64,000 nucleotides of DNA from Mesohalobacter halotolerans (lineage in GTDB: Bacteria > Bacteroidota > Bacteroidia > Flavobacteriales > Flavobacteriaceae), in NCBI RefSeq assembly GCF_006120725.1, contig NZ_SWMU01000001.1:1-64000 (forward strand), written 5' to 3'. Every line of letters starts with the position of its first letter. Position 1 is the first letter of the stretch. The notes below the pieces were generated by a model. That model did not search any database. It had not been told where the DNA came from and was given only the letters and a program-made list of their open reading frames with translations. A program made the translations under genes and the position numbers. Positions 1 to 64,000 of this stretch are shown here, one piece after another.

Positions 1-2140
1 AAAAACCCGTCGTTGTCATCGTCGCATTCGACCAAATCCGGTGGGTCTAAGTTGACTGGGGCTGAGTCTGTCACTGACAGCTCAAAGCTGGCTACCTCAA
101 AGCAACTTGTATCGCCTTGGTTTTCTACTCTTACCCAAATGGTTTGAGGATTGCTCGTGTTTTGGTAGGTCGTAGGGTCGCCAATCGGGTTGACTCCGCC
201 GGTGGCGTCGGGTTGAGTTTCATAATAGGTGACATTATGAGTACTCGAGTTTTGGTTAGGCCCTAACACAGTAACAGTATTCGATGTCAGGTCAAAACTT
301 GAAGTCGCCGTACCGGCGCCATCATCACAATTTTCGATGTTGTTTGCCGGTAGTATCTCGACATTAAAGACTTCAATACTAAAGCTGGTGGTGACAAAGC
401 AGCTGTCATCATTGACGTTAGCCGCTCTGATGAAAATATCTTCCTGAGCATTAGCCGGCTGGTAGTTAGCGGGATTTGGAATAGGATTATCGCCTGTATT
501 GGCATCAGCAGCAGTATTGTGGTAAGTAATTTGTGTTTCACCAGCATTGAGTATTCCAAGATTGGCAGCATCGTACTGGGTCAGATCGAAAACAGGAGTA
601 GCTGTAAAATCACTGCACTGAGACAGTGTTACAGGTGGGTTAAGGATTTCCGATTCTTCGGTCACACTCAATTGAAAGCTCACCACCGAAAAACAAGACG
701 GATTACCGTTATTTTGAATCCTTACCCAGATAGGTTCCGGGTTGGTGGTGTTGGTATAGTTGTTCGGGTTGAGAATAGGACTGTCACCGTTTTGAGCATC
801 ATCATCGGAGGTATGATAAGAGATACTGTGAGTGGTGGTATCCTGATTGGGTCCAAATACCACATTATTCTGCTGAGTGAGGTCAAACTGGGTCTGGCCG
901 GTATCTCCGGTAGGCGCACAAACCACAATATCCTGAGGTTGATTGGCCTCTACATCAAAAATTTGAATGCTAAAACTGGCTGTGGCAAAACAATTACTGT
1001 TATTAATATTTTCCGTACGAACGAAAATGGTTTCCGGATTGTTTGTAGGCGAATAGTTGTTCGGATCAACAATAGCATTGGTTCCGTCATCCGCATCTGC
1101 TTGGGTGTTGTGGTAGCTCAAAAGCGTTTCTGTAGGGTTTAAAATGCCGAGGATTCCTGCATTATTTTGGGTCAAGTCAAAAATTTGAGAATTGGTAAAA
1201 TCTCCACATAATGACAGATCGATGGGATTATTAACGATTTCGGGTTGTTCGATAACGATCAAATTAAAGCTTTCCAAAGCATAGCAACTTGGGTCATCGT
1301 TGTTTTGCACGCGCACCCAAATGGTTTGAGGCGAATCGGTGCTGGTATAATTGTTTGGCGTTGCTATAGGGTTGACACCACCATCGGCATCGGCCTGGGA
1401 AATATGGTAAGAGATGCTATGGGTAGTGGAGTTTTGGTTGGTCCCAAATACACTTGAATTTTGGGCGGTCAAATCAAACTCGGTTTGTCCGCTATTGCCG
1501 GTTTGTGCGCATTTTTCAAGGTCTTCAAGTAGATTGGTTTCAACGTCAAAAATTTCTAAAATAAAACTCGTCGTGCTAAAACAATTTGAATCCGCAATAT
1601 TTTCGGCTCGGATAAAAATGGTTTCGGGATTGTTTGCCGGCGTATAGTTGGCCGGATTGGCAATAGCGTTGGTTCCGGCATCGGCATCGGCTTGGGTGTT
1701 GTGGTAGGTTAGAACAGCATCTCCGGGGTTAGCAATACCAAGGGCGTCTGCATCATTTTGGATCATGTTGAATGTTTGAGTCAACGTAAAATCGCCGCAC
1801 AAAGTGAGATTTTGTGGAGGAGTATTGATAACAGGGTTTAGAACAGGCGTGATTTGAAAAGAATCGACATCAAAGCAATCTGTAAACAAATTGTTGTCAT
1901 GCCTTACCCAAATGGTTTGAGGATTTGAGGTATTTTCAAAGGCTTGAGGATTGGAAATTGGATTTGTAGCATCAACAGCATCTTGGTTAGATACGTGATA
2001 ACTAATATCAATATCATTTGGATTTTCACCGTTTAATGCATTGGAGTCATTTTCAGTTAAATCAAAAACAGCAATTCCATCTGCGTCTTCGTCACAAGCT
2101 TCCAGGTCATTTAATTGGCCTATGTCAGGAGAAAAGCCAT
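1..2140 (-). repeat. Tandem coding repeat, 591-bp (197-codon) period
   Basis: The string CAATAGC or a close variant and the sequence around it recur at 479, 1070 and 1661, exactly 591 bases apart. Each unit contains two related half-modules, one ending in a TIFVR-type motif and one ending in a TIWVR-type motif. About 3.6 units are visible. The exact multiple of three keeps the reading frame. The part below about 1850 is clearly richer in G+C than the rest of the window. Confidence 0.85.
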
Positions 2141-2162
2141 CAATCACAAAAGAAAAAAACAT
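1..2162 (-). CDS. Repeat-rich T9SS-type surface protein, frame-shifted continuation, partial at window edge
   Basis: Reading the minus strand from about 2160 down to base 1 there is an open frame of roughly 719 codons with no stop, which runs off the window. It is out of frame with the upstream 708-codon ORF and begins right at a seven-T run (2153-2159), so I read it as the rest of the same protein after a frameshift. An ATG at 2162 is in this frame, but no separate signal peptide follows it. The translation is made of Asp/Asn/Thr-rich modules with recurring C-F-x-x-x-S-F and P-x-T-I-W/F-V-R motifs, typical of giant flavobacterial surface proteins exported by T9SS; the sorting domain would lie beyond the window. 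Function unknown; adhesion or gliding is only a guess. Confidence 0.75.
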   Translation of the reverse strand, partial: MFFSFVIDGFSPDIGQLNDLEACDEDADGIAVFDLTENDSNALNGENPNDIDISYHVSNQDAVDATNPISNPQAFENTSNPQTIWVRHDNNLFTDCFDVDSFQITPVLNPVINTPPQNLTLCGDFTLTQTFNMIQNDADALGIANPGDAVLTYHNTQADADAGTNAIANPANYTPANNPETIFIRAENIADSNCFSTTSFILEIFDVETNLLEDLEKCAQTGNSGQTEFDLTAQNSSVFGTNQNSTTHSISYHISQADADGGVNPIATPNNYTSTDSPQTIWVRVQNNDDPSCYALESFNLIVIEQPEIVNNPIDLSLCGDFTNSQIFDLTQNNAGILGILNPTETLLSYHNTQADADDGTNAIVDPNNYSPTNNPETIFVRTENINNSNCFATASFSIQIFDVEANQPQDIVVCAPTGDTGQTQFDLTQQNNVVFGPNQDTTTHSISYHTSDDDAQNGDSPILNPNNYTNTTNPEPIWVRIQNNGNPSCFSVVSFQLSVTEESEILNPPVTLSQCSDFTATPVFDLTQYDAANLGILNAGETQITYHNTAADANTGDNPIPNPANYQPANAQEDIFIRAANVNDDSCFVTTSFSIEVFNVEILPANNIENCDDGAGTATSSFDLTSNTVTVLGPNQNSSTHNVTYYETQPDATGGVNPIGDPTTYQNTSNPQTIWVRVENQGDTSCFEVASFELSVTDSAPVNLDPPDLVECDDDNDGF

Positions 2163-4266
2163 CACTTAAGCAACCTTCTCCTAAATTGTCACCAACGGTG
2201 TAATAAATTGTAAAAGGTACATTTGGTGGTGTAAAAGTGTCTGGGTTTGTAATAGGGTTTATACCATCAATGGCATCTTGTTGGCTTGTATAGAAAGTAA
2301 CTTCAAAAGGATCTAGCCCTGGGTTTTCCGTCTCAAAATCAGGAAAATCATCTGTGAAATCATTGCTGAGATTATCTAGAATTGTATCGATATTTTGAGT
2401 TAAATCAAATGTTGGAACACTGCCCGAAGTACATTCAAAAATATCAAGGTTTTCAGAAAGGTCATCATTTTCATCAAATATAGGTATAAATTGAACATTG
2501 ATGCAGTCTTCTGTATCATCACAATCTACAAGAGAAGAGGTGGGGATAACACAATACTCACCGGTTTCAGTAACATCTAGTGTCGGTTCATTTTCACCAG
2601 GGATGATAACACCGTCTTGTGTCCATTCAAAGGTAAACCCGGGAGGGGTTTGGCCATTAAAAACCTCTATGGTTTCAACTTCACCTTCACAAGCTACGAT
2701 ATCATCACCAAGATTAACTCCCAATTCAAAACTACCGCCTTCTAAAAATACAGCGGAATTTAGAATAGAGTCAGAAAAATCTGAAATTGCTAGTTTAATA
2801 GTATAGACCTGGCCTGGAATAACATCTGCCTGAGCTGTAAGAACACGCATTTGTCCATCGTATTTATGGTATGGAGGTGGTACATTGGTGTTGTCAAAAA
2901 ACTGAGGAAATGCAAATTCTCCTAATGAACCTGCTGCACAACTAGTATTCGTATGCACATTCACAGCACTTACGGGCACAGTAGTTCCAGGAACTAAAGC
3001 AATATTTAATCCCCCTAAGTCTAAAGTTAAATCGGGAGTAGCAGGGTTAGCATCATGATCGTAGTCATTGGTATTAGAAATTCCTGGACCACTTAAGATA
3101 AATGCAAATGTGTCTGCAAAGGAACAAACAAAGCTTAAACTTGGGAAATTATATTCGTCAGAAGCAAACATATAATTAAATTGGATTTGATCTACAAATG
3201 GTGTAAATTCAAATTCAATAACTGTTGCATCATTGGTGTTACCACCACCAAGAGCACTTAAATCCGGATCACCTGGACCAAAAGGGTTTTCGGACGGCAA
3301 GCCGGTAGGGATCCCGCTTACACCTTCAGAAGACAATACAATTCCTTCTTCAAATGGAAAGTTAGAACACCCTTTATTAAAATAACCATAGCTGTCGAAA
3401 CCTGCATTAGAGGCTTGAGCACTTAATGGCGAGTTAATGTTATCTACTAATGCACATTCACCTTGAATTAAGACTTCACTGACAAGTTGATCTAAAGTGA
3501 AATTATTATCATCAACTATAATAAGATTATCTCCAACAGTAATTGTAAAATTAATAGTTTCAAAACAACCAAAACTATCGGTTACTGTTAAACTGGCGTC
3601 AATAGTACCTGGATTATTAAAGGTTTGATTAACCGTTTGGCCTGACAATATTGTCCCTTGAAAATCCCACTCATAAGTCAAATCATTGGTAACTCCACTT
3701 GAGGTCGTTGCATCGCCAACAAAAGTTATGGGTTGATTGACCGGAACAAATTGCTGACCAGAACTATTTGTATTACAAATCGGGCTAATATCGGCCACCT
3801 CTGGCGTGATGGTTTGACAAGGCGGGCGGCAAGAAATCGCCGCATCCCAACCTGTAGCATTAAAAAATGTATTGGATTCAAAAACAATCGTCAGACATCC
3901 ACTTGTATTGGCATTGGTCGCTGCAATAAAATTTAATTCAGGATTTCCAGCTAATGTTCCTGTAAAGGTGCCTAAAATAGCACCTGGATCAGGGTTGTCA
4001 GCATCATAAATGGTCATTTGATCGTCTCCATCATTAGCCAAGTCGAAACTACTAAACTCCAAAACTGTTTGTAAGTTAGGCCCATCAGGACATAGGGTAA
4101 GAGTAAAACTTTCACTTGTATTGTAATCTCCGCCAGCTCCACCTGAATCAAAAAACGTTCCTGTACACAGGTCAAACGACCCCTCTTGCATTAAGATATT
4201 TTGAGCAGATAAGCTTAAATAACTTAAACAAATGATAAAAATGGTCGTTATGAATTTCATAAACAT
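2140..4266 (-). CDS. Choice-of-anchor-L / CUB / PKD surface protein, N-terminal part (708 codons before frameshift)
   Basis: Signal peptide at residues 1-21, ending in SLSAQ, then a CUB-like domain (about 30-145), a PKD-like domain (about 150-245, with a YEWDFQG core), and a long domain of the choice-of-anchor L type (about 255-520, with FNYMFASDEY, typical of that family). An Ig-like stretch (about 525-590) and the first of the Asp/Asn-rich repeats follow. The frame ends at a TGA at 2142-2140, a few codons after a TTTTTTT run. Skipping one T joins it to the long open frame below. The full product would exceed 1400 residues, be exported through Sec and T9SS, and sit on the cell surface or be released. 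Ligand unknown. Confidence 0.8.
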   Translation of the reverse strand: MFMKFITTIFIICLSYLSLSAQNILMQEGSFDLCTGTFFDSGGAGGDYNTSESFTLTLCPDGPNLQTVLEFSSFDLANDGDDQMTIYDADNPDPGAILGTFTGTLAGNPELNFIAATNANTSGCLTIVFESNTFFNATGWDAAISCRPPCQTITPEVADISPICNTNSSGQQFVPVNQPITFVGDATTSSGVTNDLTYEWDFQGTILSGQTVNQTFNNPGTIDASLTVTDSFGCFETINFTITVGDNLIIVDDNNFTLDQLVSEVLIQGECALVDNINSPLSAQASNAGFDSYGYFNKGCSNFPFEEGIVLSSEGVSGIPTGLPSENPFGPGDPDLSALGGGNTNDATVIEFEFTPFVDQIQFNYMFASDEYNFPSLSFVCSFADTFAFILSGPGISNTNDYDHDANPATPDLTLDLGGLNIALVPGTTVPVSAVNVHTNTSCAAGSLGEFAFPQFFDNTNVPPPYHKYDGQMRVLTAQADVIPGQVYTIKLAISDFSDSILNSAVFLEGGSFELGVNLGDDIVACEGEVETIEVFNGQTPPGFTFEWTQDGVIIPGENEPTLDVTETGEYCVIPTSSLVDCDDTEDCINVQFIPIFDENDDLSENLDIFECTSGSVPTFDLTQNIDTILDNLSNDFTDDFPDFETENPGLDPFEVTFYTSQQDAIDGINPITNPDTFTPPNVPFTIYYTVGDNLGEGCLSDVFFFCD

Positions 4267-4296
4267 TATTTTAACGCGTAAATATATGGAAATCGT

Positions 4297-4304
4297 TAAT
4301 TTTG
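4297..4304 (+). promoter_or_regulatory. Bacteroidota -7 box TAATTTTG upstream of the Nfu gene
   Basis: The octamer matches the TAnnTTTG -7 consensus and lies 32 bases before the ATG at 4337, in the divergent gap with the surface-protein gene. No convincing -33 element was seen. Confidence 0.5.
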
Positions 4305-4336
4305 TGTTATCAAATCCTTAGAAAATTTAAATTATC

Positions 4337-5248
4337 ATGTCTACCCAAATCAATATCGTTGAAACTTCTGATAAAAGCATATTAAAATTTGAAGCAAAAG
4401 ACTTTCTTGTTAAACATAACAGTTTTGAATTCAATAATATAGAAGAGGCAAAAGATTCAACTTTAGCTCAACAACTCTTTCACCTTCCTTTTGTAAAAAC
4501 GGTTTATATCGCCCAAAATTTTGTTGCGGTTCAAAAATACAATATTGTAGAGTGGGAAGATGTTCAGCAAGAACTTGCCGAACAAATTGAAAAATATATC
4601 AACTCCGGGCAAACTATTGTTGAAGAAACACCACAAGATCAGAAAAAAATTCCGGTTACGGTTTATGCTGAGAGTACTCCAAACCCTCATGTGATCAAAT
4701 TTGTCGCCAACAAAAGATTAGTTTTACAACCTTTGGAGTTTAAAAGCATCGACGACACTGCTGAAGTCGAATTAGCTCAAAAATTGTTTCATTTTCCTTT
4801 TGTAAAGGAAGTTTATATGGATGATAATTTCATTTCTGTCCAAAAGTATGATATGGCAGAATGGGATGACATCACCATGGAACTCAGGGAGTTTATCAGG
4901 ACTTATTTAGAAAAAAATGCGGAATTGGTAAAATCATCAAATTCTAAAAACGTTCAATCTACAGGCAATTCCTCAACTCAAACTCATACCGCGACAGAAA
5001 ACCTTCAAGGCATTTCTAAGCAAATTTCAGAGATTTTAGAAGAGTATGTCAAACCAGCCGTAGCGAGTGATGGCGGGAATATTGTATTTCAATCTTACGA
5101 TGAAGATAGTCAAGCTGTGCATGTTATATTGCAAGGTGCATGTAGTGGTTGCCCGTCTTCAACTATGACTTTAAAAAATGGTATAGAAAATTTACTAAAA
5201 GACATGTTGCCACAAAAAGTTAATGAAGTTGTAGCCATTAATGGGTAA
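4337..5248 (+). CDS. NifU/Nfu-type iron-sulfur cluster scaffold with duplicated N-terminal domain
   Basis: The 303-aa protein has two tandem Nfu N-terminal domains (about 5-95 and 105-195; both contain LAQ-LFH-PFVK and a following F-V/I-VQKY motif) and a C-terminal NifU domain (about 225-300) with the cluster-binding CSGC motif. Such proteins assemble or carry 4Fe-4S clusters and hand them to apo-enzymes in the cytoplasm. The double N-terminal domain is common in Bacteroidota but absent from E. coli NfuA. It stands alone on the plus strand, divergent from the surface protein. The identification rests on the CxxC motif and repeat layout and is firm; client proteins are not evident from the neighbourhood. 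Confidence 0.93.
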   Translation: MSTQINIVETSDKSILKFEAKDFLVKHNSFEFNNIEEAKDSTLAQQLFHLPFVKTVYIAQNFVAVQKYNIVEWEDVQQELAEQIEKYINSGQTIVEETPQDQKKIPVTVYAESTPNPHVIKFVANKRLVLQPLEFKSIDDTAEVELAQKLFHFPFVKEVYMDDNFISVQKYDMAEWDDITMELREFIRTYLEKNAELVKSSNSKNVQSTGNSSTQTHTATENLQGISKQISEILEEYVKPAVASDGGNIVFQSYDEDSQAVHVILQGACSGCPSSTMTLKNGIENLLKDMLPQKVNEVVAING

Positions 5249-5294
5249 ATAAAAAAGTATAATTTAATTTCTCAAAAAAAAACCAAAGAATATT

Positions 5295-5302
5295 TAATTT
5301 TG
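5295..5302 (+). promoter_or_regulatory. -7 box TAATTTTG upstream of the transglycosylase gene
   Basis: TAATTTTG matches TAnnTTTG and lies about 50 bases before the TTG start at 5352, in the gap after the Nfu gene. Confidence 0.5.
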
Positions 5303-5351
5303 CCCCAATAATTATATAGCCTAAGCGTTATATTTTAAAAATACTTTCATT

Positions 5352-6887
5352 TTGAACACACGATATTGGGGCATTATCACTTGTCTTCTCCTTTCTAATT
5401 TAATAATTGCACAGGCACAACACTCGCTAAAACTTACCAATTCCAAACTCGACAAGGTTGTTTTGAAAGAAATGCAAGTTGACACTTTAGTTTGGTATTT
5501 TGAAGATTTTAAAGAAAGTATAGTTATTGACTCTAGCTGGCAAAAATTATTATCAGATCAGCAATTGTTCAAACACCAACAAGATTTTTATACCAAAAAA
5601 AATTATATAGACACTGTTGATTACGACCTATCAACTGACACTTTAAAGCATCGCTTAGCATTATTAAATGCCAATACACCTTTGGACATTTCTTACAGCG
5701 AGGATTTAGAAAGACTCATTCAATATTATCTTAAACGTGAGAAACAAAATACAGAAAAACTGATACGTTTGAGCCAATATTACTTTCCTATGTTTGAGCG
5801 TATTTTTGATAAGCACAATATCCCTTTAGAAATTAAATATTTAGCCTTAGTAGAGTCTGCTTTAAATCCTAGAGCTAAATCCTGGGTTGGTGCAACTGGC
5901 TTGTGGCAATTTATGTATCATACCGGTAGAATGTATGACTTAGATGTAAGCAGTTATGTTGATGAACGCATGGATCCTATAAGATCTACTGAAGCTGCAG
6001 CCAAATATCTTAAACATTTATACGATATTTTTGAAGATTGGGATTTGGCTTTGGCGGCTTATAATTCTGGCCCAGGCAATGTCAATAAGGCGATTAGACG
6101 TAGTGGCGGTCAAAAAGATTATTGGTCTATCAGGCCCTATTTACCAAGGGAAACTTCTGCTTACGTACCATCTTTTTTGGCGATGCTATATATTTTTGAA
6201 TATGCTGAAGCTCACGACTACCAACCGCATTCTACGCCTATGCCCTATTTGGCTACAGATACCATCCAAACTAAAAACTTAATTAAACTCGAACAAGTTG
6301 CTGAAATCACCAATACCAATATTGAATTTTTAAAGTTTCTCAATCCGAGTTATAAATTAGGGATTATCCCTTATGAGCCAGAAAAGAAATATACAATAAG
6401 GCTACCCTACAAAGCTGCGGGTTTATTTGTAGCCAATGAAAATAAATTTTACGATTATGCACAAAAAGATATTGCGGCTTCGGAAGAGACTTTACCTCAA
6501 TATTACAAAGTCAGTGATAAAATTAGATATCGTGTGAGGCGTGGTGATTATTTAGGAAAAATTGCCAAGCGTTACGGGGTACGTGTTAGCGAAATCAAAC
6601 GATGGAATGGTATGAGAAATAATAGAATTAATATTAGCGATCGATTGACAATATATCCTCGAAAAGCCAATTACACCCAAACCCCTATAAAGAAAAAGTC
6701 TACTCACACCACTGAGGGTTCAAAAACTACGTCGGCCAAGTCTAAAACCTATACCGTGAAGCCTGGAGATTCGCTTTGGAGTATTTCTAAACAATTTGAA
6801 GATTTAAGCGTTGAGGACCTCAAAAGAATCAACAACCTCAACAATGTAGGCTTAAAACCAGGGATGAGACTAAAAATAAGCTCTTAA
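5352..6887 (+). CDS. mltD: Membrane-bound lytic murein transglycosylase D-like protein
   Basis: 511 aa, starting at TTG because this start gives a complete signal peptide (residues 1-22). The SLT/goose-type lysozyme domain spans about 140-290, with the catalytic Glu in VESALNP and the AAYNSGPGNV motif. Two clear C-terminal LysM domains follow (about 395-445, with RVRRGDYLGKIA; and 465-511, with VKPGDSLWSIS), and the region around 310-360 may be a third. It should cleave the glycan strands of peptidoglycan in the periplasm to release 1,6-anhydro-muropeptides. No lipobox cysteine is apparent, so lipid anchoring is not supported here. Its 3' end overlaps the convergent downstream gene by 18 bases. 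Confidence 0.92.
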   Translation: MNTRYWGIITCLLLSNLIIAQAQHSLKLTNSKLDKVVLKEMQVDTLVWYFEDFKESIVIDSSWQKLLSDQQLFKHQQDFYTKKNYIDTVDYDLSTDTLKHRLALLNANTPLDISYSEDLERLIQYYLKREKQNTEKLIRLSQYYFPMFERIFDKHNIPLEIKYLALVESALNPRAKSWVGATGLWQFMYHTGRMYDLDVSSYVDERMDPIRSTEAAAKYLKHLYDIFEDWDLALAAYNSGPGNVNKAIRRSGGQKDYWSIRPYLPRETSAYVPSFLAMLYIFEYAEAHDYQPHSTPMPYLATDTIQTKNLIKLEQVAEITNTNIEFLKFLNPSYKLGIIPYEPEKKYTIRLPYKAAGLFVANENKFYDYAQKDIAASEETLPQYYKVSDKIRYRVRRGDYLGKIAKRYGVRVSEIKRWNGMRNNRINISDRLTIYPRKANYTQTPIKKKSTHTTEGSKTTSAKSKTYTVKPGDSLWSISKQFEDLSVEDLKRINNLNNVGLKPGMRLKISS

Positions 6888-9800
6888 CTGCACACTTCCA
6901 GTATGAATAGCTTGAGTATCTGAAGACTTTCGCCCGGAATAATTTAAGTTTAAATCTAAAAATGAGGTGATTTTACGTTGAAAAAAAATTGTCCAGGTAA
7001 AATTATCCTCAGGCTGTAAGCCTTCTAACATTTGAAAAGCCACTGGCGAAAAACTATTGCCTTCAAAGTCATTCTTAATGTATTTAAATTCGCCATTAAT
7101 ATTATATCGACTTCCTTTGATAAATGTAAAAGAGGTTCCTAAGGCTTGTTGAGATAGAGCTTCATCGCCAGAAACATTGTCTTGAGTTTTATATTCATAA
7201 AAAGCATCAAAACGTTTTTGATCTGAAAATAAATAGGATATTTTCAGTTGAGCTTCTTCTGATTGAAGTTTAAAGTTGCGATTGTCAAAATTTTCTGAAA
7301 TACTTTCATTTTCAGAAAAAATCAAATTTGTATTGAGTAACCATGATTCACCAAATTTATGTAATAAATCCCACTGGTGATTGGTCAATCTGTTTTCTTG
7401 TAAGCCGGTACTTAATAAGTTTTTATTGGTATTGGAGATAAAAGTATATGAATTGGTATAATGCTGTCGTCCACGGTTAAAAAATATGGTATTTCTAAAA
7501 TTAGAGAATAAAGCTAATTCTTCTGCACCATCAGCACTAAAAGGATTAATTTGGATTGCATTACCGTCTCGAGCCAGTTTTCTATCAATACTGTAAGCGC
7601 TTTGATTAAAAAAATGGGATAAAACTTTTTTTATACCTTCTTCGCTTTCCCAAGATCTTAAATTTAAGGTCAACTGTTCAGAAAACCGATTTTGATTGAC
7701 CCCCACAAAAATTTGGTTGGGCAGTAAAATTCTCACGTATTCTCCTTGATCCTGAAACTGGGCCAACTCAAACTCATTGAGTTCTTGTATACCATTTTCG
7801 TTATAATCTATCCAGGTATACTGGCCTTGTCCCGGCTCAACCTGAACAAAAGTAAAATCTTGACGAGCTATGCTTCCACTATTGGTTTCATAAGTTGTAC
7901 GCAAATTTAATTTTTTGTCAAATAAAAACTGATTGTATTGCAAACGTATATTCACATTTTCTCTATCTGATGTATTGGGTCTGTTGAATTTAATTTTTCT
8001 AAAATTTCCAAAGAAACGAAGCTGAGTTGATTTGTTTTGGACCAAAGTCGACTTCAAATACACATCATTGGATGTAGATGCTCTGTCTAAAATACCTTGG
8101 GACAAACTATCGGTTTGACGATAACGATAGCCTATTTGAGCATAAACTGCCGTACTGTCGCCAACACCTACAAAACTTTCGTAATCTGTAAAACGCTGAG
8201 ATTTGGCTGTCAAGCTATCGGTTTGCCTATTTAATTCCTGGTTGTCTTCTAAATCTATGCTCGCTCCAATCCAGTATTTATTAAAACTATAAGTCGATCG
8301 CGCATTAAGTCGAATAAATTCAGATTCAAATTGATCGGAATCAGAATTTAAAACACTGGTATTCAACTGAAATTGAATGGGTTTCCAATCTATAAGTGTT
8401 TGCAATTGATGTTTATCCCCTTTAAAGTTTTCTGAAAATTCTAAGTGATTAAATCTGTAAGTAGAAAATATTTTATCTTTCCAATTTAGTTTGGTGTATG
8501 CATCGGTCAATAGTTGATTACCCAATGGGTTTTCAATATTCCAATCTCTTGTAAATTCTACATTAAATAAACGCTCAATAGACATAAAATTATCTTCGAT
8601 AAAATTGACATCTAAGCCCACATCAAGATTAAGACTATCTTGAGTTTGTATCAGGTTTTGGGTAATATTCATTCGGGCTGCAAGACCAGAATTATTATTA
8701 TCGTCCAAATCGGAAAATAGATTTTGATCGTTTTCGCTTAAAGCGATTTCATAGTCAATTTTAGTTTTGTTTGATAAGTTATAGAACCCATTTACTGTAG
8801 CTATTTGAAGTTGTTGTGGTGCAATAAGCTGTTGAATTGGGGCAAAATTTCCCTGTGGGACACCGTTCTCCGGTGGCACAAATTCATAAATACTTGTAAC
8901 GGCATTGTCATTATTTAAAATATAATTGCCTTGGTTTTGACCTACTTCTGTAAATGTCACGCTAAATAAAGTCTCCTCTGGATCATTAGAAAACACAAAT
9001 GCTTCTATTCCATTGATAATTTCTTTTTTGTATAAAATTCTATTTTCAGAAAATTCAGTCTCCTGAGCACTTGGGACAAACATTTGGGCTTGGTCGTCTC
9101 CGGCCTCAGCTAGGGCCTGGACTTGAGATGCATTAAGACTTTGTTGTAAGGGTTGATTTTTAAGGTCGCTTTCGGTAAAATACATGCCATTGATACCCCA
9201 ATTTTTTCTCTGATGACTACTTTTGGCTTGAGCGACAACTCGTGTAAAATTTTGTTCAGTAAATTGGTATTCTACAATAATCCGCATTTCTGAAGTGATG
9301 GGAAATGTAGGATTAAAGATGATTTCCCCGGCATTGTAGTTGATGACATAGTCGTAGTTTTCACCGCGTTGTAATCGCCTTCCATTTACAAATACAGCTT
9401 CACTGCCCGACACAATCAAAACAAACAATTCGCCATTGGGACCTCTTATTTTATAGGGGCCTTGATTGCCTTCCTGAGCAGTCAATTGATTTCGGGCAAA
9501 AACACCTCTGACTAGAGCTCCGGCGATACCGGCTTGGGTTTGTTGGTTTTCGCCAAACTGTGCATCAACCTTTAAGCCTTGTACACGCTTAGTGAATCTT
9601 GCAAAAAAAGACTGATCTTCAATCAAATCTATATCACCGGCACGAATACCCCAATTCGGACCTTGTAATTCAATAAAAATCTGATCAAATTCATCTAAAC
9701 GTTGAGAAAACCCATTATCTTGAGTGGGTACATTTGCATCTTGAATAGAAGCTCTCAAGCTCACCTTTGGCGAAATTTGACCCGAGATTTGTAAATCCAA

Positions 9801-10268
9801 TTCAGATTGGGTGACGGCATTTTGATTATTGCCGACTACTACAGCTCTTGAAATATTTCCACTGGTATTTAGACCTTTAAAAGGTGATGAAAAATCTTTG
9901 TCTTGTTCTTTGACTAAATCAAAATAGCTATCTTTATTTTGACGCGAGTTAAGAATAATTTTTGGGTCGTAAAGGCTGTAATTTTGGGTGAGAAATTTAG
10001 GTAAGGGGTAATATGTAACTTTAATTTTTTTAAACTTTTTTTTGAGCGAATCTTTAGGGTAAATCACAGCTTTACGAAAACTTACCTGATACCAGCTGCT
10101 ATCAATACTTTCATCCTTTAGCGAAACCACTTTAAAATCAAATGGACTAATACTTGTGGTATCCACTTGGATGCTATCTGAGATTTGAAGCACTTTGGTC
10201 ACAGGTTGATTTTGTGCCATAAGCGACACACTAAAGCACAGACCCAAAACAACAAAACACTTTTGCAT
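6870..10268 (-). CDS. Large outer-membrane beta-barrel protein, uncharacterised
   Basis: 1132 aa with a signal peptide (1-18, ending MAQN). Near 110-330 is a conserved-looking stretch with GNISRAVVVGNNQN, a GPNWGIRAGD motif and a FVNGRRLQRGENYDYVINY motif, followed by INYNAGEIIF-type beta strands. From about 350 on, the protein is mostly alternating amphipathic strands ending in a Tyr-Phe C-terminus, as expected of a Bam-inserted barrel. The architecture suggests a secreted, strand-rich N-terminal region plus a large barrel. It is not recognisably a TonB receptor: no plug or TonB box was seen. I do not know the function. It is a single gene, convergent with mltD and overlapping it by 18 bases. 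Confidence 0.7.
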   Translation of the reverse strand: MQKCFVVLGLCFSVSLMAQNQPVTKVLQISDSIQVDTTSISPFDFKVVSLKDESIDSSWYQVSFRKAVIYPKDSLKKKFKKIKVTYYPLPKFLTQNYSLYDPKIILNSRQNKDSYFDLVKEQDKDFSSPFKGLNTSGNISRAVVVGNNQNAVTQSELDLQISGQISPKVSLRASIQDANVPTQDNGFSQRLDEFDQIFIELQGPNWGIRAGDIDLIEDQSFFARFTKRVQGLKVDAQFGENQQTQAGIAGALVRGVFARNQLTAQEGNQGPYKIRGPNGELFVLIVSGSEAVFVNGRRLQRGENYDYVINYNAGEIIFNPTFPITSEMRIIVEYQFTEQNFTRVVAQAKSSHQRKNWGINGMYFTESDLKNQPLQQSLNASQVQALAEAGDDQAQMFVPSAQETEFSENRILYKKEIINGIEAFVFSNDPEETLFSVTFTEVGQNQGNYILNNDNAVTSIYEFVPPENGVPQGNFAPIQQLIAPQQLQIATVNGFYNLSNKTKIDYEIALSENDQNLFSDLDDNNNSGLAARMNITQNLIQTQDSLNLDVGLDVNFIEDNFMSIERLFNVEFTRDWNIENPLGNQLLTDAYTKLNWKDKIFSTYRFNHLEFSENFKGDKHQLQTLIDWKPIQFQLNTSVLNSDSDQFESEFIRLNARSTYSFNKYWIGASIDLEDNQELNRQTDSLTAKSQRFTDYESFVGVGDSTAVYAQIGYRYRQTDSLSQGILDRASTSNDVYLKSTLVQNKSTQLRFFGNFRKIKFNRPNTSDRENVNIRLQYNQFLFDKKLNLRTTYETNSGSIARQDFTFVQVEPGQGQYTWIDYNENGIQELNEFELAQFQDQGEYVRILLPNQIFVGVNQNRFSEQLTLNLRSWESEEGIKKVLSHFFNQSAYSIDRKLARDGNAIQINPFSADGAEELALFSNFRNTIFFNRGRQHYTNSYTFISNTNKNLLSTGLQENRLTNHQWDLLHKFGESWLLNTNLIFSENESISENFDNRNFKLQSEEAQLKISYLFSDQKRFDAFYEYKTQDNVSGDEALSQQALGTSFTFIKGSRYNINGEFKYIKNDFEGNSFSPVAFQMLEGLQPEDNFTWTIFFQRKITSFLDLNLNYSGRKSSDTQAIHTGSVQLRAYF

Positions 10269-10582
10269 AATGGTAAAACTAAAGGTTTTAGAATATATTA
10301 TGTGAATTCAGGTTTAAAATTGAGTTCTATAAAAGTCTAATTTTAGGTAAAACGTTCACAACGTCAATATACCAAAGGGTTTAAACCCCTTGGATATCAT
10401 ATTTGGCATACTTAGTGGATCTGACAAAACGAGTTGACTTCGACTCCGCTCAGTCAACGGCGAAAGTGAGGTCTTGAAATTTAGGTTGTTTTGAATTGTA
10501 AGAAAAGGGTTTAAATAACTGTAAAATCAAAAAACCTCGCCAATGATTTGACGAGGTTTTATAATAATAATTGATGCGCTAT
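10269..10582. other. Intergenic stretch with imperfect palindromes, no gene seen
   Basis: Between two minus-strand genes. It holds a 22-base near-palindrome at 10372-10393 (one mismatched pair), an inverted repeat GTTGAC...GTCAAC at 10433-10458 and the terminator at 10531-10560. No open frame with a start and plausible composition was found on either strand. Confidence 0.6.
10531..10560 (-). terminator. Rho-independent terminator of the M16 protease operon
   Basis: Perfect 9-bp stem AAAACCTCG / CGAGGTTTT with a 12-base loop. On the minus strand it is followed by a T-rich tract and lies about 20 bases after the stop of the downstream M16 gene. Confidence 0.85.
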
Positions 10583-12646
10583 TTATTGAAATTTTGTTTC
10601 AGGAATATCTTGATTAACCATGATGCCGTCAAAATTAATTTCAATATTTTGTGGTCCTATACTACGTACCAATTTGTGAGGCATAAGAACACCTTCAACT
10701 GGTTTGTAATCTGTATATTTTAGTGTGGATTCCATTGTTCTTCCCATTTGTTCTTGAGTTGTAACAGTTTTGATTTTAAGACCAGTTTCTACACTATAAA
10801 ATGATTTTTGATCATCTGTGATTTGTATCACATAAGCATCACCTTGTTCTGTCGATTCTAGGTTTACTAATTCAAACTTTGATGCATCTTTAAGTTCTAA
10901 AAATAAGTATTCTGTCAATTTGGCTTCTTCTATTTGTTCAGGTGTTTTGTCTTTTCTCTGACCTTGCATTAGGTCGTAACCTTTTTCGCCGTCAAATGTT
11001 GATTTCATAACAGTCATTCCATTCATGCCAACTTCCATCAAAGACTTATTATTTTGCGTCATAATCATCTCCACATTAAAACTTTGTGGTCCAGCAGACA
11101 TTGTCCCTTTCATCACAGCATTTTCAACACTTTCAACTTTGTCTTTACCACCAATAGCCTCAATATAATCATCAAAAATCGTTTGAACAGTTACACCTTC
11201 CGGTAAAGGTTTGTTGAACTCAGGTTTGTCGGTTTTGTTGCCGTATTTATCATAATATAGGACGGGAACAGATTTGTCTTCAAATTTAACTTTTTCTAAA
11301 TTTTCAACAACTTCTGACCCTTTTCCTGCAATAACAATTTGCAAGTGGTTGATATCAAAATACTTTGCTGCGACCCGTTGAACGTCTTCTTGCGTTACAG
11401 CGTTGACCTTTTGCAGGTAGGTTTTATAAAAATCCTCTGGCAAATTTTCTGTTCTAATATTTAAAGCATAGTTAGCAACCGTTGAAGGTCTTTCCAGTCT
11501 AAGTACGAAGTTTCCTGCAAATTTTTTCTTGGTATCTTCAAGTTTTTGAGCATCGACTGGCTCTGTTCTTATACGTTTAATTTCTTTAAGAATTTCAACT
11601 ACTGCTGAGTCTGTCACTTCATTTCTCACACTGACTGATGCTCTAAAGCGAGAAGCATAACGGTCAGCGCCAATACTTGAACGTGCGCCATAAGTGTAGC
11701 CTTTATCTTCTCTGAGGTTCATATTAAGGTAACTTCCAAAACTTCCACCCAAAATCTGGTTTGCAACTAATACAGGGAAATAATCTTCGTCAGTCATTTT
11801 TAAATCAACTGTGTTTTGAGCGATAATTTCACTTTGAACGGCGTTAGGCATATTGACAAAATCGATTTGTCGGTATTGGGCTTTTCTAGGTTCAGGCAAC
11901 TCAAACTCTGGTGCTTTTTCAGCTTTCCAATTTTTAAAATAGTCTTTAACTAATTTTTTAGCTTCTTTCTTATTGATATCTCCAATAAATGCCATATAAG
12001 CATTTCCCGGTACGAAGAAATTACGATAATAATTTTTAACGTCTTGGAGCGTTATTTTTTCAACACTTTCTTCTGTAGTATACTGTCCATATGGGTGGTT
12101 TTTAGAATAGGCTAAAACTGAACTCACACGGTTGGCAATGGCGCCAACATTTTTTGCATCAGCCTTAAGGCCTTCTATGAGTTTAGCTTTTTCAGCATCA
12201 AATTCTTCTTGGGTAAAGACGGGATTTAAACCACCGTCAGCCATCAATTCAAATACACGAGGAAAGTATTTCGTTAAAGAACTGGCGTAAGCATATTCTG
12301 CACCTAAATTTACCGTAGCTCCAAGGAATTCAATTTCTTCATTGTATTCGTCTTTACTTAAATTTTTGGTTCCTGTACCAAGTAAAGCAGAAGTTAAAGT
12401 TGCAACACCTGGTTTTTCAACACGGTGAGGTTTATTATCAATAACAAGTCTAACAGATACTCTGGGAAGTTTGTGGTCTTCAACCACTAAAACTTCTAAT
12501 CCGTTATCCATTTTAAAGGTATCAGGTTCGCCTAGGTTAATTTCTGGCGCTGGTCCCGGTTTTGGCATTTGACTTCTATCTATCTGTGCAACTAAGCTTG
12601 TTGTCACAAAACATAATAGCAAGATATAGCTGAATTTGAATTTCAT
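10583..12646 (-). CDS. M16 family metallopeptidase, probable non-catalytic subunit with C-terminal LolA-like domain
   Basis: 687 aa, signal peptide 1-20. Two M16 halves (about 35-245 and 250-440) are recognisable, including the DKGYTYGARSS motif of the substrate-binding half. The position where active M16 enzymes carry HxxEH reads LTSALLGTGT, so the zinc site is missing. The second, catalytic partner lies 13 bases upstream. Residues about 470-687 form an extra beta-rich domain resembling LolA/LolB-type lipoprotein-sorting folds. I infer a periplasmic heterodimeric protease in which this subunit provides binding, with the C-terminal domain possibly engaging lipid or cleaved peptide. Followed by a strong terminator. 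Confidence 0.85.
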   Translation of the reverse strand: MKFKFSYILLLCFVTTSLVAQIDRSQMPKPGPAPEINLGEPDTFKMDNGLEVLVVEDHKLPRVSVRLVIDNKPHRVEKPGVATLTSALLGTGTKNLSKDEYNEEIEFLGATVNLGAEYAYASSLTKYFPRVFELMADGGLNPVFTQEEFDAEKAKLIEGLKADAKNVGAIANRVSSVLAYSKNHPYGQYTTEESVEKITLQDVKNYYRNFFVPGNAYMAFIGDINKKEAKKLVKDYFKNWKAEKAPEFELPEPRKAQYRQIDFVNMPNAVQSEIIAQNTVDLKMTDEDYFPVLVANQILGGSFGSYLNMNLREDKGYTYGARSSIGADRYASRFRASVSVRNEVTDSAVVEILKEIKRIRTEPVDAQKLEDTKKKFAGNFVLRLERPSTVANYALNIRTENLPEDFYKTYLQKVNAVTQEDVQRVAAKYFDINHLQIVIAGKGSEVVENLEKVKFEDKSVPVLYYDKYGNKTDKPEFNKPLPEGVTVQTIFDDYIEAIGGKDKVESVENAVMKGTMSAGPQSFNVEMIMTQNNKSLMEVGMNGMTVMKSTFDGEKGYDLMQGQRKDKTPEQIEEAKLTEYLFLELKDASKFELVNLESTEQGDAYVIQITDDQKSFYSVETGLKIKTVTTQEQMGRTMESTLKYTDYKPVEGVLMPHKLVRSIGPQNIEINFDGIMVNQDIPETKFQ

Positions 12647-12659
12647 AATTATAATATTT

Positions 12660-13982
12660 TTATTTTTCGTTTTCTGGTAAATAGTCCATTTCTAGACGTT
12701 TGTCTTCTTGAAGGTATTTATTGGCAACTTCTTTAATTTCTTCTCGTGTTATACTTCTGTAAATTTCAATTTCATCATTAATTAAACTCACATCTCCATA
12801 AAGCATATGATAAGTTGCTAATGAAGAGGCAATACCTTGTACAGAACTATTTGAACTTACAAATCTATTTTCAAAAGTATTTTGTAATTTTTCGTATTCT
12901 CTTTCTGAAATCAATTCTGTTTTCAGTTTTTCAATTTCTTCATCCATCACAGCTGCTAATTTTTCTAAGGAATTATCTCCTAATGGCAGTGCAGCAATTA
13001 GGTATGTTCCATAATCTTCCATAGAACGAGCAAATGCTAAAACTTGAAGTGCAATTTTATCATCATCTACCATTCTCTTATATAGTCTAGAGGTCTTACC
13101 ACCTGAAAGTACAGAAGATATCATATCTAACACATAGGCATCTCGGTCTTTCATAGAAGGAGTCCTGTAAACAAAAGCTTTTAAAGGAATTTGTATATTA
13201 CTGTCGTATTCAGTAACTTCTATTTTGTTTTGTATGGGGTCTTCTTTAATGTTGACTCGCTCTATTTCTGGTTTTGAAGGTATTGGTCCAAAATAACTTT
13301 TAATTAATTTGATGGTTTCTCCAATTTTGAAGTCTCCAGCCACAACCAAGGTCGCATTATTTGGACCGTAGTATTTGCCAAAAAATGCTTTAAACTCATC
13401 AAGCTTTGCAGCATCTAAATCTTCCATCGTCCCAATGACCGAATTTTTGTAAGGGTGTTTTTTAAACAAGTGCTTATTGACACCTGTTGAATAGGCAATT
13501 TTACCATATGGGGCATTGTCTATACGTGTTCTTTTTTCTTCCTTAACTACCTCATTTTGTGTATCTACACCAACTTGGTTGATTACGGGGTGTAACATAC
13601 GTTCAGATTCCATCCAAAGACCTAATTCTAATGCATTTGAAGGAAAAGTCTCGTAGTAATATGTTCTGTCTTGTGTGGTATTGGCATTATTGCTTCCTCC
13701 ATTGGCTGAAACAATATTAAACCATTCTCCTCTTTCAATATTTTTTGTGCCTTCAAAGAGTAAATGCTCAAAGAAATGTGCAAAACCTGTTCTTCCTGGA
13801 GCTTCATCTTTTGCACCAACGTGATACATCACTCCAACCGTAACGACTGGTGCAGAATTGTCTTGATGTAAAATGACGTCTAAGCCATTGGAGAGTTCAT
13901 AAGTTTCGTAGTCTATTTCTTGCCCAAAACCTATGGCTACAAACAGACACATCAACATGCTGATGATAAATTGTTTTTTCAT
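12660..13982 (-). CDS. M16 family zinc metallopeptidase, catalytic subunit
   Basis: 440 aa with a signal peptide (1-20). The zinc motif HFFEH is present near residue 68 and is followed by GTKN; the downstream glutamate lies in NEVVKEEKRTR about 75 residues later, as in active pitrilysin-type peptidases. The C-terminal half carries the R-x-Y-type motif. It is the first gene of a two-gene minus-strand operon with the non-catalytic partner, so the two probably form a periplasmic heterodimer analogous to mitochondrial processing peptidase or YmxG-type pairs. Substrate unknown. Confidence 0.9.
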   Translation of the reverse strand: MKKQFIISMLMCLFVAIGFGQEIDYETYELSNGLDVILHQDNSAPVVTVGVMYHVGAKDEAPGRTGFAHFFEHLLFEGTKNIERGEWFNIVSANGGSNNANTTQDRTYYYETFPSNALELGLWMESERMLHPVINQVGVDTQNEVVKEEKRTRIDNAPYGKIAYSTGVNKHLFKKHPYKNSVIGTMEDLDAAKLDEFKAFFGKYYGPNNATLVVAGDFKIGETIKLIKSYFGPIPSKPEIERVNIKEDPIQNKIEVTEYDSNIQIPLKAFVYRTPSMKDRDAYVLDMISSVLSGGKTSRLYKRMVDDDKIALQVLAFARSMEDYGTYLIAALPLGDNSLEKLAAVMDEEIEKLKTELISEREYEKLQNTFENRFVSSNSSVQGIASSLATYHMLYGDVSLINDEIEIYRSITREEIKEVANKYLQEDKRLEMDYLPENEK

Positions 13983-14284
13983 TTTAGTTAATTTTTAATT
14001 TGTTACAGTATAAGTACTAAATATACAATATTGTTACAATAATACCGTATATTTTTTTTAAAAGTCTCTGAAAAGGGCTATGCAGTCAAATTTTAAAGAA
14101 ATTTTATCATTTTTCACTTACGATATTATCAATTTAAGCGTTTGATGACTCAAGTATAGTAATGTCCAAGCTTGAGTGTTTGCCAATTTTGGTAAAATAA
14201 AAATGTATTTGTACAAGTTAAATCATGCATTAAATAATTAATATATGCTTCAAGCCTTTAAAATTATTATTTTAGCAACCCATA
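13983..14284. other. Divergent AT-rich intergenic region, no gene seen
   Basis: About 300 bases between the M16 operon (minus) and the DUF2723 gene (plus). It must carry promoters for both directions, but only weak boxes such as TATATTTA (minus strand, near 14020) are visible. No open frame, hairpin or repeat stood out. Confidence 0.5.
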
Positions 14285-17200
14285 ATGAATCGCAAATACA
14301 TGATTGAATTTAATTTTTCGAAATGGAATAAGATTGCTGCTTGGTTGACTTTTACTATAGCTCTTGTCACTTATGCAATGACTGTTGAGCCAACCTTAAG
14401 TTTTTGGGATGCTGGCGAGTATATAGCCACTTCATCAAAATTGCAAGTGGGTCATCCACCAGGGGCTCCACTTTACCAAATGTTAGGTGCTGTATTTTCA
14501 ATTTTTGCTCCTGAAGCCTCACAGGTTGCCTTGATGGTCAACATGATGTCTGGGCTATCTGCAGCATTTGCTGTTTTATTTATGTTTTGGAGTGTGGTGT
14601 TGTTGTTTAGAAAAATTTATCCTGACTTAGAAAATGGCTCAGTAAGCAGACAAATTATGGTTTTGAGCGCGGCGTTTATCGGGGCTTTGAGTTTGACCTT
14701 TTCTGACAGTTTTTGGTTTAATGCCGTTGAAGCCGAAGTCTATGCTATGGCATCGTGTATCATGGCTATTTTGTTTTACGTAGGTTTACTGTGGGAACGC
14801 GATATGCATAAACCCAGAGGAAATCGTTGGTTGATCTTGATCAGTTTTATTGTCGGGTTGTCTTTTGGCGTTCACTTCATGGGGCTGCTTACTATTCCTG
14901 CAATTGGGTATATGTACTATTTTAAAAATACTAAAACCATCACGGTGAAAAACTTTGTGGTGTCGAGCTTAATTATTGTCGGCTCTTTGATGTTTATTTT
15001 TAAATTTTTGTTGCCGTACAGTTTGACGTTTTTTGCCAAATCTGAGTTGTTTTTTGTGAATAGTATTGGTTTACCTTTCCATTCAGGAACTGTCATTGCA
15101 GGTTTAGTAGTGATTGTGTTTTTTATCTTTGCTTTGAAGCTCACTCGTCAAAAGGGATACCCTATTATTAATTCTGTTATATTATGCATACTGTTTATTT
15201 TTATAGGATTCTCCAGTTGGATCATGTTACCGATTCGAGCCAATGCCGGAACGACTATCAATGAAAACAATCCAAGTAGTGCGCAGGCACTTCTCGCATA
15301 CTACAATCGAGACCAATATCCTGAAGTGAAATTATTTTATGGACCACAATTTACGGATATGTTTGCCGGTCTTGATCCCGATAATCCATACTCTGACGAA
15401 GAACCTAAATATGAACGAGATGAAAAACTAGGGAAATATGTAATTGTCAATGATTATAAAAACGCTAAACAAAACCCCAATAGCAAGCATAAAACATTCT
15501 TACCACGGATGTGGAGTTTTGAGCATGCAGAAAATTATTTGGCATACGCTGGTGCCATAGAGTTTACCATTAAACCTGAATATCAACGCAGCGAAGAACT
15601 CAATCAGATTGTCAACCAGTTTAGGAGTGATTTTAATAATGGAAAAATAGGTGCCGAGGGTTACATTTCATTTTTACAAGATTTTGCACCCTATCTCGAT
15701 ATTGAAAAACCTTCTGCTTTTGCTAATTTTTCTTATATGATTGAACACCAATTTATGTATATGTATTGGCGTTATTTTATGTGGAATTTTACAGGTCGAC
15801 AAAACGATATTCAAGGACAAGGAACTGACTTGAATGGCAACTGGGTAAGCGGTATAAAATTTATTGACGAATGGCGCTTAGGCAATCAAGATGAGTTGAC
15901 AACCGATATGAAAACCAACAAGGCCAGAAATACGTATTACTTTTTGCCATTAATTTTAGGAATTATTGGTTTACTATTTCACTATCAAAAGGATAAAAAG
16001 TCGTTTTGGGTGTTGCTGGTCTTTTTCTTATTTACCAGTATAGCTTTAAAAATTTATCTGAATGAACGTCCGTTTGAACCTCGTGAGCGCGATTATGCTT
16101 TAGTCGGGTCGTTTTATGTCTACTGTATGTGGATTGGTTTTGGAGTATTTAGCTTATATGACAGTTTTAGGCAATACTTGTCTTCTAAAATTCTTGTGCC
16201 TTTAGTGAGCGTAATTTGTCTTTTGGCAGCACCAATTTTAATGGCGAGCGAAAATTGGGATGACCACGACCGCTCTAACCGCTACTCAGCATTGACGATG
16301 GCTAAAAAATATCTGGATTCGGTGGATGAAAATGCGATATTATTTACCATTGGCGATAATGACACTTTTGCACTTTGGTACGCCCAAGAGATTCTTGGAT
16401 ACCGCACTGATGTGCGTGTTGTGAATACTCAACTATTTGCTACAGATTGGTATATTGATCAAATGCGACGAAAAGCCTATAAAAGTGAACCTTTGCAAAC
16501 TTATCTTGAACATAAAGATTACAGCTATGGCACTAATGAGGCAGTTTGGTTTAATGAGAATAAAAATTACCCCGATACTTTAGATATTGATACTTGGATT
16601 AAATTTATCAAATTAGATGATAAACGCACAAAAGCTGAATTGCAAAGTGGTCAGTGGGTCAATACGTTCCCAACAAAACACATTAGAATTCCAGTTAATA
16701 AAGAAAATGCCTTAAATTCTGGTATTGTTAAGACCAAAGATGCGAATAAAATTGTCGATGAAATTGTCATTAAAATCCCGGGGCAATTGGTTTACAAACA
16801 CCGTTTGCTGATGCTAGATGTTTTGGCCAATACCGATTGGGAACGCCCTATTTATTTTACAGGTGGAAGCTATGACAGTGCAGATTTCCTCTGGATGAAA
16901 GACTATTTACAACTCGATGGTGTTTGTTATAAGCTAGTCCCTATCAAAACCGATTTTAATCCTAAAACCGATGTTGACATGGGTAGAATTGATGCCGATA
17001 AAATGTACAATATTGTGATGAATTGGGATTGGAAAAATAGCGGAAAAGACAACATTTACTACGATGTTGAGACCCGAAGAAACTCGATTACTTATCGCAG
17101 TAATATGGCGAGACTAGCCGATACACTTAGAAAAGAAAAACAGTATGAAAAAGCTGAAGAAGTATTGGATCTGTCGATGGAAAAAATGCCAGTAAAGCAT

Positions 17201-17590
17201 TTTGGCTATTATACTTTACTTAATCCAATTATTGAAGTGTATTACAAACTTGATAACGTTGAAAAAGCTAGAACGATATGGCAAGATGTGGCTAAAAAAT
17301 ATCAAGAAAAACTCAGGTATTTCAGCAGCTTAAACTACGAAAGGCAAAGCCAGTTGGCTGAAGAGATTTCGACAGAAATACAGCGGTATCGTTCGTTAGT
17401 CGATATGTTGATTTATGTTCAAGATGATGAAATGATGCAAAAAGAAGCTGAAACTTTTAATTCATATTTAGAGCTTTTTGATTACGGTAGTCAGCTTGAA
17501 GAAACACCTTCTGAAGAAGACTTGATGAATGAACTTTTAAACGCTGAAGATTCGACTTCAGCAGATTCAATGCCTGAGCAAACGGAATGA
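14285..17590 (+). CDS. DUF2723 / GT117-family integral membrane glycosyltransferase
   Basis: 1101 aa. The N-terminus has the DUF2723 signature: a first membrane segment followed by EPTLSFWDAGEYI and GHPPGAPLYQ, as in the first periplasmic loop of GT-C glycosyltransferases, where the acidic residues bind the metal and substrate. About ten membrane segments lie within 1-330 and 550-660, and the C-terminal 450 residues are soluble with a helical-repeat end (from about 940). An alternative ATG at 14300 (residue 6) is possible. Members are thought to glycosylate proteins or envelope polymers in Bacteroidota, though the substrate is not established. Overlaps the next gene by 4 bases (ATGA), so the two are coupled. 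Confidence 0.88.
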   Translation: MNRKYMIEFNFSKWNKIAAWLTFTIALVTYAMTVEPTLSFWDAGEYIATSSKLQVGHPPGAPLYQMLGAVFSIFAPEASQVALMVNMMSGLSAAFAVLFMFWSVVLLFRKIYPDLENGSVSRQIMVLSAAFIGALSLTFSDSFWFNAVEAEVYAMASCIMAILFYVGLLWERDMHKPRGNRWLILISFIVGLSFGVHFMGLLTIPAIGYMYYFKNTKTITVKNFVVSSLIIVGSLMFIFKFLLPYSLTFFAKSELFFVNSIGLPFHSGTVIAGLVVIVFFIFALKLTRQKGYPIINSVILCILFIFIGFSSWIMLPIRANAGTTINENNPSSAQALLAYYNRDQYPEVKLFYGPQFTDMFAGLDPDNPYSDEEPKYERDEKLGKYVIVNDYKNAKQNPNSKHKTFLPRMWSFEHAENYLAYAGAIEFTIKPEYQRSEELNQIVNQFRSDFNNGKIGAEGYISFLQDFAPYLDIEKPSAFANFSYMIEHQFMYMYWRYFMWNFTGRQNDIQGQGTDLNGNWVSGIKFIDEWRLGNQDELTTDMKTNKARNTYYFLPLILGIIGLLFHYQKDKKSFWVLLVFFLFTSIALKIYLNERPFEPRERDYALVGSFYVYCMWIGFGVFSLYDSFRQYLSSKILVPLVSVICLLAAPILMASENWDDHDRSNRYSALTMAKKYLDSVDENAILFTIGDNDTFALWYAQEILGYRTDVRVVNTQLFATDWYIDQMRRKAYKSEPLQTYLEHKDYSYGTNEAVWFNENKNYPDTLDIDTWIKFIKLDDKRTKAELQSGQWVNTFPTKHIRIPVNKENALNSGIVKTKDANKIVDEIVIKIPGQLVYKHRLLMLDVLANTDWERPIYFTGGSYDSADFLWMKDYLQLDGVCYKLVPIKTDFNPKTDVDMGRIDADKMYNIVMNWDWKNSGKDNIYYDVETRRNSITYRSNMARLADTLRKEKQYEKAEEVLDLSMEKMPVKHFGYYTLLNPIIEVYYKLDNVEKARTIWQDVAKKYQEKLRYFSSLNYERQSQLAEEISTEIQRYRSLVDMLIYVQDDEMMQKEAETFNSYLELFDYGSQLEETPSEEDLMNELLNAEDSTSADSMPEQTE

Positions 17591-18213
17591 TACCTGCTAA
17601 AACACCGACTTTAGTGAGTCGCTATTTTAAAGACTATATTTGGGATAAACCAAATAGCGAAAATGAAATTTATTTAACTTTTGATGATGGGCCAATTCCT
17701 GAAGTTACACCTTGGGTCTTAGAAGTTTTAAAACAATATCAAATTAAAGCCACATTTTTTTGTGTGGGGGAAAATATTGAGAAACATCCTGAAATATTTA
17801 AACAGATTTTAGCGCAAAATCACGCTGCTGGAAATCATACTTACAACCACCTAAAAGGTTGGAAAACCTCAGCAGAAACCTATCTGGACAACATCCAAAA
17901 CACTCAAAGTGTCATCAACACATTTGGTGCCAACACCTCTTTATTTCGGCCGCCTTATGGCAAAATGACAACTGCACAGTCAAAAGCCATTATTAATTTA
18001 GGTTTTGATGTGATCATGTGGTCTGTTTTGGGTAAAGATTACAGCTCTAAGCTGTCTCCCCAAAAAGTATATGATAACATTATCAACAATACTACTTCGG
18101 GCAGTATCATTGTCTGTCATGATAATATTAAAGCTTATGAAAATTTACAAAAGGTATTACCAAAAGCTATTGAAACGTTATTAGAAAAGGGGTTTGTGTT
18201 TGGAAGACTTTAG
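17587..18213 (+). CDS. Polysaccharide deacetylase family protein (NodB homology)
   Basis: 208 aa, nearly all NodB domain. Motif 1 is TFDDGP (residues 29-34), motif 2 is HTYNH (variant of HSxxH, metal ligands), motif 3 is RPPYGK, and a C-terminal CHDN contributes the usual catalytic His. It should remove N-acetyl groups from a glycan. No signal peptide or lipobox was seen, so it may act in the cytoplasm on a precursor or have a non-obvious export route. Its start overlaps the stop of the DUF2723 gene by 4 bases, which suggests both modify the same glycan. The 3' end overlaps convergent egtD by 4 bases. Confidence 0.9.
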   Translation: MIPAKTPTLVSRYFKDYIWDKPNSENEIYLTFDDGPIPEVTPWVLEVLKQYQIKATFFCVGENIEKHPEIFKQILAQNHAAGNHTYNHLKGWKTSAETYLDNIQNTQSVINTFGANTSLFRPPYGKMTTAQSKAIINLGFDVIMWSVLGKDYSSKLSPQKVYDNIINNTTSGSIIVCHDNIKAYENLQKVLPKAIETLLEKGFVFGRL

Positions 18214-19169
18214 CTTTTAGCCGCTTTAAAAATATAATTCTTGTAATAGCCTTTCTGGTCTAAGAAAGACTTTTGGGGTTTTAAGCCAGATTGAGCAGCC
18301 AGCCATTCTACAACGGCATCGTCGTATTTTTGTGAAATCTCTACATGTATACTTTCCCAAGCTTCAAACTTAACTTGTAAGTCCAGCTTTTTAATTTTGA
18401 CATTTTGTTCTTTTAAACTCACTAAATAACTTAAAGCCGTTCCGGTTTCTGGGTTGTAGGTTTCCCAATGCATAAATTGGTCTAAATCGAAGTCAGCTTC
18501 AAATTGTCGGTTGATGCGTCTTAATATATTTTTATTAAACTTTTCCGTGATTTTGGCATCGTCATTATAAGCATTGAGAATAGTTTGAGGATGTTTTTTT
18601 TGGTCAAATCCTAAAAACAAAACATCATCTTCCTGCATATTACGCTGTATTTTTTTTAAAAATTTGATAGCATCTTTGTGCAGCAAATTACCAATATTGG
18701 ATCCTAAAAATAAAATGACCTTTTTGCGATTTCCGTATTTATCAAGTTCAGAAAGGACATCAAAATAAGTCCCTTGTTTAGCATAAACATTAGCTTCCGG
18801 AATTTCTTGTTTGAGAGATTTGGTCAGTTCGTCTAAAACATTTTGACTAATATCAATAGGGAAATAATCAAAATTATAATTTTTGTCGACCAGTTCTTTT
18901 AAAAGAATTTTGGTTTTTTTGCCGTCACCAGCACCGAGTTCTATGAGATCAAAGCCTTCATCATTAGAAAATGCTTCACATATTTCAGTTTTGTGTAAAC
19001 TCAATATGTCAAATTCACAGTTGGTAAGATAGTATTCCGGCATGGCCATAATAATTTGAAATAGCTTATCACCACGCTGGTCGTAAATATATTTTGAAGG
19101 TAAATGTTTTGGGTAATCTATCAAGCCTTTGATAACGTCTTTTTCGAACTGTGTTTGTGTTTTTTCCAT
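18210..19169 (-). CDS. egtD: L-histidine N(alpha)-methyltransferase EgtD
   Basis: 319 aa, the usual length. The N-terminus has the family motif with LPSKYIYDQRGDKLF and MPEYYLTNCE. The SAM site is IELGAGDGKKT (residues about 77-87), and FLGSNIGN follows around 151-158. The enzyme trimethylates histidine to hercynine, the first step in ergothioneine synthesis. The gene lies 20 bases downstream of egtB in the same orientation, and the pair makes the pathway assignment strong. Neither a separate egtE (C-S lyase) nor egtC is present nearby; in many bacteria the lyase step uses an unlinked enzyme. Confidence 0.93.
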   Translation of the reverse strand: MEKTQTQFEKDVIKGLIDYPKHLPSKYIYDQRGDKLFQIIMAMPEYYLTNCEFDILSLHKTEICEAFSNDEGFDLIELGAGDGKKTKILLKELVDKNYNFDYFPIDISQNVLDELTKSLKQEIPEANVYAKQGTYFDVLSELDKYGNRKKVILFLGSNIGNLLHKDAIKFLKKIQRNMQEDDVLFLGFDQKKHPQTILNAYNDDAKITEKFNKNILRRINRQFEADFDLDQFMHWETYNPETGTALSYLVSLKEQNVKIKKLDLQVKFEAWESIHVEISQKYDDAVVEWLAAQSGLKPQKSFLDQKGYYKNYIFKAAKS

Positions 19170-19189
19170 ATAAGTTTTACCTTGTGTCG

Positions 19190-20368
19190 TTAAGATTTCG
19201 CTAACCTCACAGCGTTAAATTGCCATCGGAGTTGTGGGTGAAAAAAATTGCGATAGCTCGGTCTACTATGCTCAGGAGATGTTGCCAGAGATTGACCTCT
19301 TAACACTTTTTGATTCACCATAAATTTACCATTATATTCGCCTAAAGCACCTTCTGCTTTTTGGTATCTTGGATAAGGTAAATAAGCACTTTCTGTCCAT
19401 TCCCAAGCTTGTCCCCAATCGAAATGGTCTTGGGCCGCTTCCCACTCAAACTCGGTTGGCAGACGCATGCCTTTCCACTGTGCAAAGGCAAAGGCTTCAT
19501 AATAGGAAATATGACTTAAAGGTTCATCTAGATTAAGAGCCTTTAATCCTGATAAACTAAATCTCATCCATTGCTCATCAACGAAATGCCAATATTTAGG
19601 CGATGAAATTTTGTGTTGTTGAAGCCAGTCCCAAGCTTCGGCATGCCAAAGCAGAACTTGGTTGTAACCACCATCCTGTATAAATTCTAAATATTCTGCA
19701 TTTGTAACTAGTCGATTACTGATTTTAAAATTTTCGAGATAGACTTGGTGACGGGCTAATTCATTATCATAACAAAAGCCATCGCCATTGTGACCAATTT
19801 CATACAAGCCTTCTTTAATATCAATCCAGTCTTGTTTTTGGGTTTCAACTTGTAGTTCTTTAAATGTATTATCGTAAACCGGGAACAATGGGTTATGCCC
19901 AAGGATATATTTAATATCTGTCAGTAAAAGTTCTTGATGTTGTTTTTCGTGATGAATGCCAATTTCTATGATTTTGCACAACTCATCTTCTATAGAGGTT
20001 TCAAAAAGTTTTTGCATGTGCAAGTTGACATATTTACGATAGTCATAGACTTTATCTACACTTGGTCGAGATAAGTTGCCACGATTGGTGCGCATCACTT
20101 TCTTGCCAACACTTTCGTAGTAAGAATTAAATACAAAAGCAAAATCTTGATGAAACAATTGGTAATTCTCTAGGTGTTGTTTTAATACAAATTCTTCAAA
20201 AAACCATGTGGTATGACCGAGGTGCCATTTGGGTGGCGACACATCCACTACGGGTTGCACAACATAGTCTTCTATTGCTAATGGCTTACAAATTTGAGTA
20301 GTAAGCTCTCTTGTTTCTCTAAAGTTATCAGATAATTTTTTAGAATCCATAGTCTTTGGTTCTTCCAT
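19190..20368 (-). CDS. egtB: Ergothioneine biosynthesis sulfoxide synthase EgtB
   Basis: 392 aa with an N-terminal DinB_2-type helical domain (about 10-155) and a C-terminal formylglycine-enzyme/sulfatase-modifying fold (about 180-390). The iron-binding histidines are in the HxxxHxE motif HHEKQHQE (near residues 138-145), with an earlier His in HLGHTTWFFEE. The C-terminal SRPSYRNFFHP and RW-x-F-x-A-V-R motif is typical. It is a non-haem iron enzyme that joins hercynine to a thiol (cysteine or gamma-glutamylcysteine) using O2. Which thiol cannot be told from sequence by eye. The start is 5 bases after the corrected end of the upstream gene. Confidence 0.93.
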   Translation of the reverse strand: MEEPKTMDSKKLSDNFRETRELTTQICKPLAIEDYVVQPVVDVSPPKWHLGHTTWFFEEFVLKQHLENYQLFHQDFAFVFNSYYESVGKKVMRTNRGNLSRPSVDKVYDYRKYVNLHMQKLFETSIEDELCKIIEIGIHHEKQHQELLLTDIKYILGHNPLFPVYDNTFKELQVETQKQDWIDIKEGLYEIGHNGDGFCYDNELARHQVYLENFKISNRLVTNAEYLEFIQDGGYNQVLLWHAEAWDWLQQHKISSPKYWHFVDEQWMRFSLSGLKALNLDEPLSHISYYEAFAFAQWKGMRLPTEFEWEAAQDHFDWGQAWEWTESAYLPYPRYQKAEGALGEYNGKFMVNQKVLRGQSLATSPEHSRPSYRNFFHPQLRWQFNAVRLAKS

Positions 20369-20373
20369 TTAAT

Positions 20374-20888
20374 CTATTCCGCTTTCATTCTTTCATAAAA
20401 TATTTGCCAGTTGAGTGTCCAAGTTTTTCCATTATCTACTGAGCTTTCCCAATCCCATCTAAAGGTGTTTTAGTAATGTGATGAAAAACCATCCGTTGTT
20501 TGAACATTGTACCATCTTTTCTTTTAGGGGTTTGGGTTTCAAAAATACGTTTATCACCATCAATTTTACCAGTAAAATTATAATAGTCGCCTTGATTATC
20601 AATCCAAGTTTGTCTCCAAACATCAGATTGTGGTTGATATACAGATAAACTTTTACCTTTGAATCCTTTTTGATTTACGCTGGTTATTTTAAAATTCTCT
20701 TCGATAACTTGATCATCAAGCGTTTTCAAAACTATATTTGTACCTTTTCCAACATTTCCATCGGGTTCTTTCCAACTTACATTCCATTTTCCAACCCAAA
20801 AGTCAAAATAATGATCTGGTTTTAACTCTTGTCCGTAAATGAGTGATGAGCTGTATAAAAAGCTGAATAAAAATATTATAGATTTCAT
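20374..20888 (-). pseudogene. DUF1579-like secreted protein, 3' end frameshifted
   Basis: Signal peptide (1-19) then a beta-rich domain with FDFWVGKWNVSW and VWRQTWIDNQGDYYNF, resembling DUF1579-type calycin proteins. As written, the frame ends at 20436 after 150 codons with a weak tail. Adding one T in the CCTTTAG stretch (about 20459-20464) opens a frame reading RWDWESSVDNGKTWTLNW and ending at a TAG at 20376-20374, only 5 bases before the egtB ATG. That tail is Trp-rich like the rest, and the tight spacing to egtB supports it as the original end. Either a recent one-base deletion or a sequencing error. It lies in an operon with thyA upstream; role unknown. Confidence 0.7.
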
Positions 20889-20903
20889 GAATAAGGTTAA
20901 ATA

Positions 20904-21728
20904 TTATACGGCGACCTTACCTTTTATATGCGGATGTGGGTTGTAGTTAACCAATTCAAAATCTTCAAATTTAAAGTCAAAAATGGATTTTACTTCGGGG
21001 TTAATTTTCATTTCCGGTAATGGCCTAAAATCTCTTGTGAGCTGAAGCTCGACTTGTTCAAAGTGATTTTTATAGATGTGAGCATCTCCAAATGTGTGAA
21101 TAAAATCGCCGTAACCTAAATCACAGACTTGAGCAATCATCATTGTTAAAAGGGCATAAGATGCAATATTAAAAGGCACGCCGAGAAAAATATCGGCACT
21201 GCGTTGATAAAGTTGACAAGACAACTTGCCATCAGCAACGTAAAATTGAAAAAACGCATGGCAAGGTGGAAGTGCAACTTTACCATTAGCGACGTTTTCT
21301 GCAAAAGATTTTGTCGTATCTGGCAATACACTTGGATTCCATGCAGTAACAAGTATTCTACGGCTATCTGGTTTATTTTTAATGGTATCAATTACCTCAG
21401 CAAGTTGATCGATGTTATCTTTATTCCAATTACGCCATTGGCGTCCATAAACCGGACCTAAATCTCCGTTTTCATCAGCCCATTCATTCCATATTCTTAC
21501 ACCATTATCTTGTAGATATTTGACGTTGGTATCGCCTTTTATAAACCACAACAATTCATGAATGATAGATTTGAGATGTATCTTCTTTGTTGTGACTAAA
21601 GGAAATCCTTCATTGAGATCAAAACGCATTTGGTACCCAAACACGCTTCGTGTGCCAGTTCCCGTTCTGTCATTTTTATCCTTACCGTGTTCTAAGACAT
21701 GCTTTATCAGGTCATGGTATTGTTTCAT
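20904..21728 (-). CDS. thyA: Thymidylate synthase ThyA
   Basis: 274 aa with the full set of motifs: the phosphate-binding DRTGTGTRS near the N-terminus, [11 protein letters not shown], the catalytic cysteine in [12 protein letters not shown], and the [18 protein letters not shown] and GDAHIYKNH blocks. It converts dUMP and methylene-tetrahydrofolate to dTMP and dihydrofolate. It heads a minus-strand run with only 15 bases to the next gene, so it probably shares transcripts with the ergothioneine genes. Confidence 0.98.
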
Positions 21729-21888
21729 TTTTTTTATTTTAATTTAATCGTTATGAATAAGCCAGATAATTATTCATTTTCAGTAATTTGATTTCTAAAC
21801 TAATTTGTTTAAGAATTGTGATGAAAATTCTTATTACTCATCACAATTATAATTTGATTTAAAAATACAAAAAATTGAATTTTAAGCA

Positions 21889-24267
21889 TCAATCTTCCTC
21901 ACTTTCTATAACATTAATTTGAGGCTCTTTTAAGGTCTGCTTGTTGGCAATACTTCTTTCTAAAGATAAAAGTAAAGACGGTAAAAGCAATAAATTTGAG
22001 AGCATGGCAAAGAGCAATGTGGCAGAAACTAAACCGCCAAGTGCAACAGTACCCCCAAAGCTACTGATCATGAAGACTGAAAAGCCAAAATATAAAACAA
22101 TTGAGGTGTAAAACATACTCACGGTGGTCTCACGTAAAGCTGGATAAACTGAACGCTTGATTTTCCAGTTCCTGGCTTTTAACTCTTGTCGATATTTGGC
22201 AAGAAAATGGATGGTATCGTCAACGCTTATCCCAAATGCTATACTAAACACGAGAATAGTTGAGGGTTTGATGGGGATATTGAGAAAACCCATCATACCA
22301 GCGGTCATTAAAAGCGGTAATATATTGGGAATAAGTGAAATCAAAATCATTCTAAACGACCTGAACATCCACGCCATAAATAATGCTATAAGCAATACTG
22401 CAAGTGATAAAGACACCACCAAATTTTTTACCAGATAGTTTGTTCCTTTTTGAAAGGTTAAAGCTTTGCCTGTCATACTCACTTCGTATCGCTCTTCTGG
22501 AAATATTTTTTTTATTTTTGGTAGAATTTGGGCTTCTATTTGCTCCATTCTATCTGTACCCACATCTTTCATAAACACTGTTAATCTAGCAAATTGGCCC
22601 GTAGAATCTACATAAGCGTTGAGTTTTCCATTTGATTTGAAGTTTTTAAAATACGGCAGCATAAAATTTTGTTCCTGTCTGGTGGGCAATTGGTAATATT
22701 TAGGTTTGCCGTTGTAAAACGCCTGCTTAGCATATTTTGCTATATTGACTACAGATAAGGACTTTGACAGTTCAGGGAATTCTTCTAGAGCTTGCCCCAA
22801 TCGATTTATGCGTTTTAAGGTTGAAAGTTTAGAAACACCATTTTCACGCTTGGTGTCGATTAAAAATTCTAAAGGCATTATACCGTTAAATTCTTTTTCG
22901 AAAAAACGCACATCCTTAATGAAATCGGCTTTTTGGGGCATGTCTTCCAACAAGCTGCCTGAGACTTTTATAAAATATATGCCTATAAAACTCAACATCA
23001 TAATACCAACAGCTGTAAAATAAATTGTAATCCGTCTATGGCGGACCATATTTTCAATCCAATTGACAAAGCCTTCAATCCATTTTTTACCTAAATGCTT
23101 GAGGTGTTTATCTTTTGGCGGTGCCATATAGCTATAAATAATAGGGATAATCAACAAGCTTAATAGAAAAATAGAAACGATGTTGATAGAAGCCACGACC
23201 CCAAACTCTTTTAGTAGTTCGCTCTGTGTAAAAATGAATGTCGCAAAACCTGAAGCGGTTGTGACATTGGTCATTAAAGTTGCATTACCAATTTTGGCAA
23301 TGACCCGCTGAAGCGATTTGGCCTGGTTGCCATGTCTTTTTATCTCGTGCTGATATTTATTAATCAAAAATATGCAGTTGGGAATTCCAATAACAATAAT
23401 AAGCGGTGGGATAATTGCTGTCAACACTGTGATTTCATAGCGCATCAATCCAATAAAACCAAATGCCCAGATTACACCAATAATAACAGTAAGCATCGAG
23501 ATAAAAGTGGCTCTAAATGAACGGAAAAAGAAATAAAAAATAAAAGAAGTAACCAGAAGCGCAGCTAATACAAACCATTTGATCTCATCTACAATGTTTT
23601 GTGCATTAAGCGTTCTTACATATGGCATACCAGACACATGTACTTTGATGCTGGTTTGTTCTGAAAAACCTTCAATTAATGGCATAAAATCTTTAAGCAC
23701 AAAATCTTTTCTGGCTTTGGTATTTACTATAGAATCTTCGAGGTAAACAGCAGTTTGAATGGTTTGAGTTTTTGAATTATATACCAAACCTTCGTAAAAA
23801 GGTAATGAGTCAAATACAAATGTTTTGAATGTGGTTAAGCCTTTTGCAGTGTAGTTGCTATCATTTAGAATATTTTGAAATTGAAAACGCTTTGGATTGG
23901 TTTTCTTTTTGAGATTTTGAAGATTAGTAAGGTCAATCACATTTTTGATTTCACTAAACTGGCGAAGTGTATCAGAAAGTTGAGCCCATTCTTTAAATTT
24001 TTTGGGTGTAAACAAAGCTGAATCTTGGGTAGCAATAACAATGATATTGCCTTCGTCGCCAAACTTTTCTAAAAAAGACTGGTATTCCAGATTCATCGGA
24101 TGTTTGTCAGGTAAAAGGTTGGCTTCTGTATAGGAAAAGCCAATGTACTTCCATTGAGACATCAAAAAGCCAGATACCCCTATGATTAAAGCAATAAAAA
24201 CAATTCTATTGCGAAGAATAGTTCCTGCTATGGTGTTCCAAAACCCAAAACTAAAAAGTTTCTGCAT
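21889..24267 (-). CDS. RND/MMPL-family exporter
   Basis: 792 aa, with the duplicated RND plan: a first membrane helix (about 20-38), a large periplasmic loop (to about 225), a block of helices (225-400), a second large loop (430-620) and a second block of helices (625-770). The motif ISVDDTIHFLAKY in the second block (near 695-707) carries the acidic pair used for proton coupling. Members export lipids or lipophilic compounds in Bacteroidota, but the substrate here is not evident. It has its own promoter box at 24291-24298, and the neighbouring DUF5686 gene ends 65 bases upstream. Confidence 0.88.
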   Translation of the reverse strand: MQKLFSFGFWNTIAGTILRNRIVFIALIIGVSGFLMSQWKYIGFSYTEANLLPDKHPMNLEYQSFLEKFGDEGNIIVIATQDSALFTPKKFKEWAQLSDTLRQFSEIKNVIDLTNLQNLKKKTNPKRFQFQNILNDSNYTAKGLTTFKTFVFDSLPFYEGLVYNSKTQTIQTAVYLEDSIVNTKARKDFVLKDFMPLIEGFSEQTSIKVHVSGMPYVRTLNAQNIVDEIKWFVLAALLVTSFIFYFFFRSFRATFISMLTVIIGVIWAFGFIGLMRYEITVLTAIIPPLIIVIGIPNCIFLINKYQHEIKRHGNQAKSLQRVIAKIGNATLMTNVTTASGFATFIFTQSELLKEFGVVASINIVSIFLLSLLIIPIIYSYMAPPKDKHLKHLGKKWIEGFVNWIENMVRHRRITIYFTAVGIMMLSFIGIYFIKVSGSLLEDMPQKADFIKDVRFFEKEFNGIMPLEFLIDTKRENGVSKLSTLKRINRLGQALEEFPELSKSLSVVNIAKYAKQAFYNGKPKYYQLPTRQEQNFMLPYFKNFKSNGKLNAYVDSTGQFARLTVFMKDVGTDRMEQIEAQILPKIKKIFPEERYEVSMTGKALTFQKGTNYLVKNLVVSLSLAVLLIALFMAWMFRSFRMILISLIPNILPLLMTAGMMGFLNIPIKPSTILVFSIAFGISVDDTIHFLAKYRQELKARNWKIKRSVYPALRETTVSMFYTSIVLYFGFSVFMISSFGGTVALGGLVSATLLFAMLSNLLLLPSLLLSLERSIANKQTLKEPQINVIESEED

Positions 24268-24290
24268 CTAATAGAAGCTTAAAAAAACCG

Positions 24291-24298
24291 CAAAGGTA
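24291..24298 (-). promoter_or_regulatory. -7 box TACCTTTG upstream of the RND exporter
   Basis: On the minus strand the sequence reads TACCTTTG, matching TAnnTTTG, 24 bases before the exporter's ATG. Confidence 0.6.
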
Positions 24299-24332
24299 TT
24301 AAAACCATAAAGATTAAAAAGCATGTCATTCT

Positions 24333-26669
24333 TTAAAGCTTTAGGTTAAAAGTAAATTTAAAAGCGATATTATCGTCAAAATTTGGCAAATGATAGGCGC
24401 CATATCGATATGCAAAACTTAAACCAAAGCCCCAAAAAATTTTATTAAGCTCAACACCAGCTTCTGAGTAGCCCTGATTTAAAGTGTTAAAATCTATGCC
24501 CAAATGCCTTTCTTGGTCGCTAAAATCTCCAATGGCATGTCTTGAAATCAAAACCATTTCTGGCCTAAGTTTGTTTGAAATTTTAAACGGTGCTAAGGTG
24601 TGTTTAATGTGTAAACTAGCCAGTCGAGTACTAAAAAATTCACTGAAAAACATGGTTTCAAAACTCTTTACTCCAGCTACAGAAAATCTTTTAAGTATAC
24701 CATCTTTATTTGGTGCATTTGGGAAAGCGTGAAAAGAATGTGTTAATGGAACATCGCCAAATGCATAGTTGCCTTCAATGGTAAATTCGGTATAACTATT
24801 ATTGAGGTGATTATAAATATATTCACTTTTCAAATTGAATTTAGTGAAGGTTAAGTCGCCTCCAAATGTGCTTCCAAGATATTGCTCAACCTGACCAGAA
24901 ACTACCGGATATTGCTCTTTGATATTGACAAAATTATTATCAAATTTAAGAAACTGACTTCTTGGTGACCATCTTAAACTGAGCATTGCTCGAGTCAAGT
25001 TATAAGATTGTATCGCAATATCACCATTTAAAAATGCATAATTTTCTGTTTGGAATATTTGGTCATGTGCAATTTTAAATTCAGATAAAAGCTTAGAGTT
25101 TATTCGATTTTGAAGGCTTAGCGATGTAGATTTTTCTTTGTAAAAAAATATGATATTTACAAGCCGAGGCTCAAATAAAGAATACACACGCTCATCAGTG
25201 AGGTAACTATTGCTTCCTACTTCTCTTACGTCGTCTTCATATGCTGCATTTAACCACATATTACTATCTTTATTAAGCAAAATACCAGTATTTACACCGA
25301 GCTTAACTTGTTCATCTTTAGTCCCATAGGCAATGTAACCACCAACTCTAAAATGGTCAGAAAATTCCTCATTGGTCAAGCCTCCAATACCAAGGCGAAG
25401 TCCCTCATAGTTATTTATTTTGATTAAGGTTTTTAAGTCGGTTTTCCATTTTAAAATTGGGAAGAAACCATCATTGATATTTTCAAGTTTTTTAATCTTA
25501 GAAATTGTGTTTTTCCGTCTAAGAGTTTGAGCTGTACCTTCAAAAAATAAACTGTCTTTTTCTGTAAGTGGCATTTTTCTTTGATTTTGCCAATAATGTT
25601 TACTCCGATTGTGTGCGTTTTCTTCAACAAGAACATCATAGTCTTGTTTTGCCATTGTTTTAGGCCTCAGGCTATAATTGTAAAATACAGATTTTGAAAA
25701 AAGTTGATTGTTTTTATCGTCTTCGGCTATACTGCGCTGTTGAAGCGTTCCAATATTGATATTTGTACCAAACAAACTCACAGGTTTACCACCAATACCA
25801 GGTGTCATTTCAACAATAACTTGTTGGGTTAACCAAAGATCTTTAGGGAGATGCTTTTGATAAAATTGATATAAATCAAGTTTGATTTCGTCGTCTTTAT
25901 TAACGTAAACTTTTGACAAAGCATAATTTTTATCAACTTGTAAAACACCTTGTAAAAGTCTATCTGTATTATTGGCCTTGGGGCTAAATTTGATATAAAA
26001 AAAAGTATCGCTTTTATAAATCAGCTCGTATTTGTAAACCCCGTAATTGTTGGGATGTAAAGGTGATGCATAATCAGTTTCAAAAATGACGTAAGTCTTA
26101 TCATACCAATTGATTCCGTGCATGCGATGGCTAAGTATTTTGAGCACAGGTTTATCAAAACCATGATTTTTTTGCGCAATAATATGTTCCTTCGGCTTTT
26201 GATTTTCTATTATAAATTCTGATGTGCGTTCTGAGAATAAATTTTCGTTAGAGGTTATATTTTTAATGCTGTCTCTTTGAATTAAAGTTCGGTTATAACG
26301 CTTAAAAGTTATGCTATTTGAGGTTTTAAAAGGATTATTATATTCAGAGTATTCAAAAACTTTTTGGATGATATCATCAGCAGAATAGAGATGAGAATTT
26401 GACTTTTCTAGAATGATTTGCCACAAAACATTGTCTACCCGTTTAGGTTTGTAGCCTACGGCAAATATTTTCAGTTTCTTAGGAGGTTTATTAAATTGAA
26501 GTTGCCCAAATGGATTTGAAAACACAATTGTATCTGAAGAAATAGCTACAGCAAAAGGAATGGGCTCTGCGCTGTCATTGACTAATTTTACAGAAGCATG
26601 ATTTTGCGCCAGCAGCTTACTAGGCCAACAGCATATGATTAATACTAAAAATAAAACCTTAACCTGCAA
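24333..26669 (-). CDS. DUF5686 family outer-membrane protein with CarboxypepD_reg-like N-terminus
   Basis: 778 aa with a signal peptide (1-21). Residues about 25-90 look like a carboxypeptidase regulatory-like Ig fold; the middle contains the DUF5686 signature region (HRMHGINWYDKTY and QVDKNYALSKVYV); the C-terminal 300 residues are alternating strands ending in FTFNLKL, a barrel terminus. The family is widespread in Bacteroidota and of unknown function; a role in outer-membrane maintenance is plausible. It starts 23 bases after frr and is probably co-transcribed with pyrH-frr. Confidence 0.82.
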   Translation of the reverse strand: MQVKVLFLVLIICCWPSKLLAQNHASVKLVNDSAEPIPFAVAISSDTIVFSNPFGQLQFNKPPKKLKIFAVGYKPKRVDNVLWQIILEKSNSHLYSADDIIQKVFEYSEYNNPFKTSNSITFKRYNRTLIQRDSIKNITSNENLFSERTSEFIIENQKPKEHIIAQKNHGFDKPVLKILSHRMHGINWYDKTYVIFETDYASPLHPNNYGVYKYELIYKSDTFFYIKFSPKANNTDRLLQGVLQVDKNYALSKVYVNKDDEIKLDLYQFYQKHLPKDLWLTQQVIVEMTPGIGGKPVSLFGTNINIGTLQQRSIAEDDKNNQLFSKSVFYNYSLRPKTMAKQDYDVLVEENAHNRSKHYWQNQRKMPLTEKDSLFFEGTAQTLRRKNTISKIKKLENINDGFFPILKWKTDLKTLIKINNYEGLRLGIGGLTNEEFSDHFRVGGYIAYGTKDEQVKLGVNTGILLNKDSNMWLNAAYEDDVREVGSNSYLTDERVYSLFEPRLVNIIFFYKEKSTSLSLQNRINSKLLSEFKIAHDQIFQTENYAFLNGDIAIQSYNLTRAMLSLRWSPRSQFLKFDNNFVNIKEQYPVVSGQVEQYLGSTFGGDLTFTKFNLKSEYIYNHLNNSYTEFTIEGNYAFGDVPLTHSFHAFPNAPNKDGILKRFSVAGVKSFETMFFSEFFSTRLASLHIKHTLAPFKISNKLRPEMVLISRHAIGDFSDQERHLGIDFNTLNQGYSEAGVELNKIFWGFGLSFAYRYGAYHLPNFDDNIAFKFTFNLKL

Positions 26670-26692
26670 GGCAATTTTGATTTAAAACGATT

Positions 26693-27247
26693 TTAAACCG
26701 TCATGATTTCTTTTTCTTTAGCTTCAAAGATTTGGTCGATTTTTTCAATATGACTATCGGTAATTTTTTGAATTTCATCTTCAATATCTTTCTTCTGGTC
26801 TTCTGATAAGTCAATATCTTTCAATTCGTGAAGTGCATTCCTACGGTCATTTCGCACGGCAATTTTAGCTTCTTCGGCCTCGGCTTTTGCTTGTTTAGAC
26901 AATTGTGTACGGCGTTCTTCGGTTAATGGCGGCACGTTAATGATGACATTATCTCCATTATTCATAGGGTTAAAACCTAAGTTAGCATTCATAATACCTT
27001 TTTCAATTTCTTGAATAAGTGATTTTTCAAAAGGTTGAATAGACAAGGTTCGTGCATCGGGTGTATTGATGTTGCTTACCTGATTTAATGGTGTCATCGT
27101 GCCATAATATTCTACCATTACAGTTGATAGCATTGTTGGGTTGGCTTTTCCTGCTCTAATATTTTGGAGTTGCTTTTTTAAATGTGAGATAGCTTTTTCC
27201 ATGTCTTCTTTAGTGCTATCTAAAATAATATCGATTTCTTCGTTCAT
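26693..27247 (-). CDS. frr: Ribosome recycling factor
   Basis: 184 aa, the standard length. It contains the conserved LQNIRAGKANP near residues 27-37, the LSIQPFEKSLI block and the VPPLTEERR hinge block, plus a long C-terminal coiled coil. It splits the post-termination ribosome with EF-G. The gene is 24 bases downstream of pyrH, the usual bacterial order. Confidence 0.98.
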   Translation of the reverse strand: MNEEIDIILDSTKEDMEKAISHLKKQLQNIRAGKANPTMLSTVMVEYYGTMTPLNQVSNINTPDARTLSIQPFEKSLIQEIEKGIMNANLGFNPMNNGDNVIINVPPLTEERRTQLSKQAKAEAEEAKIAVRNDRRNALHELKDIDLSEDQKKDIEDEIQKITDSHIEKIDQIFEAKEKEIMTV

Positions 27248-27271
27248 AATAAATTATTTTTTAAGTCTGGG

Positions 27272-27979
27272 CTATAAATTGACTTTGGTTCCAATTTTTT
27301 CACCTGAAACGACTTTAAGTAAATTTCCAGGTGTATTCATATCAAATACAATGATAGGCAACTCGTTTTCTTGACTTAGAGTAAAAGCAGTGGTGTCCAT
27401 AACTTTTAAGCCTTTTCTCAGCACATCATCAAAGGTTATAAAATCAAATTTTCTTGCCCCTTCATCTTTTTCGGGATCTGATGTATAAATGCCATCGACA
27501 CGTGTTCCTTTCAGGATAACATCGGCTTCGATTTCTATAGCTCTTAAGACGGCAGCAGAGTCTGTTGTAAAATAAGGATTGCCTGTGCCACCACCAAAAA
27601 TAACCACACGGCCTTTTTCTAAATGTCGCATCGCTTTTCGTCTAATAAATGGCTCTGCAACTTCATTAATTTTGATAGCCGATTGTAAGCGGGTTTGGAT
27701 GCCGTGATCTTCGCAGGCGCTTTGTAGTGCTAATCCATTAATAACCGTCGCCAACATGCCCATATGGTCGCCTTGAACCCGATCCATACCTTTACTAGCA
27801 CCGGCGATTCCTCTAAAAATGTTTCCTCCGCCAATGACAATAGCCACTTCAATGCCTTTATCAACAGCGCTTTTAATTTCTTTAGCATATTCTGCTAGTC
27901 TTTCAGGATCAATACCATATTGACGATTTCCCATTAATGCTTCACCTGAGAGTTTTAAAAGTATTCGTTTGTAAGGCAT
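27272..27979 (-). CDS. pyrH: Uridylate kinase
   Basis: 235 aa. It has the N-terminal [10 protein letters not shown], the [10 protein letters not shown] block and the [13 protein letters not shown] substrate loop of bacterial UMP kinases. It phosphorylates UMP to UDP and in other bacteria is hexameric and GTP-activated. First gene of the pyrH-frr operon. The promoter box at 27999-28006 lies 20 bases upstream. Confidence 0.98.
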
Positions 27980-27998
27980 ATATTTTATTGTTGTGTTG

Positions 27999-28006
27999 CA
28001 AATATA
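27999..28006 (-). promoter_or_regulatory. -7 box TATATTTG upstream of pyrH
   Basis: On the minus strand this reads TATATTTG, a full match to TAnnTTTG, 20 bases before the pyrH ATG. Confidence 0.65.
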
Positions 28007-28154
28007 GAGAATTACAACGTAGATTTTTAACTTATTATAGGGTTTTGTGTCTTAAAATCATTAAGGATTGATTTTGTTTAAATCACAAAAAAGCAGACAG
28101 CTTTTTTAAATTAAATATTATTATCTTAAACTTGTTTAATAAAAACACACAAAC

Positions 28155-29138
28155 ATGAAAACTTTAATCACTTTGAGTATATGTTTTATGATACACTTTT
28201 TGCATGCTCAAAAGCAAGTATATAAGGACCAATTTGCGCATACGTTTTCTATCGTTGCCAAAGATGAAAAAACCGGTGAAATGGGTGTTGCCGTCCAAAG
28301 CCACTGGTTTTCGGTTGGCACTGTAGTCACTTGGGCAAAATCCGGTGTTGGGGCTGTCGCGACACAGTCTTTTGTCAATCCTTCTTATGGCCCAAACGGA
28401 CTTCAACTCATGGAAGAGGGTTTAAGCGCTGATAAAGCCCTTGAAAGACTTATCAGAATGGATCAAGGTGAAGCTTTTCGTCAGGTAGCTTTTATCGATA
28501 AAAATGGTAATACCGCTGCCCATACTGGAAGCATGTGTGTAGATTACGCAAACCACATTAGCCATAAAAACTTTTCTGTTCAAGCCAATATGATGCTCAA
28601 CGACAACGTTGTGCCTGCTATGCAATATGCTTTTATGAAATACGATGACCTACCTTTGGCTGAGCGATTGGTTGAAGTTTTAAAAGCAGCTCAAAAAGCA
28701 GGTGGTGATATTCGTGGTAAGCAGTCTGCAGCACTCGTCGTGGTTGGACCAGAAAAAGCTGAGCATCCATGGGAAGATAAATTGGTAGATTTGCGCGTTG
28801 ACGATCACAAAACTCCTATTAAAGAGTTAGAGCGACTTCTAAAAGTAAAACGTGGATATGATTGGATGAATAAGGGCGATCTCGCCATAGAAGACAACGA
28901 CATTGAAGCCGCGCTTGATGCCTATTCTAAAGCTGAAGAACTCTTGAAAGGCAATATTGAAGTGACTTACTGGAAAGCTGTATCGCTTTGGAATGCTGAT
29001 GAAAAAGAACAAGCAATTCCTATTTTGAAAAAGATTTTTAAGCAAGATAAAAACTGGAAAACGTTAACCTATCGACTTATAGATTCGGAAATTATTAGTG
29101 CTTCTGCTGAAGAACTAGATAAATATTTTGACAATTAA
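28155..29138 (+). CDS. DUF1028 domain protein with C-terminal TPR-like region
   Basis: 327 aa with a signal peptide (1-18). The DUF1028 domain (about 25-235) has the N-terminal FSIVAKDEKTGEMGVAVQSH and the VVTWAKSGVGAVATQ block, resembling Ntn-hydrolase-fold proteins. Residues about 240-320 look like two TPR helical pairs (AIEDNDIEAALDAYSKAEEL). Members are often annotated as putative amidohydrolases, but no activity is established. It is monocistronic on the plus strand between two minus-strand operons. Confidence 0.88.
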   Translation: MKTLITLSICFMIHFLHAQKQVYKDQFAHTFSIVAKDEKTGEMGVAVQSHWFSVGTVVTWAKSGVGAVATQSFVNPSYGPNGLQLMEEGLSADKALERLIRMDQGEAFRQVAFIDKNGNTAAHTGSMCVDYANHISHKNFSVQANMMLNDNVVPAMQYAFMKYDDLPLAERLVEVLKAAQKAGGDIRGKQSAALVVVGPEKAEHPWEDKLVDLRVDDHKTPIKELERLLKVKRGYDWMNKGDLAIEDNDIEAALDAYSKAEELLKGNIEVTYWKAVSLWNADEKEQAIPILKKIFKQDKNWKTLTYRLIDSEIISASAEELDKYFDN

Positions 29139-29173
29139 TAATCTATAAAAAACTTGAACTTACTACTTAAGAT

Positions 29174-29692
29174 TTAATCATTCAAATCTAAAAGCCCATC
29201 AGGTAGCTCAAAATAAATAGCCTTATTATCTTCATCAATTTCTAAAATCCAGTCTTCGTTTACAGGTATAAGCACGGAGCCTTTTTCGGATAAAATTTCA
29301 AAAATTGCTTGAGGTGTTGAAGTGTTAAGATTTTCGATTTTACCAATAGGTTTTTCGTTTTTATGATAAGCTGTAAAGCCAATCAAGTCTTTTAAACCAA
29401 ACTCTTCGTTGAGGTCTAGTTCTGATTTAAGCACGTAAACATCATGTTTTACGAGTTTTTCTGTTTCCACTTCAGAGTTGACATCTTCAAACTTCACTCG
29501 GATGCTATTTTTTTTATGTGCTTTTGTCGTTTCAATAAAAAAAGGAATCCGTTTCTGTTGTAAGTCAACAAAAACGGATTTGATATGTTTTGGGTAAGTG
29601 TTTAAATCTGGATTGATTTGCAATACAACTTCCCCTTTAAAACTAAATTTTCGAGAAATCGTGCCTAGATAAAAATGTTCATTTTTATCCAT
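29174..29692 (-). CDS. rimM: 16S rRNA processing protein RimM
   Basis: 172 aa with an N-terminal RimM barrel (FYLGTISRKFSFKGEVVLQ) and a C-terminal PRC-barrel (about 95-170, ending in LPDGLLDLND). It binds ribosomal protein S19 and helps mature the 30S head. It is 8 bases downstream of rpsP, the usual S16-RimM pairing. Confidence 0.96.
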   Translation of the reverse strand: MDKNEHFYLGTISRKFSFKGEVVLQINPDLNTYPKHIKSVFVDLQQKRIPFFIETTKAHKKNSIRVKFEDVNSEVETEKLVKHDVYVLKSELDLNEEFGLKDLIGFTAYHKNEKPIGKIENLNTSTPQAIFEILSEKGSVLIPVNEDWILEIDEDNKAIYFELPDGLLDLND

Positions 29693-29700
29693 CAGATTTA

Positions 29701-30378
29701 TTAAGCGTCTTTTTTATTGTCTTCTTCTTTATCAGACTTAGCGTTGTCTGCTTCCTTAGATTTAGCTGCTTCCTTTTTAGGCTCTTCTTTTTTAGATTCT
29801 TCTTTTTTATCTTCAGCTTTAGGCATTTCTTCAGCTTTAGGCGTTTCTTCAGTTTTAGCTTCTTCTTTAGCTTCGGCTTCAGGCGCATCAGCAGTCTCAT
29901 CTGCAGCTGCCTCTTCAACTACTTCGTCTTCAGTAACAGCTTCAGCAGCTCTTTTGTCACTGACTTCTTTTTCTTTGGCTAAGGCTTCAGCTTTAGCATC
30001 GGCTTTAGCCTTTTCAATTTTGGTCGCCTTGTCCATAATTTTACCTTCTTTGTCTTTCATCCAGGCTTCAAATTTCTTTTCAGCTTCTTCTTCTGTGAAA
30101 GCCCCTTTAGCTACACCACCTAATAGGTGTTTTTTGTACAAGACCCCTTTATAAGAAAGGATACGTCTTGCTGTATCTGTAGGTTGAGCACCATTAAGCA
30201 AGTGTTTCAATGAATTATCAAAGTCTAATTCGATTGTTGCGGGGTTGGTTGTTGGATTGTAAACTCCAAGTTTTTCAATGAATTTACCATCTCTTTTGGC
30301 ACGAGAATCTGCAGCTACTATCCAAAAAAATGGTTTAGCTTTTCTACCGTGTCTTTGTAATCTAATTTTTAAAGGCAT
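29701..30378 (-). CDS. rpsP: 30S ribosomal protein S16 with long acidic/basic tail
   Basis: 225 aa. Residues 1-80 are canonical S16 ([15 protein letters not shown]-type start, then LGVYNP and the [10 protein letters not shown] block). The remaining 140 residues are low-complexity Ala/Glu/Lys/Asp repeats ([12 protein letters not shown]-like). Typical S16 is 80-100 aa; alanine- and lysine-rich tails occur in several Bacteroidota. Leads the rpsP-rimM operon, with a promoter box at 30425-30432. Confidence 0.97.
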
Positions 30379-30424
30379 AATGTTTAAATTTTGGGTTCAC
30401 GACCCGATTATTAAAATTGGTTTG

Positions 30425-30432
30425 CAAAAGTA
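30425..30432 (-). promoter_or_regulatory. -7 box TACTTTTG upstream of rpsP
   Basis: On the minus strand this reads TACTTTTG, matching TAnnTTTG, 47 bases before the rpsP ATG. Confidence 0.6.
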
Positions 30433-30513
30433 ATGTATTTTTTGATTAAAAAAAATCTTTCATCGGTTATTATTCAGCAAATTATCTCTACTTTTATTGT
30501 CAAATAAAATGCT

Positions 30514-31248
30514 ATGCTTGGTCAACTCCAACTTAATCAAGTTTTATTTCTCGACATTGAGACCGTTCCTGAACACAAAAATTTTGAAGACTTAAGTCCA
30601 ACAAAACAAAAACTTTGGGAAGAAAAATCAGCATACAAAAGACGCTATGAAGCAATAGAAAACGAAGAAATATCTGCGAGTGAATATTATAAAAATGCTG
30701 GGATTTGGGCTGAGTTTGGAAAAATTATTTGCATTTCTGCAGGTTTCATTAATACTGAAAATAAACAAATAGAATTTAGAATTAAGAGTTTTTATGGCCA
30801 TGAAGAAAAAGAAATCTTAGAGGATTTTTCAAGCTTACTGTACACCCATTACAACACCTCCAAGCGGCTGTTGTGCGGCCATAATATCAAGGAGTTTGAT
30901 ATTCCATACATTGCCAGGCGTCTTTTGATTCAAGGTAAACCTTTACCTAAAATTTTAAATCTCATGGGGAAAAAACCTTGGGAAGTGCCTCACTTAGATA
31001 CATTAGAATTATGGAAATTTGGAGATTACAAACATTTTACCTCTTTAAAGTTGCTTACTGAAATATTAGGAATTGAATCTCCAAAAGATGACATCGATGG
31101 CAGTCAGGTCAGGTCTGTTTATTATGAAGAAAACAATTTAGAACGCATTGTAAAATACTGTGAAAAAGACGTTATTGCAGTCGCCCAGGTGGTTTTGAAG
31201 CTAGCAGGCAAACCCCTTTTAAAGCCTGAACAAACTACCTATTTATAG
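30514..31248 (+). CDS. Predicted PolB-related 3'-5' exonuclease
   Basis: 244 aa. It has the three Exo motifs of the DnaQ/PolB-type RNase H-like fold: FLDIET (Exo I, residues 11-16), a GHNIKEFD block (Exo II) and a YCEKDV block (Exo III, YxxxD). The family (PF10108-like) is found alone in Bacteroidota, but its role in repair or RNA turnover is not established. It ends 5 bases before the ABC ATPase start, so the two form an operon, though a functional link is unclear. Confidence 0.85.
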   Translation: MLGQLQLNQVLFLDIETVPEHKNFEDLSPTKQKLWEEKSAYKRRYEAIENEEISASEYYKNAGIWAEFGKIICISAGFINTENKQIEFRIKSFYGHEEKEILEDFSSLLYTHYNTSKRLLCGHNIKEFDIPYIARRLLIQGKPLPKILNLMGKKPWEVPHLDTLELWKFGDYKHFTSLKLLTEILGIESPKDDIDGSQVRSVYYEENNLERIVKYCEKDVIAVAQVVLKLAGKPLLKPEQTTYL

Positions 31249-31253
31249 ATAAT

Positions 31254-32912
31254 ATGTTATTAGATATTCAAAAATTAAAGATCAGCTTTGATAGCACTGC
31301 CGTTGTCAACAACTTTTCCTTACAACTTGAGCCATCAAAAATAATGGGCATAGTTGGTGAGTCGGGTTCTGGTAAATCTTTATCGGTTTTATCTATTTTG
31401 GGTATTTTACCAAAAAACGCTCAACTGGAATACAAAAAGCTTTCTTTTGATGGTACATCTTTAAATACTTCAGACAACAAACGCCTGAGAAAGTTAAGAG
31501 GTCGAGAAATTTCAATGATTTTTCAAGAACCCATGAGTTCCTTAAATCCGTCAATGACTTGTGGTAAACAGGTCACAGAGGTACTCATCAACCATAAAAT
31601 TTGTAAGCCAAAAGCTGCGAAGGCTAAAGTCATAAGTTTGTTTAAAAAAGTAAAACTTCCAGAGCCACAAACGGCTTATCATAAATATCCTCATCAAATC
31701 AGTGGCGGACAGAAACAACGGGTCATGATTGCTATGGCTATCGCTTGTGAACCCAAGCTGCTTATCGCTGACGAACCTACAACCGCACTTGATGTGAGTG
31801 TTCAAAAAGAAATCATTGATTTGTTGAAAAACTTACAACGAGAAACCAAAATGAGTATCATATTTATTTCTCACGATTTGGCACTGGTAAAACATATTGC
31901 TGATGAGATAATAGTGATGTATCAAGGTGAAATTATTGAAAAAGGTAGCGCAAATCATATCTTTAATTCTCCTAAAAAAAAATATACTAAAGCCCTTTTA
32001 GCTGCTAGACCTCAAGCGGGAAAAAGACTGAAGAAATTACCGACGATAAAAGACTTTTCAGAAGCGCAATTTACAGAAAGCTATGAAAGTCAAACTGAGC
32101 GACAGCAAAGGCATCAAGCTTTATATAACTCTGAACCAATTATCAAGATTAGAAACTTAGAAAAAAGCTTTAAAATACAATCCTCATTTTTTGATAAGGA
32201 TGTTTATTTTAAAGCTATAGATAATGTGAGTTTTGAAATTTATAAAGGTGAAAAGTTAGGTGTTGTAGGTGAATCCGGTTGTGGTAAAACCACCTTAGGA
32301 CATTTGATTACAAGGTTATTAAAAGCAGATGCCGGAAAAATCTGGTATCAGAGTTCTGACTTGAATCAACTTTCTGCTAAAGCGTTAAAACTTATAAAAA
32401 AAGATATCCAAATTATTTTTCAGGATCCTTATTCTTCCTTGAACCCAAGAATGACTGTAGGTGAGGCTATTGCTGAACCAATTAAAGTTCATCAAATCAT
32501 AACAGGACGAAAAAGACAAAGAGAAAAGGTAAAATCTCTACTAAAGGCAGTAGGGCTAGAAGAACATCACTATTACCGATATCCACATGAGTTTAGTGGC
32601 GGCCAACGTCAAAGAATAGGTATTGCCCGCTGCTTGGCCTTGGAGCCTAAAATAATTATTTGCGATGAGTCTGTATCTGCATTAGACATATCGGTACAAG
32701 CACAAGTTTTAAATTTGCTTGAAGACTTAAAAGACCAATTTAATCTTACCTATGTTTTTATATCTCACGATTTATCGGTTGTGAGACAGTTTTCTGATAG
32801 AATACTGGTGATGAAAAATGGAAAAATTGTCGAAAGCGGAGAAGCAGATCAAGTTTACTTAAAACCCAACAAATTATATACGCAAAGGCTTATAGAAGCC
32901 ATACCATCTTAG
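31254..32912 (+). CDS. ABC transporter ATP-binding protein with two fused ATPase domains (oligopeptide/nickel type)
   Basis: 552 aa with two complete nucleotide-binding domains: Walker A GESGSGKS near 37 and GESGCGKTT in the second half; signatures SGGQKQR and SGGQRQR; Walker B regions LLIADEPTTALD and IIICDESVSALD; and the H-loop in FISHDL for both. Each domain ends with the oligopeptide-type C-terminal extension. This is the DppD-DppF (YejF-like) fusion that energises peptide import. No permease or binding protein lies nearby, so partners must be encoded elsewhere. Not coupled to the outer-membrane gene downstream. Confidence 0.92.
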   Translation: MLLDIQKLKISFDSTAVVNNFSLQLEPSKIMGIVGESGSGKSLSVLSILGILPKNAQLEYKKLSFDGTSLNTSDNKRLRKLRGREISMIFQEPMSSLNPSMTCGKQVTEVLINHKICKPKAAKAKVISLFKKVKLPEPQTAYHKYPHQISGGQKQRVMIAMAIACEPKLLIADEPTTALDVSVQKEIIDLLKNLQRETKMSIIFISHDLALVKHIADEIIVMYQGEIIEKGSANHIFNSPKKKYTKALLAARPQAGKRLKKLPTIKDFSEAQFTESYESQTERQQRHQALYNSEPIIKIRNLEKSFKIQSSFFDKDVYFKAIDNVSFEIYKGEKLGVVGESGCGKTTLGHLITRLLKADAGKIWYQSSDLNQLSAKALKLIKKDIQIIFQDPYSSLNPRMTVGEAIAEPIKVHQIITGRKRQREKVKSLLKAVGLEEHHYYRYPHEFSGGQRQRIGIARCLALEPKIIICDESVSALDISVQAQVLNLLEDLKDQFNLTYVFISHDLSVVRQFSDRILVMKNGKIVESGEADQVYLKPNKLYTQRLIEAIPS

Positions 32913-33678
32913 AAAAAGATATAAGTGTAGCCTACATTAATTCCCCATGCCCAGTCATCATTTTTATTTTGAGGACCGACAGGACTTAAACCATCTACAA
33001 AGTCATTATCAAAAAACATCCAACTGCTTTCTAAAAATATATCGCTTTGGTCATTGATTTTGTAACGTGCCCCTACTTGAAAATTAAGACTGAGAGCAAC
33101 TTGACTTTCTAAATCTATACCATTACTCGAGCTTTCAGAAATAAATGTTGGAAACACATTATTAGGATCACTCAAACCACCAGGGAGAGAAGATGTAGCA
33201 TCAGGTGTGACAAAATTTACACCAAAAGCCAGACCTCCGTAAGGAGAAAAATTATCCATGAAGCTTGACGAATAAATTCTTCTTATTTTAATACCTAATG
33301 GATAATACTCAAAACCATTTCCTATAGAAAAATTGTTATAGCTGCCTTCCATAGAGGCTAAGCGAGAGGGGCATCGGCATCAGGACCAAAATGTTCTAAA
33401 TTGACGGTAGAATAACTTAGATTAAGTCTGTATTTGAAGTGCTGTTGAAAATATGAAGCAGATCTTCTAGCTGCGGTATTGTAATAGTAATTTAAAGAAA
33501 CCTCAACACCTTGGTTGCCAAAGTTAGTCTCAGCATCGTTATTTATACCATAGTCAGTCCTTAACTGAAATATACCTACACTAAAACTCACCTCGTGCTC
33601 GTAAAACGTTTGAGCCTCCATAAGTTGAACAAAGGGGCACATAACAACAATTAAGATGATTATTCTGAAGGCTTTCAT
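32909..33678 (-). pseudogene. THC0290_0291-like outer-membrane protein, frameshifted
   Basis: Two minus-strand frames together make one protein. The first (33678-33358) has a signal peptide, then EHEVSFSVGIFQLRTDYG and NLEHFG. The second (33352-32909) starts MEGSYNNFSIGNGFEYYP and ends in the barrel-like NVGYTYIFF. The pattern is that of flavobacterial THC0290_0291-type proteins, in which the NLEHFG motif is followed a few residues later by a RAMEG-like motif. Here a stop (TAG at about 33358) and a frame change fall between the two. One added base or two lost bases in the CCCCTCTCGC stretch (about 33360-33370) would restore it. The family has no known function. The 3' end overlaps the ABC gene's stop by 4 bases. 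Confidence 0.7.
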
Positions 33679-33803
33679 AAATTGATTGTTAAAGGTTTAA
33701 ATATAAAAATTATTTCTAATAATAGGGCTATTTAGAAATAATTGATAAAAATAAGTTTACATTTAAATAGTATTGGGTTAAAACCATATTTCTGTAAGAC
33801 TAT

Positions 33804-34205
33804 CTAGTAATCAGGTTTTTGTCTTAGTGACTTTTTTTGAGCTTGATGAGATTTGTTTTTAAGTCTTCTGTGTATAGATGATTTTGTTGGCTTTGTCGCT
33901 TTTCTTTTTTTAGGTTTTTGTATGGCTGTATTTAAAATTTCTTTGAACCTATTTATCAAAATTTTTTTGTTTTGATGCTGACTTCGGGTGTCAGAACAAC
34001 TCAATTGCAAATAGCCTTTCTTATTAATTTTGTGTTTCAACCGCCTTAAAATACGGTATTTTTCTTCTTTAAGAAGACCATCACTTTCATCAACAGACCA
34101 AGACAGATTTACCTTAGTTTCTGTTTTATTGACGTGCTGACCACCTGCACCACTACTCAAAGCTGTTGAAAACTCTACTTCATTTAGTATTTGCTCAAAA
34201 TCCAT
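33804..34205 (-). CDS. arfB: Peptidyl-tRNA hydrolase ArfB (YaeJ-like), alternative ribosome rescue factor
   Basis: About 133 aa from the ATG at 34205; an upstream TTG at 34211 is also in frame but would overlap the stop of the previous gene. The class-I release-factor-like domain carries the catalytic GGQ motif in SGAGGQHVNK near residue 22, and the C-terminal 35 residues are strongly basic, as needed to enter the empty mRNA channel. It releases peptides from stalled ribosomes. It follows the DUF4301 gene after 2 bases. Confidence 0.93.
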   Translation of the reverse strand: MDFEQILNEVEFSTALSSGAGGQHVNKTETKVNLSWSVDESDGLLKEEKYRILRRLKHKINKKGYLQLSCSDTRSQHQNKKILINRFKEILNTAIQKPKKRKATKPTKSSIHRRLKNKSHQAQKKSLRQKPDY

Positions 34206-34207
34206 AA

Positions 34208-35728
34208 TCAATCTTGTTGGTGTGCGGGTTTTAGTAAATCGACCACTGTCTTTACGGGATTGAAAGTTGATAATGGGACTTCCACAAAAATACTATGCCA
34301 ATATGCCATGCCACCATTCCAAAGCCCTGGTAACTCAAGCGCCTTAATATCTTGACCTTCTACCGATTTTTGCGTAATGAATCCGCGTTTAGTATTTACA
34401 AATTGCATTAAGTCGTATTTTTGACCTTTAAAATCTCTAACACCACAGACAATATCAACAGGGTTAAAATGAGTAGCGTCATTTAATATTTGTTGTTGAT
34501 CATCTGCTGAAGGATCCACTTGAGAGGTCTCTACGATTTGAAGAGATTGTTCACCATTATCACCTTGTACCCAAAAAGGACCACCACCAGGTTCACCATC
34601 ATTTTTAACCATACCACAGACCCTTATGGGTCGATGTAATGTTTTGAAAAGTTCAGAAGATTTATCAGGTGGTGATTTGATATTTAGATTTTCTCTTGCA
34701 AATTGCTGAACTTCTTCAATTAATCCAGAGGTTGGGTTTTGCTTTAAAGCGATTTGGTAATCAAATATTTTTTGCTGAAGATTTAATAAAATACCTGCTA
34801 ATATTCTTTTGTTTTTACTAGTTTGTATTTTATCAACCTGTTTTTTGGATACATTATCTATGTTTTTAATAAAAATGATATCAGCCACAATCGCATTTAA
34901 ATTATGGATTAATGCCCCATGACCACCAGGTCTAAAAAACAGTTGACCATTTTCATCCCTAAATGGTGTGTTATCAAGATGAACAGCTATGGTATCGGTT
35001 GAAGATTTTTGGTATGAAAAATTTACATCAAAATCTATATTTTCTTTATGATGTGATTTCAAATATTGTTTTAAGGTCGCTTTAAAATCACTTTCATGTT
35101 CTTTAGAAATTGTAAAGTGTAATTGGGCTTTATTATTTTTTGTCGCATAAGATTTAGCTTCTTCAAGGTGTTCTTCAAAGGGTGTAAGAATCTGTTGCCC
35201 ATAGTGATGGAAAGGGATTAAGCCTTTTGGTAAAGTATCTAATTTTAAACCCTTTTCTGACAAAGCAATTTTTAAGATAAGTACTGCTTGCTCAATACGC
35301 GTATGACTTTCAAAATTTTGATAATATTGCTTTGATAATGCCTTAGCCTGCTCATAAAACGCAAGCTTATCAATTTTTGAGATTAAAGAATTGAGAACAG
35401 AAAATTCTTGTGTTTTTAATAAGGCATGAATTTTTTTCTCATCAACTTCAACTTTATCTAGAAATTGATGTACAAGTCGAAACATCCTCGATGCTGCACC
35501 ACTTGCCGGAATAAATTTAATCACCTTTGCCTTTGAATGGTCATAAATTTTTTGGTATAGTTTTTCTTCTTCGTTACTCAATTTTTTGATTCCTTTACCG
35601 AGATGAGCGTAATCCAAGATTTTTACAAAAGGTATTCCTGCTTGAAAGGTTTGAAGTTGGTTTCTTAAGTCAATTTCTGAAATCCCTTTTGTCTCAAGAC
35701 ACTTTTTATGTTTTGAGGAAAGTTGCAT
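34208..35728 (-). CDS. DUF4301 family protein
   Basis: About 506 aa from the ATG at 35728 (MQLSSKHKK); a longer reading to 35785 adds 19 residues that overlap the upstream gene further. It contains the DUF4301 features GAASRMFRLVHQFLD, FRPGGHGALIHNLN and the CGMVKNDGEPGGGPFWV block. These glycine-rich motifs resemble nucleotidyltransferase-like folds, but the family is uncharacterised. It overlaps the NadR-like gene by 23 bases and precedes arfB, so all belong to one minus-strand transcription unit. Confidence 0.82.
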   Translation of the reverse strand: MQLSSKHKKCLETKGISEIDLRNQLQTFQAGIPFVKILDYAHLGKGIKKLSNEEEKLYQKIYDHSKAKVIKFIPASGAASRMFRLVHQFLDKVEVDEKKIHALLKTQEFSVLNSLISKIDKLAFYEQAKALSKQYYQNFESHTRIEQAVLILKIALSEKGLKLDTLPKGLIPFHHYGQQILTPFEEHLEEAKSYATKNNKAQLHFTISKEHESDFKATLKQYLKSHHKENIDFDVNFSYQKSSTDTIAVHLDNTPFRDENGQLFFRPGGHGALIHNLNAIVADIIFIKNIDNVSKKQVDKIQTSKNKRILAGILLNLQQKIFDYQIALKQNPTSGLIEEVQQFARENLNIKSPPDKSSELFKTLHRPIRVCGMVKNDGEPGGGPFWVQGDNGEQSLQIVETSQVDPSADDQQQILNDATHFNPVDIVCGVRDFKGQKYDLMQFVNTKRGFITQKSVEGQDIKALELPGLWNGGMAYWHSIFVEVPLSTFNPVKTVVDLLKPAHQQD

Positions 35729-36284
35729 AATTATTGGTTTGTAATATTTTATTGACTTTGGATAGGCGTTGTTCCAAATCGCCACTTAAAATACAAAAAT
35801 TTTTATCGTATTTGATCAAATAATTTCTAAAAACATTAAACATCTCTTGTCTTTCATTTGGTTTGTCTCTTAAATCATCGGCTTCCCAAGGTGTATCAAT
35901 GTCTGTTAAAAAGTAATAATCATAATCTTGACTTAAGGCCAAAGATTTTAATCTTGAAAAGTCTTTGTCTGGAAAATATACTCTTGCATAAACATAAGTT
36001 TCGAGAAGATTGGTGTCACAAAATAAATATTGGTTAGATGTTTTGGCCTGTTTGTTTTCTAAAGCCATTTGTCCCTCAGCAATAGGCATAATATCTGAAG
36101 GTTCGCAGGCTTTTCCTGTTTTATTGTATTTATTTTGAAGGTATTCTCTTGCAAACTCTGGCACCCATTGTGTTTGATGTTGTTTGGCTAAAGTTTGGGC
36201 CAGTGTCGTTTTGCCCGTAGATTCGGGACCATAAAATACTACTTTAGTAAGCTGGCTTTGGGTGTGTTGAGTTGTTTTTTCCAT
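35706..36284 (-). CDS. NadR-like P-loop kinase/ATPase
   Basis: 192 aa. Walker A is GPESTGKTTL (residues 19-28); the region with VPEFAREYL and CDTNLLETYVY matches the ribosylnicotinamide-kinase half of NadR. It lacks the N-terminal nucleotidyltransferase half of E. coli NadR. It overlaps pnuC by 46 bases, and coupling with a PnuC transporter supports a role in phosphorylating the imported vitamin. Nicotinamide riboside is the default guess, but thiamine is also possible given the next-but-one gene. Confidence 0.8.
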   Translation of the reverse strand: MEKTTQHTQSQLTKVVFYGPESTGKTTLAQTLAKQHQTQWVPEFAREYLQNKYNKTGKACEPSDIMPIAEGQMALENKQAKTSNQYLFCDTNLLETYVYARVYFPDKDFSRLKSLALSQDYDYYFLTDIDTPWEADDLRDKPNERQEMFNVFRNYLIKYDKNFCILSGDLEQRLSKVNKILQTNNYATFLKT

Positions 36285-36880
36285 GCGTTGTAACCATAGA
36301 TGGCTATTATCGTAAAAATTGCATATTGAAATGCAGAAAATACCAAGCCTTTATACAAATACAAAGGTATTGAAATCACATTACCTATAATCCAGAGTTG
36401 CCAGTTTTCAAGCTTTTTCTTGGCCATTAACCACATGCCCAAAAAGAATACTGCTGTGGTGAAGGTGTCTACATAAGCTGTCCAGGAAATCCATTTGTCA
36501 AAAACGCTATAAACAACGCTAACAAATATCAGTGTGGCAACAAAAATTAAAACAGAAATTTTATACTCCCGCCGAGTTTCTAATTTTGTTATGGGGATAA
36601 AATGTTCTTTATCAACTTTTTGTGTCCAAATATACCAGCCGTAAATACTCATAATAAAATAGTAAGCGTTTATCATCATATCGCCAAGTAGTCTGTGAAC
36701 TGATAAAATGTATACAAAAATAGCGGTGCTGATAATGCCGGTCGGAAACACTAGAATATTGTCTCGCTTTGAAAACCAAACACTCATCAGACCAAATAGG
36801 CTACCAATAATTTCAAGCGTGATTAAATGTTGAGGTGTATTTTCATATTGTTGAAAAAACCATTCAAAAATCGGGTTCAT
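36239..36880 (-). CDS. pnuC: PnuC-family vitamin transporter
   Basis: 213 aa, seven predicted membrane segments. It shows the family pattern EIIGSLFGLMSVWFSKRDN followed by FPTGIISTAIFVYIL, and later WTQKV and the ALF/AKK-x-E-x-W block. PnuC-type proteins are energy-independent transporters; uptake is driven by phosphorylation of the cargo, which fits the overlapping kinase gene. Family members move nicotinamide riboside (PnuC), thiamine (PnuT) or riboflavin (PnuX), and sequence by eye does not tell which. Confidence 0.92.
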   Translation of the reverse strand: MNPIFEWFFQQYENTPQHLITLEIIGSLFGLMSVWFSKRDNILVFPTGIISTAIFVYILSVHRLLGDMMINAYYFIMSIYGWYIWTQKVDKEHFIPITKLETRREYKISVLIFVATLIFVSVVYSVFDKWISWTAYVDTFTTAVFFLGMWLMAKKKLENWQLWIIGNVISIPLYLYKGLVFSAFQYAIFTIIAIYGYNAWKKQLNTPKASLLK

Positions 36881-37124
36881 AGTCTTTTCGATTGGATTTT
36901 ACAATTTTCATGTATAGTACGCCGTGGTCAACCGCTTCTAACGCAGTTTCAATTTCGGTGTTTAAAACTTTCATGACAGTTTTATAATCGCCATAAACTT
37001 GTGTGCTTAATGGATTCTCTTTTATATGTAATCCGCTATTTCTCAAAGCAGTTATTAAATTAATTATGGGTGGTTCAAAATCATCTTGAAGTGGTGAAAA
37101 CGTCAATTCAACAGAAATATCCAT
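36864..37124 (-). CDS. Small thiamine-binding-type protein (MTH1187/YkoF fold)
   Basis: 86 aa, ferredoxin-like fold: MDISVELTFSPL at the start, the PPIINLITALRNSGL helix, and a STQVYGDYKTVM block typical of the thiamine-binding (formerly DUF77) family. It overlaps pnuC by 17 bases and is the first gene of the operon. In other bacteria YkoF-type proteins bind hydroxymethylpyrimidine or thiamine in the cytoplasm. No TPP riboswitch is visible upstream. Its presence raises the possibility that the adjacent PnuC carries thiamine. Confidence 0.75.
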   Translation of the reverse strand: MDISVELTFSPLQDDFEPPIINLITALRNSGLHIKENPLSTQVYGDYKTVMKVLNTEIETALEAVDHGVLYMKIVKSNRKDYEPDF

Positions 37125-37267
37125 AGCTTTTTGTTCAAAAGTATAATATTTTAAGGGTTTGATAAACCATTATATTCCAAATTAAATTTTTTTTCACGCA
37201 ACGATTAAGAGGTTTCACACCCTAAATACTGAGGTGAATTGAATTTTATAATTATAAAACCTTTAAT

Positions 37268-37360
37268 ATGAAACACTTAATTATATGTTTCCTGTTAAAT
37301 GCTGAGGGTAAAACAAAAACGCTGAGTATTACAGGAAAAATTAAAATTGATGGCGGTTGA
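37268..37360 (+). pseudogene. Remnant 5' end of a secreted-protein gene
   Basis: A 30-codon frame beginning MKHLIICFLL, which looks like a signal peptide start, followed by a short stretch with LSITGKI and a stop. The fragment resembles the first residues of a surface protein (possibly one with a carboxypeptidase-regulatory-like domain). No continuation of it was found before the IS at 37416. A promoter-like block similar to those upstream of two other genes in this window precedes it (37211-37255), which suggests a formerly expressed gene. Confidence 0.4.
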
Positions 37361-37464
37361 CCATAAACTTCAAATCTAAAAAGTTTAAAACAACAAAAAT
37401 TAATGTTTAACCGAATGACTCGTCCTAAATAATCGAAACAGATTATTAGACTTTAAATATAAGA

Positions 37465-38388
37465 TTAATTCCTTGCATCGATATCGATGCAAGGAATTTT
37501 TGATTTATAGGTTTTCATTTTTATTTCTGATTGCTTGTGCATTTGATTAGGTGTTAGCATATGGTTTGATAAATGAGGTCGTTCTTGATTGTAAATTTCT
37601 ATGCTTTGTTTTATTAACCTCTTTTTCAATTCTATATTCTTCAGTGTTTTACTTATTCCAAACTCCTGTTTTAATATACCATTTACTCTCTCGGCTACAG
37701 CATTTTCATAAGGATCATATTTTTCGGTCATACTAGTCTCTATATTGTTTGTTTCTAGTAGCTTTTGATAGTCGTTTGAACAATACTGTAAACCTCTATC
37801 TGAGTGATGTATTAGTGGCAATGTGTTCTTTGGTTTATTTTTAATTGCCATTTCTAAGGCGTTCAGTAGTCCTTCTACGTTTAAACTATTTGAGAGATTA
37901 AATCCAACGATTTTCTTAGAATAGGCATCGGTTACTAAAGCTAAATAAGATGGATTTTGCCGTGTGCCTACATAGGTTATGTCAGACACCCAGACCTGAT
38001 CCGGTCTTTCTATTGATAGGCTACTCACTTTATTTTTATGCTTTCTGAACCGATGGTGAGAGTCCGTAGTAATATGATAACTTTTACTTGGTTTTATCAG
38101 TAAATGATTGGCTTTAAGTATCCTAAAGAGTTTATCTCTGCCTATGCTTAATTCATTTAGCTGTTCTTGCAATAGGTAATATATTTTCCTGGTACCTATT
38201 CTAGGCATTTTCATACGAACTTCTAAAACCATATCTACAACTTGTTTAGCAATATTTTGCTTTTTAACTAGTCTTTGCTTTGCTCTATAATATACCTGTC
38301 TGTTTACCCCAAGTAATCCACAGGTAGAAACTATTGTTTCTTTGTGCTTTGTTCTGTACTGGTCGATAACTTGGGTACGTAATTTTTT
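37465..38388 (-). CDS. IS3-family transposase OrfB (DDE integrase)
   Basis: The open frame from the slip site (38388) gives about 307 residues; a later ATG at 38232 gives 255. The region after the slip reads KKLRTQVIDQYRTKHKETI, then an HTH_21-like region, then the rve integrase core. The catalytic triad is visible: WVSDITYVG (first Asp), HHSDRGLQYCS (second Asp) and ENAVAERVNGILKQE (Glu). The C-terminal RPH and NH-MLTPN pattern is normal. It is produced as an OrfAB fusion by programmed frameshifting, as expected for IS3. Confidence 0.92.
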   Translation of the reverse strand, partial: KKLRTQVIDQYRTKHKETIVSTCGLLGVNRQVYYRAKQRLVKKQNIAKQVVDMVLEVRMKMPRIGTRKIYYLLQEQLNELSIGRDKLFRILKANHLLIKPSKSYHITTDSHHRFRKHKNKVSSLSIERPDQVWVSDITYVGTRQNPSYLALVTDAYSKKIVGFNLSNSLNVEGLLNALEMAIKNKPKNTLPLIHHSDRGLQYCSNDYQKLLETNNIETSMTEKYDPYENAVAERVNGILKQEFGISKTLKNIELKKRLIKQSIEIYNQERPHLSNHMLTPNQMHKQSEIKMKTYKSKIPCIDIDARN

Positions 38389-38771
38389 CTGATAGGAATA
38401 TCATATTCTTTCTCAGCCATCTCTACCATCATATCGAAGATAATAGCTTTTTTATCTGCACGCTCGGCTAGATGTTCTACTCTGGCTTTTTGTTTTTCAA
38501 GAAGTTTGATCTTTGCCTCTAGCTCTAAGATCTTTTGTTCAGGGGTTTTAGACATTGTAGCTGGTGTTTGATTCTCCCAATCAAAGTTACCATATTTTTT
38601 TAACCAAGAACGTATAGTTGACCCAGCTTGAATACCGTACTTGCTCAAGGCTTGTGTTCTAGTAAGTAATCCTTGTTCTATTTCGTGAACAACTTGTAAT
38701 TTAAATGAAAGCGTGTAGTCTTTTTGGGTTCGCTTTACATACCCTTTGTTTGTTGATGATTCCATATACAC
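38331..38771 (-). CDS. IS3-family transposase OrfA (helix-turn-helix and leucine zipper)
   Basis: 146 aa. Residues about 15-70 form an HTH (LSFKLQVVHEIEQGLLTRTQALSKYGI), and 80-120 form a coiled coil (ILELEAKIKLLEKQKARVEHL) used for dimerisation. Its frame ends at a TAG inside OrfB's coding region, after the slip site. OrfA alone normally represses transposition. Confidence 0.92.
   Translation of the reverse strand: MYMESSTNKGYVKRTQKDYTLSFKLQVVHEIEQGLLTRTQALSKYGIQAGSTIRSWLKKYGNFDWENQTPATMSKTPEQKILELEAKIKLLEKQKARVEHLAERADKKAIIFDMMVEMAEKEYDIPIRKNYVPKLSTSTEQSTKKQ
38382..38388 (-). promoter_or_regulatory. Programmed -1 ribosomal frameshift site A_AAA_AAT
   Basis: On the minus strand the OrfA codons AGA AAA AAT contain the heptamer A AAA AAT. 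Slipping back one base changes the frame to AAA TTA, giving KKLRT at the start of OrfB. The downstream reading is in the frame of the catalytic domain. This matches the X XXY YYZ pattern used by IS3 elements. No stimulatory hairpin was checked. Confidence 0.8.
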
Positions 38772-38817
38772 TCGATTTTAGTGTATCAATATATTAGGAC
38801 GGGACAGAATAGCCAAA

Positions 38818-38847
38818 AAAAAGCTCGCCTTCATTGACGAGCTTTTT
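38818..38847 (-). terminator. Rho-independent terminator of the lipoprotein gene beside the IS
   Basis: Stem AAAAAGCTCG / CGAGCTTTTT with a loop of 10 bases. On the minus strand it is followed by a run of T. It lies about 20 bases after the lipoprotein stop, immediately next to the IS right end. Confidence 0.85.
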
Positions 38848-38869
38848 TTATTTTTCATACACCTGTTTT

Positions 38870-39643
38870 CTACCAACTCACATCAAAACTTACCCCATTA
38901 TCTAAGGTTATGGTGGCTGTCTGATTACCATTAAAGACTACAGTAGCACCTCTTGTGACGATGTTTCCGTTAGGAAGCGTTGCAGAAAAATCAACGTCAA
39001 ATGTGCCAGACACAATCTGTTGTGTTGATTTTGACACGACAATATCAGTAGAACCATAAATTAATAAGGTATTCATACTGTTTTGGTTGCCAACATTAGA
39101 TTGTATAAACCCATCTCTGGTATGGTTGGCATTATAAACCCATTCTGTCGAAGAAGGCTCAATGCCTGTAATAAAAAACTCGTGAGTTCTCAACATATCT
39201 TTAGATAAATTTGGTCCATCAAATTCCAGACTTCCATTAGCTTCTGAATCAAAACTCACACTATTATTTTGAGCATCGCAATTTAATGTCCAGGTCCAAT
39301 TGGTTTGAACAGACCAACTTCTGGAACCAACCGTATTAGAGTTTTCAAAACTGTTGGATACTGTTTGGTTACAATTTACGGCGCTTAAGTCCATAGCCAT
39401 AGTAGCGTTTTGTTCATTTGATCTGCCCGCAGTATTGTTGTTTAAACTTTCAGCTGTGGTTTGGAGGTCTACTACAATACCACCTTCATATACAAGAGAA
39501 GATTTTAAGATTTCTTGAACCTCTTCATCAGATACAGAAGATTCAATACTTGAACTATCGTCATCTGAGCAGCTTGACATTACAAAGCTACTTAAGCTCA
39601 AAATCAAAAATGTTTTGATAAAAAATTTGCTTGTTGTTTTCAT
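38870..39643 (-). CDS. Surface lipoprotein with acidic export signal, uncharacterised
   Basis: 257 aa with a lipoprotein signal (SSC at residues 22-25) followed by CSDDDSSS, the acidic/serine motif that sends lipoproteins to the cell surface in Bacteroidota. The rest is beta-rich with Asn/Thr/Ser-rich, Trp-containing stretches (SWSVQTNWTWTLNC). No known domain was recognised. Upstream on the minus strand (39717-39701) is CCACTTCACCCTAATTA, which resembles the half-site in the divergent promoter at 42756. Terminator directly downstream. Confidence 0.72.
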   Translation of the reverse strand: MKTTSKFFIKTFLILSLSSFVMSSCSDDDSSSIESSVSDEEVQEILKSSLVYEGGIVVDLQTTAESLNNNTAGRSNEQNATMAMDLSAVNCNQTVSNSFENSNTVGSRSWSVQTNWTWTLNCDAQNNSVSFDSEANGSLEFDGPNLSKDMLRTHEFFITGIEPSSTEWVYNANHTRDGFIQSNVGNQNSMNTLLIYGSTDIVVSKSTQQIVSGTFDVDFSATLPNGNIVTRGATVVFNGNQTATITLDNGVSFDVSW

Positions 39644-39743
39644 AGGTTTAAATTTTTAAAGTTTAATCAAAAATAAATGGATATCAACTTTTAAAATTTG
39701 TAATTAGGGTGAAGTGGAAATTTTTAGGTTTTAAACTGACATA

Positions 39744-40505
39744 TCATCGCCCTAGCCAAGTTTTAAACTCTGAGGCTTTAGCTTTGCTTACAATAATGTC
39801 TTGAGGGCTTTCTGTTTTCATTTTTATTTTTAAGCGCCCATTAAAATAATACCGAATGTCTTCAATATGTTGGCGTTGAATGATGTATTGCCGGTTGGCT
39901 CTATAAAAATCATCGGGGTTGAGCTGTTTTTCTACCTGCTCTAAACTCTCTTGCCATTTGTAAGATTTAGCAGTATTGGTAGCGAGATATACACCGTCAT
40001 CTGCAGTATAGAAAAACACAATATCTCTACTGTTTATCGGAAGTAAGCGATCTTGAAAACTCACCAAAAACGTTTTTTTATAGGTTTGTTTAGTCTTGAT
40101 ATCCTCAAACAAAAACTGCAATTTTTCATTTTGCGCTAGGGCTTGTCCTGTTTGATAAGTTTTGAGCTTTTGTAGGGCTTGCTTGATATCATCACTGGCG
40201 TAAGGTTTCAAAATATAATCGATCCCGTGATGTTTAAACGCATCCAGGGCATATTGATTATAGGCAGTAACAAATACAATAGGAATTCTAGTATCAATGT
40301 CTTTTAAAATTGAAAAACTTAAATCATCGGCCAATTGAATATCTGAAAATATGGCATCTACAGTCGGGTGTGTTTTTAATGCTTTTTCTGTTTCAGACTT
40401 ATCTTGACATATCCCAACAATTTTGACCTCTGAGTCAACTGCGTTTAAGGTTTGACTCAGGAGTTTTGCACTGGCATCTTCATCTTCAATAATGAGTATA
40501 TTCAT
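39744..40505 (-). CDS. LytTR-family response regulator
   Basis: 253 aa. The receiver domain (1-120) has the acidic cluster EDEDA at 7-11, the phospho-acceptor Asp55 in FSDIQLAD, and the Thr/Lys switch residues in FVTAYNQ and YILKPY. The LytTR DNA-binding domain covers about 150-250 (SFQDRLLPINSRDIVFF and FYRANRQYIIQRQHI). LytTR proteins bind direct or inverted repeat sites as dimers. It is 13 bases downstream of the sensor kinase, so the two are one operon. Confidence 0.93.
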   Translation of the reverse strand: MNILIIEDEDASAKLLSQTLNAVDSEVKIVGICQDKSETEKALKTHPTVDAIFSDIQLADDLSFSILKDIDTRIPIVFVTAYNQYALDAFKHHGIDYILKPYASDDIKQALQKLKTYQTGQALAQNEKLQFLFEDIKTKQTYKKTFLVSFQDRLLPINSRDIVFFYTADDGVYLATNTAKSYKWQESLEQVEKQLNPDDFYRANRQYIIQRQHIEDIRYYFNGRLKIKMKTESPQDIIVSKAKASEFKTWLGR

Positions 40506-40518
40506 AATTATGGAGGGT

Positions 40519-41535
40519 TTAAAGGCTTAAGGGCAGACCCACGGAAAAGGTTTCATTTTGTTTTTGTATGATTACACTGTTTTGCTGAGACCATTGTGCT
40601 CGTTTTTGTAAACTACTCAATCCAAAATTTTCACCTTTGACCGGATTTTGTTTGGGTTGTAGATTATGCTCAACCCAGACGTAATTGTCTTTGTTAAATA
40701 TATTAATCTTTAAAGGCTTATCTTTTTTAATCACATTGTGTTTTAAAGCATTTTCAAGTAAAGTTTGCAAGCCCATACTGAGCACTTTTTTCTCATAAGC
40801 CTGAATATCCAGTTTAAAGTTGACTTCAAAAGCCTCACCATATCTCAATTTTTGAAGTTTGATAAAAGCTTCTACAAACTCAATATCGTCTTTAAGTGTC
40901 ACCAAATCGGGTTGGTCGGTTAGACTTTGTCTGAAAATTTTAGACATATAGCTGATGTAATCTGTGGCTTTCTCGGGTTTTTCTGCTACAATTGAAGACA
41001 AACTGTTTAAAGTGTTAAAAAAGAAGTGCGGATTAATTTGATTTTTTAACTGTTGGTGTTGAGCTGTTTTGGTTTCTAATTCTAATTGATGAATACGTTT
41101 TTGTTTGTTTTGGGTTTCTTGATTAAGTATTAAAATCTTAAAAACCAAGATAATTAATGCGACAGACAAAGCATATCTCGCTATATAACCAAAAGCAATA
41201 ATGGGTTTTCTCGTAAATTCAAATAATTCAATATGAATCTTGTAATTAAAAATGACTATGATGAAAAACAGAATGACATTAAAAAGAATCAGAGACCAGA
41301 TAGAATCTTTTAGCTTAAGTCTGCGGCTTCGGTAGGCATAAAAATTGAGGACAAAAACCACAAAGCAAAACAAAATATGAGTAATATACTGATACCAAAA
41401 TTCATCTAAAGAATTAAACTGAAAGCGACTCAAGCGCTGAGGTCTTAAACTTAAAATCAATTTTGATACATTAAAAAGACTAGCTATGAGCCATGACGAA
41501 AGGCTTACATAAAGCCATTGTTTTTTAGTTAACAT
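40519..41535 (-). CDS. LytS-type sensor histidine kinase (His_kinase family)
   Basis: 338 aa, four predicted membrane segments in residues 8-140, a short coiled coil (about 145-165), then the His_kinase domain. The phospho-acceptor region NQINPHFFFNTLNSL is clear near residue 170, and the HATPase region has ENALKHNVIK. The 5TM/7TM ligand domain is absent, so the sensing surface is the short membrane part. It pairs with the LytTR regulator 13 bases downstream. The stimulus is unknown; a neighbouring lipoprotein may provide input. Confidence 0.92.
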   Translation of the reverse strand: MLTKKQWLYVSLSSWLIASLFNVSKLILSLRPQRLSRFQFNSLDEFWYQYITHILFCFVVFVLNFYAYRSRRLKLKDSIWSLILFNVILFFIIVIFNYKIHIELFEFTRKPIIAFGYIARYALSVALIILVFKILILNQETQNKQKRIHQLELETKTAQHQQLKNQINPHFFFNTLNSLSSIVAEKPEKATDYISYMSKIFRQSLTDQPDLVTLKDDIEFVEAFIKLQKLRYGEAFEVNFKLDIQAYEKKVLSMGLQTLLENALKHNVIKKDKPLKINIFNKDNYVWVEHNLQPKQNPVKGENFGLSSLQKRAQWSQQNSVIIQKQNETFSVGLPLSL

Positions 41536-41633
41536 ATTGCCTTTTCAGTCAAAAGTATAAAATAATAAAATGGGATTGAGCTCAATACTCCTTGAAGTGG
41601 ATAAAATGCACGCTAAAACGTCTTATTAGAAAA

Positions 41634-42701
41634 TTAAAGCTTATTGAGCAATAACTCATCGGTATCGCCGTCTGAACTTGTATCAATGAGTGAAAGTGTT
41701 ACCCCATTATCAAAACTTACAACTTCCCAATCGTCATCCATGTCTCCAAAATCAGAATCGTCAAAATCTAAATCGAATATGATCACATTATCTTCAACGC
41801 TAGCGGTCCATTGACCAACCACCTCAAAATCTTGATCCACATCGTCGTCATCAGCAATGATGCTGTTGTTTTCTTCAAATCTGAAGACATAGTCTGTAAA
41901 GTCAAATATCTCTTCCCCATCACTCGTTAAACCCGATACTATAAAGTCGCCATCAGTCACAAAAGTGATAAATGCATTTAAATTAACGGGATCGCCACCA
42001 CCTGGATCATCATCAGCAACATTGTTAAATAGTAAAGGCTCAAAACAATTTGAAGATAGACCATTGAATGTGATGTTAAACTCATCATTGGAGTTAATCA
42101 ACTGAGTTGTGCCTTCAACATCAGCTTCAATGGGGTATTCAAGCTGATAGAAAAACCCATTTTGACTTAAGTCTTCTAAAAAGTTGAAAAGCTGAGCGCG
42201 ATTATTAATCGTTTGTGTATCTATAAATGTATTAGAAAGGTCAAAAAATTGGAGAGAAATTGGAAAAACAATCTCTACACAATTCACTTCGTCTGAAGCA
42301 TTTAAACTTTGTAAAAATTGAGAAAGCTCACTTTCTGAATTGATAGTTTGTGAATTATAATTGACTGTTGAAACAGATGCTGGAAAATTTAAATCGATTT
42401 CATCTTCAATAGGCGTGGCTTCTAGCACGTCAATCAAGTTTTGATAATCTGTGATGTTATCCAAGTTGATATTAGTTGTAGAATTAACGGTAACTTCAAA
42501 CGGAAAATCTACTGAAATTTTACTAGAATTATCAATAAAATTATCAAACGCAGTCGGGTTTTGCGTGAGTCGTTTGAGGTTTTGGGTCAATGCAGAATTT
42601 ACACTCAAACCGTTTTCGTTATTGACGATTTCAGTATCTTCTTCGCTTTGGCAAGCGATAAGCATTAAGAGGAAAAAAAATAAAAGGTAACTTTTCATCA
42701 T
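41634..42701 (-). CDS. Lipoprotein with duplicated secreted domains
   Basis: About 355 aa from the ATG at 42701 (a reading from 42731 would add ten residues before the signal peptide). Lipobox region LMLIAC, with no acidic cluster directly after Cys other than QSEEDTE. Residues about 35-215 contain two related stretches (FPFEVTVNSTTNI and FPISLQFFDLSNTF) with -LINS-type motifs. The C-terminal 110 residues contain DFTDYVFRFE and DDDWEVVSFDNGVTLSL, matching the DUF-like domain of the 155-aa lipoprotein at 45332. Divergent from the T9SS gene, sharing a promoter region with a perfect inverted repeat. Confidence 0.72.
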   Translation of the reverse strand: MMKSYLLFFFLLMLIACQSEEDTEIVNNENGLSVNSALTQNLKRLTQNPTAFDNFIDNSSKISVDFPFEVTVNSTTNINLDNITDYQNLIDVLEATPIEDEIDLNFPASVSTVNYNSQTINSESELSQFLQSLNASDEVNCVEIVFPISLQFFDLSNTFIDTQTINNRAQLFNFLEDLSQNGFFYQLEYPIEADVEGTTQLINSNDEFNITFNGLSSNCFEPLLFNNVADDDPGGGDPVNLNAFITFVTDGDFIVSGLTSDGEEIFDFTDYVFRFEENNSIIADDDDVDQDFEVVGQWTASVEDNVIIFDLDFDDSDFGDMDDDWEVVSFDNGVTLSLIDTSSDGDTDELLLNKL

Positions 42702-42755
42702 ATGATATTCAAATTTAATGATATTTCTCATATACAGAACATTTCAAAAGAGTTT

Positions 42756-42774
42756 CACCCTAATAAGTAGGGTG
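42756..42774. promoter_or_regulatory. Inverted repeat CACCCTA-N5-TAGGGTG in divergent promoter region
   Basis: A perfect 7-bp inverted repeat with 5-base spacer, placed between the divergent lipoprotein gene (42701, minus) and T9SS gene (42822, plus). Such symmetry is typical of an operator for a dimeric regulator. Nearby regulator genes are LytTR (39744), Crp/Fnr (44414) and ECF sigma (46204). The binding protein is not known. Confidence 0.55.
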
Positions 42775-42804
42775 TTTTTGTTTAAAATTGTTTTGTAACT
42801 GAAT
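42765..42804 (+). promoter_or_regulatory. Bipartite upstream motif, copy A
   Basis: AAGTAGGGT, then 13 bases, then ATTGTTTTGTAACTGAAT. The same two blocks with exactly the same 13-base gap occur at 46120-46159 upstream of the sigma-factor gene, with 25 of 27 outside positions identical. It overlaps the right arm of the inverted repeat at 42756 and ends 17 bases before the ATG of the T9SS gene, so it probably includes that gene's promoter. Confidence 0.55.
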
Positions 42805-42821
42805 CCGATAACTTTTTAATT

Positions 42822-44381
42822 ATGAAACTTTTTACGCTTCTTTTTTCATTATTGAGCTTTTCTTTAATTACAGCTCAGAACATCAATTGGGAAAAACTCG
42901 ATATAGACAATGCTCTTGGCAAAGCCACAACTGTAGATAATCAAGGGAATGTCATTACTGTTGGTGCCGGACCAATGAATACAAACTCTGCAGGTGTTTT
43001 TGTTAAAAAATATGATGCCAATGGAACCTTACTTTTTGAGAGCTTTGAAACTGCTATCCAGCAGCAGACCTCGGGCGTTTTAGAACAAGCCAGACCGCTT
43101 GAAGTCATTACCGATAGTCAAGATAATATTATTGTAGTTGGATTTCGCTTTCACACCGATAATACAACTTGCCCTCTACCACCTTGTATTGTGACGCGCT
43201 CCAATAAGATATGGAAATTTAGTCCAACAGGACAGCTTATTTTTAATAAAACTTTTGACGATCACGGGCGCGGTGCCTTTGTTGGTGTAGATAGCAATGA
43301 TAATATTTTTGTGAATGGAACAGGTCTAATTACCGACACAAATAATGACACAGAATTTGGCACTATTTTAATCAAATTGGCTCCTGATGGCACAACGCTT
43401 TTTACAGATGTTCGGGATGTTGTAGGCACTGGAAATAGTATTGAAATGGGTGTAATGGATATGGGTAATAATTTTGTCGCAGTGGCCAATGTCACTACTT
43501 TCGATACCAAATTAACAGCTTGGGATGCTAGCGGAAACTTGCTCTGGACTGTTACTTTAGATGATAGTATAGACACTTTAAAAAGTATAAGCGTTGATGA
43601 AACAACCAACGACACCTATATTTTAGCAGATAGTTTTCCACCCAATCCTATCGTTTCTAAAATTGATAGCAATGGTAATATCGTTTATACCCAAACTTAC
43701 AGCTTAGGTGAACAAGTCGTTTCTAATGGACTTGAATTCATTAATAGCAATCAACTGGTTTTTGCATCAGCAACTTGGTCAGATTTAGGAAATGATTCAA
43801 CACTACATACAAATGTAATCAATACTTCAGATGGATCTGTAGCTCAAAATACGACTTACACTTTAGCACAAAATTTATCTCGAGTTAGAGCTTTAGAAGT
43901 TCATCCTAGCAATGGCAGTTATTATGTTGGAATAAACTCTACAACCAATGGTGGCATGCCATCTTCAGGGACTTTACACGCTTATAATATCAATTCTAAT
44001 AACGAATGGCACGCCACTTACAATGCATCTAATGACATTAGAGCTTTAGCCGTGAGTGTCAATAATGAAGTTTATTTAATGACCGATAATCAATGGAATT
44101 TAGCACAGTTTTCTACTACACTATCTCAAGATGATTTTCAAACTGAACACTTCAAACTTTACCCCAATCCTGTCCGACAAGAATTGTTTATAAGTTCAAT
44201 TGATAATACTGAGCTCAAAAGCATTCAAATTTATGATGTGTTTGGTAAAATGATTTGGAATACGAATACGGTTAAGAATATATCAGGCATAAACTTTTCT
44301 AAATATGAAAATGGTGTTTATTTTGTAAAGTTAAATACTAAAACTGGTAAAGCCCAAACCCATAAAATTATAAAACAATAA
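42822..44381 (+). CDS. Secreted beta-propeller-like protein with type A T9SS sorting domain
   Basis: 519 aa with a signal peptide (1-18). Residues about 25-430 carry repeated NxxGN-I/V-xxxG and DSNGNI-type motifs (for example DNQGNVITVGAG and DSQDNIIVVGFR), consistent with a WD/SBBP-like propeller. The C-terminal 75 residues form a T9SS type A sorting domain: LYPNPVRQELFI, then IQIYDVFGKMI, then YENGVYFVKLNT and a KIIKQ end. It should be exported through T9SS and attached or released at the surface. The function of the propeller is unknown. Confidence 0.88.
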   Translation: MKLFTLLFSLLSFSLITAQNINWEKLDIDNALGKATTVDNQGNVITVGAGPMNTNSAGVFVKKYDANGTLLFESFETAIQQQTSGVLEQARPLEVITDSQDNIIVVGFRFHTDNTTCPLPPCIVTRSNKIWKFSPTGQLIFNKTFDDHGRGAFVGVDSNDNIFVNGTGLITDTNNDTEFGTILIKLAPDGTTLFTDVRDVVGTGNSIEMGVMDMGNNFVAVANVTTFDTKLTAWDASGNLLWTVTLDDSIDTLKSISVDETTNDTYILADSFPPNPIVSKIDSNGNIVYTQTYSLGEQVVSNGLEFINSNQLVFASATWSDLGNDSTLHTNVINTSDGSVAQNTTYTLAQNLSRVRALEVHPSNGSYYVGINSTTNGGMPSSGTLHAYNINSNNEWHATYNASNDIRALAVSVNNEVYLMTDNQWNLAQFSTTLSQDDFQTEHFKLYPNPVRQELFISSIDNTELKSIQIYDVFGKMIWNTNTVKNISGINFSKYENGVYFVKLNTKTGKAQTHKIIKQ

Positions 44382-44413
44382 AATTTGATGGCGTTTTTAA
44401 GCAATAAAACATC

Positions 44414-45040
44414 ATGAGGCAAAGTAAAGATAAACTAACTTTTTTAAGTCCGGATTTAGCAAATACGATTTTAGAGTTGTCTAATATTAAAGCGTTTCCC
44501 AAAGGCAGTGTAATACTAAAGGAAAACCAATACATCAAGACCTTACCTATTCTCATAGATGGTCTTATTAAAGTCTATGCCCATTATGATGATAAAGAGT
44601 TGCTGCTATATTATATTCAAGAATCTCAAAGCTGTATCATGACGTTTTATGCGTCATTAGAAAATACTTCTAGTAAAGTTACAGCAATAACAGAGGAAGA
44701 CTCAAAACTCATATTACTCCCGATTAGGCATTTAGCAAACTTGATTAAAGATTTTCCGGAATTTAATGAATTATTTTACAATCAATTTAATCTTAGATAT
44801 GTTGAGCTCATCGAAAGATTAGGCCATCTGCTAGTAGACAATTTGGATAAAAGACTATACGATCATTTAAAAAATAAGTCAGATTTAACAAAGAGTACAT
44901 CAATTATAATCAGCCACAATCAACTTGCCAAAGAACTAGGAACGGCGCGAGAGGTTGTGTCAAGAACCTTAAAAAAACTTGAAAAGGCTCATAAAATCAC
45001 TCAAAATTCTGGTGAAATAAAAATTGTTGGATCCTGGTGA
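44414..45040 (+). CDS. Crp/Fnr-family transcriptional regulator
   Basis: 208 aa. The N-terminal cyclic-nucleotide-binding-type barrel covers about 20-115, without the Arg/Ser residues of a typical cAMP pocket and without an Fnr-type Cys cluster. The winged-helix HTH spans about 160-205, with NQLAKELGTAREVVSRTLKKLEK as the recognition helix. It starts 32 bases after the T9SS gene. A GTGA-N6-TCAC palindrome sits on its own stop codon and in front of the next gene, so it likely controls that gene. Confidence 0.9.
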   Translation: MRQSKDKLTFLSPDLANTILELSNIKAFPKGSVILKENQYIKTLPILIDGLIKVYAHYDDKELLLYYIQESQSCIMTFYASLENTSSKVTAITEEDSKLILLPIRHLANLIKDFPEFNELFYNQFNLRYVELIERLGHLLVDNLDKRLYDHLKNKSDLTKSTSIIISHNQLAKELGTAREVVSRTLKKLEKAHKITQNSGEIKIVGSW

Positions 45041-45050
45041 CCTTAGTCAC
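45037..45050. promoter_or_regulatory. Crp/Fnr-type operator, GTGACCTTAGTCAC
   Basis: A perfect inverted repeat. Its TGA-N6-TCA core has the same spacing as Crp/Fnr sites. It overlaps the regulator's stop codon and lies 66 bases before the DUF2892 start. Confidence 0.6.
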
Positions 45051-45115
45051 TGCATACAATTCCTAAACTTATTATTTTTACATAAAATAACATTAACCTT
45101 TTAAATTGAATTGAG

Positions 45116-45325
45116 ATGAAAAAAAACATGGGTTCAGCAGACAAAATTATTAGAATTATAATCGCTGCAGTAGTCGCTGTTCTGTATTTTACAGGAACAA
45201 TTTCAGGAACATTAGGTATTGTACTTCTCGTTTTGGCTGGAATATTTGTATTGACCAGCTTGGTAAGTTTTTGCCCACTTTATGCCCCATTTGGGATAAA
45301 AACCTGTTCTTTGAAAAAAAAATAA
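45116..45325 (+). CDS. DUF2892 small membrane protein
   Basis: 69 aa with two membrane segments (about 10-30 and 35-55). The start KKNMGSADKIIRIIIA and the loop with SFCPLYAPFGI are typical of DUF2892 (YgaP C-terminal-like) proteins, often found fused or adjacent to rhodaneses. The C-terminal CPLYAPFG-x-KTCS has two cysteines that might act in sulfur handling. A Crp/Fnr regulator is directly upstream and its likely operator lies between them. Confidence 0.85.
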   Translation: MKKNMGSADKIIRIIIAAVVAVLYFTGTISGTLGIVLLVLAGIFVLTSLVSFCPLYAPFGIKTCSLKKK

Positions 45326-45331
45326 TATGTT

Positions 45332-45799
45332 ATGAGAACAACACAATCCTCTTTTTTAATCATTGGATGTTTCAGTCTGCTACTATTAATATCTTGTAGC
45401 AGCGATGACGATAGCAGTCCAATCAATATCTCACCAGACGAGGTTGAAAATACAATGCAAAACGGCACTTGGCGCATTACAAATTTTGTAGATTCCGGAA
45501 TAAATGAAACCGAAGACTTTACAGGTTACAACTTTACTTTTGAAAGTTCAGGTATATTAAATGCTAGTGATGGAAACAACAACTTTAGCGGTATCTGGAG
45601 TGTAACCAACAGTAATAGCAACGATGATAGTCCAGATGATAGCGATTTAGATTTTAATATCAATTTTAATTTTCCACAGGATTTCCAAGATTTAAGCGAC
45701 GATTGGGATATCATCTCTCATTCTCCAAACAAAATCGAGCTAACCGATGTGAGTGGAGGCAACGGAGAAACTGATTTTTTGACCTTTGAGATAAATTGA
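45332..45799 (+). CDS. Small surface lipoprotein sharing a domain with the 42701 lipoprotein
   Basis: 155 aa. The lipobox is LLISC, followed by SSDDDSSP, an acidic surface-export signal. Residues 45-155 contain TFESSG, SDDWDIISHSPNKIELTDVSGG and end in DFLTFEIN. The same ordered motifs appear in the C-terminal part of the lipoprotein at 41634-42701 (YVFRFE, DDDWEVVSFDNGVTLSLID). This is a paralogous secreted domain that I cannot name. It is 6 bases after the DUF2892 stop, so co-transcribed with it. Confidence 0.8.
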   Translation: MRTTQSSFLIIGCFSLLLLISCSSDDDSSPINISPDEVENTMQNGTWRITNFVDSGINETEDFTGYNFTFESSGILNASDGNNNFSGIWSVTNSNSNDDSPDDSDLDFNINFNFPQDFQDLSDDWDIISHSPNKIELTDVSGGNGETDFLTFEIN

Positions 45800-46203
45800 A
45801 GTCAATATATTTAGAAAATATATCACAAAATTTTATTTTAAAGTCCTGAGAACATTCAACTTTCAAAGAATGAAGCTTTACCATATCTGTCATTGCTAAC
45901 ATATCAAACTCTTACATACCAGCTATATTCCTGTAGATGGAAGAGCTAGAGAAGGTGTTTTTTAAAGTTTAAAACCACACAGAACTCAAGTATAATAAAT
46001 TTATAAATATATTTATAACACTACTTCTGTACGATAAATATTATAAACACAATTATAATATAATATATAGCACATCGAAATTATAATTATAGTTTATAAA
46101 AAAATTATCAAATCCAAAAAAGTAGGGTCAAGTCCCTCTGAATTGTTTTATAATTGAATTGAAAACGGTTTACAATAAAACCTAATACGGCTAAATATAT
46201 CAT
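45800..46203. other. Very AT-rich intergenic stretch before the sigma-factor gene
   Basis: About 400 bases without a credible gene. The stretch 46000-46110 is almost only A and T. It contains an upstream motif (46120-46159) related to that at 42765. No terminator hairpin was clear after the lipoprotein. Confidence 0.6.
46120..46159 (+). promoter_or_regulatory. Bipartite upstream motif, copy B
   Basis: AAGTAGGGT, 13 bases, ATTGTTTTATAATTGAAT. It matches copy A at 42765-42804 in both blocks and spacing. An inverted AGGG-N6-CCCT lies inside it (46124-46137). The sigma-factor ATG is 44 bases downstream of its end. Confidence 0.55.
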
Positions 46204-46722
46204 ATGTCGCTAAAATCATTATCGCATGTTTGTCAAGAAAAAATATACGCTTCGCTATTCGATAAATACGCAGAAGACATCAACCGCTTTTTCTTTTATA
46301 AGTATGGCAATAAAATCGCTGCAGAAGAAGCGGTTCAAGAAGCCTTCATTAAACTGTGGGAAAATTGCAAAAACGTACCGGTAGAAAAAGCCAAATCTTA
46401 TTTATTTACAGTAGCTAATAATATTTCGCTCAATGCGATAAAGCATCAAAAAGTAGTTTTAAGATATGCCAAAGAACAACCACAAAAGAAAGAAGATCAA
46501 CAAGACCCGGCTTATAAGTTGGAAGAAGAAGAGTTTAAACAAAAACTCCAAAGAGCTATTGGGGAATTAAAACCTAAACAACGTACTACATTTTTATTGC
46601 ACAGAATAGATGGTAAAACCTATAAAGAAATTGCAGAAATTGAAAATGTCAGTATAAAAGCCATAGAAAAACGTATGAGTCAAGCCCTTGCACAACTCAG
46701 ACAACATATTGAACAGATATAA
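46204..46722 (+). CDS. ECF RNA polymerase sigma factor (FecI-like)
   Basis: 172 aa. Region 2 (about 20-90) has DKYAEDINRFFFYKYG and AEEAVQEAFIKLWEN; region 4 (about 115-170) has LKPKQRTTFLLHRIDGKTYKEIAEIENVSIKAIEKRMSQAL, the DNA-binding HTH. Bacteroidota ECF factors of this type are controlled by a neighbouring FecR anti-sigma factor and respond to a surface receptor. It precedes fecR by 10 bases. Confidence 0.93.
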   Translation: MSLKSLSHVCQEKIYASLFDKYAEDINRFFFYKYGNKIAAEEAVQEAFIKLWENCKNVPVEKAKSYLFTVANNISLNAIKHQKVVLRYAKEQPQKKEDQQDPAYKLEEEEFKQKLQRAIGELKPKQRTTFLLHRIDGKTYKEIAEIENVSIKAIEKRMSQALAQLRQHIEQI

Positions 46723-46732
46723 AAACAAGACG

Positions 46733-47626
46733 ATGGAGACGAAAAATACATTAGCACAATGGATAGATGGTCAATCTGATTTTCCAGAAGATATCCAGGC
46801 ACGTGAAATTTACGAAAATATTAAGCATTACTCCGCTCAGCTCGAAGCCCCAACGTTTGAAAAGGTTAAGGTTTTTAAAACGATCAAAAACACAAGAGCT
46901 TCAAAAACTCAAACCCGTCCTAGTATAAAATCCTATGCATTTAAAATCGCTGCGATATTGGTTTTGGCTGCTGGCTTGTTGGTGTTTTTAAAAGCAATTA
47001 CTAAGGCTGAATTTACAACTAAAGTGGCACAAAGTCAAACCATTCAACTTCCAGACCAATCTAACGTACTTTTGCAACCTGGCTCAAGCTTAAGTTATAA
47101 CGACTACTTTTGGTTTCTGAACCGTGAAGTAAAACTTGAAGGAGAAGCTTTTTTTGAGGTCGCCAAAGGTGAAACCTTTACTGTAAAAACCGCTAATGGC
47201 GAAGTTAAGGTCTTAGGCACTAAATTTAATGTCAAAACCTTTCATGATGAACTCCAGGTAATGTGTTATGAAGGCCGTGTTGAAGTTTCACAAAACAATC
47301 TCTCTGATGTGATTACTCCCAACGAGTTTATAGTTTTAAGTGGTGGTGAAATTAGTAAAGAAACGCTTCAATTAAAAGAATTACCCTCAAAATCTGGATA
47401 TTTCCAAATCATCAATTCAAATTTTGATATTTTGATTAAGGATGTAGAACGTTACTACGGTGTAGACATTAATTCTAAACAAATTGAAACCAATAAAAGC
47501 TTTACAGGTCAACTCCCTAAAAACGATGTTAAAAAAGCCTTAGACATCATATCTAAAACATATCAAGTGCGATATAACACAATCAACGAAAATAATTTTA
47601 TTTTTGTTGGTGATGAAGGATATTAA
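46733..47626 (+). CDS. FecR-like anti-sigma factor with DUF4974
   Basis: About 297 aa from the ATG at 46733 (10 bases after the sigma stop); an upstream in-frame start at 46688 would lie inside the sigma gene. The cytoplasmic part is short; a membrane segment runs about 65-85 (AAILVLAAGLLVFLKAI); the FecR domain follows (VKLEGEAFFEVAKGETFTV), then DUF4974 (FNSNFDILIKDVERYYGVDI and KSFTGQLP). It holds the sigma factor at the membrane until a receptor signal arrives. Its end overlaps the TonB receptor start. Confidence 0.92.
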   Translation: METKNTLAQWIDGQSDFPEDIQAREIYENIKHYSAQLEAPTFEKVKVFKTIKNTRASKTQTRPSIKSYAFKIAAILVLAAGLLVFLKAITKAEFTTKVAQSQTIQLPDQSNVLLQPGSSLSYNDYFWFLNREVKLEGEAFFEVAKGETFTVKTANGEVKVLGTKFNVKTFHDELQVMCYEGRVEVSQNNLSDVITPNEFIVLSGGEISKETLQLKELPSKSGYFQIINSNFDILIKDVERYYGVDINSKQIETNKSFTGQLPKNDVKKALDIISKTYQVRYNTINENNFIFVGDEGY

Positions 47627-50123
47627 ATTTTGTGTTTATGTTTTGGTGTTGTTGATTCCTGTTTTATCAATAGCCCAAAACCAAATACCACTAGTAGATT
47701 ACCTCAACCGCATAGAAAATGAAAAGTCTGTGCGGTTTAACTATCTCCAGCAAGATGTCAAAACTTTAGAAATCACAACGACAAACACCAATCAAGCCTT
47801 ACAAAACATATTTAATCAAATCTCAACCCAACTTCCTATTAGCTTTGAATGGATTGATAATACCAATATTGTTGTTAAACGTCTAAGTCAATTTTATTGC
47901 CTCAAAGTTTTATCTGAAAACCTTAACCAAGCATTGAGTAATGTTTATGTAGAATCTCATGAGAATATTATCAAAACCTATCAAAACGGAACGGTCTTTT
48001 TTACAAATAAGCCAAAGAGTAAAACATTAAAACTTTTTAAAGATGGCTATGCTGTAGAAGAAATTGAAGTGGAAAGCCTCCAACCCAACGACTGTAAAAT
48101 TGTAAAATTAACCCGTCAAATCAATTTAGATGAAATTCAATTAATTGGTTATCTAACCAAAGGTCTCAACCTCAACTCAGATTTATCTATAAGTCTAAAT
48201 CCTAAAGAATTTGAAATTCTTGCAGGCTTAACCCAACCTGATGTTTTACAAACCATGCAATATGTGCCAGGCATCGTGAGTTTAGATGAACGCATTTCCA
48301 ACATCAATGTGCGAGGTGGCACACACGACCAAAATTTATTTCTGTGGAATGGCGCTCGACTGTATCAAACCGGACATTTTTATGGGATGATTTCGGCTTT
48401 AAATCCTTCTATTGCTCATCAAGTCAACATTTATAAAAATGGTAGCTCCGCCTTTTACACCGAAGGTTTATCATCGGTTGTAGATATTTCATCAGCCGCA
48501 AAACCTTTAGACCAATCTGAATTTGAACTATTTGCAAACTTTTTGGAAACAGCCGGAAAAGCCGATATCGCTTTATCAGATCATTCACAACTCAGAGTGG
48601 CAGGTCGATACGCTTTTTCAGATATTTTTGACACCCCAACTTTTGAAAATTACTACGACAAGATTTTTCAAAACACAGAAATTTCAGCTTTAAGTACCAA
48701 TGAAAATTTAAGACTTTCATCCGATGTAGATTTACAGTATTACGATGCCAATCTCCAGTTTCAAACGGCTTTTAACGACAATACAACTTGGCAAATTAAT
48801 GCTATGGCGATTTCAAATGAGCTCTTATTTGTTGAAGAAAACATCAACACACAAGACCAAAAAGATAACTACCTCACCCAAGAGTCTTATGTGGTGTCAA
48901 CACAACTTGATAAAAACCTATCTGAAAACGTATCTTTATCTTCTCTGGCATATCTCTCCTATTATAAACTTGAAGGTGAAAATGCTTCGGTCTTAAATAA
49001 TCAATTGCTGAATCAAACTAATGAAGTTCTAGATTATGGTCTAAAATTAAGAAGTGATTTTGAGCTTTCTGAGCAATACAAATTCAGCTTAGGTTATCAG
49101 TTTAATGAAATAGGCATTAGAAATGATAATATCGTAAATATTCCAGAAGTTGAAATTCGTCAAAAATCGGTTTTACAAACGCACGCAGGTATTGTTGAAT
49201 TTAAAGCTTCAAATTTTGATCATAAACTCAAAACAACTTTAGGCTTACGTGCTAATTATTACGATAAATTTTCTGAGTTCAAGTTTGAACCCCATCTCAA
49301 CATGTCTTTTGCTATTATCCCGAGTTTTGATGTGGTATTGATGGCAGAGCAAAAACACCAAGTTACAGCTCAGGTGATTGATTTACAAAACGATTTTTTT
49401 GGAATTGAAAAACGGCGTTGGGTTCTCGCTAACGAAAATGAAACCCCAATTCAACGTTTAAGACAAGTTGAAATAGGTCAGGTATTTAACAAGAGCTCTT
49501 GGCTACTGACAGCAAACCTGTTTTATAAAAACGTAGAACGTATCACTTCGGCGAGTCAAAATTTTCAAAACCAATTAGAATTTTTACAACTCTCCGGAGA
49601 TTACCAAACCTATGGTGCTGAATTTTTAGTGCAAAAACAATTGCAAAATTTCAGATTATGGCTAAACTACACCTATAATGACAGTGAATATGAATTTGAT
49701 GAATTTTCACCTTCAGTTTTTCCCAATAATTTTGAAACTTCACATCATGCAGAAACCGGTTTAAGCTATACCACGACAAAAGTGAAATTGAGCTTGAGCG
49801 GTCGTTTTTTTACAGGTCGCCCAACTACTCCAATTGACCAAGATATGCCTATTTCAAACCCGGATACAAACCCTGATATCAATTTTTTAGACCCCAATTC
49901 AGATCATATCACAGAATATTCACAGGTCAATTTTACAGGAAGTTATACGTTTTTATGGTCAAAATTCAAAGCTGAAATAGGTTTAGCTATTCTAAACTTA
50001 TTTAACACAAACAATACCACTAATCAGTTTTTTCGATTAAGCAACGACATTCTAGAAGTGGAACGTATCGAAAATCAAGGTTTGGAATTTACACCAAATG
50101 CATTTTTAAAAATAAACTTTTAA
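47613..50123 (+). CDS. TonB-dependent receptor with STN signalling domain
   Basis: About 836 aa from the ATG at 47613; an ATG at 47604 is 9 bases upstream in frame. Signal peptide, then an STN-like domain (about 20-95, SVRFNYLQQD...), a carboxypeptidase-like Ig segment (about 96-170), a plug domain with VPGIVSLDERISNINVRGG and a barrel ending in FLKINF. The order of sigma, FecR, STN-TonB receptor is the Fec-type cell-surface signalling layout. Substrate unknown; no SusD partner follows, so it is not a classic Sus system. Convergent with ilvE, 4 bases overlap. Confidence 0.9.
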   Translation: MKDIKFCVYVLVLLIPVLSIAQNQIPLVDYLNRIENEKSVRFNYLQQDVKTLEITTTNTNQALQNIFNQISTQLPISFEWIDNTNIVVKRLSQFYCLKVLSENLNQALSNVYVESHENIIKTYQNGTVFFTNKPKSKTLKLFKDGYAVEEIEVESLQPNDCKIVKLTRQINLDEIQLIGYLTKGLNLNSDLSISLNPKEFEILAGLTQPDVLQTMQYVPGIVSLDERISNINVRGGTHDQNLFLWNGARLYQTGHFYGMISALNPSIAHQVNIYKNGSSAFYTEGLSSVVDISSAAKPLDQSEFELFANFLETAGKADIALSDHSQLRVAGRYAFSDIFDTPTFENYYDKIFQNTEISALSTNENLRLSSDVDLQYYDANLQFQTAFNDNTTWQINAMAISNELLFVEENINTQDQKDNYLTQESYVVSTQLDKNLSENVSLSSLAYLSYYKLEGENASVLNNQLLNQTNEVLDYGLKLRSDFELSEQYKFSLGYQFNEIGIRNDNIVNIPEVEIRQKSVLQTHAGIVEFKASNFDHKLKTTLGLRANYYDKFSEFKFEPHLNMSFAIIPSFDVVLMAEQKHQVTAQVIDLQNDFFGIEKRRWVLANENETPIQRLRQVEIGQVFNKSSWLLTANLFYKNVERITSASQNFQNQLEFLQLSGDYQTYGAEFLVQKQLQNFRLWLNYTYNDSEYEFDEFSPSVFPNNFETSHHAETGLSYTTTKVKLSLSGRFFTGRPTTPIDQDMPISNPDTNPDINFLDPNSDHITEYSQVNFTGSYTFLWSKFKAEIGLAILNLFNTNNTTNQFFRLSNDILEVERIENQGLEFTPNAFLKINF

Positions 50124-51187
50124 TCTATTGCATATCGCCATCCATGAGGGTCTTCAGTTCTATTATATTGAATATCCTGAAGTTTGGATTTAAAGAAAAC
50201 ATTATATGGATTTTCAACTTCTGGTAAATCGTGATATTTGTTTTGGTATTCAAACCCGGTTACTTGAGCAATAGTTGCAGCTGTTCCTGCGCCAAATATT
50301 TCTTTCAACTCTCCTTTTTCAGCAGCCTCGACTATACGCTTAACTTTAACAGGACCGACTTCAACTTCTATCCCATTATCTTTAGCCAATTGAATGACAC
50401 TGGCTCGTGTCACTCCTTTCAATATTCTTTCATTAGTTGGTGCGGTAACGAGCTTATCATTTATTCTGAAAAAAATATTCATAGTGCCAGCTTCTTCTAA
50501 ATACTCGTGCTTGTCAGCATCAGTCCAAATGACTTGTTCGTATCCTTTTTCTTTGGCTAAATTGGTGGGGTAAAATTGGGCGCCATAATTTCCTGCAGCC
50601 TTTGCAAAACCGACACCACCACTAGCAGCACGACTGTATTTTTCAGAAAATAATACCTTTACAGCTTTATTATAATAGGCTTGAGCCGGACAAGTGATAA
50701 TCATAAATCGATATGATGTCGAAGGCGCAGCCGCTACACCTTTTTCTGTAGCAATCACAAAAGGACGTATATAAAGTGAATTGCCCTGACCTTTTTTTAC
50801 CCAGTCATGGTCAAGAGTGATAAGTGCTTTTAAACTCTCAAAAAAATAGTCTTTTGGAAACTCTGGTATCGCCAAACGTTTAGAGGATTTATTAATTCGC
50901 TCAAAATTGCGTTCCGGTCTAAATAACCACACTTGATCATTGTCGTCTTTAAAGGCTTTCATCCCTTCAAAAACCGCCTGACCATAATGAAAAACCTTTG
51001 TCGATGGGTCAAACTGCATAGGACCGTAAGGTACAACTTGTGGTCGCTGCCATTCACCATCAACAAAATCACAATACATCATATGGTCAGAATAAACTTT
51101 ACCAAACGGTAGATTGTTAAAATCAACTTCGTGAATTCTTGACTGTGAAACTTTTTTTATATCCAATAGTGCAGCTTTTCTTTCCAT
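50120..51187 (-). CDS. ilvE: Branched-chain amino acid aminotransferase
   Basis: 355 aa of the fold-type IV PLP enzymes. Conserved blocks: KVFHYGQAVFEGMKAF near 63-78, GFAKAAGNYGA (the region after the lysine), and FGAGTAATIAQV near the end. It transfers amino groups between Val/Leu/Ile and 2-oxoglutarate. Single gene; promoter box at 51207-51214. Confidence 0.96.
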   Translation of the reverse strand: MERKAALLDIKKVSQSRIHEVDFNNLPFGKVYSDHMMYCDFVDGEWQRPQVVPYGPMQFDPSTKVFHYGQAVFEGMKAFKDDNDQVWLFRPERNFERINKSSKRLAIPEFPKDYFFESLKALITLDHDWVKKGQGNSLYIRPFVIATEKGVAAAPSTSYRFMIITCPAQAYYNKAVKVLFSEKYSRAASGGVGFAKAAGNYGAQFYPTNLAKEKGYEQVIWTDADKHEYLEEAGTMNIFFRINDKLVTAPTNERILKGVTRASVIQLAKDNGIEVEVGPVKVKRIVEAAEKGELKEIFGAGTAATIAQVTGFEYQNKYHDLPEVENPYNVFFKSKLQDIQYNRTEDPHGWRYAID

Positions 51188-51206
51188 TTGATTATTTTTG
51201 TATTCG

Positions 51207-51214
51207 CAAATATA
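51207..51214 (-). promoter_or_regulatory. -7 box TATATTTG upstream of ilvE
   Basis: On the minus strand this reads TATATTTG, a full match to TAnnTTTG, 20 bases before the ilvE ATG. Confidence 0.65.
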
Positions 51215-51290
51215 ATTGTTTTCGAGCAGTTTTAGATTTGCTTAAATATTAAATTTATCCTATAATTAGCCCTTAAAATACTTTTAAATT

Positions 51291-51803
51291 ATGAAATATT
51301 CAATAATCTGCCTGTTTTTTTTAATTTTTGTTTCTTGTAAAGACACTCAAAAACAAAGCAATCAACAAGTTGAACAACCAAATCAAGAGATAACAGAGAC
51401 CTCTAAAAAAGAGTTTTTTGGAGAAAAATTTGATCTTTCAAACCCAATCGAAACCGAAGAAGCTTTGATGACATATCAAGATATGAAAGTGGGTGATACT
51501 TTAGAGATAACTTTTACATCAAAAGTGAATTCTGTATGTAAAAAGAAAGGCTGCTGGATGCGCTTAGAATTACCCAATGGACAAGAAAGTTTAGTCCGGT
51601 TTAAAGATTATGGGTTTTTTGTTCCAAAAGATATCGAAAATCAAACCGCTATTGTTCACGGTAAAGCTTTTGTTAAACAAACTCCTGTTGAAGATTTAAA
51701 ACACTACGCCAAAGATGCAGGTAAAACAGCAGAGGAAATTGCAGCTATTACCGAGCCAGAATTAACTTACAGTTTTGAAGCTGATGGTGTTTATTTACAG
51801 TAG
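51291..51803 (+). CDS. DUF4920 domain lipoprotein
   Basis: 170 aa with a lipobox at LIFVSC (residues 11-16), then a Gln/Glu-rich linker and a DUF4920 domain (about 40-168: FGEKFDLSNPIETEEAL, CKKKGCWMRLELPNGQ and DYGFFVPKD). The KKGCWM motif is conserved and might coordinate a metal or form a disulfide with the nearby VCKK cysteine. Members are periplasmic lipoproteins of unknown function. Followed by a 7-bp minisatellite. Confidence 0.85.
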   Translation: MKYSIICLFFLIFVSCKDTQKQSNQQVEQPNQEITETSKKEFFGEKFDLSNPIETEEALMTYQDMKVGDTLEITFTSKVNSVCKKKGCWMRLELPNGQESLVRFKDYGFFVPKDIENQTAIVHGKAFVKQTPVEDLKHYAKDAGKTAEEIAAITEPELTYSFEADGVYLQ

Positions 51804-51808
51804 TTTTT

Positions 51809-51857
51809 AGTTGAAAGTTGGGAGTTGAAAGTTGGAAGTTGGAAGTTGGAAGTTGGA
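51809..51857 (+). repeat. Seven tandem copies of a 7-bp unit (AGTTGGA/AGTTGAA)
   Basis: Seven consecutive heptamers with period exactly 7 (four perfect AGTTGGA, two AGTTGAA, one AGTTGGG), between the DUF4920 stop and mnmD. Non-coding. Confidence 0.9.
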
Positions 51858-51942
51858 AATTTAAAAGTTACAAGTTACTTTTTGTGGTTTCTCGTTTTTC
51901 AATTTTAGGTTTTTAATTTGAGTTTAATTAGGTATATCTAAT

Positions 51943-52617
51943 TTGAAGAAGCAAATTATCACCACAGCTGATGGTTCTAAAACTATTCATTTCCCTGAAT
52001 GGAATGAGAGTTATCATTCAAAACATGGTGCCATACAAGAAGCCCAACATGTCTACATCAAGTCAGGCTTAGATTTTAGACTAAAACAGGATGATACTTC
52101 AAGTTTAAAGGTTCTAGAATTTGGTTTTGGCACTGGGTTAAATGCCTATTTGAGTGCGATTTATGCTGAAGCAAATCAACTTTACCTTACCTATCACAGT
52201 ATTGAAAAATATCCTTTAAATCAGAAAGAAATTGATAGCGTTAATTATGTTGAAATTTTAAAAACTAATAACTCAGAGTTTGACAGCTTGCATTCTATTG
52301 AATGGGAAAAATCTATAAATATTAACGACTATTTGAAGCTCAAAAAAATACAAGCAGATTTTAAAAATTTTGAAGGCCAAAATAAATATGATGTCATATT
52401 TTTTGATGCTTTTGGCCCGAGAGTTCAGCCCGAACTATGGGGTAAATCCCTTCTTCAGAAGTGTTTTAGCCTGTTAGCTTCAAATGGTGTCTGGGTGACT
52501 TATTCTTGTAAAGGAAGCGTGAGAAGAGATTTACAAGATATTGGTTTTCAGGTTAAAAAAATTGATGGACCACCTGGCAAACGCGAAATGTTGAGAGCCA
52601 TTAAAAAATCAGTCTAA
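51943..52617 (+). CDS. mnmD: tRNA 5-methylaminomethyl-2-thiouridine methyltransferase MnmD
   Basis: 224 aa, TTG start. It has the DUF752-type features VLEFGFGTGLNAYLS (SAM site), YDVIFFDAFGPRVQPELW and the late VTYSCKGSVRRDLQ, GFQVKKIDGPPGKREML. It methylates the wobble uridine derivative of tRNA; in E. coli this is half of the MnmC fusion, while here it is stand-alone. The oxidoreductase half (MnmC1) is not adjacent. Confidence 0.94.
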   Translation: MKKQIITTADGSKTIHFPEWNESYHSKHGAIQEAQHVYIKSGLDFRLKQDDTSSLKVLEFGFGTGLNAYLSAIYAEANQLYLTYHSIEKYPLNQKEIDSVNYVEILKTNNSEFDSLHSIEWEKSININDYLKLKKIQADFKNFEGQNKYDVIFFDAFGPRVQPELWGKSLLQKCFSLLASNGVWVTYSCKGSVRRDLQDIGFQVKKIDGPPGKREMLRAIKKSV

Positions 52618-52652
52618 ACCAAAAATTGATTTAAGGCGATAGATCCCATAAG

Positions 52653-54416
52653 TTATGTTTTTTGGATTTCATCAATGATGTCTTTTACACCGAGTCCATA
52701 CTTATCAAGCAAGGTTTTTGTATCACCATGGGGAATAAAAACATCTGGAAGTCCCATGGAAACGATTTCAATTTGTGGGTGTTTTGTGCTGAGATAAGAT
52801 TTTACAGACTCGCCAAAACCGCCACTGACAATAGCATCTTCAACGGTGATGATTTTTGAATAGGTTTTTGCAATTTCATCTAAAATTTCAGTATCTAATG
52901 GTTTTACAAATCGCATATCGTAATGCCCAATCGACTTTCCGATGTATTCTATAGCTTTAGAGACACTTTTACGCATTTTTCCTAAGGAAAGCACAGCAAC
53001 ATCTTCACCTTCTTTTAAACAAACAGCTTCACCCATTGGTATATTTTCAAAATCTATATTCAGGTCATTTACATCACTTTTTCCTCTTGGATATCTTATC
53101 ACTAAAGGCTGCTTTATACCTAAACTAGCTGTATACAATAAATTTTTTAGATCTTTAGCACAAGATGGTGAAGCGACAATTAGATTTGGAATGGCTTTCA
53201 AAAAAGCAATGTCAAATACCCCGTGATGCGTTGCCCCGTCTTTGCCGACAATGCCTGCACGATCTACACAAAACACAACGGGTAGATTTTGTAGAGCCAC
53301 ATCATGAATGAGTTGATCATATGCCCGTTGAAAAAAGGTAGAATAAATGGTACAAAAGACTTTAAAACCTCTTGTGGCCATACCCGCACTGAAGGTTACC
53401 GCATGTTGTTCTGCAATACCCACATCGAAGGCGCGGTCAGGAAAAACATCCATCATATATTTCAACGAACTTCCAGTAGGCATTGCAGGAGTTACACCTA
53501 TTATTTTTTCATCGTGTTGAGCCAAATGCAGAATGGTTTTACCAAACACATCTTGATATTTTATCTTTTTATCATCTGTTTTGTTCTGAAAGGTTTTTCC
53601 GGTAATTTTATCAAATTTTCCCGGAGCGTGGTATTTTACTTGTTCAATTTCTGCGGGTTTTAAGCCCTTGCCTTTTTTGGTCATAACATGAAGAAATCGA
53701 GGGCCTTTAATTTTTTTTAAGTTTTCAAAAGCTTTAATAAGGGCATGAATATCATGACCATCTATAGGCCCGACATAAGTAAAATTTAAAGCTTCAATAA
53801 TGTTAGACTGCTTGGGTTTATAACCAATTTTAGCCTTGGTTAAATAATTTTTAAGTGCACCTACACTCGGGTCAATTCCAATAGCATTATCATTAAGAAT
53901 AACCAATAAATTCGCCGAGGATACACCAGCGTGATTCAGGCCTTCAAAAGCCATTCCAGAAGCAATTGAAGCATCTCCTATTACAGCGATATGTTGTCTT
54001 TCTAAATTTCCTTCAAGCTCAGAGGCAATGGCCATACCCAAAGCTGCAGAAATTGATGTTGAACTATGCCCAACACCAAATGTATCGTATGGACTTTCAA
54101 CACGAGACGGAAAACCTGAAATACCACCAAATTGTCTGTTGGTGTGAAACGTATTGCGTCGACCTGTTAATATTTTATGACCGTAAGCTTGGTGTCCGAC
54201 ATCCCAAATTAATTGATCATCTGGTGTATTAAAAACATAATGTAGGGCTACCGTCAATTCAACACTTCCAAGACTTGCACCTAAGTGCCCACCATATTCA
54301 GACACCATTGAAATGATGAAATGTCTTAACTCCTGAGCCACCAAAGTCAATTTGTCTTGTGAAAGTTGACGCAAATCTTCGGGTGAATTGATATTTTCTA
54401 AATACTCCGCTTTCAT
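52653..54416 (-). CDS. dxs: 1-deoxy-D-xylulose-5-phosphate synthase
   Basis: 587 aa (slightly shorter than the common 620). The TPP-binding N-terminal half has GDASIASGMAFEGLNHAG with NDNAIGIDPSVG; the C-terminal transketolase half has DVGIAEQHAVTFSAGMA with the catalytic His and ends in GLPDVFIPHGD. It makes DXP from pyruvate and glyceraldehyde-3-phosphate, the first step of the MEP isoprenoid pathway. Confidence 0.97.
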   Translation of the reverse strand: MKAEYLENINSPEDLRQLSQDKLTLVAQELRHFIISMVSEYGGHLGASLGSVELTVALHYVFNTPDDQLIWDVGHQAYGHKILTGRRNTFHTNRQFGGISGFPSRVESPYDTFGVGHSSTSISAALGMAIASELEGNLERQHIAVIGDASIASGMAFEGLNHAGVSSANLLVILNDNAIGIDPSVGALKNYLTKAKIGYKPKQSNIIEALNFTYVGPIDGHDIHALIKAFENLKKIKGPRFLHVMTKKGKGLKPAEIEQVKYHAPGKFDKITGKTFQNKTDDKKIKYQDVFGKTILHLAQHDEKIIGVTPAMPTGSSLKYMMDVFPDRAFDVGIAEQHAVTFSAGMATRGFKVFCTIYSTFFQRAYDQLIHDVALQNLPVVFCVDRAGIVGKDGATHHGVFDIAFLKAIPNLIVASPSCAKDLKNLLYTASLGIKQPLVIRYPRGKSDVNDLNIDFENIPMGEAVCLKEGEDVAVLSLGKMRKSVSKAIEYIGKSIGHYDMRFVKPLDTEILDEIAKTYSKIITVEDAIVSGGFGESVKSYLSTKHPQIEIVSMGLPDVFIPHGDTKTLLDKYGLGVKDIIDEIQKT

Positions 54417-54421
54417 TTCAA

Positions 54422-54429
54422 CAAATATA
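54422..54429 (-). promoter_or_regulatory. -7 box TATATTTG just before dxs
   Basis: On the minus strand this reads TATATTTG, only 6 bases before the dxs ATG. If used, the transcript would be nearly leaderless, as its start would fall close to the ATG. Confidence 0.45.
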
Positions 54430-54542
54430 TGGCTTGATTTTGTATTTTTAGGCTATCAAAGCCCATAATGGGCATTTAAAAAACAAATGTAATTGTAACG
54501 ACCATAACTTATACTGAATGAAGGTTTATAAATTTTTGTATT

Positions 54543-54983
54543 GTGAAAACAGAGTTTGATGATGCTTATTTTATGCAAAAGGCTTTAGATGAAGCGCAAA
54601 AAGCTTATGACCGAGGCGAAGTCCCGGTAGGTGCTGTAATTGTTATAGACAGTACCATAATCGCTAGAGCCCATAATCTTACTGAAACCTTAAATGATGT
54701 CACAGCTCACGCTGAAATGCAGGCCATCACTTCTGCAGCCAATTATCTCGGTGGTAAATATCTAAATCAATGCACGATGTATGTTAGTTTAGAGCCTTGC
54801 CAAATGTGTGCCGGTGCCCTGTATTGGAGTCAATTGAAAAAATTGGTATACGCCGCCAGCGATCACAAACGCGGTTTTGAAGTAATGCAAACTCAACTTC
54901 ATCCAAAAACTAAAGTCCTCAAAGGCGTTTTGGAACAAAAAGCCTCACATTTGTTAAAACGCTTTTTCTTTGAGAAGCGTTAA
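54543..54983 (+). CDS. tadA: tRNA adenosine(34) deaminase TadA
   Basis: 146 aa with a GTG start. The zinc site is THAEMQA (His and proton-shuttling Glu) and PCQMCAGAL (two Cys). It deaminates the wobble adenosine of tRNA-Arg(ACG) to inosine. Downstream is a dispersed hairpin repeat at 55010 that may also stop transcription. Confidence 0.94.
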   Translation: MKTEFDDAYFMQKALDEAQKAYDRGEVPVGAVIVIDSTIIARAHNLTETLNDVTAHAEMQAITSAANYLGGKYLNQCTMYVSLEPCQMCAGALYWSQLKKLVYAASDHKRGFEVMQTQLHPKTKVLKGVLEQKASHLLKRFFFEKR

Positions 54984-55009
54984 CCTCGAGTAGCTAAAAA
55001 ATACTTATC

Positions 55010-55042
55010 AAACCTCACAGGTCTTGAAAACCTTTGAGGTTT
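55010..55042. repeat. Dispersed hairpin repeat, copy 1
   Basis: AAACCTCA-C-AGGT (7-base loop) ACCT-T-TGAGGTTT, lying between convergent tadA and the GGGPS gene. A 21-base core matches the copy at 59207-59233 (minus strand) at 20 of 21 positions. Confidence 0.7.
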
Positions 55043-55751
55043 ATTCAATATATTTTTCAAAGGCTGTACCCATCACCACCATATCTGCACCGGCCCGATA
55101 TGCCGATTTACGTTGATCTTTGGTTCTGATTCCACCACCTACAATGAGTGGCAGGTCGACTTGAGCTTTAACTGCTTTTATGATTCTGGGATGAACCAGA
55201 TATCTGGCGCTACTTCCTGCTTCCAAGTAAATCAACTGTTTACCGGCATACTGTGCAGCCAAAGCCACATCGACCGTTTTCTCGACTTCGGTTTGTGGAA
55301 TAGCTTTGGTCTCAGTGACACGTTCTGTGGTACAGGTTTTCCCTCCGTCGATGAGAATGTAACCCGTTGGAATAATTTCTAATGCTGTGCGCTTAAGGTG
55401 TTTTACACTCTTAACTTGCTGATGAATGAGATATTCCGGATTATCGCCAGACATTAAACTTAAAAATAATATAGCGTCTGCGAAGGATGAAATTTGATTG
55501 ACATTTCCATGAAATAGAATGATCGGCAGATTACTTGAAGCCTTAATGGCCTTGACCACCAAATCCGTTTTATGATTCTCGACAGTACTTCCACCGACAA
55601 ATATAAAATCCGTTTCCTCTGGAAGGCGATTTAGGATGGCTGTCATCTTGCCTGTTTCTACTTTATCGGGGTCAATCAAAACTGCAAAAGATTTCTTTTG
55701 AAGCAATAAATTTTCCTGTATCTGTTTGAGGATGTTGGATTGAGCAATCAT
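55041..55751 (-). CDS. Geranylgeranylglyceryl/heptaprenylglyceryl phosphate synthase (PcrB/GGGPS group)
   Basis: 236 aa, TIM-barrel. Conserved blocks: AVLIDPDK near 24, FVGGSTV, LFHGN, and IIVGGGIRTKDQ with MGTAFEK at the end. These match the Bacteroidota-specific GGGPS group, which makes an ether-lipid-like prenylglyceryl phosphate; its role in bacteria is not fully known. The start overlaps dgt by 4 bases (ATGA), so they are coupled. Confidence 0.88.
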   Translation of the reverse strand: MIAQSNILKQIQENLLLQKKSFAVLIDPDKVETGKMTAILNRLPEETDFIFVGGSTVENHKTDLVVKAIKASSNLPIILFHGNVNQISSFADAILFLSLMSGDNPEYLIHQQVKSVKHLKRTALEIIPTGYILIDGGKTCTTERVTETKAIPQTEVEKTVDVALAAQYAGKQLIYLEAGSSARYLVHPRIIKAVKAQVDLPLIVGGGIRTKDQRKSAYRAGADMVVMGTAFEKYIE

Positions 55752-57085
55752 AAATTTTGGCCTGAAAGGGTTTTGTAAATTTCTAAGGCTTTACTATCGC
55801 TTAACGATGCAATACGACTACTCAATTCAATTAACCAGAACTCTGTGTCCAAATCCTCAAATTCAAAATCTTTAAGAAAAGCTTTGAGGATTACATTGTC
55901 AAAATGATTGGCCTTATCGGTTAAACGGTTTTCGATCGCTTGACTAAAGTGCTCTAAAATTTCTGTAATAACACGATATCCCACCGTTTCTTTTTCCAGC
56001 ACTTCCTGACTTTGATAGATTTTCTTAATACTGATTTGAATAATATCTTCAATCTGGGCTTTGTAAGGAGAATAATCAATCAGTGGTTTGTCGAGTTGAC
56101 CTTTTCTAATGTCTTCTTCGTGGTGAATAAAGGCTTGAACTGCATCTTCAATCAATCGGCCGATGGCTAAAGATCTGAGGTAACTCACTCTGTTTTTTGT
56201 GGTAGAGAGTTTGAAGTATTTGTCCTTATCAATGCGTTGGTTGACCAATTTTGACAAATATTCTAAAGCATATTCCTCTGGAATTAAACCCAAATTGATG
56301 CCATCCTCAAAATCGATGATGGTGTAGCAGATATCGTCAGCTGCTTCAACCAGATAAGCCAAAGGGTGTCTGTAATACTGAGATTGACGCTCATCTTTTA
56401 GTCCCAACTCCGCTGAAACCTCATCAAACAAGGGTTTTTCGGCTTTAAACACACCGTATTTTTTGCGCGCGACATGTTTTGAAGTTTCTACTGGAAACGA
56501 TGCTTTTGGGTATTTTGTAAATGCACCCAGAGTCGCATAAGATAAACGCAATCCACCAAAACTTCCGTTTTTAGTTTCCGTTAAAAGTTTAAATCCATTG
56601 GCGTTACCTTCAAATTTGATTAAATCCTGATAGGCCCAGTCTGATATTTTATCTCTAAACCGTTTGCCTTTACCACGCTCAAAAAATGCCCCAATGGCCT
56701 TTTCGCCAGAGTGACCAAATGGTGGGTTACCAATATCGTGAGCTAAAGATGCTGCCGCAACAATAGCTCCAAAATCGTTAAAATGGTAGCCAAGTGTTTT
56801 TTCTAAATGAGGATATTTTTGAATAATAGCTTTTCCGGCCTGACGACCTAACGAACGACCGACCACGGACACTTCTAAGCTGTGAGTTAAACGGGTATGC
56901 ACAAAATCGGTTTTAGACAACGGTATAACCTGTGTTTTATCCTGCAAGCTTCGAAATGCAGAAGAAAATATAACCCGATCGTAATCCACTTCAAAACCTA
57001 AACGGGCATCGTCTTGTTCTTTACGTAAACGTTTAGTGGTATCGCCTTGGCGTTTTAAGGATAAGAGTTTTTCCCAATCTAACAT
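55748..57085 (-). CDS. dgt: Deoxyguanosinetriphosphate triphosphohydrolase
   Basis: 445 aa. The HD motif regions are THSLEVSVVGRSLG (first His) and AHDIGNPPFGHSGEKA (His-Asp). It removes triphosphate from dGTP, helping balance dNTP pools. First of a two-gene unit with the GGGPS gene. Confidence 0.95.
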   Translation of the reverse strand: MLDWEKLLSLKRQGDTTKRLRKEQDDARLGFEVDYDRVIFSSAFRSLQDKTQVIPLSKTDFVHTRLTHSLEVSVVGRSLGRQAGKAIIQKYPHLEKTLGYHFNDFGAIVAAASLAHDIGNPPFGHSGEKAIGAFFERGKGKRFRDKISDWAYQDLIKFEGNANGFKLLTETKNGSFGGLRLSYATLGAFTKYPKASFPVETSKHVARKKYGVFKAEKPLFDEVSAELGLKDERQSQYYRHPLAYLVEAADDICYTIIDFEDGINLGLIPEEYALEYLSKLVNQRIDKDKYFKLSTTKNRVSYLRSLAIGRLIEDAVQAFIHHEEDIRKGQLDKPLIDYSPYKAQIEDIIQISIKKIYQSQEVLEKETVGYRVITEILEHFSQAIENRLTDKANHFDNVILKAFLKDFEFEDLDTEFWLIELSSRIASLSDSKALEIYKTLSGQNL

Positions 57086-57134
57086 AAGTGCATTTTATGA
57101 AGCTAAAATACATTATTCATTTAATGTAAAACAA

Positions 57135-57165
57135 AAACCCCTTTTGAAAATTTCAAAAGGGGTTT
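57135..57165. terminator. Rho-independent terminator, near-perfect palindrome
   Basis: A 15-bp stem AAACCCCTTTTGAAA / TTTCAAAAGGGGTTT with a 1-base centre, flanked by T-rich sequence on both sides. It lies between the Arg-rich protein gene and dgt, consistent with stopping the minus-strand transcript of the former. Confidence 0.75.
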
Positions 57166-57188
57166 AATAAACCAAAAATCAAATATTA

Positions 57189-58274
57189 TTATCTTCTACT
57201 TCTAGACCGTCTTGTAGAAGTGCTTGCTTGGTTGCTTATATTTCTACTTGATTTATTATAGGCTTTATTTGGTTTCCTCGAATTACTGGCAACAGAATAT
57301 CGTCTGGTTGAAGGCATTTTGTTGACCTTTTGACTTCGATTTGACGTTCTTCTATAATCATTTTTAGCGCTCTCTTTATTTCTATTATTTCTAAAAACTC
57401 CATCCGTTCCGGTATTACGAGTTGTCAAAGTCTTATTATTTCTAGCATTTCCTTTAGAAACCCTTCTAGGGTTTTGTCGGGTACTCGTTTCTCTTCTCGA
57501 GTTAGTTGTATTTGTACTAGCAACTCTAGTGCTTTGTGCTCTTGTGATTTGGCGGTTTCGCCTTTGTACATTAGACCTTATTTGTCTTTCACTTCTATTT
57601 CTAGGTGATTGTGCATATCATTGGTTAGATCGATTTGCCCGTTTCCTGATATGAGGATTATGTCTATTAAAATTGAAATGTCTCACATTATTTCTATACG
57701 GTCTGTAATAAATATGTCTTACCAGTCTATAATATTGTCTATAGGGATGTGGACTCAATAGGCAATATTGTGCTGGCGGTAGAGCATAATATCGATGCCA
57801 AGGTCTCCAAACATATCTTCGGTTAAAGTGATTGATAAACCCGCGTTGTCTCCAAAACACATTACTTCTATAAAAGACCTGCATACCACCAATTCTACTC
57901 ACAAAACCGTAATTATTATAATATATCAACACATTGCCAACTTGATTCACCCGACCAAAACGATCATAAAAAATAGGCGTATTTTGTATTTGGATGACAG
58001 CACCATAAGCATCATACTGCACATATGGGTTATAGTTAAAGCCGGTATTAAAGCTAAAAGTAAGGTTTGAGCTTGAAAACCCAACATTGACGTTTGGCCC
58101 ATAATTAGGCAGATAAAAATCAAACTGACCATCTTGGAATACTGAAAATTCAATCCCTTTTTCCATAAAAATAAAAGAATGACCTTGATTAAAGTTCATG
58201 TGATTTGAATGGTTTGCCCACCCAGACGTACTGAAAAACACAAACCCTACTAGTGAAAAAATAAATCGTTTCAT
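57189..58274 (-). pseudogene. Secreted Arg/Tyr-rich protein interrupted by an in-frame TGA
   Basis: The frame from 58274 has a signal peptide (1-20) and a domain with EKGIEFSVFQDGQFDFYLP, GAVIQIQNTPIFYDRFGRV and a Tyr/Arg-rich C-terminal part (218 aa), then a TGA at 57620-57618. The frame continues without another stop for 143 more codons, with an Arg/Asn/Ser/Thr-rich tail (NRRNRQITRAQ and QASTSTRRSRSRR), ending at 57189. The tail and body are in phase, and the composition suggests one protein. Nonsense mutation, recoding, or a sequencing error are all possible. Function unknown. Confidence 0.65.
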
Positions 58275-58478
58275 GACATTAGGTTTTAAGGGCTATAAAT
58301 TATATTGGGCAAAGTTTGTGCCATAAATATTAAAGAATTGATTATCATTTACTTAACAGATAATCAACTCTACATAAAATTCAAAGTATTCATAATATCC
58401 TCATAAAACTTATTAATTTTTATGTATTATTAATTAGTCTGTTAAAAGTTTTCTATATATTGAAATAAAAATAGAATC

Positions 58479-58826
58479 ATGTTAGATACAATTACAATTT
58501 TAGCACAAATTGCAGTAGCTGCCTCAGTAGCGTTTGTGTGGATTTTAAGAATGCATAACGTTAAAAAAGAATTCAATCAATTTGGATTAAGTTTAAAGGT
58601 GAGAAGTTTTGTAGGTTTTGCAAAAACAGCTATTTCTACTTTATTGGTTGTTGGAATTTGGTATCCAGAGTTGGTGTTTTACGCTGCTATTGGCATGGCT
58701 CTTTTTATGGCATCAGCTCAATATTTCCACTGGTCTGCGGGCAACCCAATTAAACAAAAATTACCATCATTTATCCTTTTACTTTTAAGTATTTTTATTG
58801 CACTAAGTTCTGCTGAAATCATCTAA
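58479..58826 (+). CDS. DoxX-like small membrane protein
   Basis: 115 aa with four membrane segments. The KKEFNQFGLSLKVRSFVGFAKTAI and AQYFHWSAGNPIKQK motifs are typical of DoxX-like proteins in Bacteroidota. It ends in TAA directly before the next ATG. Function unknown. Confidence 0.75.
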   Translation: MLDTITILAQIAVAASVAFVWILRMHNVKKEFNQFGLSLKVRSFVGFAKTAISTLLVVGIWYPELVFYAAIGMALFMASAQYFHWSAGNPIKQKLPSFILLLLSIFIALSSAEII

Positions 58827-59171
58827 ATGTCATCATTTACATTTTGCATTTTATTGTCAAGTATCTCTTTTCTCGGCTATGCACTTGCCTATTTTATGGG
58901 GACAAAGATGAAAAATGAGTTTGTAAGGTTTGGGTTAGAAAAATATGCTTTAATTACCATTGTTTTTGAAATTATTGGTGCTATTGGTCTGTTAGTAGGT
59001 CATTTTTTAGATATACCTTTATTACTCAAGATTTCAGCTATAGGGTTAACCCTTATGATGTTTTTGGGCATTCTCGTCAGAATAAAAGTAAAAGATGGAT
59101 TGTTTGTCATCCTGCCTGCTTTTTTCTTTTTTGTGCTGAATGCGTTTATAACGTGGTTTTCTTTTAATTAA
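58827..59171 (+). CDS. Second DoxX-like small membrane protein
   Basis: 114 aa, four membrane segments. Starts at the base after the previous stop codon. The motif KNEFVRFGLEKYALITIVFEIIGAIG aligns with the previous protein, indicating a tandem paralog. The pair may form a heteromeric complex. Function unknown. Confidence 0.72.
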   Translation: MSSFTFCILLSSISFLGYALAYFMGTKMKNEFVRFGLEKYALITIVFEIIGAIGLLVGHFLDIPLLLKISAIGLTLMMFLGILVRIKVKDGLFVILPAFFFFVLNAFITWFSFN

Positions 59172-59206
59172 ATATTTTTTTGTTTATGTCGACATTAAAT
59201 CAAGAC

Positions 59207-59233
59207 TTCTCAGGTTTTCAAAACCTGTGAGGC
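59207..59233. repeat. Dispersed hairpin repeat, copy 2
   Basis: A CAGGTTTT / AAAACCTG stem; on the minus strand it reads CCTCACAGGTTTTGAAAACCT, nearly the same as the copy at 55010. It lies between the DoxX pair and glnS. Confidence 0.7.
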
Positions 59234-59357
59234 CTAAATGTGATAGGAAACCCTGAAGACTCCATTGAATATAAATCAAAGATAGTCAGACGATTTCATC
59301 TTTTTTTAATTCTAACAATTTTGAATTTATACCACCTGAAATCTTATAATAATTAAG

Positions 59358-59365
59358 TATTTTTG
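59358..59365 (+). promoter_or_regulatory. -7 box TATTTTTG upstream of glnS
   Basis: TATTTTTG matches TAnnTTTG and lies 17 bases before the ATG at 59383. Confidence 0.55.
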
Positions 59366-59382
59366 CACTTTAAATTAAATTT

Positions 59383-61053
59383 ATGTCTACGCCACAAAAA
59401 TCATTAAATTTTATTGAACAAATCATTGAAGAAGATCTGAAAAACAACTATTCTAAGGAACAGTTGCAGTTTCGTTTTCCGCCCGAACCTAATGGTTATC
59501 TGCACATTGGTCATGCCTCTTCGATTAGTCTTAATTTTGGGCTAGGGCTTAAATACAATGCGCCTGTAAATTTAAGATTTGACGATACCAATCCCACCAA
59601 AGAAGAAAGTGAATTTGTCGAAGCCATCAAGAGCGATGTCGAATGGCTCGGCTTTAAATGGGCAAAAGAATGTTATGCTTCCGATTATTTTCAACAACTC
59701 TATGATTGGGCCGTAGAAATGATCAAAAACGGTGATGCTTATGTAGACAGTCAAAGTTCAGAAGCCATTGCAGAACAAAAAGGTACTCCAACCCAAAAAG
59801 GAACTAATAGTCCTTACCGTGATCGTTCTGTTGAGGAGAACCTCAAATTGTTTGAAGCCATGAAAAATGGAGAAACTCCTGAAGGTAAAGATGTTCTGAG
59901 AGCCAAAATTAGCATGGGAGCCAAAAATATGTTGATGCGTGATCCGGTCATGTACCGCTGCCTTCATCAATCTCACCATCGCACAGGTTCCGATTGGAAA
60001 ATTTATCCGATGTACGATTGGGCACACGGTCAATCTGATTATATTGAACAAGTTTCACATTCGTTCTGTACGCTCGAGTTTTTACCGCATCGAGAACTTT
60101 ACAATTGGTTTGCTAAGAAAGTAAAAGAAGCCGATAAGCTCAAACCTAAACAACGCGAATTTGCTCGGAGAAACCTAAGCCATACCGTCGTCAGTAAACG
60201 AAAACTTTTAAAACTAATGGAAAAAGGTATTCTAGAATCTTGGGATGACCCGAGAATGCCAACCATTTCGGGAATGCGACGACGTGGCTACACTCCAGAA
60301 TCTATCGTTAATTTTGCAGAATCTATTGGCATTGGTAAACGTGAAAATACAGTAAATTTTTCTCACTTAGAATTCTGTGTACGCGAAGATTTAAATAAAA
60401 AAGCACCTCGAGTGATGGGTGTTTTAGACCCATTAAAAGTCGTTATTACCAATTATCCTGAAGATAAAATTGAGATGTTGGATGCAGAAAACAATCCTGA
60501 AGACCAGAGCGCAGGAAGCCACAAAGTACCTTTTTCTCGGGAAATCTATATTGAAAAAGAAGACTTTAGAGAAGAAGCCAACCGAAAGTTTTTCAGATTG
60601 AAACTTGGCAAAGAAGTTCGTTTGAAAAATGCTTACATTATCAAAGCTGAAAGTTGCGTAAAAGATGATGATGGCAATATTACAGAAGTGCATTGCACCT
60701 ATGATGAAAACTCTAGAAGCGGCAGTGGCACAGAAGCTTCAAAACGAAAAGTCAAAGGGACTTTGCATTGGGTTTCAATCCAGCATGCGGTAACTGCAAA
60801 AATTAATATTTACGATAGATTATTTATGGTTGAAAATCCAACTCAGGATAAAGAGGTTGATTTTCTGGAGCATATCAATCCCAATTCTCATCAGATTATT
60901 ACCGGCTATTTAGAACCTTATTTAGCCAATGCTAAAGTTCAGGAGCGATACCAGTTTCAGCGTATAGGTTATTTCTGTGTTGATAAGACTTCAACCTCGG
61001 AACAACTTGTGTTCAATAAAACAGTTGGCTTAAGGGATTCATGGAAAGGATGA
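59383..61053 (+). CDS. glnS: Glutaminyl-tRNA synthetase
   Basis: 556 aa. HIGH motif in PNGYLHIGHASSI; KMSKS-type motif is VVSKRKL near residue 268; RFDDTNP is present near residue 65. The length and C-terminal beta-barrel region (anticodon binding) match GlnRS. Its presence shows direct Gln-tRNA charging rather than a solely Gat-dependent route. Confidence 0.97.
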   Translation: MSTPQKSLNFIEQIIEEDLKNNYSKEQLQFRFPPEPNGYLHIGHASSISLNFGLGLKYNAPVNLRFDDTNPTKEESEFVEAIKSDVEWLGFKWAKECYASDYFQQLYDWAVEMIKNGDAYVDSQSSEAIAEQKGTPTQKGTNSPYRDRSVEENLKLFEAMKNGETPEGKDVLRAKISMGAKNMLMRDPVMYRCLHQSHHRTGSDWKIYPMYDWAHGQSDYIEQVSHSFCTLEFLPHRELYNWFAKKVKEADKLKPKQREFARRNLSHTVVSKRKLLKLMEKGILESWDDPRMPTISGMRRRGYTPESIVNFAESIGIGKRENTVNFSHLEFCVREDLNKKAPRVMGVLDPLKVVITNYPEDKIEMLDAENNPEDQSAGSHKVPFSREIYIEKEDFREEANRKFFRLKLGKEVRLKNAYIIKAESCVKDDDGNITEVHCTYDENSRSGSGTEASKRKVKGTLHWVSIQHAVTAKINIYDRLFMVENPTQDKEVDFLEHINPNSHQIITGYLEPYLANAKVQERYQFQRIGYFCVDKTSTSEQLVFNKTVGLRDSWKG

Positions 61054-61254
61054 AGCTAATTGTATAAATTGAGAATTTGAAAATTTATATTTAGATAGTC
61101 AACTTGTTCTAAAGCATTAGTATTTACAATGAATACTAAAGTCTATTAGTCTATAGCCATACACAATTAGGATATTTGGTTAAAAAAATATTTCAACTTT
61201 TTCCTAATGTTTTGTTAGTATAATACATTCTAATTTTCAAGATTCAATAATTTG

Positions 61255-61262
61255 TATATTTG
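61255..61262 (+). promoter_or_regulatory. -7 box TATATTTG upstream of the bacilliredoxin gene
   Basis: Full match to TAnnTTTG, 17 bases before the ATG at 61280. Confidence 0.65.
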
Positions 61263-61279
61263 CAATAAAAATTGATATT

Positions 61280-61690
61280 ATGTATCCACCAGAATTAGTA
61301 AAACCCATGAAAGATGAGTTGACAACTGTCGGCTTTACAGAGCTATTGTCATCCCAAGATGTAGATAAGGCTTTAACCCAAGACGGGACTGCTCTAGTCT
61401 TAGTCAATTCGGTTTGTGGTTGTGCCGCCGCCAATGCTAGACCAGGCGCTAGAATGGCGATAGAACATTCAAAAACACCAGACAACTTATATACTGTATT
61501 TGCCGGTGTTGATGCTGAAGCGACAGACAAAGCCCGAGCGCATATGGTCCCATTTCCACCAAGCTCACCTTCAATGGCCTTATTTAAAAACGGGGAATTG
61601 GTTCATATGCTAGAGCGTCATCATATCGAAGGACGTCCGGCCGAAATGATTGCTGACAATCTTAAGGCGGCTTTTGATGAGCACTGCTAG
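61280..61690 (+). CDS. BrxA/BrxB-family bacilliredoxin
   Basis: 136 aa, thioredoxin-like fold of the YphP/YqiW family, with the characteristic CGC motif in NSVCGCAAANARPG near residue 53. Members reduce mixed disulfides of bacillithiol with proteins. A C-terminal DEHC end is also conserved. Its presence implies bacillithiol use, but no bsh gene is in the window. Terminator directly after. Confidence 0.93.
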   Translation: MYPPELVKPMKDELTTVGFTELLSSQDVDKALTQDGTALVLVNSVCGCAAANARPGARMAIEHSKTPDNLYTVFAGVDAEATDKARAHMVPFPPSSPSMALFKNGELVHMLERHHIEGRPAEMIADNLKAAFDEHC

Positions 61691-61712
61691 TTTATTAGAA
61701 CTTAAAATTTCT

Positions 61713-61746
61713 AAAATCCTTTGTCTTTCAAGGCAAAGGATTTTTT
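61713..61746 (+). terminator. Rho-independent terminator of the bacilliredoxin gene
   Basis: Perfect 11-bp stem AAAATCCTTTG / CAAAGGATTTT with a 10-base loop and following T tract. It begins 22 bases after the stop. Confidence 0.88.
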
Positions 61747-61753
61747 GTATGAA

Positions 61754-62482
61754 ATGAAAAAAATTATCGCTTACCCTTTTTCTATAATTTTCTATTTAGC
61801 TTTTGGCTTAGTCCTTGTTATTTTTCATGCTTATCAATTTATTGCGCATCGTGGGTTTGGGTATCAAGCCCATAAAATAAGTGTAGATTGGCTCAACTTT
61901 TTTATCATGCGTTGCCTTAATTTATTAGGAACGCGTATTTATTTTGAAAATCCTTATAAATTAAAGAATGATGTTCCACATATTATAGTAGCTAATCATC
62001 AAAGCATGTTTGATATTCCGCCATTGATTTGGTATCTCAGAAAAATTCATCCTAAATTTATTAGCAAAAAAGAGCTTGGCAAAGGCATCCCATCGGTATC
62101 CTATAATTTACGGCACGGCGGTTCGGTTTTAATTGACAGAAACGATCGTGAAAGTGCTGTCGAAGCGATTAAGGGATTTGGGGAATACCTCTGTAAAACT
62201 AATCGTACCGGTGTTATTTTTCCAGAAGGTACGAGAAGTCGCGACGGCAAATTGAAGCGCTTTTCTGAAAATGGTTTGAGAAATCTAATTGAAAACTGCC
62301 CCAGAGCAATTGTCATCCCAGTGAGTATTGATAATTCATGGCAACTTCAAAAATTTGGGATGTTCCCATTACCTATTGGTGTAAAGATTCGGTTTAAAGT
62401 TCACAAACCCATAGAAATAAAGTCACATAAATTTGATGAAATAATGGAGTATTCTAGAGGTGTAATAGTTAAAGAACTGTAG
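61754..62482 (+). CDS. plsC: 1-acyl-sn-glycerol-3-phosphate acyltransferase
   Basis: About 242 aa from the ATG at 61754. A TTG at 61721 gives 11 more residues but lies inside the terminator hairpin and is unlikely. Motif I is NHQSMFD (NHxxxxD), motif III is FPEGTRS; a membrane segment lies near the N-terminus. It adds the second acyl chain to lysophosphatidic acid in the inner membrane. Confidence 0.93.
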   Translation: MKKIIAYPFSIIFYLAFGLVLVIFHAYQFIAHRGFGYQAHKISVDWLNFFIMRCLNLLGTRIYFENPYKLKNDVPHIIVANHQSMFDIPPLIWYLRKIHPKFISKKELGKGIPSVSYNLRHGGSVLIDRNDRESAVEAIKGFGEYLCKTNRTGVIFPEGTRSRDGKLKRFSENGLRNLIENCPRAIVIPVSIDNSWQLQKFGMFPLPIGVKIRFKVHKPIEIKSHKFDEIMEYSRGVIVKEL

Positions 62483-62603
62483 GTTGTTTTTGTCTAAAGT
62501 TATTAGAACTTCATTGACTTTTTAAATAAAAAATAAAAATTAACATATTTAGATTAGGAATTTTACTATAATTATTGTTTTAATTAAACTTAAAAATCAG
62601 ACT

Positions 62604-63200
62604 ATGAAACCAATACTTTACCTTTTATTTTTATACTGTGTTCCCATTACACTGTGTGCTCAAAACAGTCAAGAATCTACAGATTCTGAAAAAAGACTCG
62701 ATACATTTACAGAAGCCAAAAGGCATGAACTTTCATTAGATGTTACTGCGGCCTTGACATTACCTGCTATTCAACCAAGATATGAATATGTTTTAGGAAG
62801 ATATTCAGGTATAGGTGCTGATATTTTTATAGCCCTAGATAGTGATGAAGTTCAAACAGAAGAACTTGAAAAACTCTCAATCACGCCGTTTTATAGACAA
62901 TATTTCTTTAGTAAAGAAGATTATGGCGCTAAAGGCTTTTATGCCGAAGGTTTTTTGAAAGCCTACACTTATGAAAGCGATGATTTTAATAATCAATTTG
63001 CAAATAACATTTCAGAAGACGAGACCTTTTTTGAAACTGCTTTAGGCGTGTCCATAGGTTGGAAATGGGTCAGTAATTCGGGCTTTATGATTGATTTAGG
63101 TTTGGGTATAGGCCGAAATCTTGGTTTTTCAGATGAACCTGATGAATTCAGACCAGATATTATGCCAAGAGGTGGAGTGCATTTTGGTTGGCGATTTTAA
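62604..63200 (+). CDS. Outer-membrane beta-barrel-like protein, uncharacterised
   Basis: 198 aa with a signal peptide (1-19, ending CAQN). From residue 40 the strand pattern is LSLDVTAALTLPAIQPRYEY, FYRQYFF, GFYAEGFLKAY, GVSIGWKWV and a GGVHFGWRF end with a C-terminal Phe, as in small barrels of the DUF3575-like kind. Function unknown; single gene convergent with metG. Confidence 0.7.
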   Translation: MKPILYLLFLYCVPITLCAQNSQESTDSEKRLDTFTEAKRHELSLDVTAALTLPAIQPRYEYVLGRYSGIGADIFIALDSDEVQTEELEKLSITPFYRQYFFSKEDYGAKGFYAEGFLKAYTYESDDFNNQFANNISEDETFFETALGVSIGWKWVSNSGFMIDLGLGIGRNLGFSDEPDEFRPDIMPRGGVHFGWRF

Positions 63201-63222
63201 ACCGTAAAAACCAAACCTATTA

Positions 63223-64000
63223 TTAAGCGATAGTTTTACCATTGGGTGTATTTTCATCCGGATTGACAAACACTAATTCACCTTTTTTACTTTCGGTCAT
63301 CAGAATCATGCCTTCGCTTAATGTTCCTCTTAATTTAATAGGTTTTAAATTAATAACGACACTCACTTGTTTACCAATAATATCTTCAGCCTTAAAATAT
63401 TCAGCAATCCCTGAAACAATAGTGCGTTTCTCTAAGCCAATGTCAACCTTTAAGACCATCAACTTCTTGGTTTTTGGCATTTTTTCTGCTTCAGTGATAA
63501 CTCCAGTTCTGATATCCAATTTGCTAAAATCTTCGAAAGTAATTTGTTCTTTTTGTGGCGTCAGATCTTGAGTGTTATTTTCGTTATCCATTTTACTTTG
63601 CTTCAATTTATCTAATTGTTTTTGAACTTGCTCATCTTCAATTTTTGAAAATAGTAAATCTGCTTTTTCTATAGTATGATTTGTCGGTAACAACACCTCT
63701 AACTCAGCAATATTTGACCAATTGAGTTTTTCAGCTAGCCTACCTAAACTTAAAATATGATTTAATTTTTTAGACGTATGTGGTAAAAAAGGCTCGCTTA
63801 ATACAGCAAGTGCAGCAGATATTTGTAAAGCGACAAACATAATATTTTGGGTTCTGACTGGATCTGTTTTAAAGTGTTTCCATGGTTCTTCATCAGCTAA
63901 ATACTTGTTGCCAAGTCTGGCCAGCTCCATCAATTTTTGTTGCGCTTCTCTAAAGCGGTACTTTTCAATAGATTGTCCAATTTTTTCTGGAAATGCTTTT
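63223..64000 (-). CDS. metG: Methionyl-tRNA synthetase, C-terminal part, partial at window edge
   Basis: The frame continues to the window end (EKYRFREAQQKLMELARLGNKYLADEEPWK near the edge), which matches the anticodon-binding helical bundle of MetRS. After a linker, the C-terminal 110 residues form a tRNA-binding OB domain (FEDFSKLDIRTGVI, LGLEKRTIVSGIA-like block, LRGTLSEGMILM). The N-terminal catalytic domain is beyond the window. It charges methionine to tRNA-Met. Confidence 0.95.
   Translation of the reverse strand, partial: KAFPEKIGQSIEKYRFREAQQKLMELARLGNKYLADEEPWKHFKTDPVRTQNIMFVALQISAALAVLSEPFLPHTSKKLNHILSLGRLAEKLNWSNIAELEVLLPTNHTIEKADLLFSKIEDEQVQKQLDKLKQSKMDNENNTQDLTPQKEQITFEDFSKLDIRTGVITEAEKMPKTKKLMVLKVDIGLEKRTIVSGIAEYFKAEDIIGKQVSVVINLKPIKLRGTLSEGMILMTESKKGELVFVNPDENTPNGKTIA

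Follow-up and report, generated by a model that had tools for sequence, protein, structure and literature searches.

A probable FecI/FecR/FecA-type signalling module facing a lipoprotein gene in Flavobacteriaceae and its predicted promoter

Do the genes crowded into 11 kb of the Mesohalobacter halotolerans genome form one envelope-signalling system? A first-pass annotation of the window (the whole 64,000-nucleotide stretch analysed, contig NZ_SWMU01000001.1) had grouped them as a single candidate cluster. Every part that it listed was found, but gene order in relatives splits the 11 kb and we therefore describe it as a signalling module plus neighbours, rejecting the single 11-kb system. At the core of the module, lipoprotein D (41634-42731) faces the genes for sigma factor I, FecR (J) and the TonB receptor (K), which occupy 46204-50123. 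The features of the region are as follows.

38870-39643, minus strand: A, lipoprotein (SDDDS after the Cys); a neighbour that goes with LytTR
39744-40505, minus strand: B, LytTR response regulator; a neighbour
40519-41535, minus strand: C, LytS-type histidine kinase; a neighbour outside the core
41634-42731, minus strand: D, lipoprotein of 365 residues (QSEED after the lipidated Cys)
42738-42762, minus strand: predicted ECF promoter of D, TAGGGT-N15-TGTT
42768-42792, plus strand: predicted ECF promoter of E
42822-44381, plus strand: E, secreted T9SS protein with a predicted beta-propeller
44414-45040, plus strand: F, Crp/Fnr-type regulator
45037-45050, plus strand: palindrome GTGACCTTAGTCAC where F ends, ahead of G; it is the likely F operator
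45116-45325, plus strand: G, YgaP-like TM protein (DUF2892, PF11127)
45332-45799, plus strand: H, lipoprotein sharing its domain with the D C terminus
46123-46147, plus strand: predicted ECF promoter for the operon of sigma, FecR and receptor
46204-46722, plus strand: I, ECF sigma factor (FecI-like)
46733-47626, plus strand: J, FecR anti-sigma/regulator (ATG at 46733)
47613-50123, plus strand: K, TonB-dependent receptor (ATG at 47613) with an STN-like signalling domain at its N terminus

The family assignments bore out the list of parts. C matched the LytS-type kinase family (PF06580, 89.6 bits) and B the LytTR domain (PF04397, 79.7 bits), G matched DUF2892 (now PF11127, YgaP-like_TM; 81.6 bits), and E had a Por_Secre_tail domain above the cut-off, its many beta-propeller matches in fold comparison coming from a low-confidence model (pLDDT 59.6). 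Sigma factor I carried both sigma2 (PF04542, 38.8 bits) and sigma4 (PF08281, 62.4 bits) regions above the cut-offs, FecR J matched PF04773 (66 bits) and PF16344 (37.3 bits), and the Plug domain of K was above its cut-off. No STN family model matched K; its N-terminal domain is homologous to the C-terminal domain of J (hhalign probability 97.1%, E 6.6e-11, against 0.3% for a control with the middle domain of J). The idea that receptors whose match begins only near residue 174 are STN-less was dropped, the sequence at locus L237 having an N-terminal stretch there. A sequence search of the PDB returned no solved relative of K at E 0.01 and only two weak matches for D (E 0.04-0.05). A repeat search of the window yielded short imperfect repeats only, and a plasmid search by megablast gave no match. 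The IS copy count gave a single copy which, besides itself, matched only its own short palindrome.

The lipoboxes of A, D and H were identified by eye, as was the acidic stretch with a polar residue that follows each lipidated cysteine (CSDDDS in A, CQSEED in D, CSSDDD in H). PMC5080379 gives the lipoprotein export signal consensus as QKDDE, SDDFE or SDDDD; A, D and H carry sequences of this surface export type and are predicted to be exposed. No Pfam or NCBIfam family scored above its cut-off on D. Its structural model (pLDDT 87) comprises N-terminal beta-hairpin/helix repeats followed by a C-terminal, eight-stranded barrel of the lipocalin type (block pLDDT 83-96 across 251-365), and its structural matches, which include 4qrl (Z 11.2, 97 residues, rmsd 2.6), cover only residues ~235-365. 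The shared domain that the first-pass annotation had seen between D and H was recovered by BLASTP (2e-4) and by hhalign (99.4%, 8e-22), and a barrel is assigned to H by this homology. H often lies downstream of D in other loci. Its best BLAST score was to the H of L134, located behind D, and its nearest relative by path in the H tree, outside any supported clade, was the H of L205, behind a DUF2892 gene.

Gene order in other Flavobacteriaceae had been put forward as one check on a single cluster, and it upheld the D-sigma-FecR-receptor arrangement strongly, while the complete 11-kb gene set was absent from every locus examined. The D profile matched 210 of 299 family genomes and 174 of 236 genera, and relatives of K were found in 104 of 149 Flavobacteriaceae genomes. 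Among the 80 named loci (the best 80 of 216), 77 had a sigma gene divergent to D, the three exceptions being contig edges, and the gap was below 350 nt in 75 of the 77; FecR was matched in 76 of the 80. These counts are not independent because several loci are closely related. The same divergence was seen in 17/17 genus regions examined, with E between the two genes in L058, and in 29/29 of the best 29 family loci, with the sigma gene of L105 cut by the contig end. A propeller gene also separates D from sigma in L108 and L158. L108, whose D is 79% identical, keeps the sigma module and a copy of E (92% identical, immediately upstream of sigma) with A, B, C, F, G and H absent alongside; more distant E relatives (26-29% identical) lie between sigma and FecR in the Flavobacterium-type loci L127, L136 and L158. 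The conserved subset is D, sigma, FecR and receptor, frequently joined by an H-like protein or domain. We found no literature on such a sigma/FecR/receptor/lipoprotein module among titles and abstract openings outside subscription papers, which leaves its novelty unproven; it is a widespread and apparently undescribed flavobacterial sensing system.

The shared upstream motif reported for the window corresponds to TAGGGT-N15-TGTT, present there three times without mismatch. An initial version, GTAGGG...TTTTRTAA, was abandoned for this form after inspection of the D/sigma gaps; two of its four genome matches were unrelated (one on the opposite strand within an ORF, one with no ORF behind it). 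With at most one mismatch, the window holds 10 sites against 3.85 expected, a number reached in 0 of 100 shuffles. The genome scan suggested at the outset was less discriminating: TAGGGTN{14,17}GTTNTNTA occurs in the whole genome only at the three window sites, but the count is not significant because the reversed control also gives three, and a second scan of this genome returned 10 sites against 7 in its reversed control. A sigma-70 scan, run with a terminator scan, was uninformative (68 promoter-like sites versus 57 expected). The decisive evidence for the motif is comparative.

Across the best 80 of 216 loci (1.46 Mb), 181 motif sites were counted against 5 sites of the reversed pattern. 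Within this same set, 66 of the 77 D/sigma gaps carry the motif pointing at D; its spacer is invariably 15, never 14 or 16 (0 sites), and dinucleotide shuffles gave means of 0.015 of 13 and 0.13 of 64 gaps. The motif precedes FecR in 65 of 76 loci. By BLAST, the genes 3' of the 181 sites were 67 D, 63 FecR, 13 L-family lipoproteins, 10 sigma, 6 E-matched, 3 H-matched and 16 others, with no ORF behind the remaining 3. Orientation is fixed and the distance to the start codon is about 50 nt. In the genome of the window, the motif precedes D, the T9SS propeller gene E, sigma and a distant PepSY-like/DUF4382-like lipoprotein, L, some 585 kb away, where the site (L192) lies 62 nt upstream of the gene; relatives of L adjoin D in other Psychroflexus. 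The motif thereby outlines a coherent predicted regulon. The first boxes of the D and E promoters together lie in an inverted repeat (42756-42774).

The exceptions were also examined. The strict motif is missing from 11 of the 77 D gaps (best 80 of 216 loci), four of which retain TAGGGT with xGTT; the seven loci lacking TAGGGT form one clade in the sigma tree (support 100/98). The -35 type thus appears to go with the sigma tree, a co-variation that counts as one event because it is limited to one clade, in a tree with long branches. No motif was found within the stretch examined in six further D loci (L234-L239), nor before FecR in 11 of the 76 loci (best 80 of 216) or in the window, where FecR is probably transcribed from the predicted sigma promoter, which precedes the entire sigma-FecR-receptor operon. 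A motif directed at sigma was confined to Psychroflexus (11 of 13 gaps, against 0 of 64 elsewhere, best 80 of 216 loci), and autoregulation is therefore not general. On this comparative basis, TAGGGT-15 nt-TGTT is very probably the promoter that sigma I reads.

We regard it as probable that the core is a surface-signalling system of the FecI/FecR/FecA type with surface lipoproteins among its outputs. An extracellular ligand would be bound by the outer-membrane receptor K, whose STN-like domain would touch the homologous C-terminal domain of J; J would then permit sigma I to guide RNA polymerase to the TAGGGT-15 nt-TGTT promoters. These would drive D in one direction and propeller E in the other, together with the sigma-FecR-receptor operon and the distant L lipoprotein. 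D, and elsewhere also H, would be displayed at the surface, where it may capture or present a ligand or shield the cell from it. F may, through its operator, control G and, in this genome, H.

A broader reading, in which the entire 11 kb works as a single integrated system with overlapping LytS/LytTR, Crp/Fnr and sigma regulons, appears highly improbable to us. The genes do adjoin each other, and LytS/LytTR/A stand next to D in L109 as well; in L071 a LytS-like kinase stretch (27%) lies some 3 kb away from D. But L109 is the only one of the best 80 of 216 loci with LytTR and A, A is matched in just 5 of 199 family genomes including its own, and L108 does without all the neighbours; LytS/LytTR/A is a rare separate set, unrelated to the sigma module beside it. 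Similarly, F-G meets D and H in L209 and L212, and H is common to the two units. Those two loci are the sole such cases among the loci examined, however, and at E 1e-4 the best 80 of 216 loci contained neither F nor G. In 15 of 15 close relatives the DUF2892 gene lies behind Crp/Fnr, 14 of 15 have TGAC-N4-GTCA between F and G, and GTGACCTTAGTCAC (45037-45050), the likely operator, is the sole perfect match in the window. Crp/Fnr, its likely operator and DUF2892 form a second conserved unit, distinct from the sigma module.

Other readings concern the core itself. The motif could be the operator of another regulator or a variant housekeeping promoter, its role being a prediction from sequence; sigma-side gaps elsewhere do carry the housekeeping element TAnnTTTG (33 of 64 versus 11 in shuffles), so the region holds other promoters too. 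The fixed spacing and orientation about 50 nt from the start codon, the placement at module genes and the change of the first box along with the sigma clade make this unlikely. TonB receptor, FecR, ECF sigma factor and surface lipoprotein occur together in many Bacteroidetes uptake loci, a layout that would suit glycan uptake by an ECF-controlled locus of the SusC/SusD type, and the D barrel aligns with surface glycan-binding proteins (Z ~9). Unlike in SusC/SusD loci, the lipoprotein here is transcribed divergently, A, D and H have no SusD family match (Pfam, E 0.1) and carbohydrate-active families are absent among the window genes scanned; we consider glycan uptake very unlikely. Also unlikely, finally, is that D and H, instead of capturing a ligand, serve at the surface as inhibitors or immunity lipoproteins whose induction follows an attack on the receptor by a protease or bacteriocin. 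The C-terminal barrel of D aligns with Tannerella potempin E (Z ~11) and among NCBIfam models H weakly matches the BSAP-5i immunity proteins (24.5 bits against a cut-off of 150), but anonymous Bacteroides lipocalin-like proteins match D equally well, and a common barrel says nothing on function.

The FecI/FecR/FecA-type core resembles the ferric citrate system of E. coli in its ECF sigma factor, FecR and TonB receptor with an N-terminal signalling domain, and in that the sigma factor is predicted to drive the receptor operon. It differs in that its outputs include divergent lipoproteins and a T9SS protein, and no ABC transport family was found among the genes scanned from A to ilvE. PMC9249621 states that fecIR of E. 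coli is not autoregulated, whereas the sigma gene of the window carries a predicted promoter of its own. Another ECF promoter within Flavobacteriaceae, motif SM6 of Flavobacterium psychrophilum, combines a CGT -10 box with targets in the T9SS machinery (PMC9723704); the boxes here are TAGGGT and TGTT, and a text scan of the main body of that paper gave no TAGGG. C and B, a PF06580 kinase and a LytTR regulator, resemble LytS/LytTR two-component systems but are linked here to lipoprotein A, outside the core module.

To our knowledge, the targets of flavobacterial ECF sigma/FecR/TonB-receptor sets are mostly unknown. Such sets are common in Flavobacteriaceae, and one of them now has a specific predicted promoter and targets, precise enough for direct testing, with D as an unnamed lipoprotein family tied to it. 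We put at about even the chance that the following holds as a whole: a family-wide, undescribed form of surface signalling in Flavobacteriaceae, in which a dedicated ECF sigma factor, reading a promoter code of its own (TAGGGT-15-TGTT), responds to an outer-membrane receptor and remodels the cell surface with D, a new family of lipoproteins, and with interchangeable lipoproteins of the barrel type (H), with one effector wired to the sigma factor or, here, to a Crp/Fnr operator, and with flavin, haem and iron-sulfur redox proteins among the outputs in other genera. These data suggest how a flavobacterium may alter its surface when a receptor is engaged.

Every gene named by the first-pass annotation was found, and the family assignments were confirmed. 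The layout, left to right, is as follows:

37465-38771: IS element of two ORFs, left of lipoprotein A; integrase core found
38870-39643, minus: lipoprotein A, followed by LytTR regulator B and LytS-type kinase C, both minus
41634-42731, minus: lipoprotein D, right of A-B-C
Right of D, all plus, in this order: T9SS propeller protein E, Crp/Fnr regulator F, YgaP-like DUF2892 protein G, lipoprotein H (45332-45799), ECF sigma factor I, FecR protein J and TonB receptor K

The IS element, presumably IS3-type, is a single copy in the genome. An S16-Flavobacteria ribosomal protein leader lies at 30383-30415, minus strand (RF03138, 42.8 bits).

These genes had been proposed to form one 11-kb envelope-signalling cluster. 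Comparison with relatives upheld part of this proposal: D, sigma, FecR and the receptor are a real and widespread module, and the rest belongs to two separate units. Within the genus, D matched in 23 of 27 genomes searched; the 26 other than our own comprised 17 with near-full-length D, five with shorter or paralogue-type matches only and four with none. We fetched the 17 regions with near-full-length D, plus three paralogous ones, and sigma, FecR and receptor adjoined D on the opposite strand in 17/17. Across the family, the D profile matched in 210/299 genomes and 174/236 genera. Sigma was adjacent and divergent in all 29 best family loci, one of which is the genus again (in L105, sigma is cut by the contig end). 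Among the best 80 of 216 loci, the named-genome set, which shares genus genomes with the 17 regions, we found sigma in 77, FecR in 76, the receptor in 73 and H in 62; in the three lacking sigma, D lies at most 90 bases from a contig end. The D/sigma gap is below 350 nt in 75 of 77 loci, and a propeller gene intervenes in L108 and L158. The window's own genome carries a second, paralogous module (C1:855416-860158, L075) in which a shorter D, without the barrel domain, faces sigma, FecR and receptor; TAGGGT-N15-TGTT, the predicted ECF promoter motif described below, is absent from the 19.5 kb fetched there.

The other genes follow different distributions. Only one of the 17 genus regions has E between D and sigma: L058, which comes from the closest relative, covers the same stretch of contig as L108 and encodes an E with 92% identity to that of the window. 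LytTR and A adjoin D, together with LytS, only in L059 (the same stretch as L109); a LytS-like stretch (27%) occurs about 3 kb from D in L071. A matched in 5/199 genomes, our own included, and has LytTR nearby in two of the others. Searches of these 17 stretches for F, G and H at E 1e-4 gave no match. The window shares its flanking genes with L058 and L059: the thiamine-binding protein gene and pnuC on one side and ilvE on the other (truncated where the L059 contig ends). Gene gain and loss have therefore taken place at one chromosomal site. Between H and the sigma promoter, 45950-46149 is very AT-rich (19-20% GC vs 34% around), possibly the scar of an insertion or deletion that separated D/E from sigma.

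At 44414-45325, the Crp/Fnr gene, a GTGAC-N4-GTCAC palindrome and the DUF2892 gene make up a separate conserved unit. Close relatives of F (43-62%) were found at 15 loci among 199 genomes; G follows F in all 15, with TGAC-N4-GTCA between them in 14, as in the window, and this palindrome is absent from all 14 more distant F loci read. H lies 6 nt from G in the window, follows G in L201, L205 and, more weakly (36%), L211, and stands in D-H-F-G rows in L209 and L212; in L239, which shares its genome with L212, the genes that come next encode a DUF4382 lipoprotein and a metallo-beta-lactamase/rhodanese protein. The window's H is therefore probably controlled by the putative Crp/Fnr operator, and H elsewhere by the predicted sigma promoter. 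Outside the genus, many D proteins are encoded in open frames of roughly 600 aa, where the first H-like domain has others behind it. Downstream of D there is often a separate H-like lipoprotein as well. H is therefore probably a member of the D/sigma module by ancestry.

The N-terminal domain of K is homologous to the FecR C-terminal domain (hhalign 97.1%, E 6.6e-11; 0.3% for the FecR middle domain as control), as would be expected for a receptor talking to FecR. In the D model (pLDDT 87), hairpin/helix repeats make up the N-terminal part and a lipocalin-like barrel the C-terminal part. The barrel, a domain that D and H have in common, most resembles lipocalin-like proteins of Bacteroides and potempin E of Tannerella (Z ~11). 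In D, H and A, acidic residues directly follow the lipidated cysteine, resembling the surface-export signal published in PMC5080379. D and H may be surface-exposed and capture a ligand. The module works by a mechanism of known type, FecI/FecR/FecA signalling, with new outputs, a specific predicted promoter code and a lipoprotein family that has no name; a search of open-licence papers turned up no account of it.

The same signal reading toward D, TAGGGT, 15 bases, TGTT, recurs in D/sigma gaps of genus after genus: 66 of 77 gaps (13/13 in Psychroflexus and near relatives, 53/64 elsewhere), with means of 0.015 and 0.13 hits in the respective shuffled gaps. All 66 have a spacer of 15; among the other spacers from 8 to 24, only 11, 20 and 23 gave anything (3, 2 and 2 loci). 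The motif reads toward sigma in 11/13 Psychroflexus gaps and 0/64 elsewhere, and precedes FecR in 65/76 loci. Over the 80 loci (1,459,174 bases) there are 181 sites vs 5 of the reversed pattern. By BLAST, the downstream genes are 67 D, 63 FecR, 13 L-family lipoproteins (with PepSY-like and DUF4382-like matches, most of which fall short of Pfam cut-offs), 10 sigma, 6 matched to E (L152 through its T9SS tail only), 3 to H and 16 other, 3 sites having no ORF; the median distance from the start of the motif to the start codon is 47-74 nt by gene class.

The motif's 10-base pattern gave 10 sites in the window's own genome and 7 for the control, a count that on its own proves nothing. Three of the sites are the predicted promoters of the window's D, E and sigma, five fall within ORFs >120 aa and another is not followed by any ORF. 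The remaining site (C1:628058) is intergenic, 62 nt upstream of a distant member of the predicted regulon:

C1:628058-629139, own genome (L192, L243): L-family lipoprotein, PepSY-like/DUF4382-like, 339 aa

Since this family carries the motif near D in 9/13 named Psychroflexus-group loci, the site provides independent support for the motif's assignment.

Most of the "other" genes start with a signal peptide or lipobox, read by eye. Among those scanned, ApbE, Rieske, ankyrin and CAP proteins and a DUF4382 lipoprotein scored above Pfam cut-offs, and a cytochrome-c-like lipoprotein fell slightly short. In other genera the motif precedes ApbE, cytochrome-c-like lipoproteins and a Rieske protein (L145 15658 -, L151 12476 +, L156 12265 +, L161 7929 +, L159 8168 -). 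Such redox proteins are possible outputs of the same promoter type, and because of them we would guess at metal or cofactor sensing.

Outside the genus, the TAnnTTTG box of the primary sigma factor (PMC9723704) occurs in 33/64 sigma-side gaps vs 11 in shuffles. There sigma is probably expressed from the primary sigma factor, with D and the FecR-receptor pair responding; in Psychroflexus, the sigma gene has probably become part of its own predicted regulon. In seven of 77 loci (L171, L172, L180, L182, L184, L185, L186) the first box is replaced at the same place, e.g. by TTCAGGAC or TTCAGTAG, and TTGTT is kept in six (L172 has CGGTT). Their sigma factors form one clade (support 100/98). This joint change, one event in a long-branched tree, is what recognition of the first box by sigma region 4 would predict, and the clade offers a natural case for mapping region 4 specificity.
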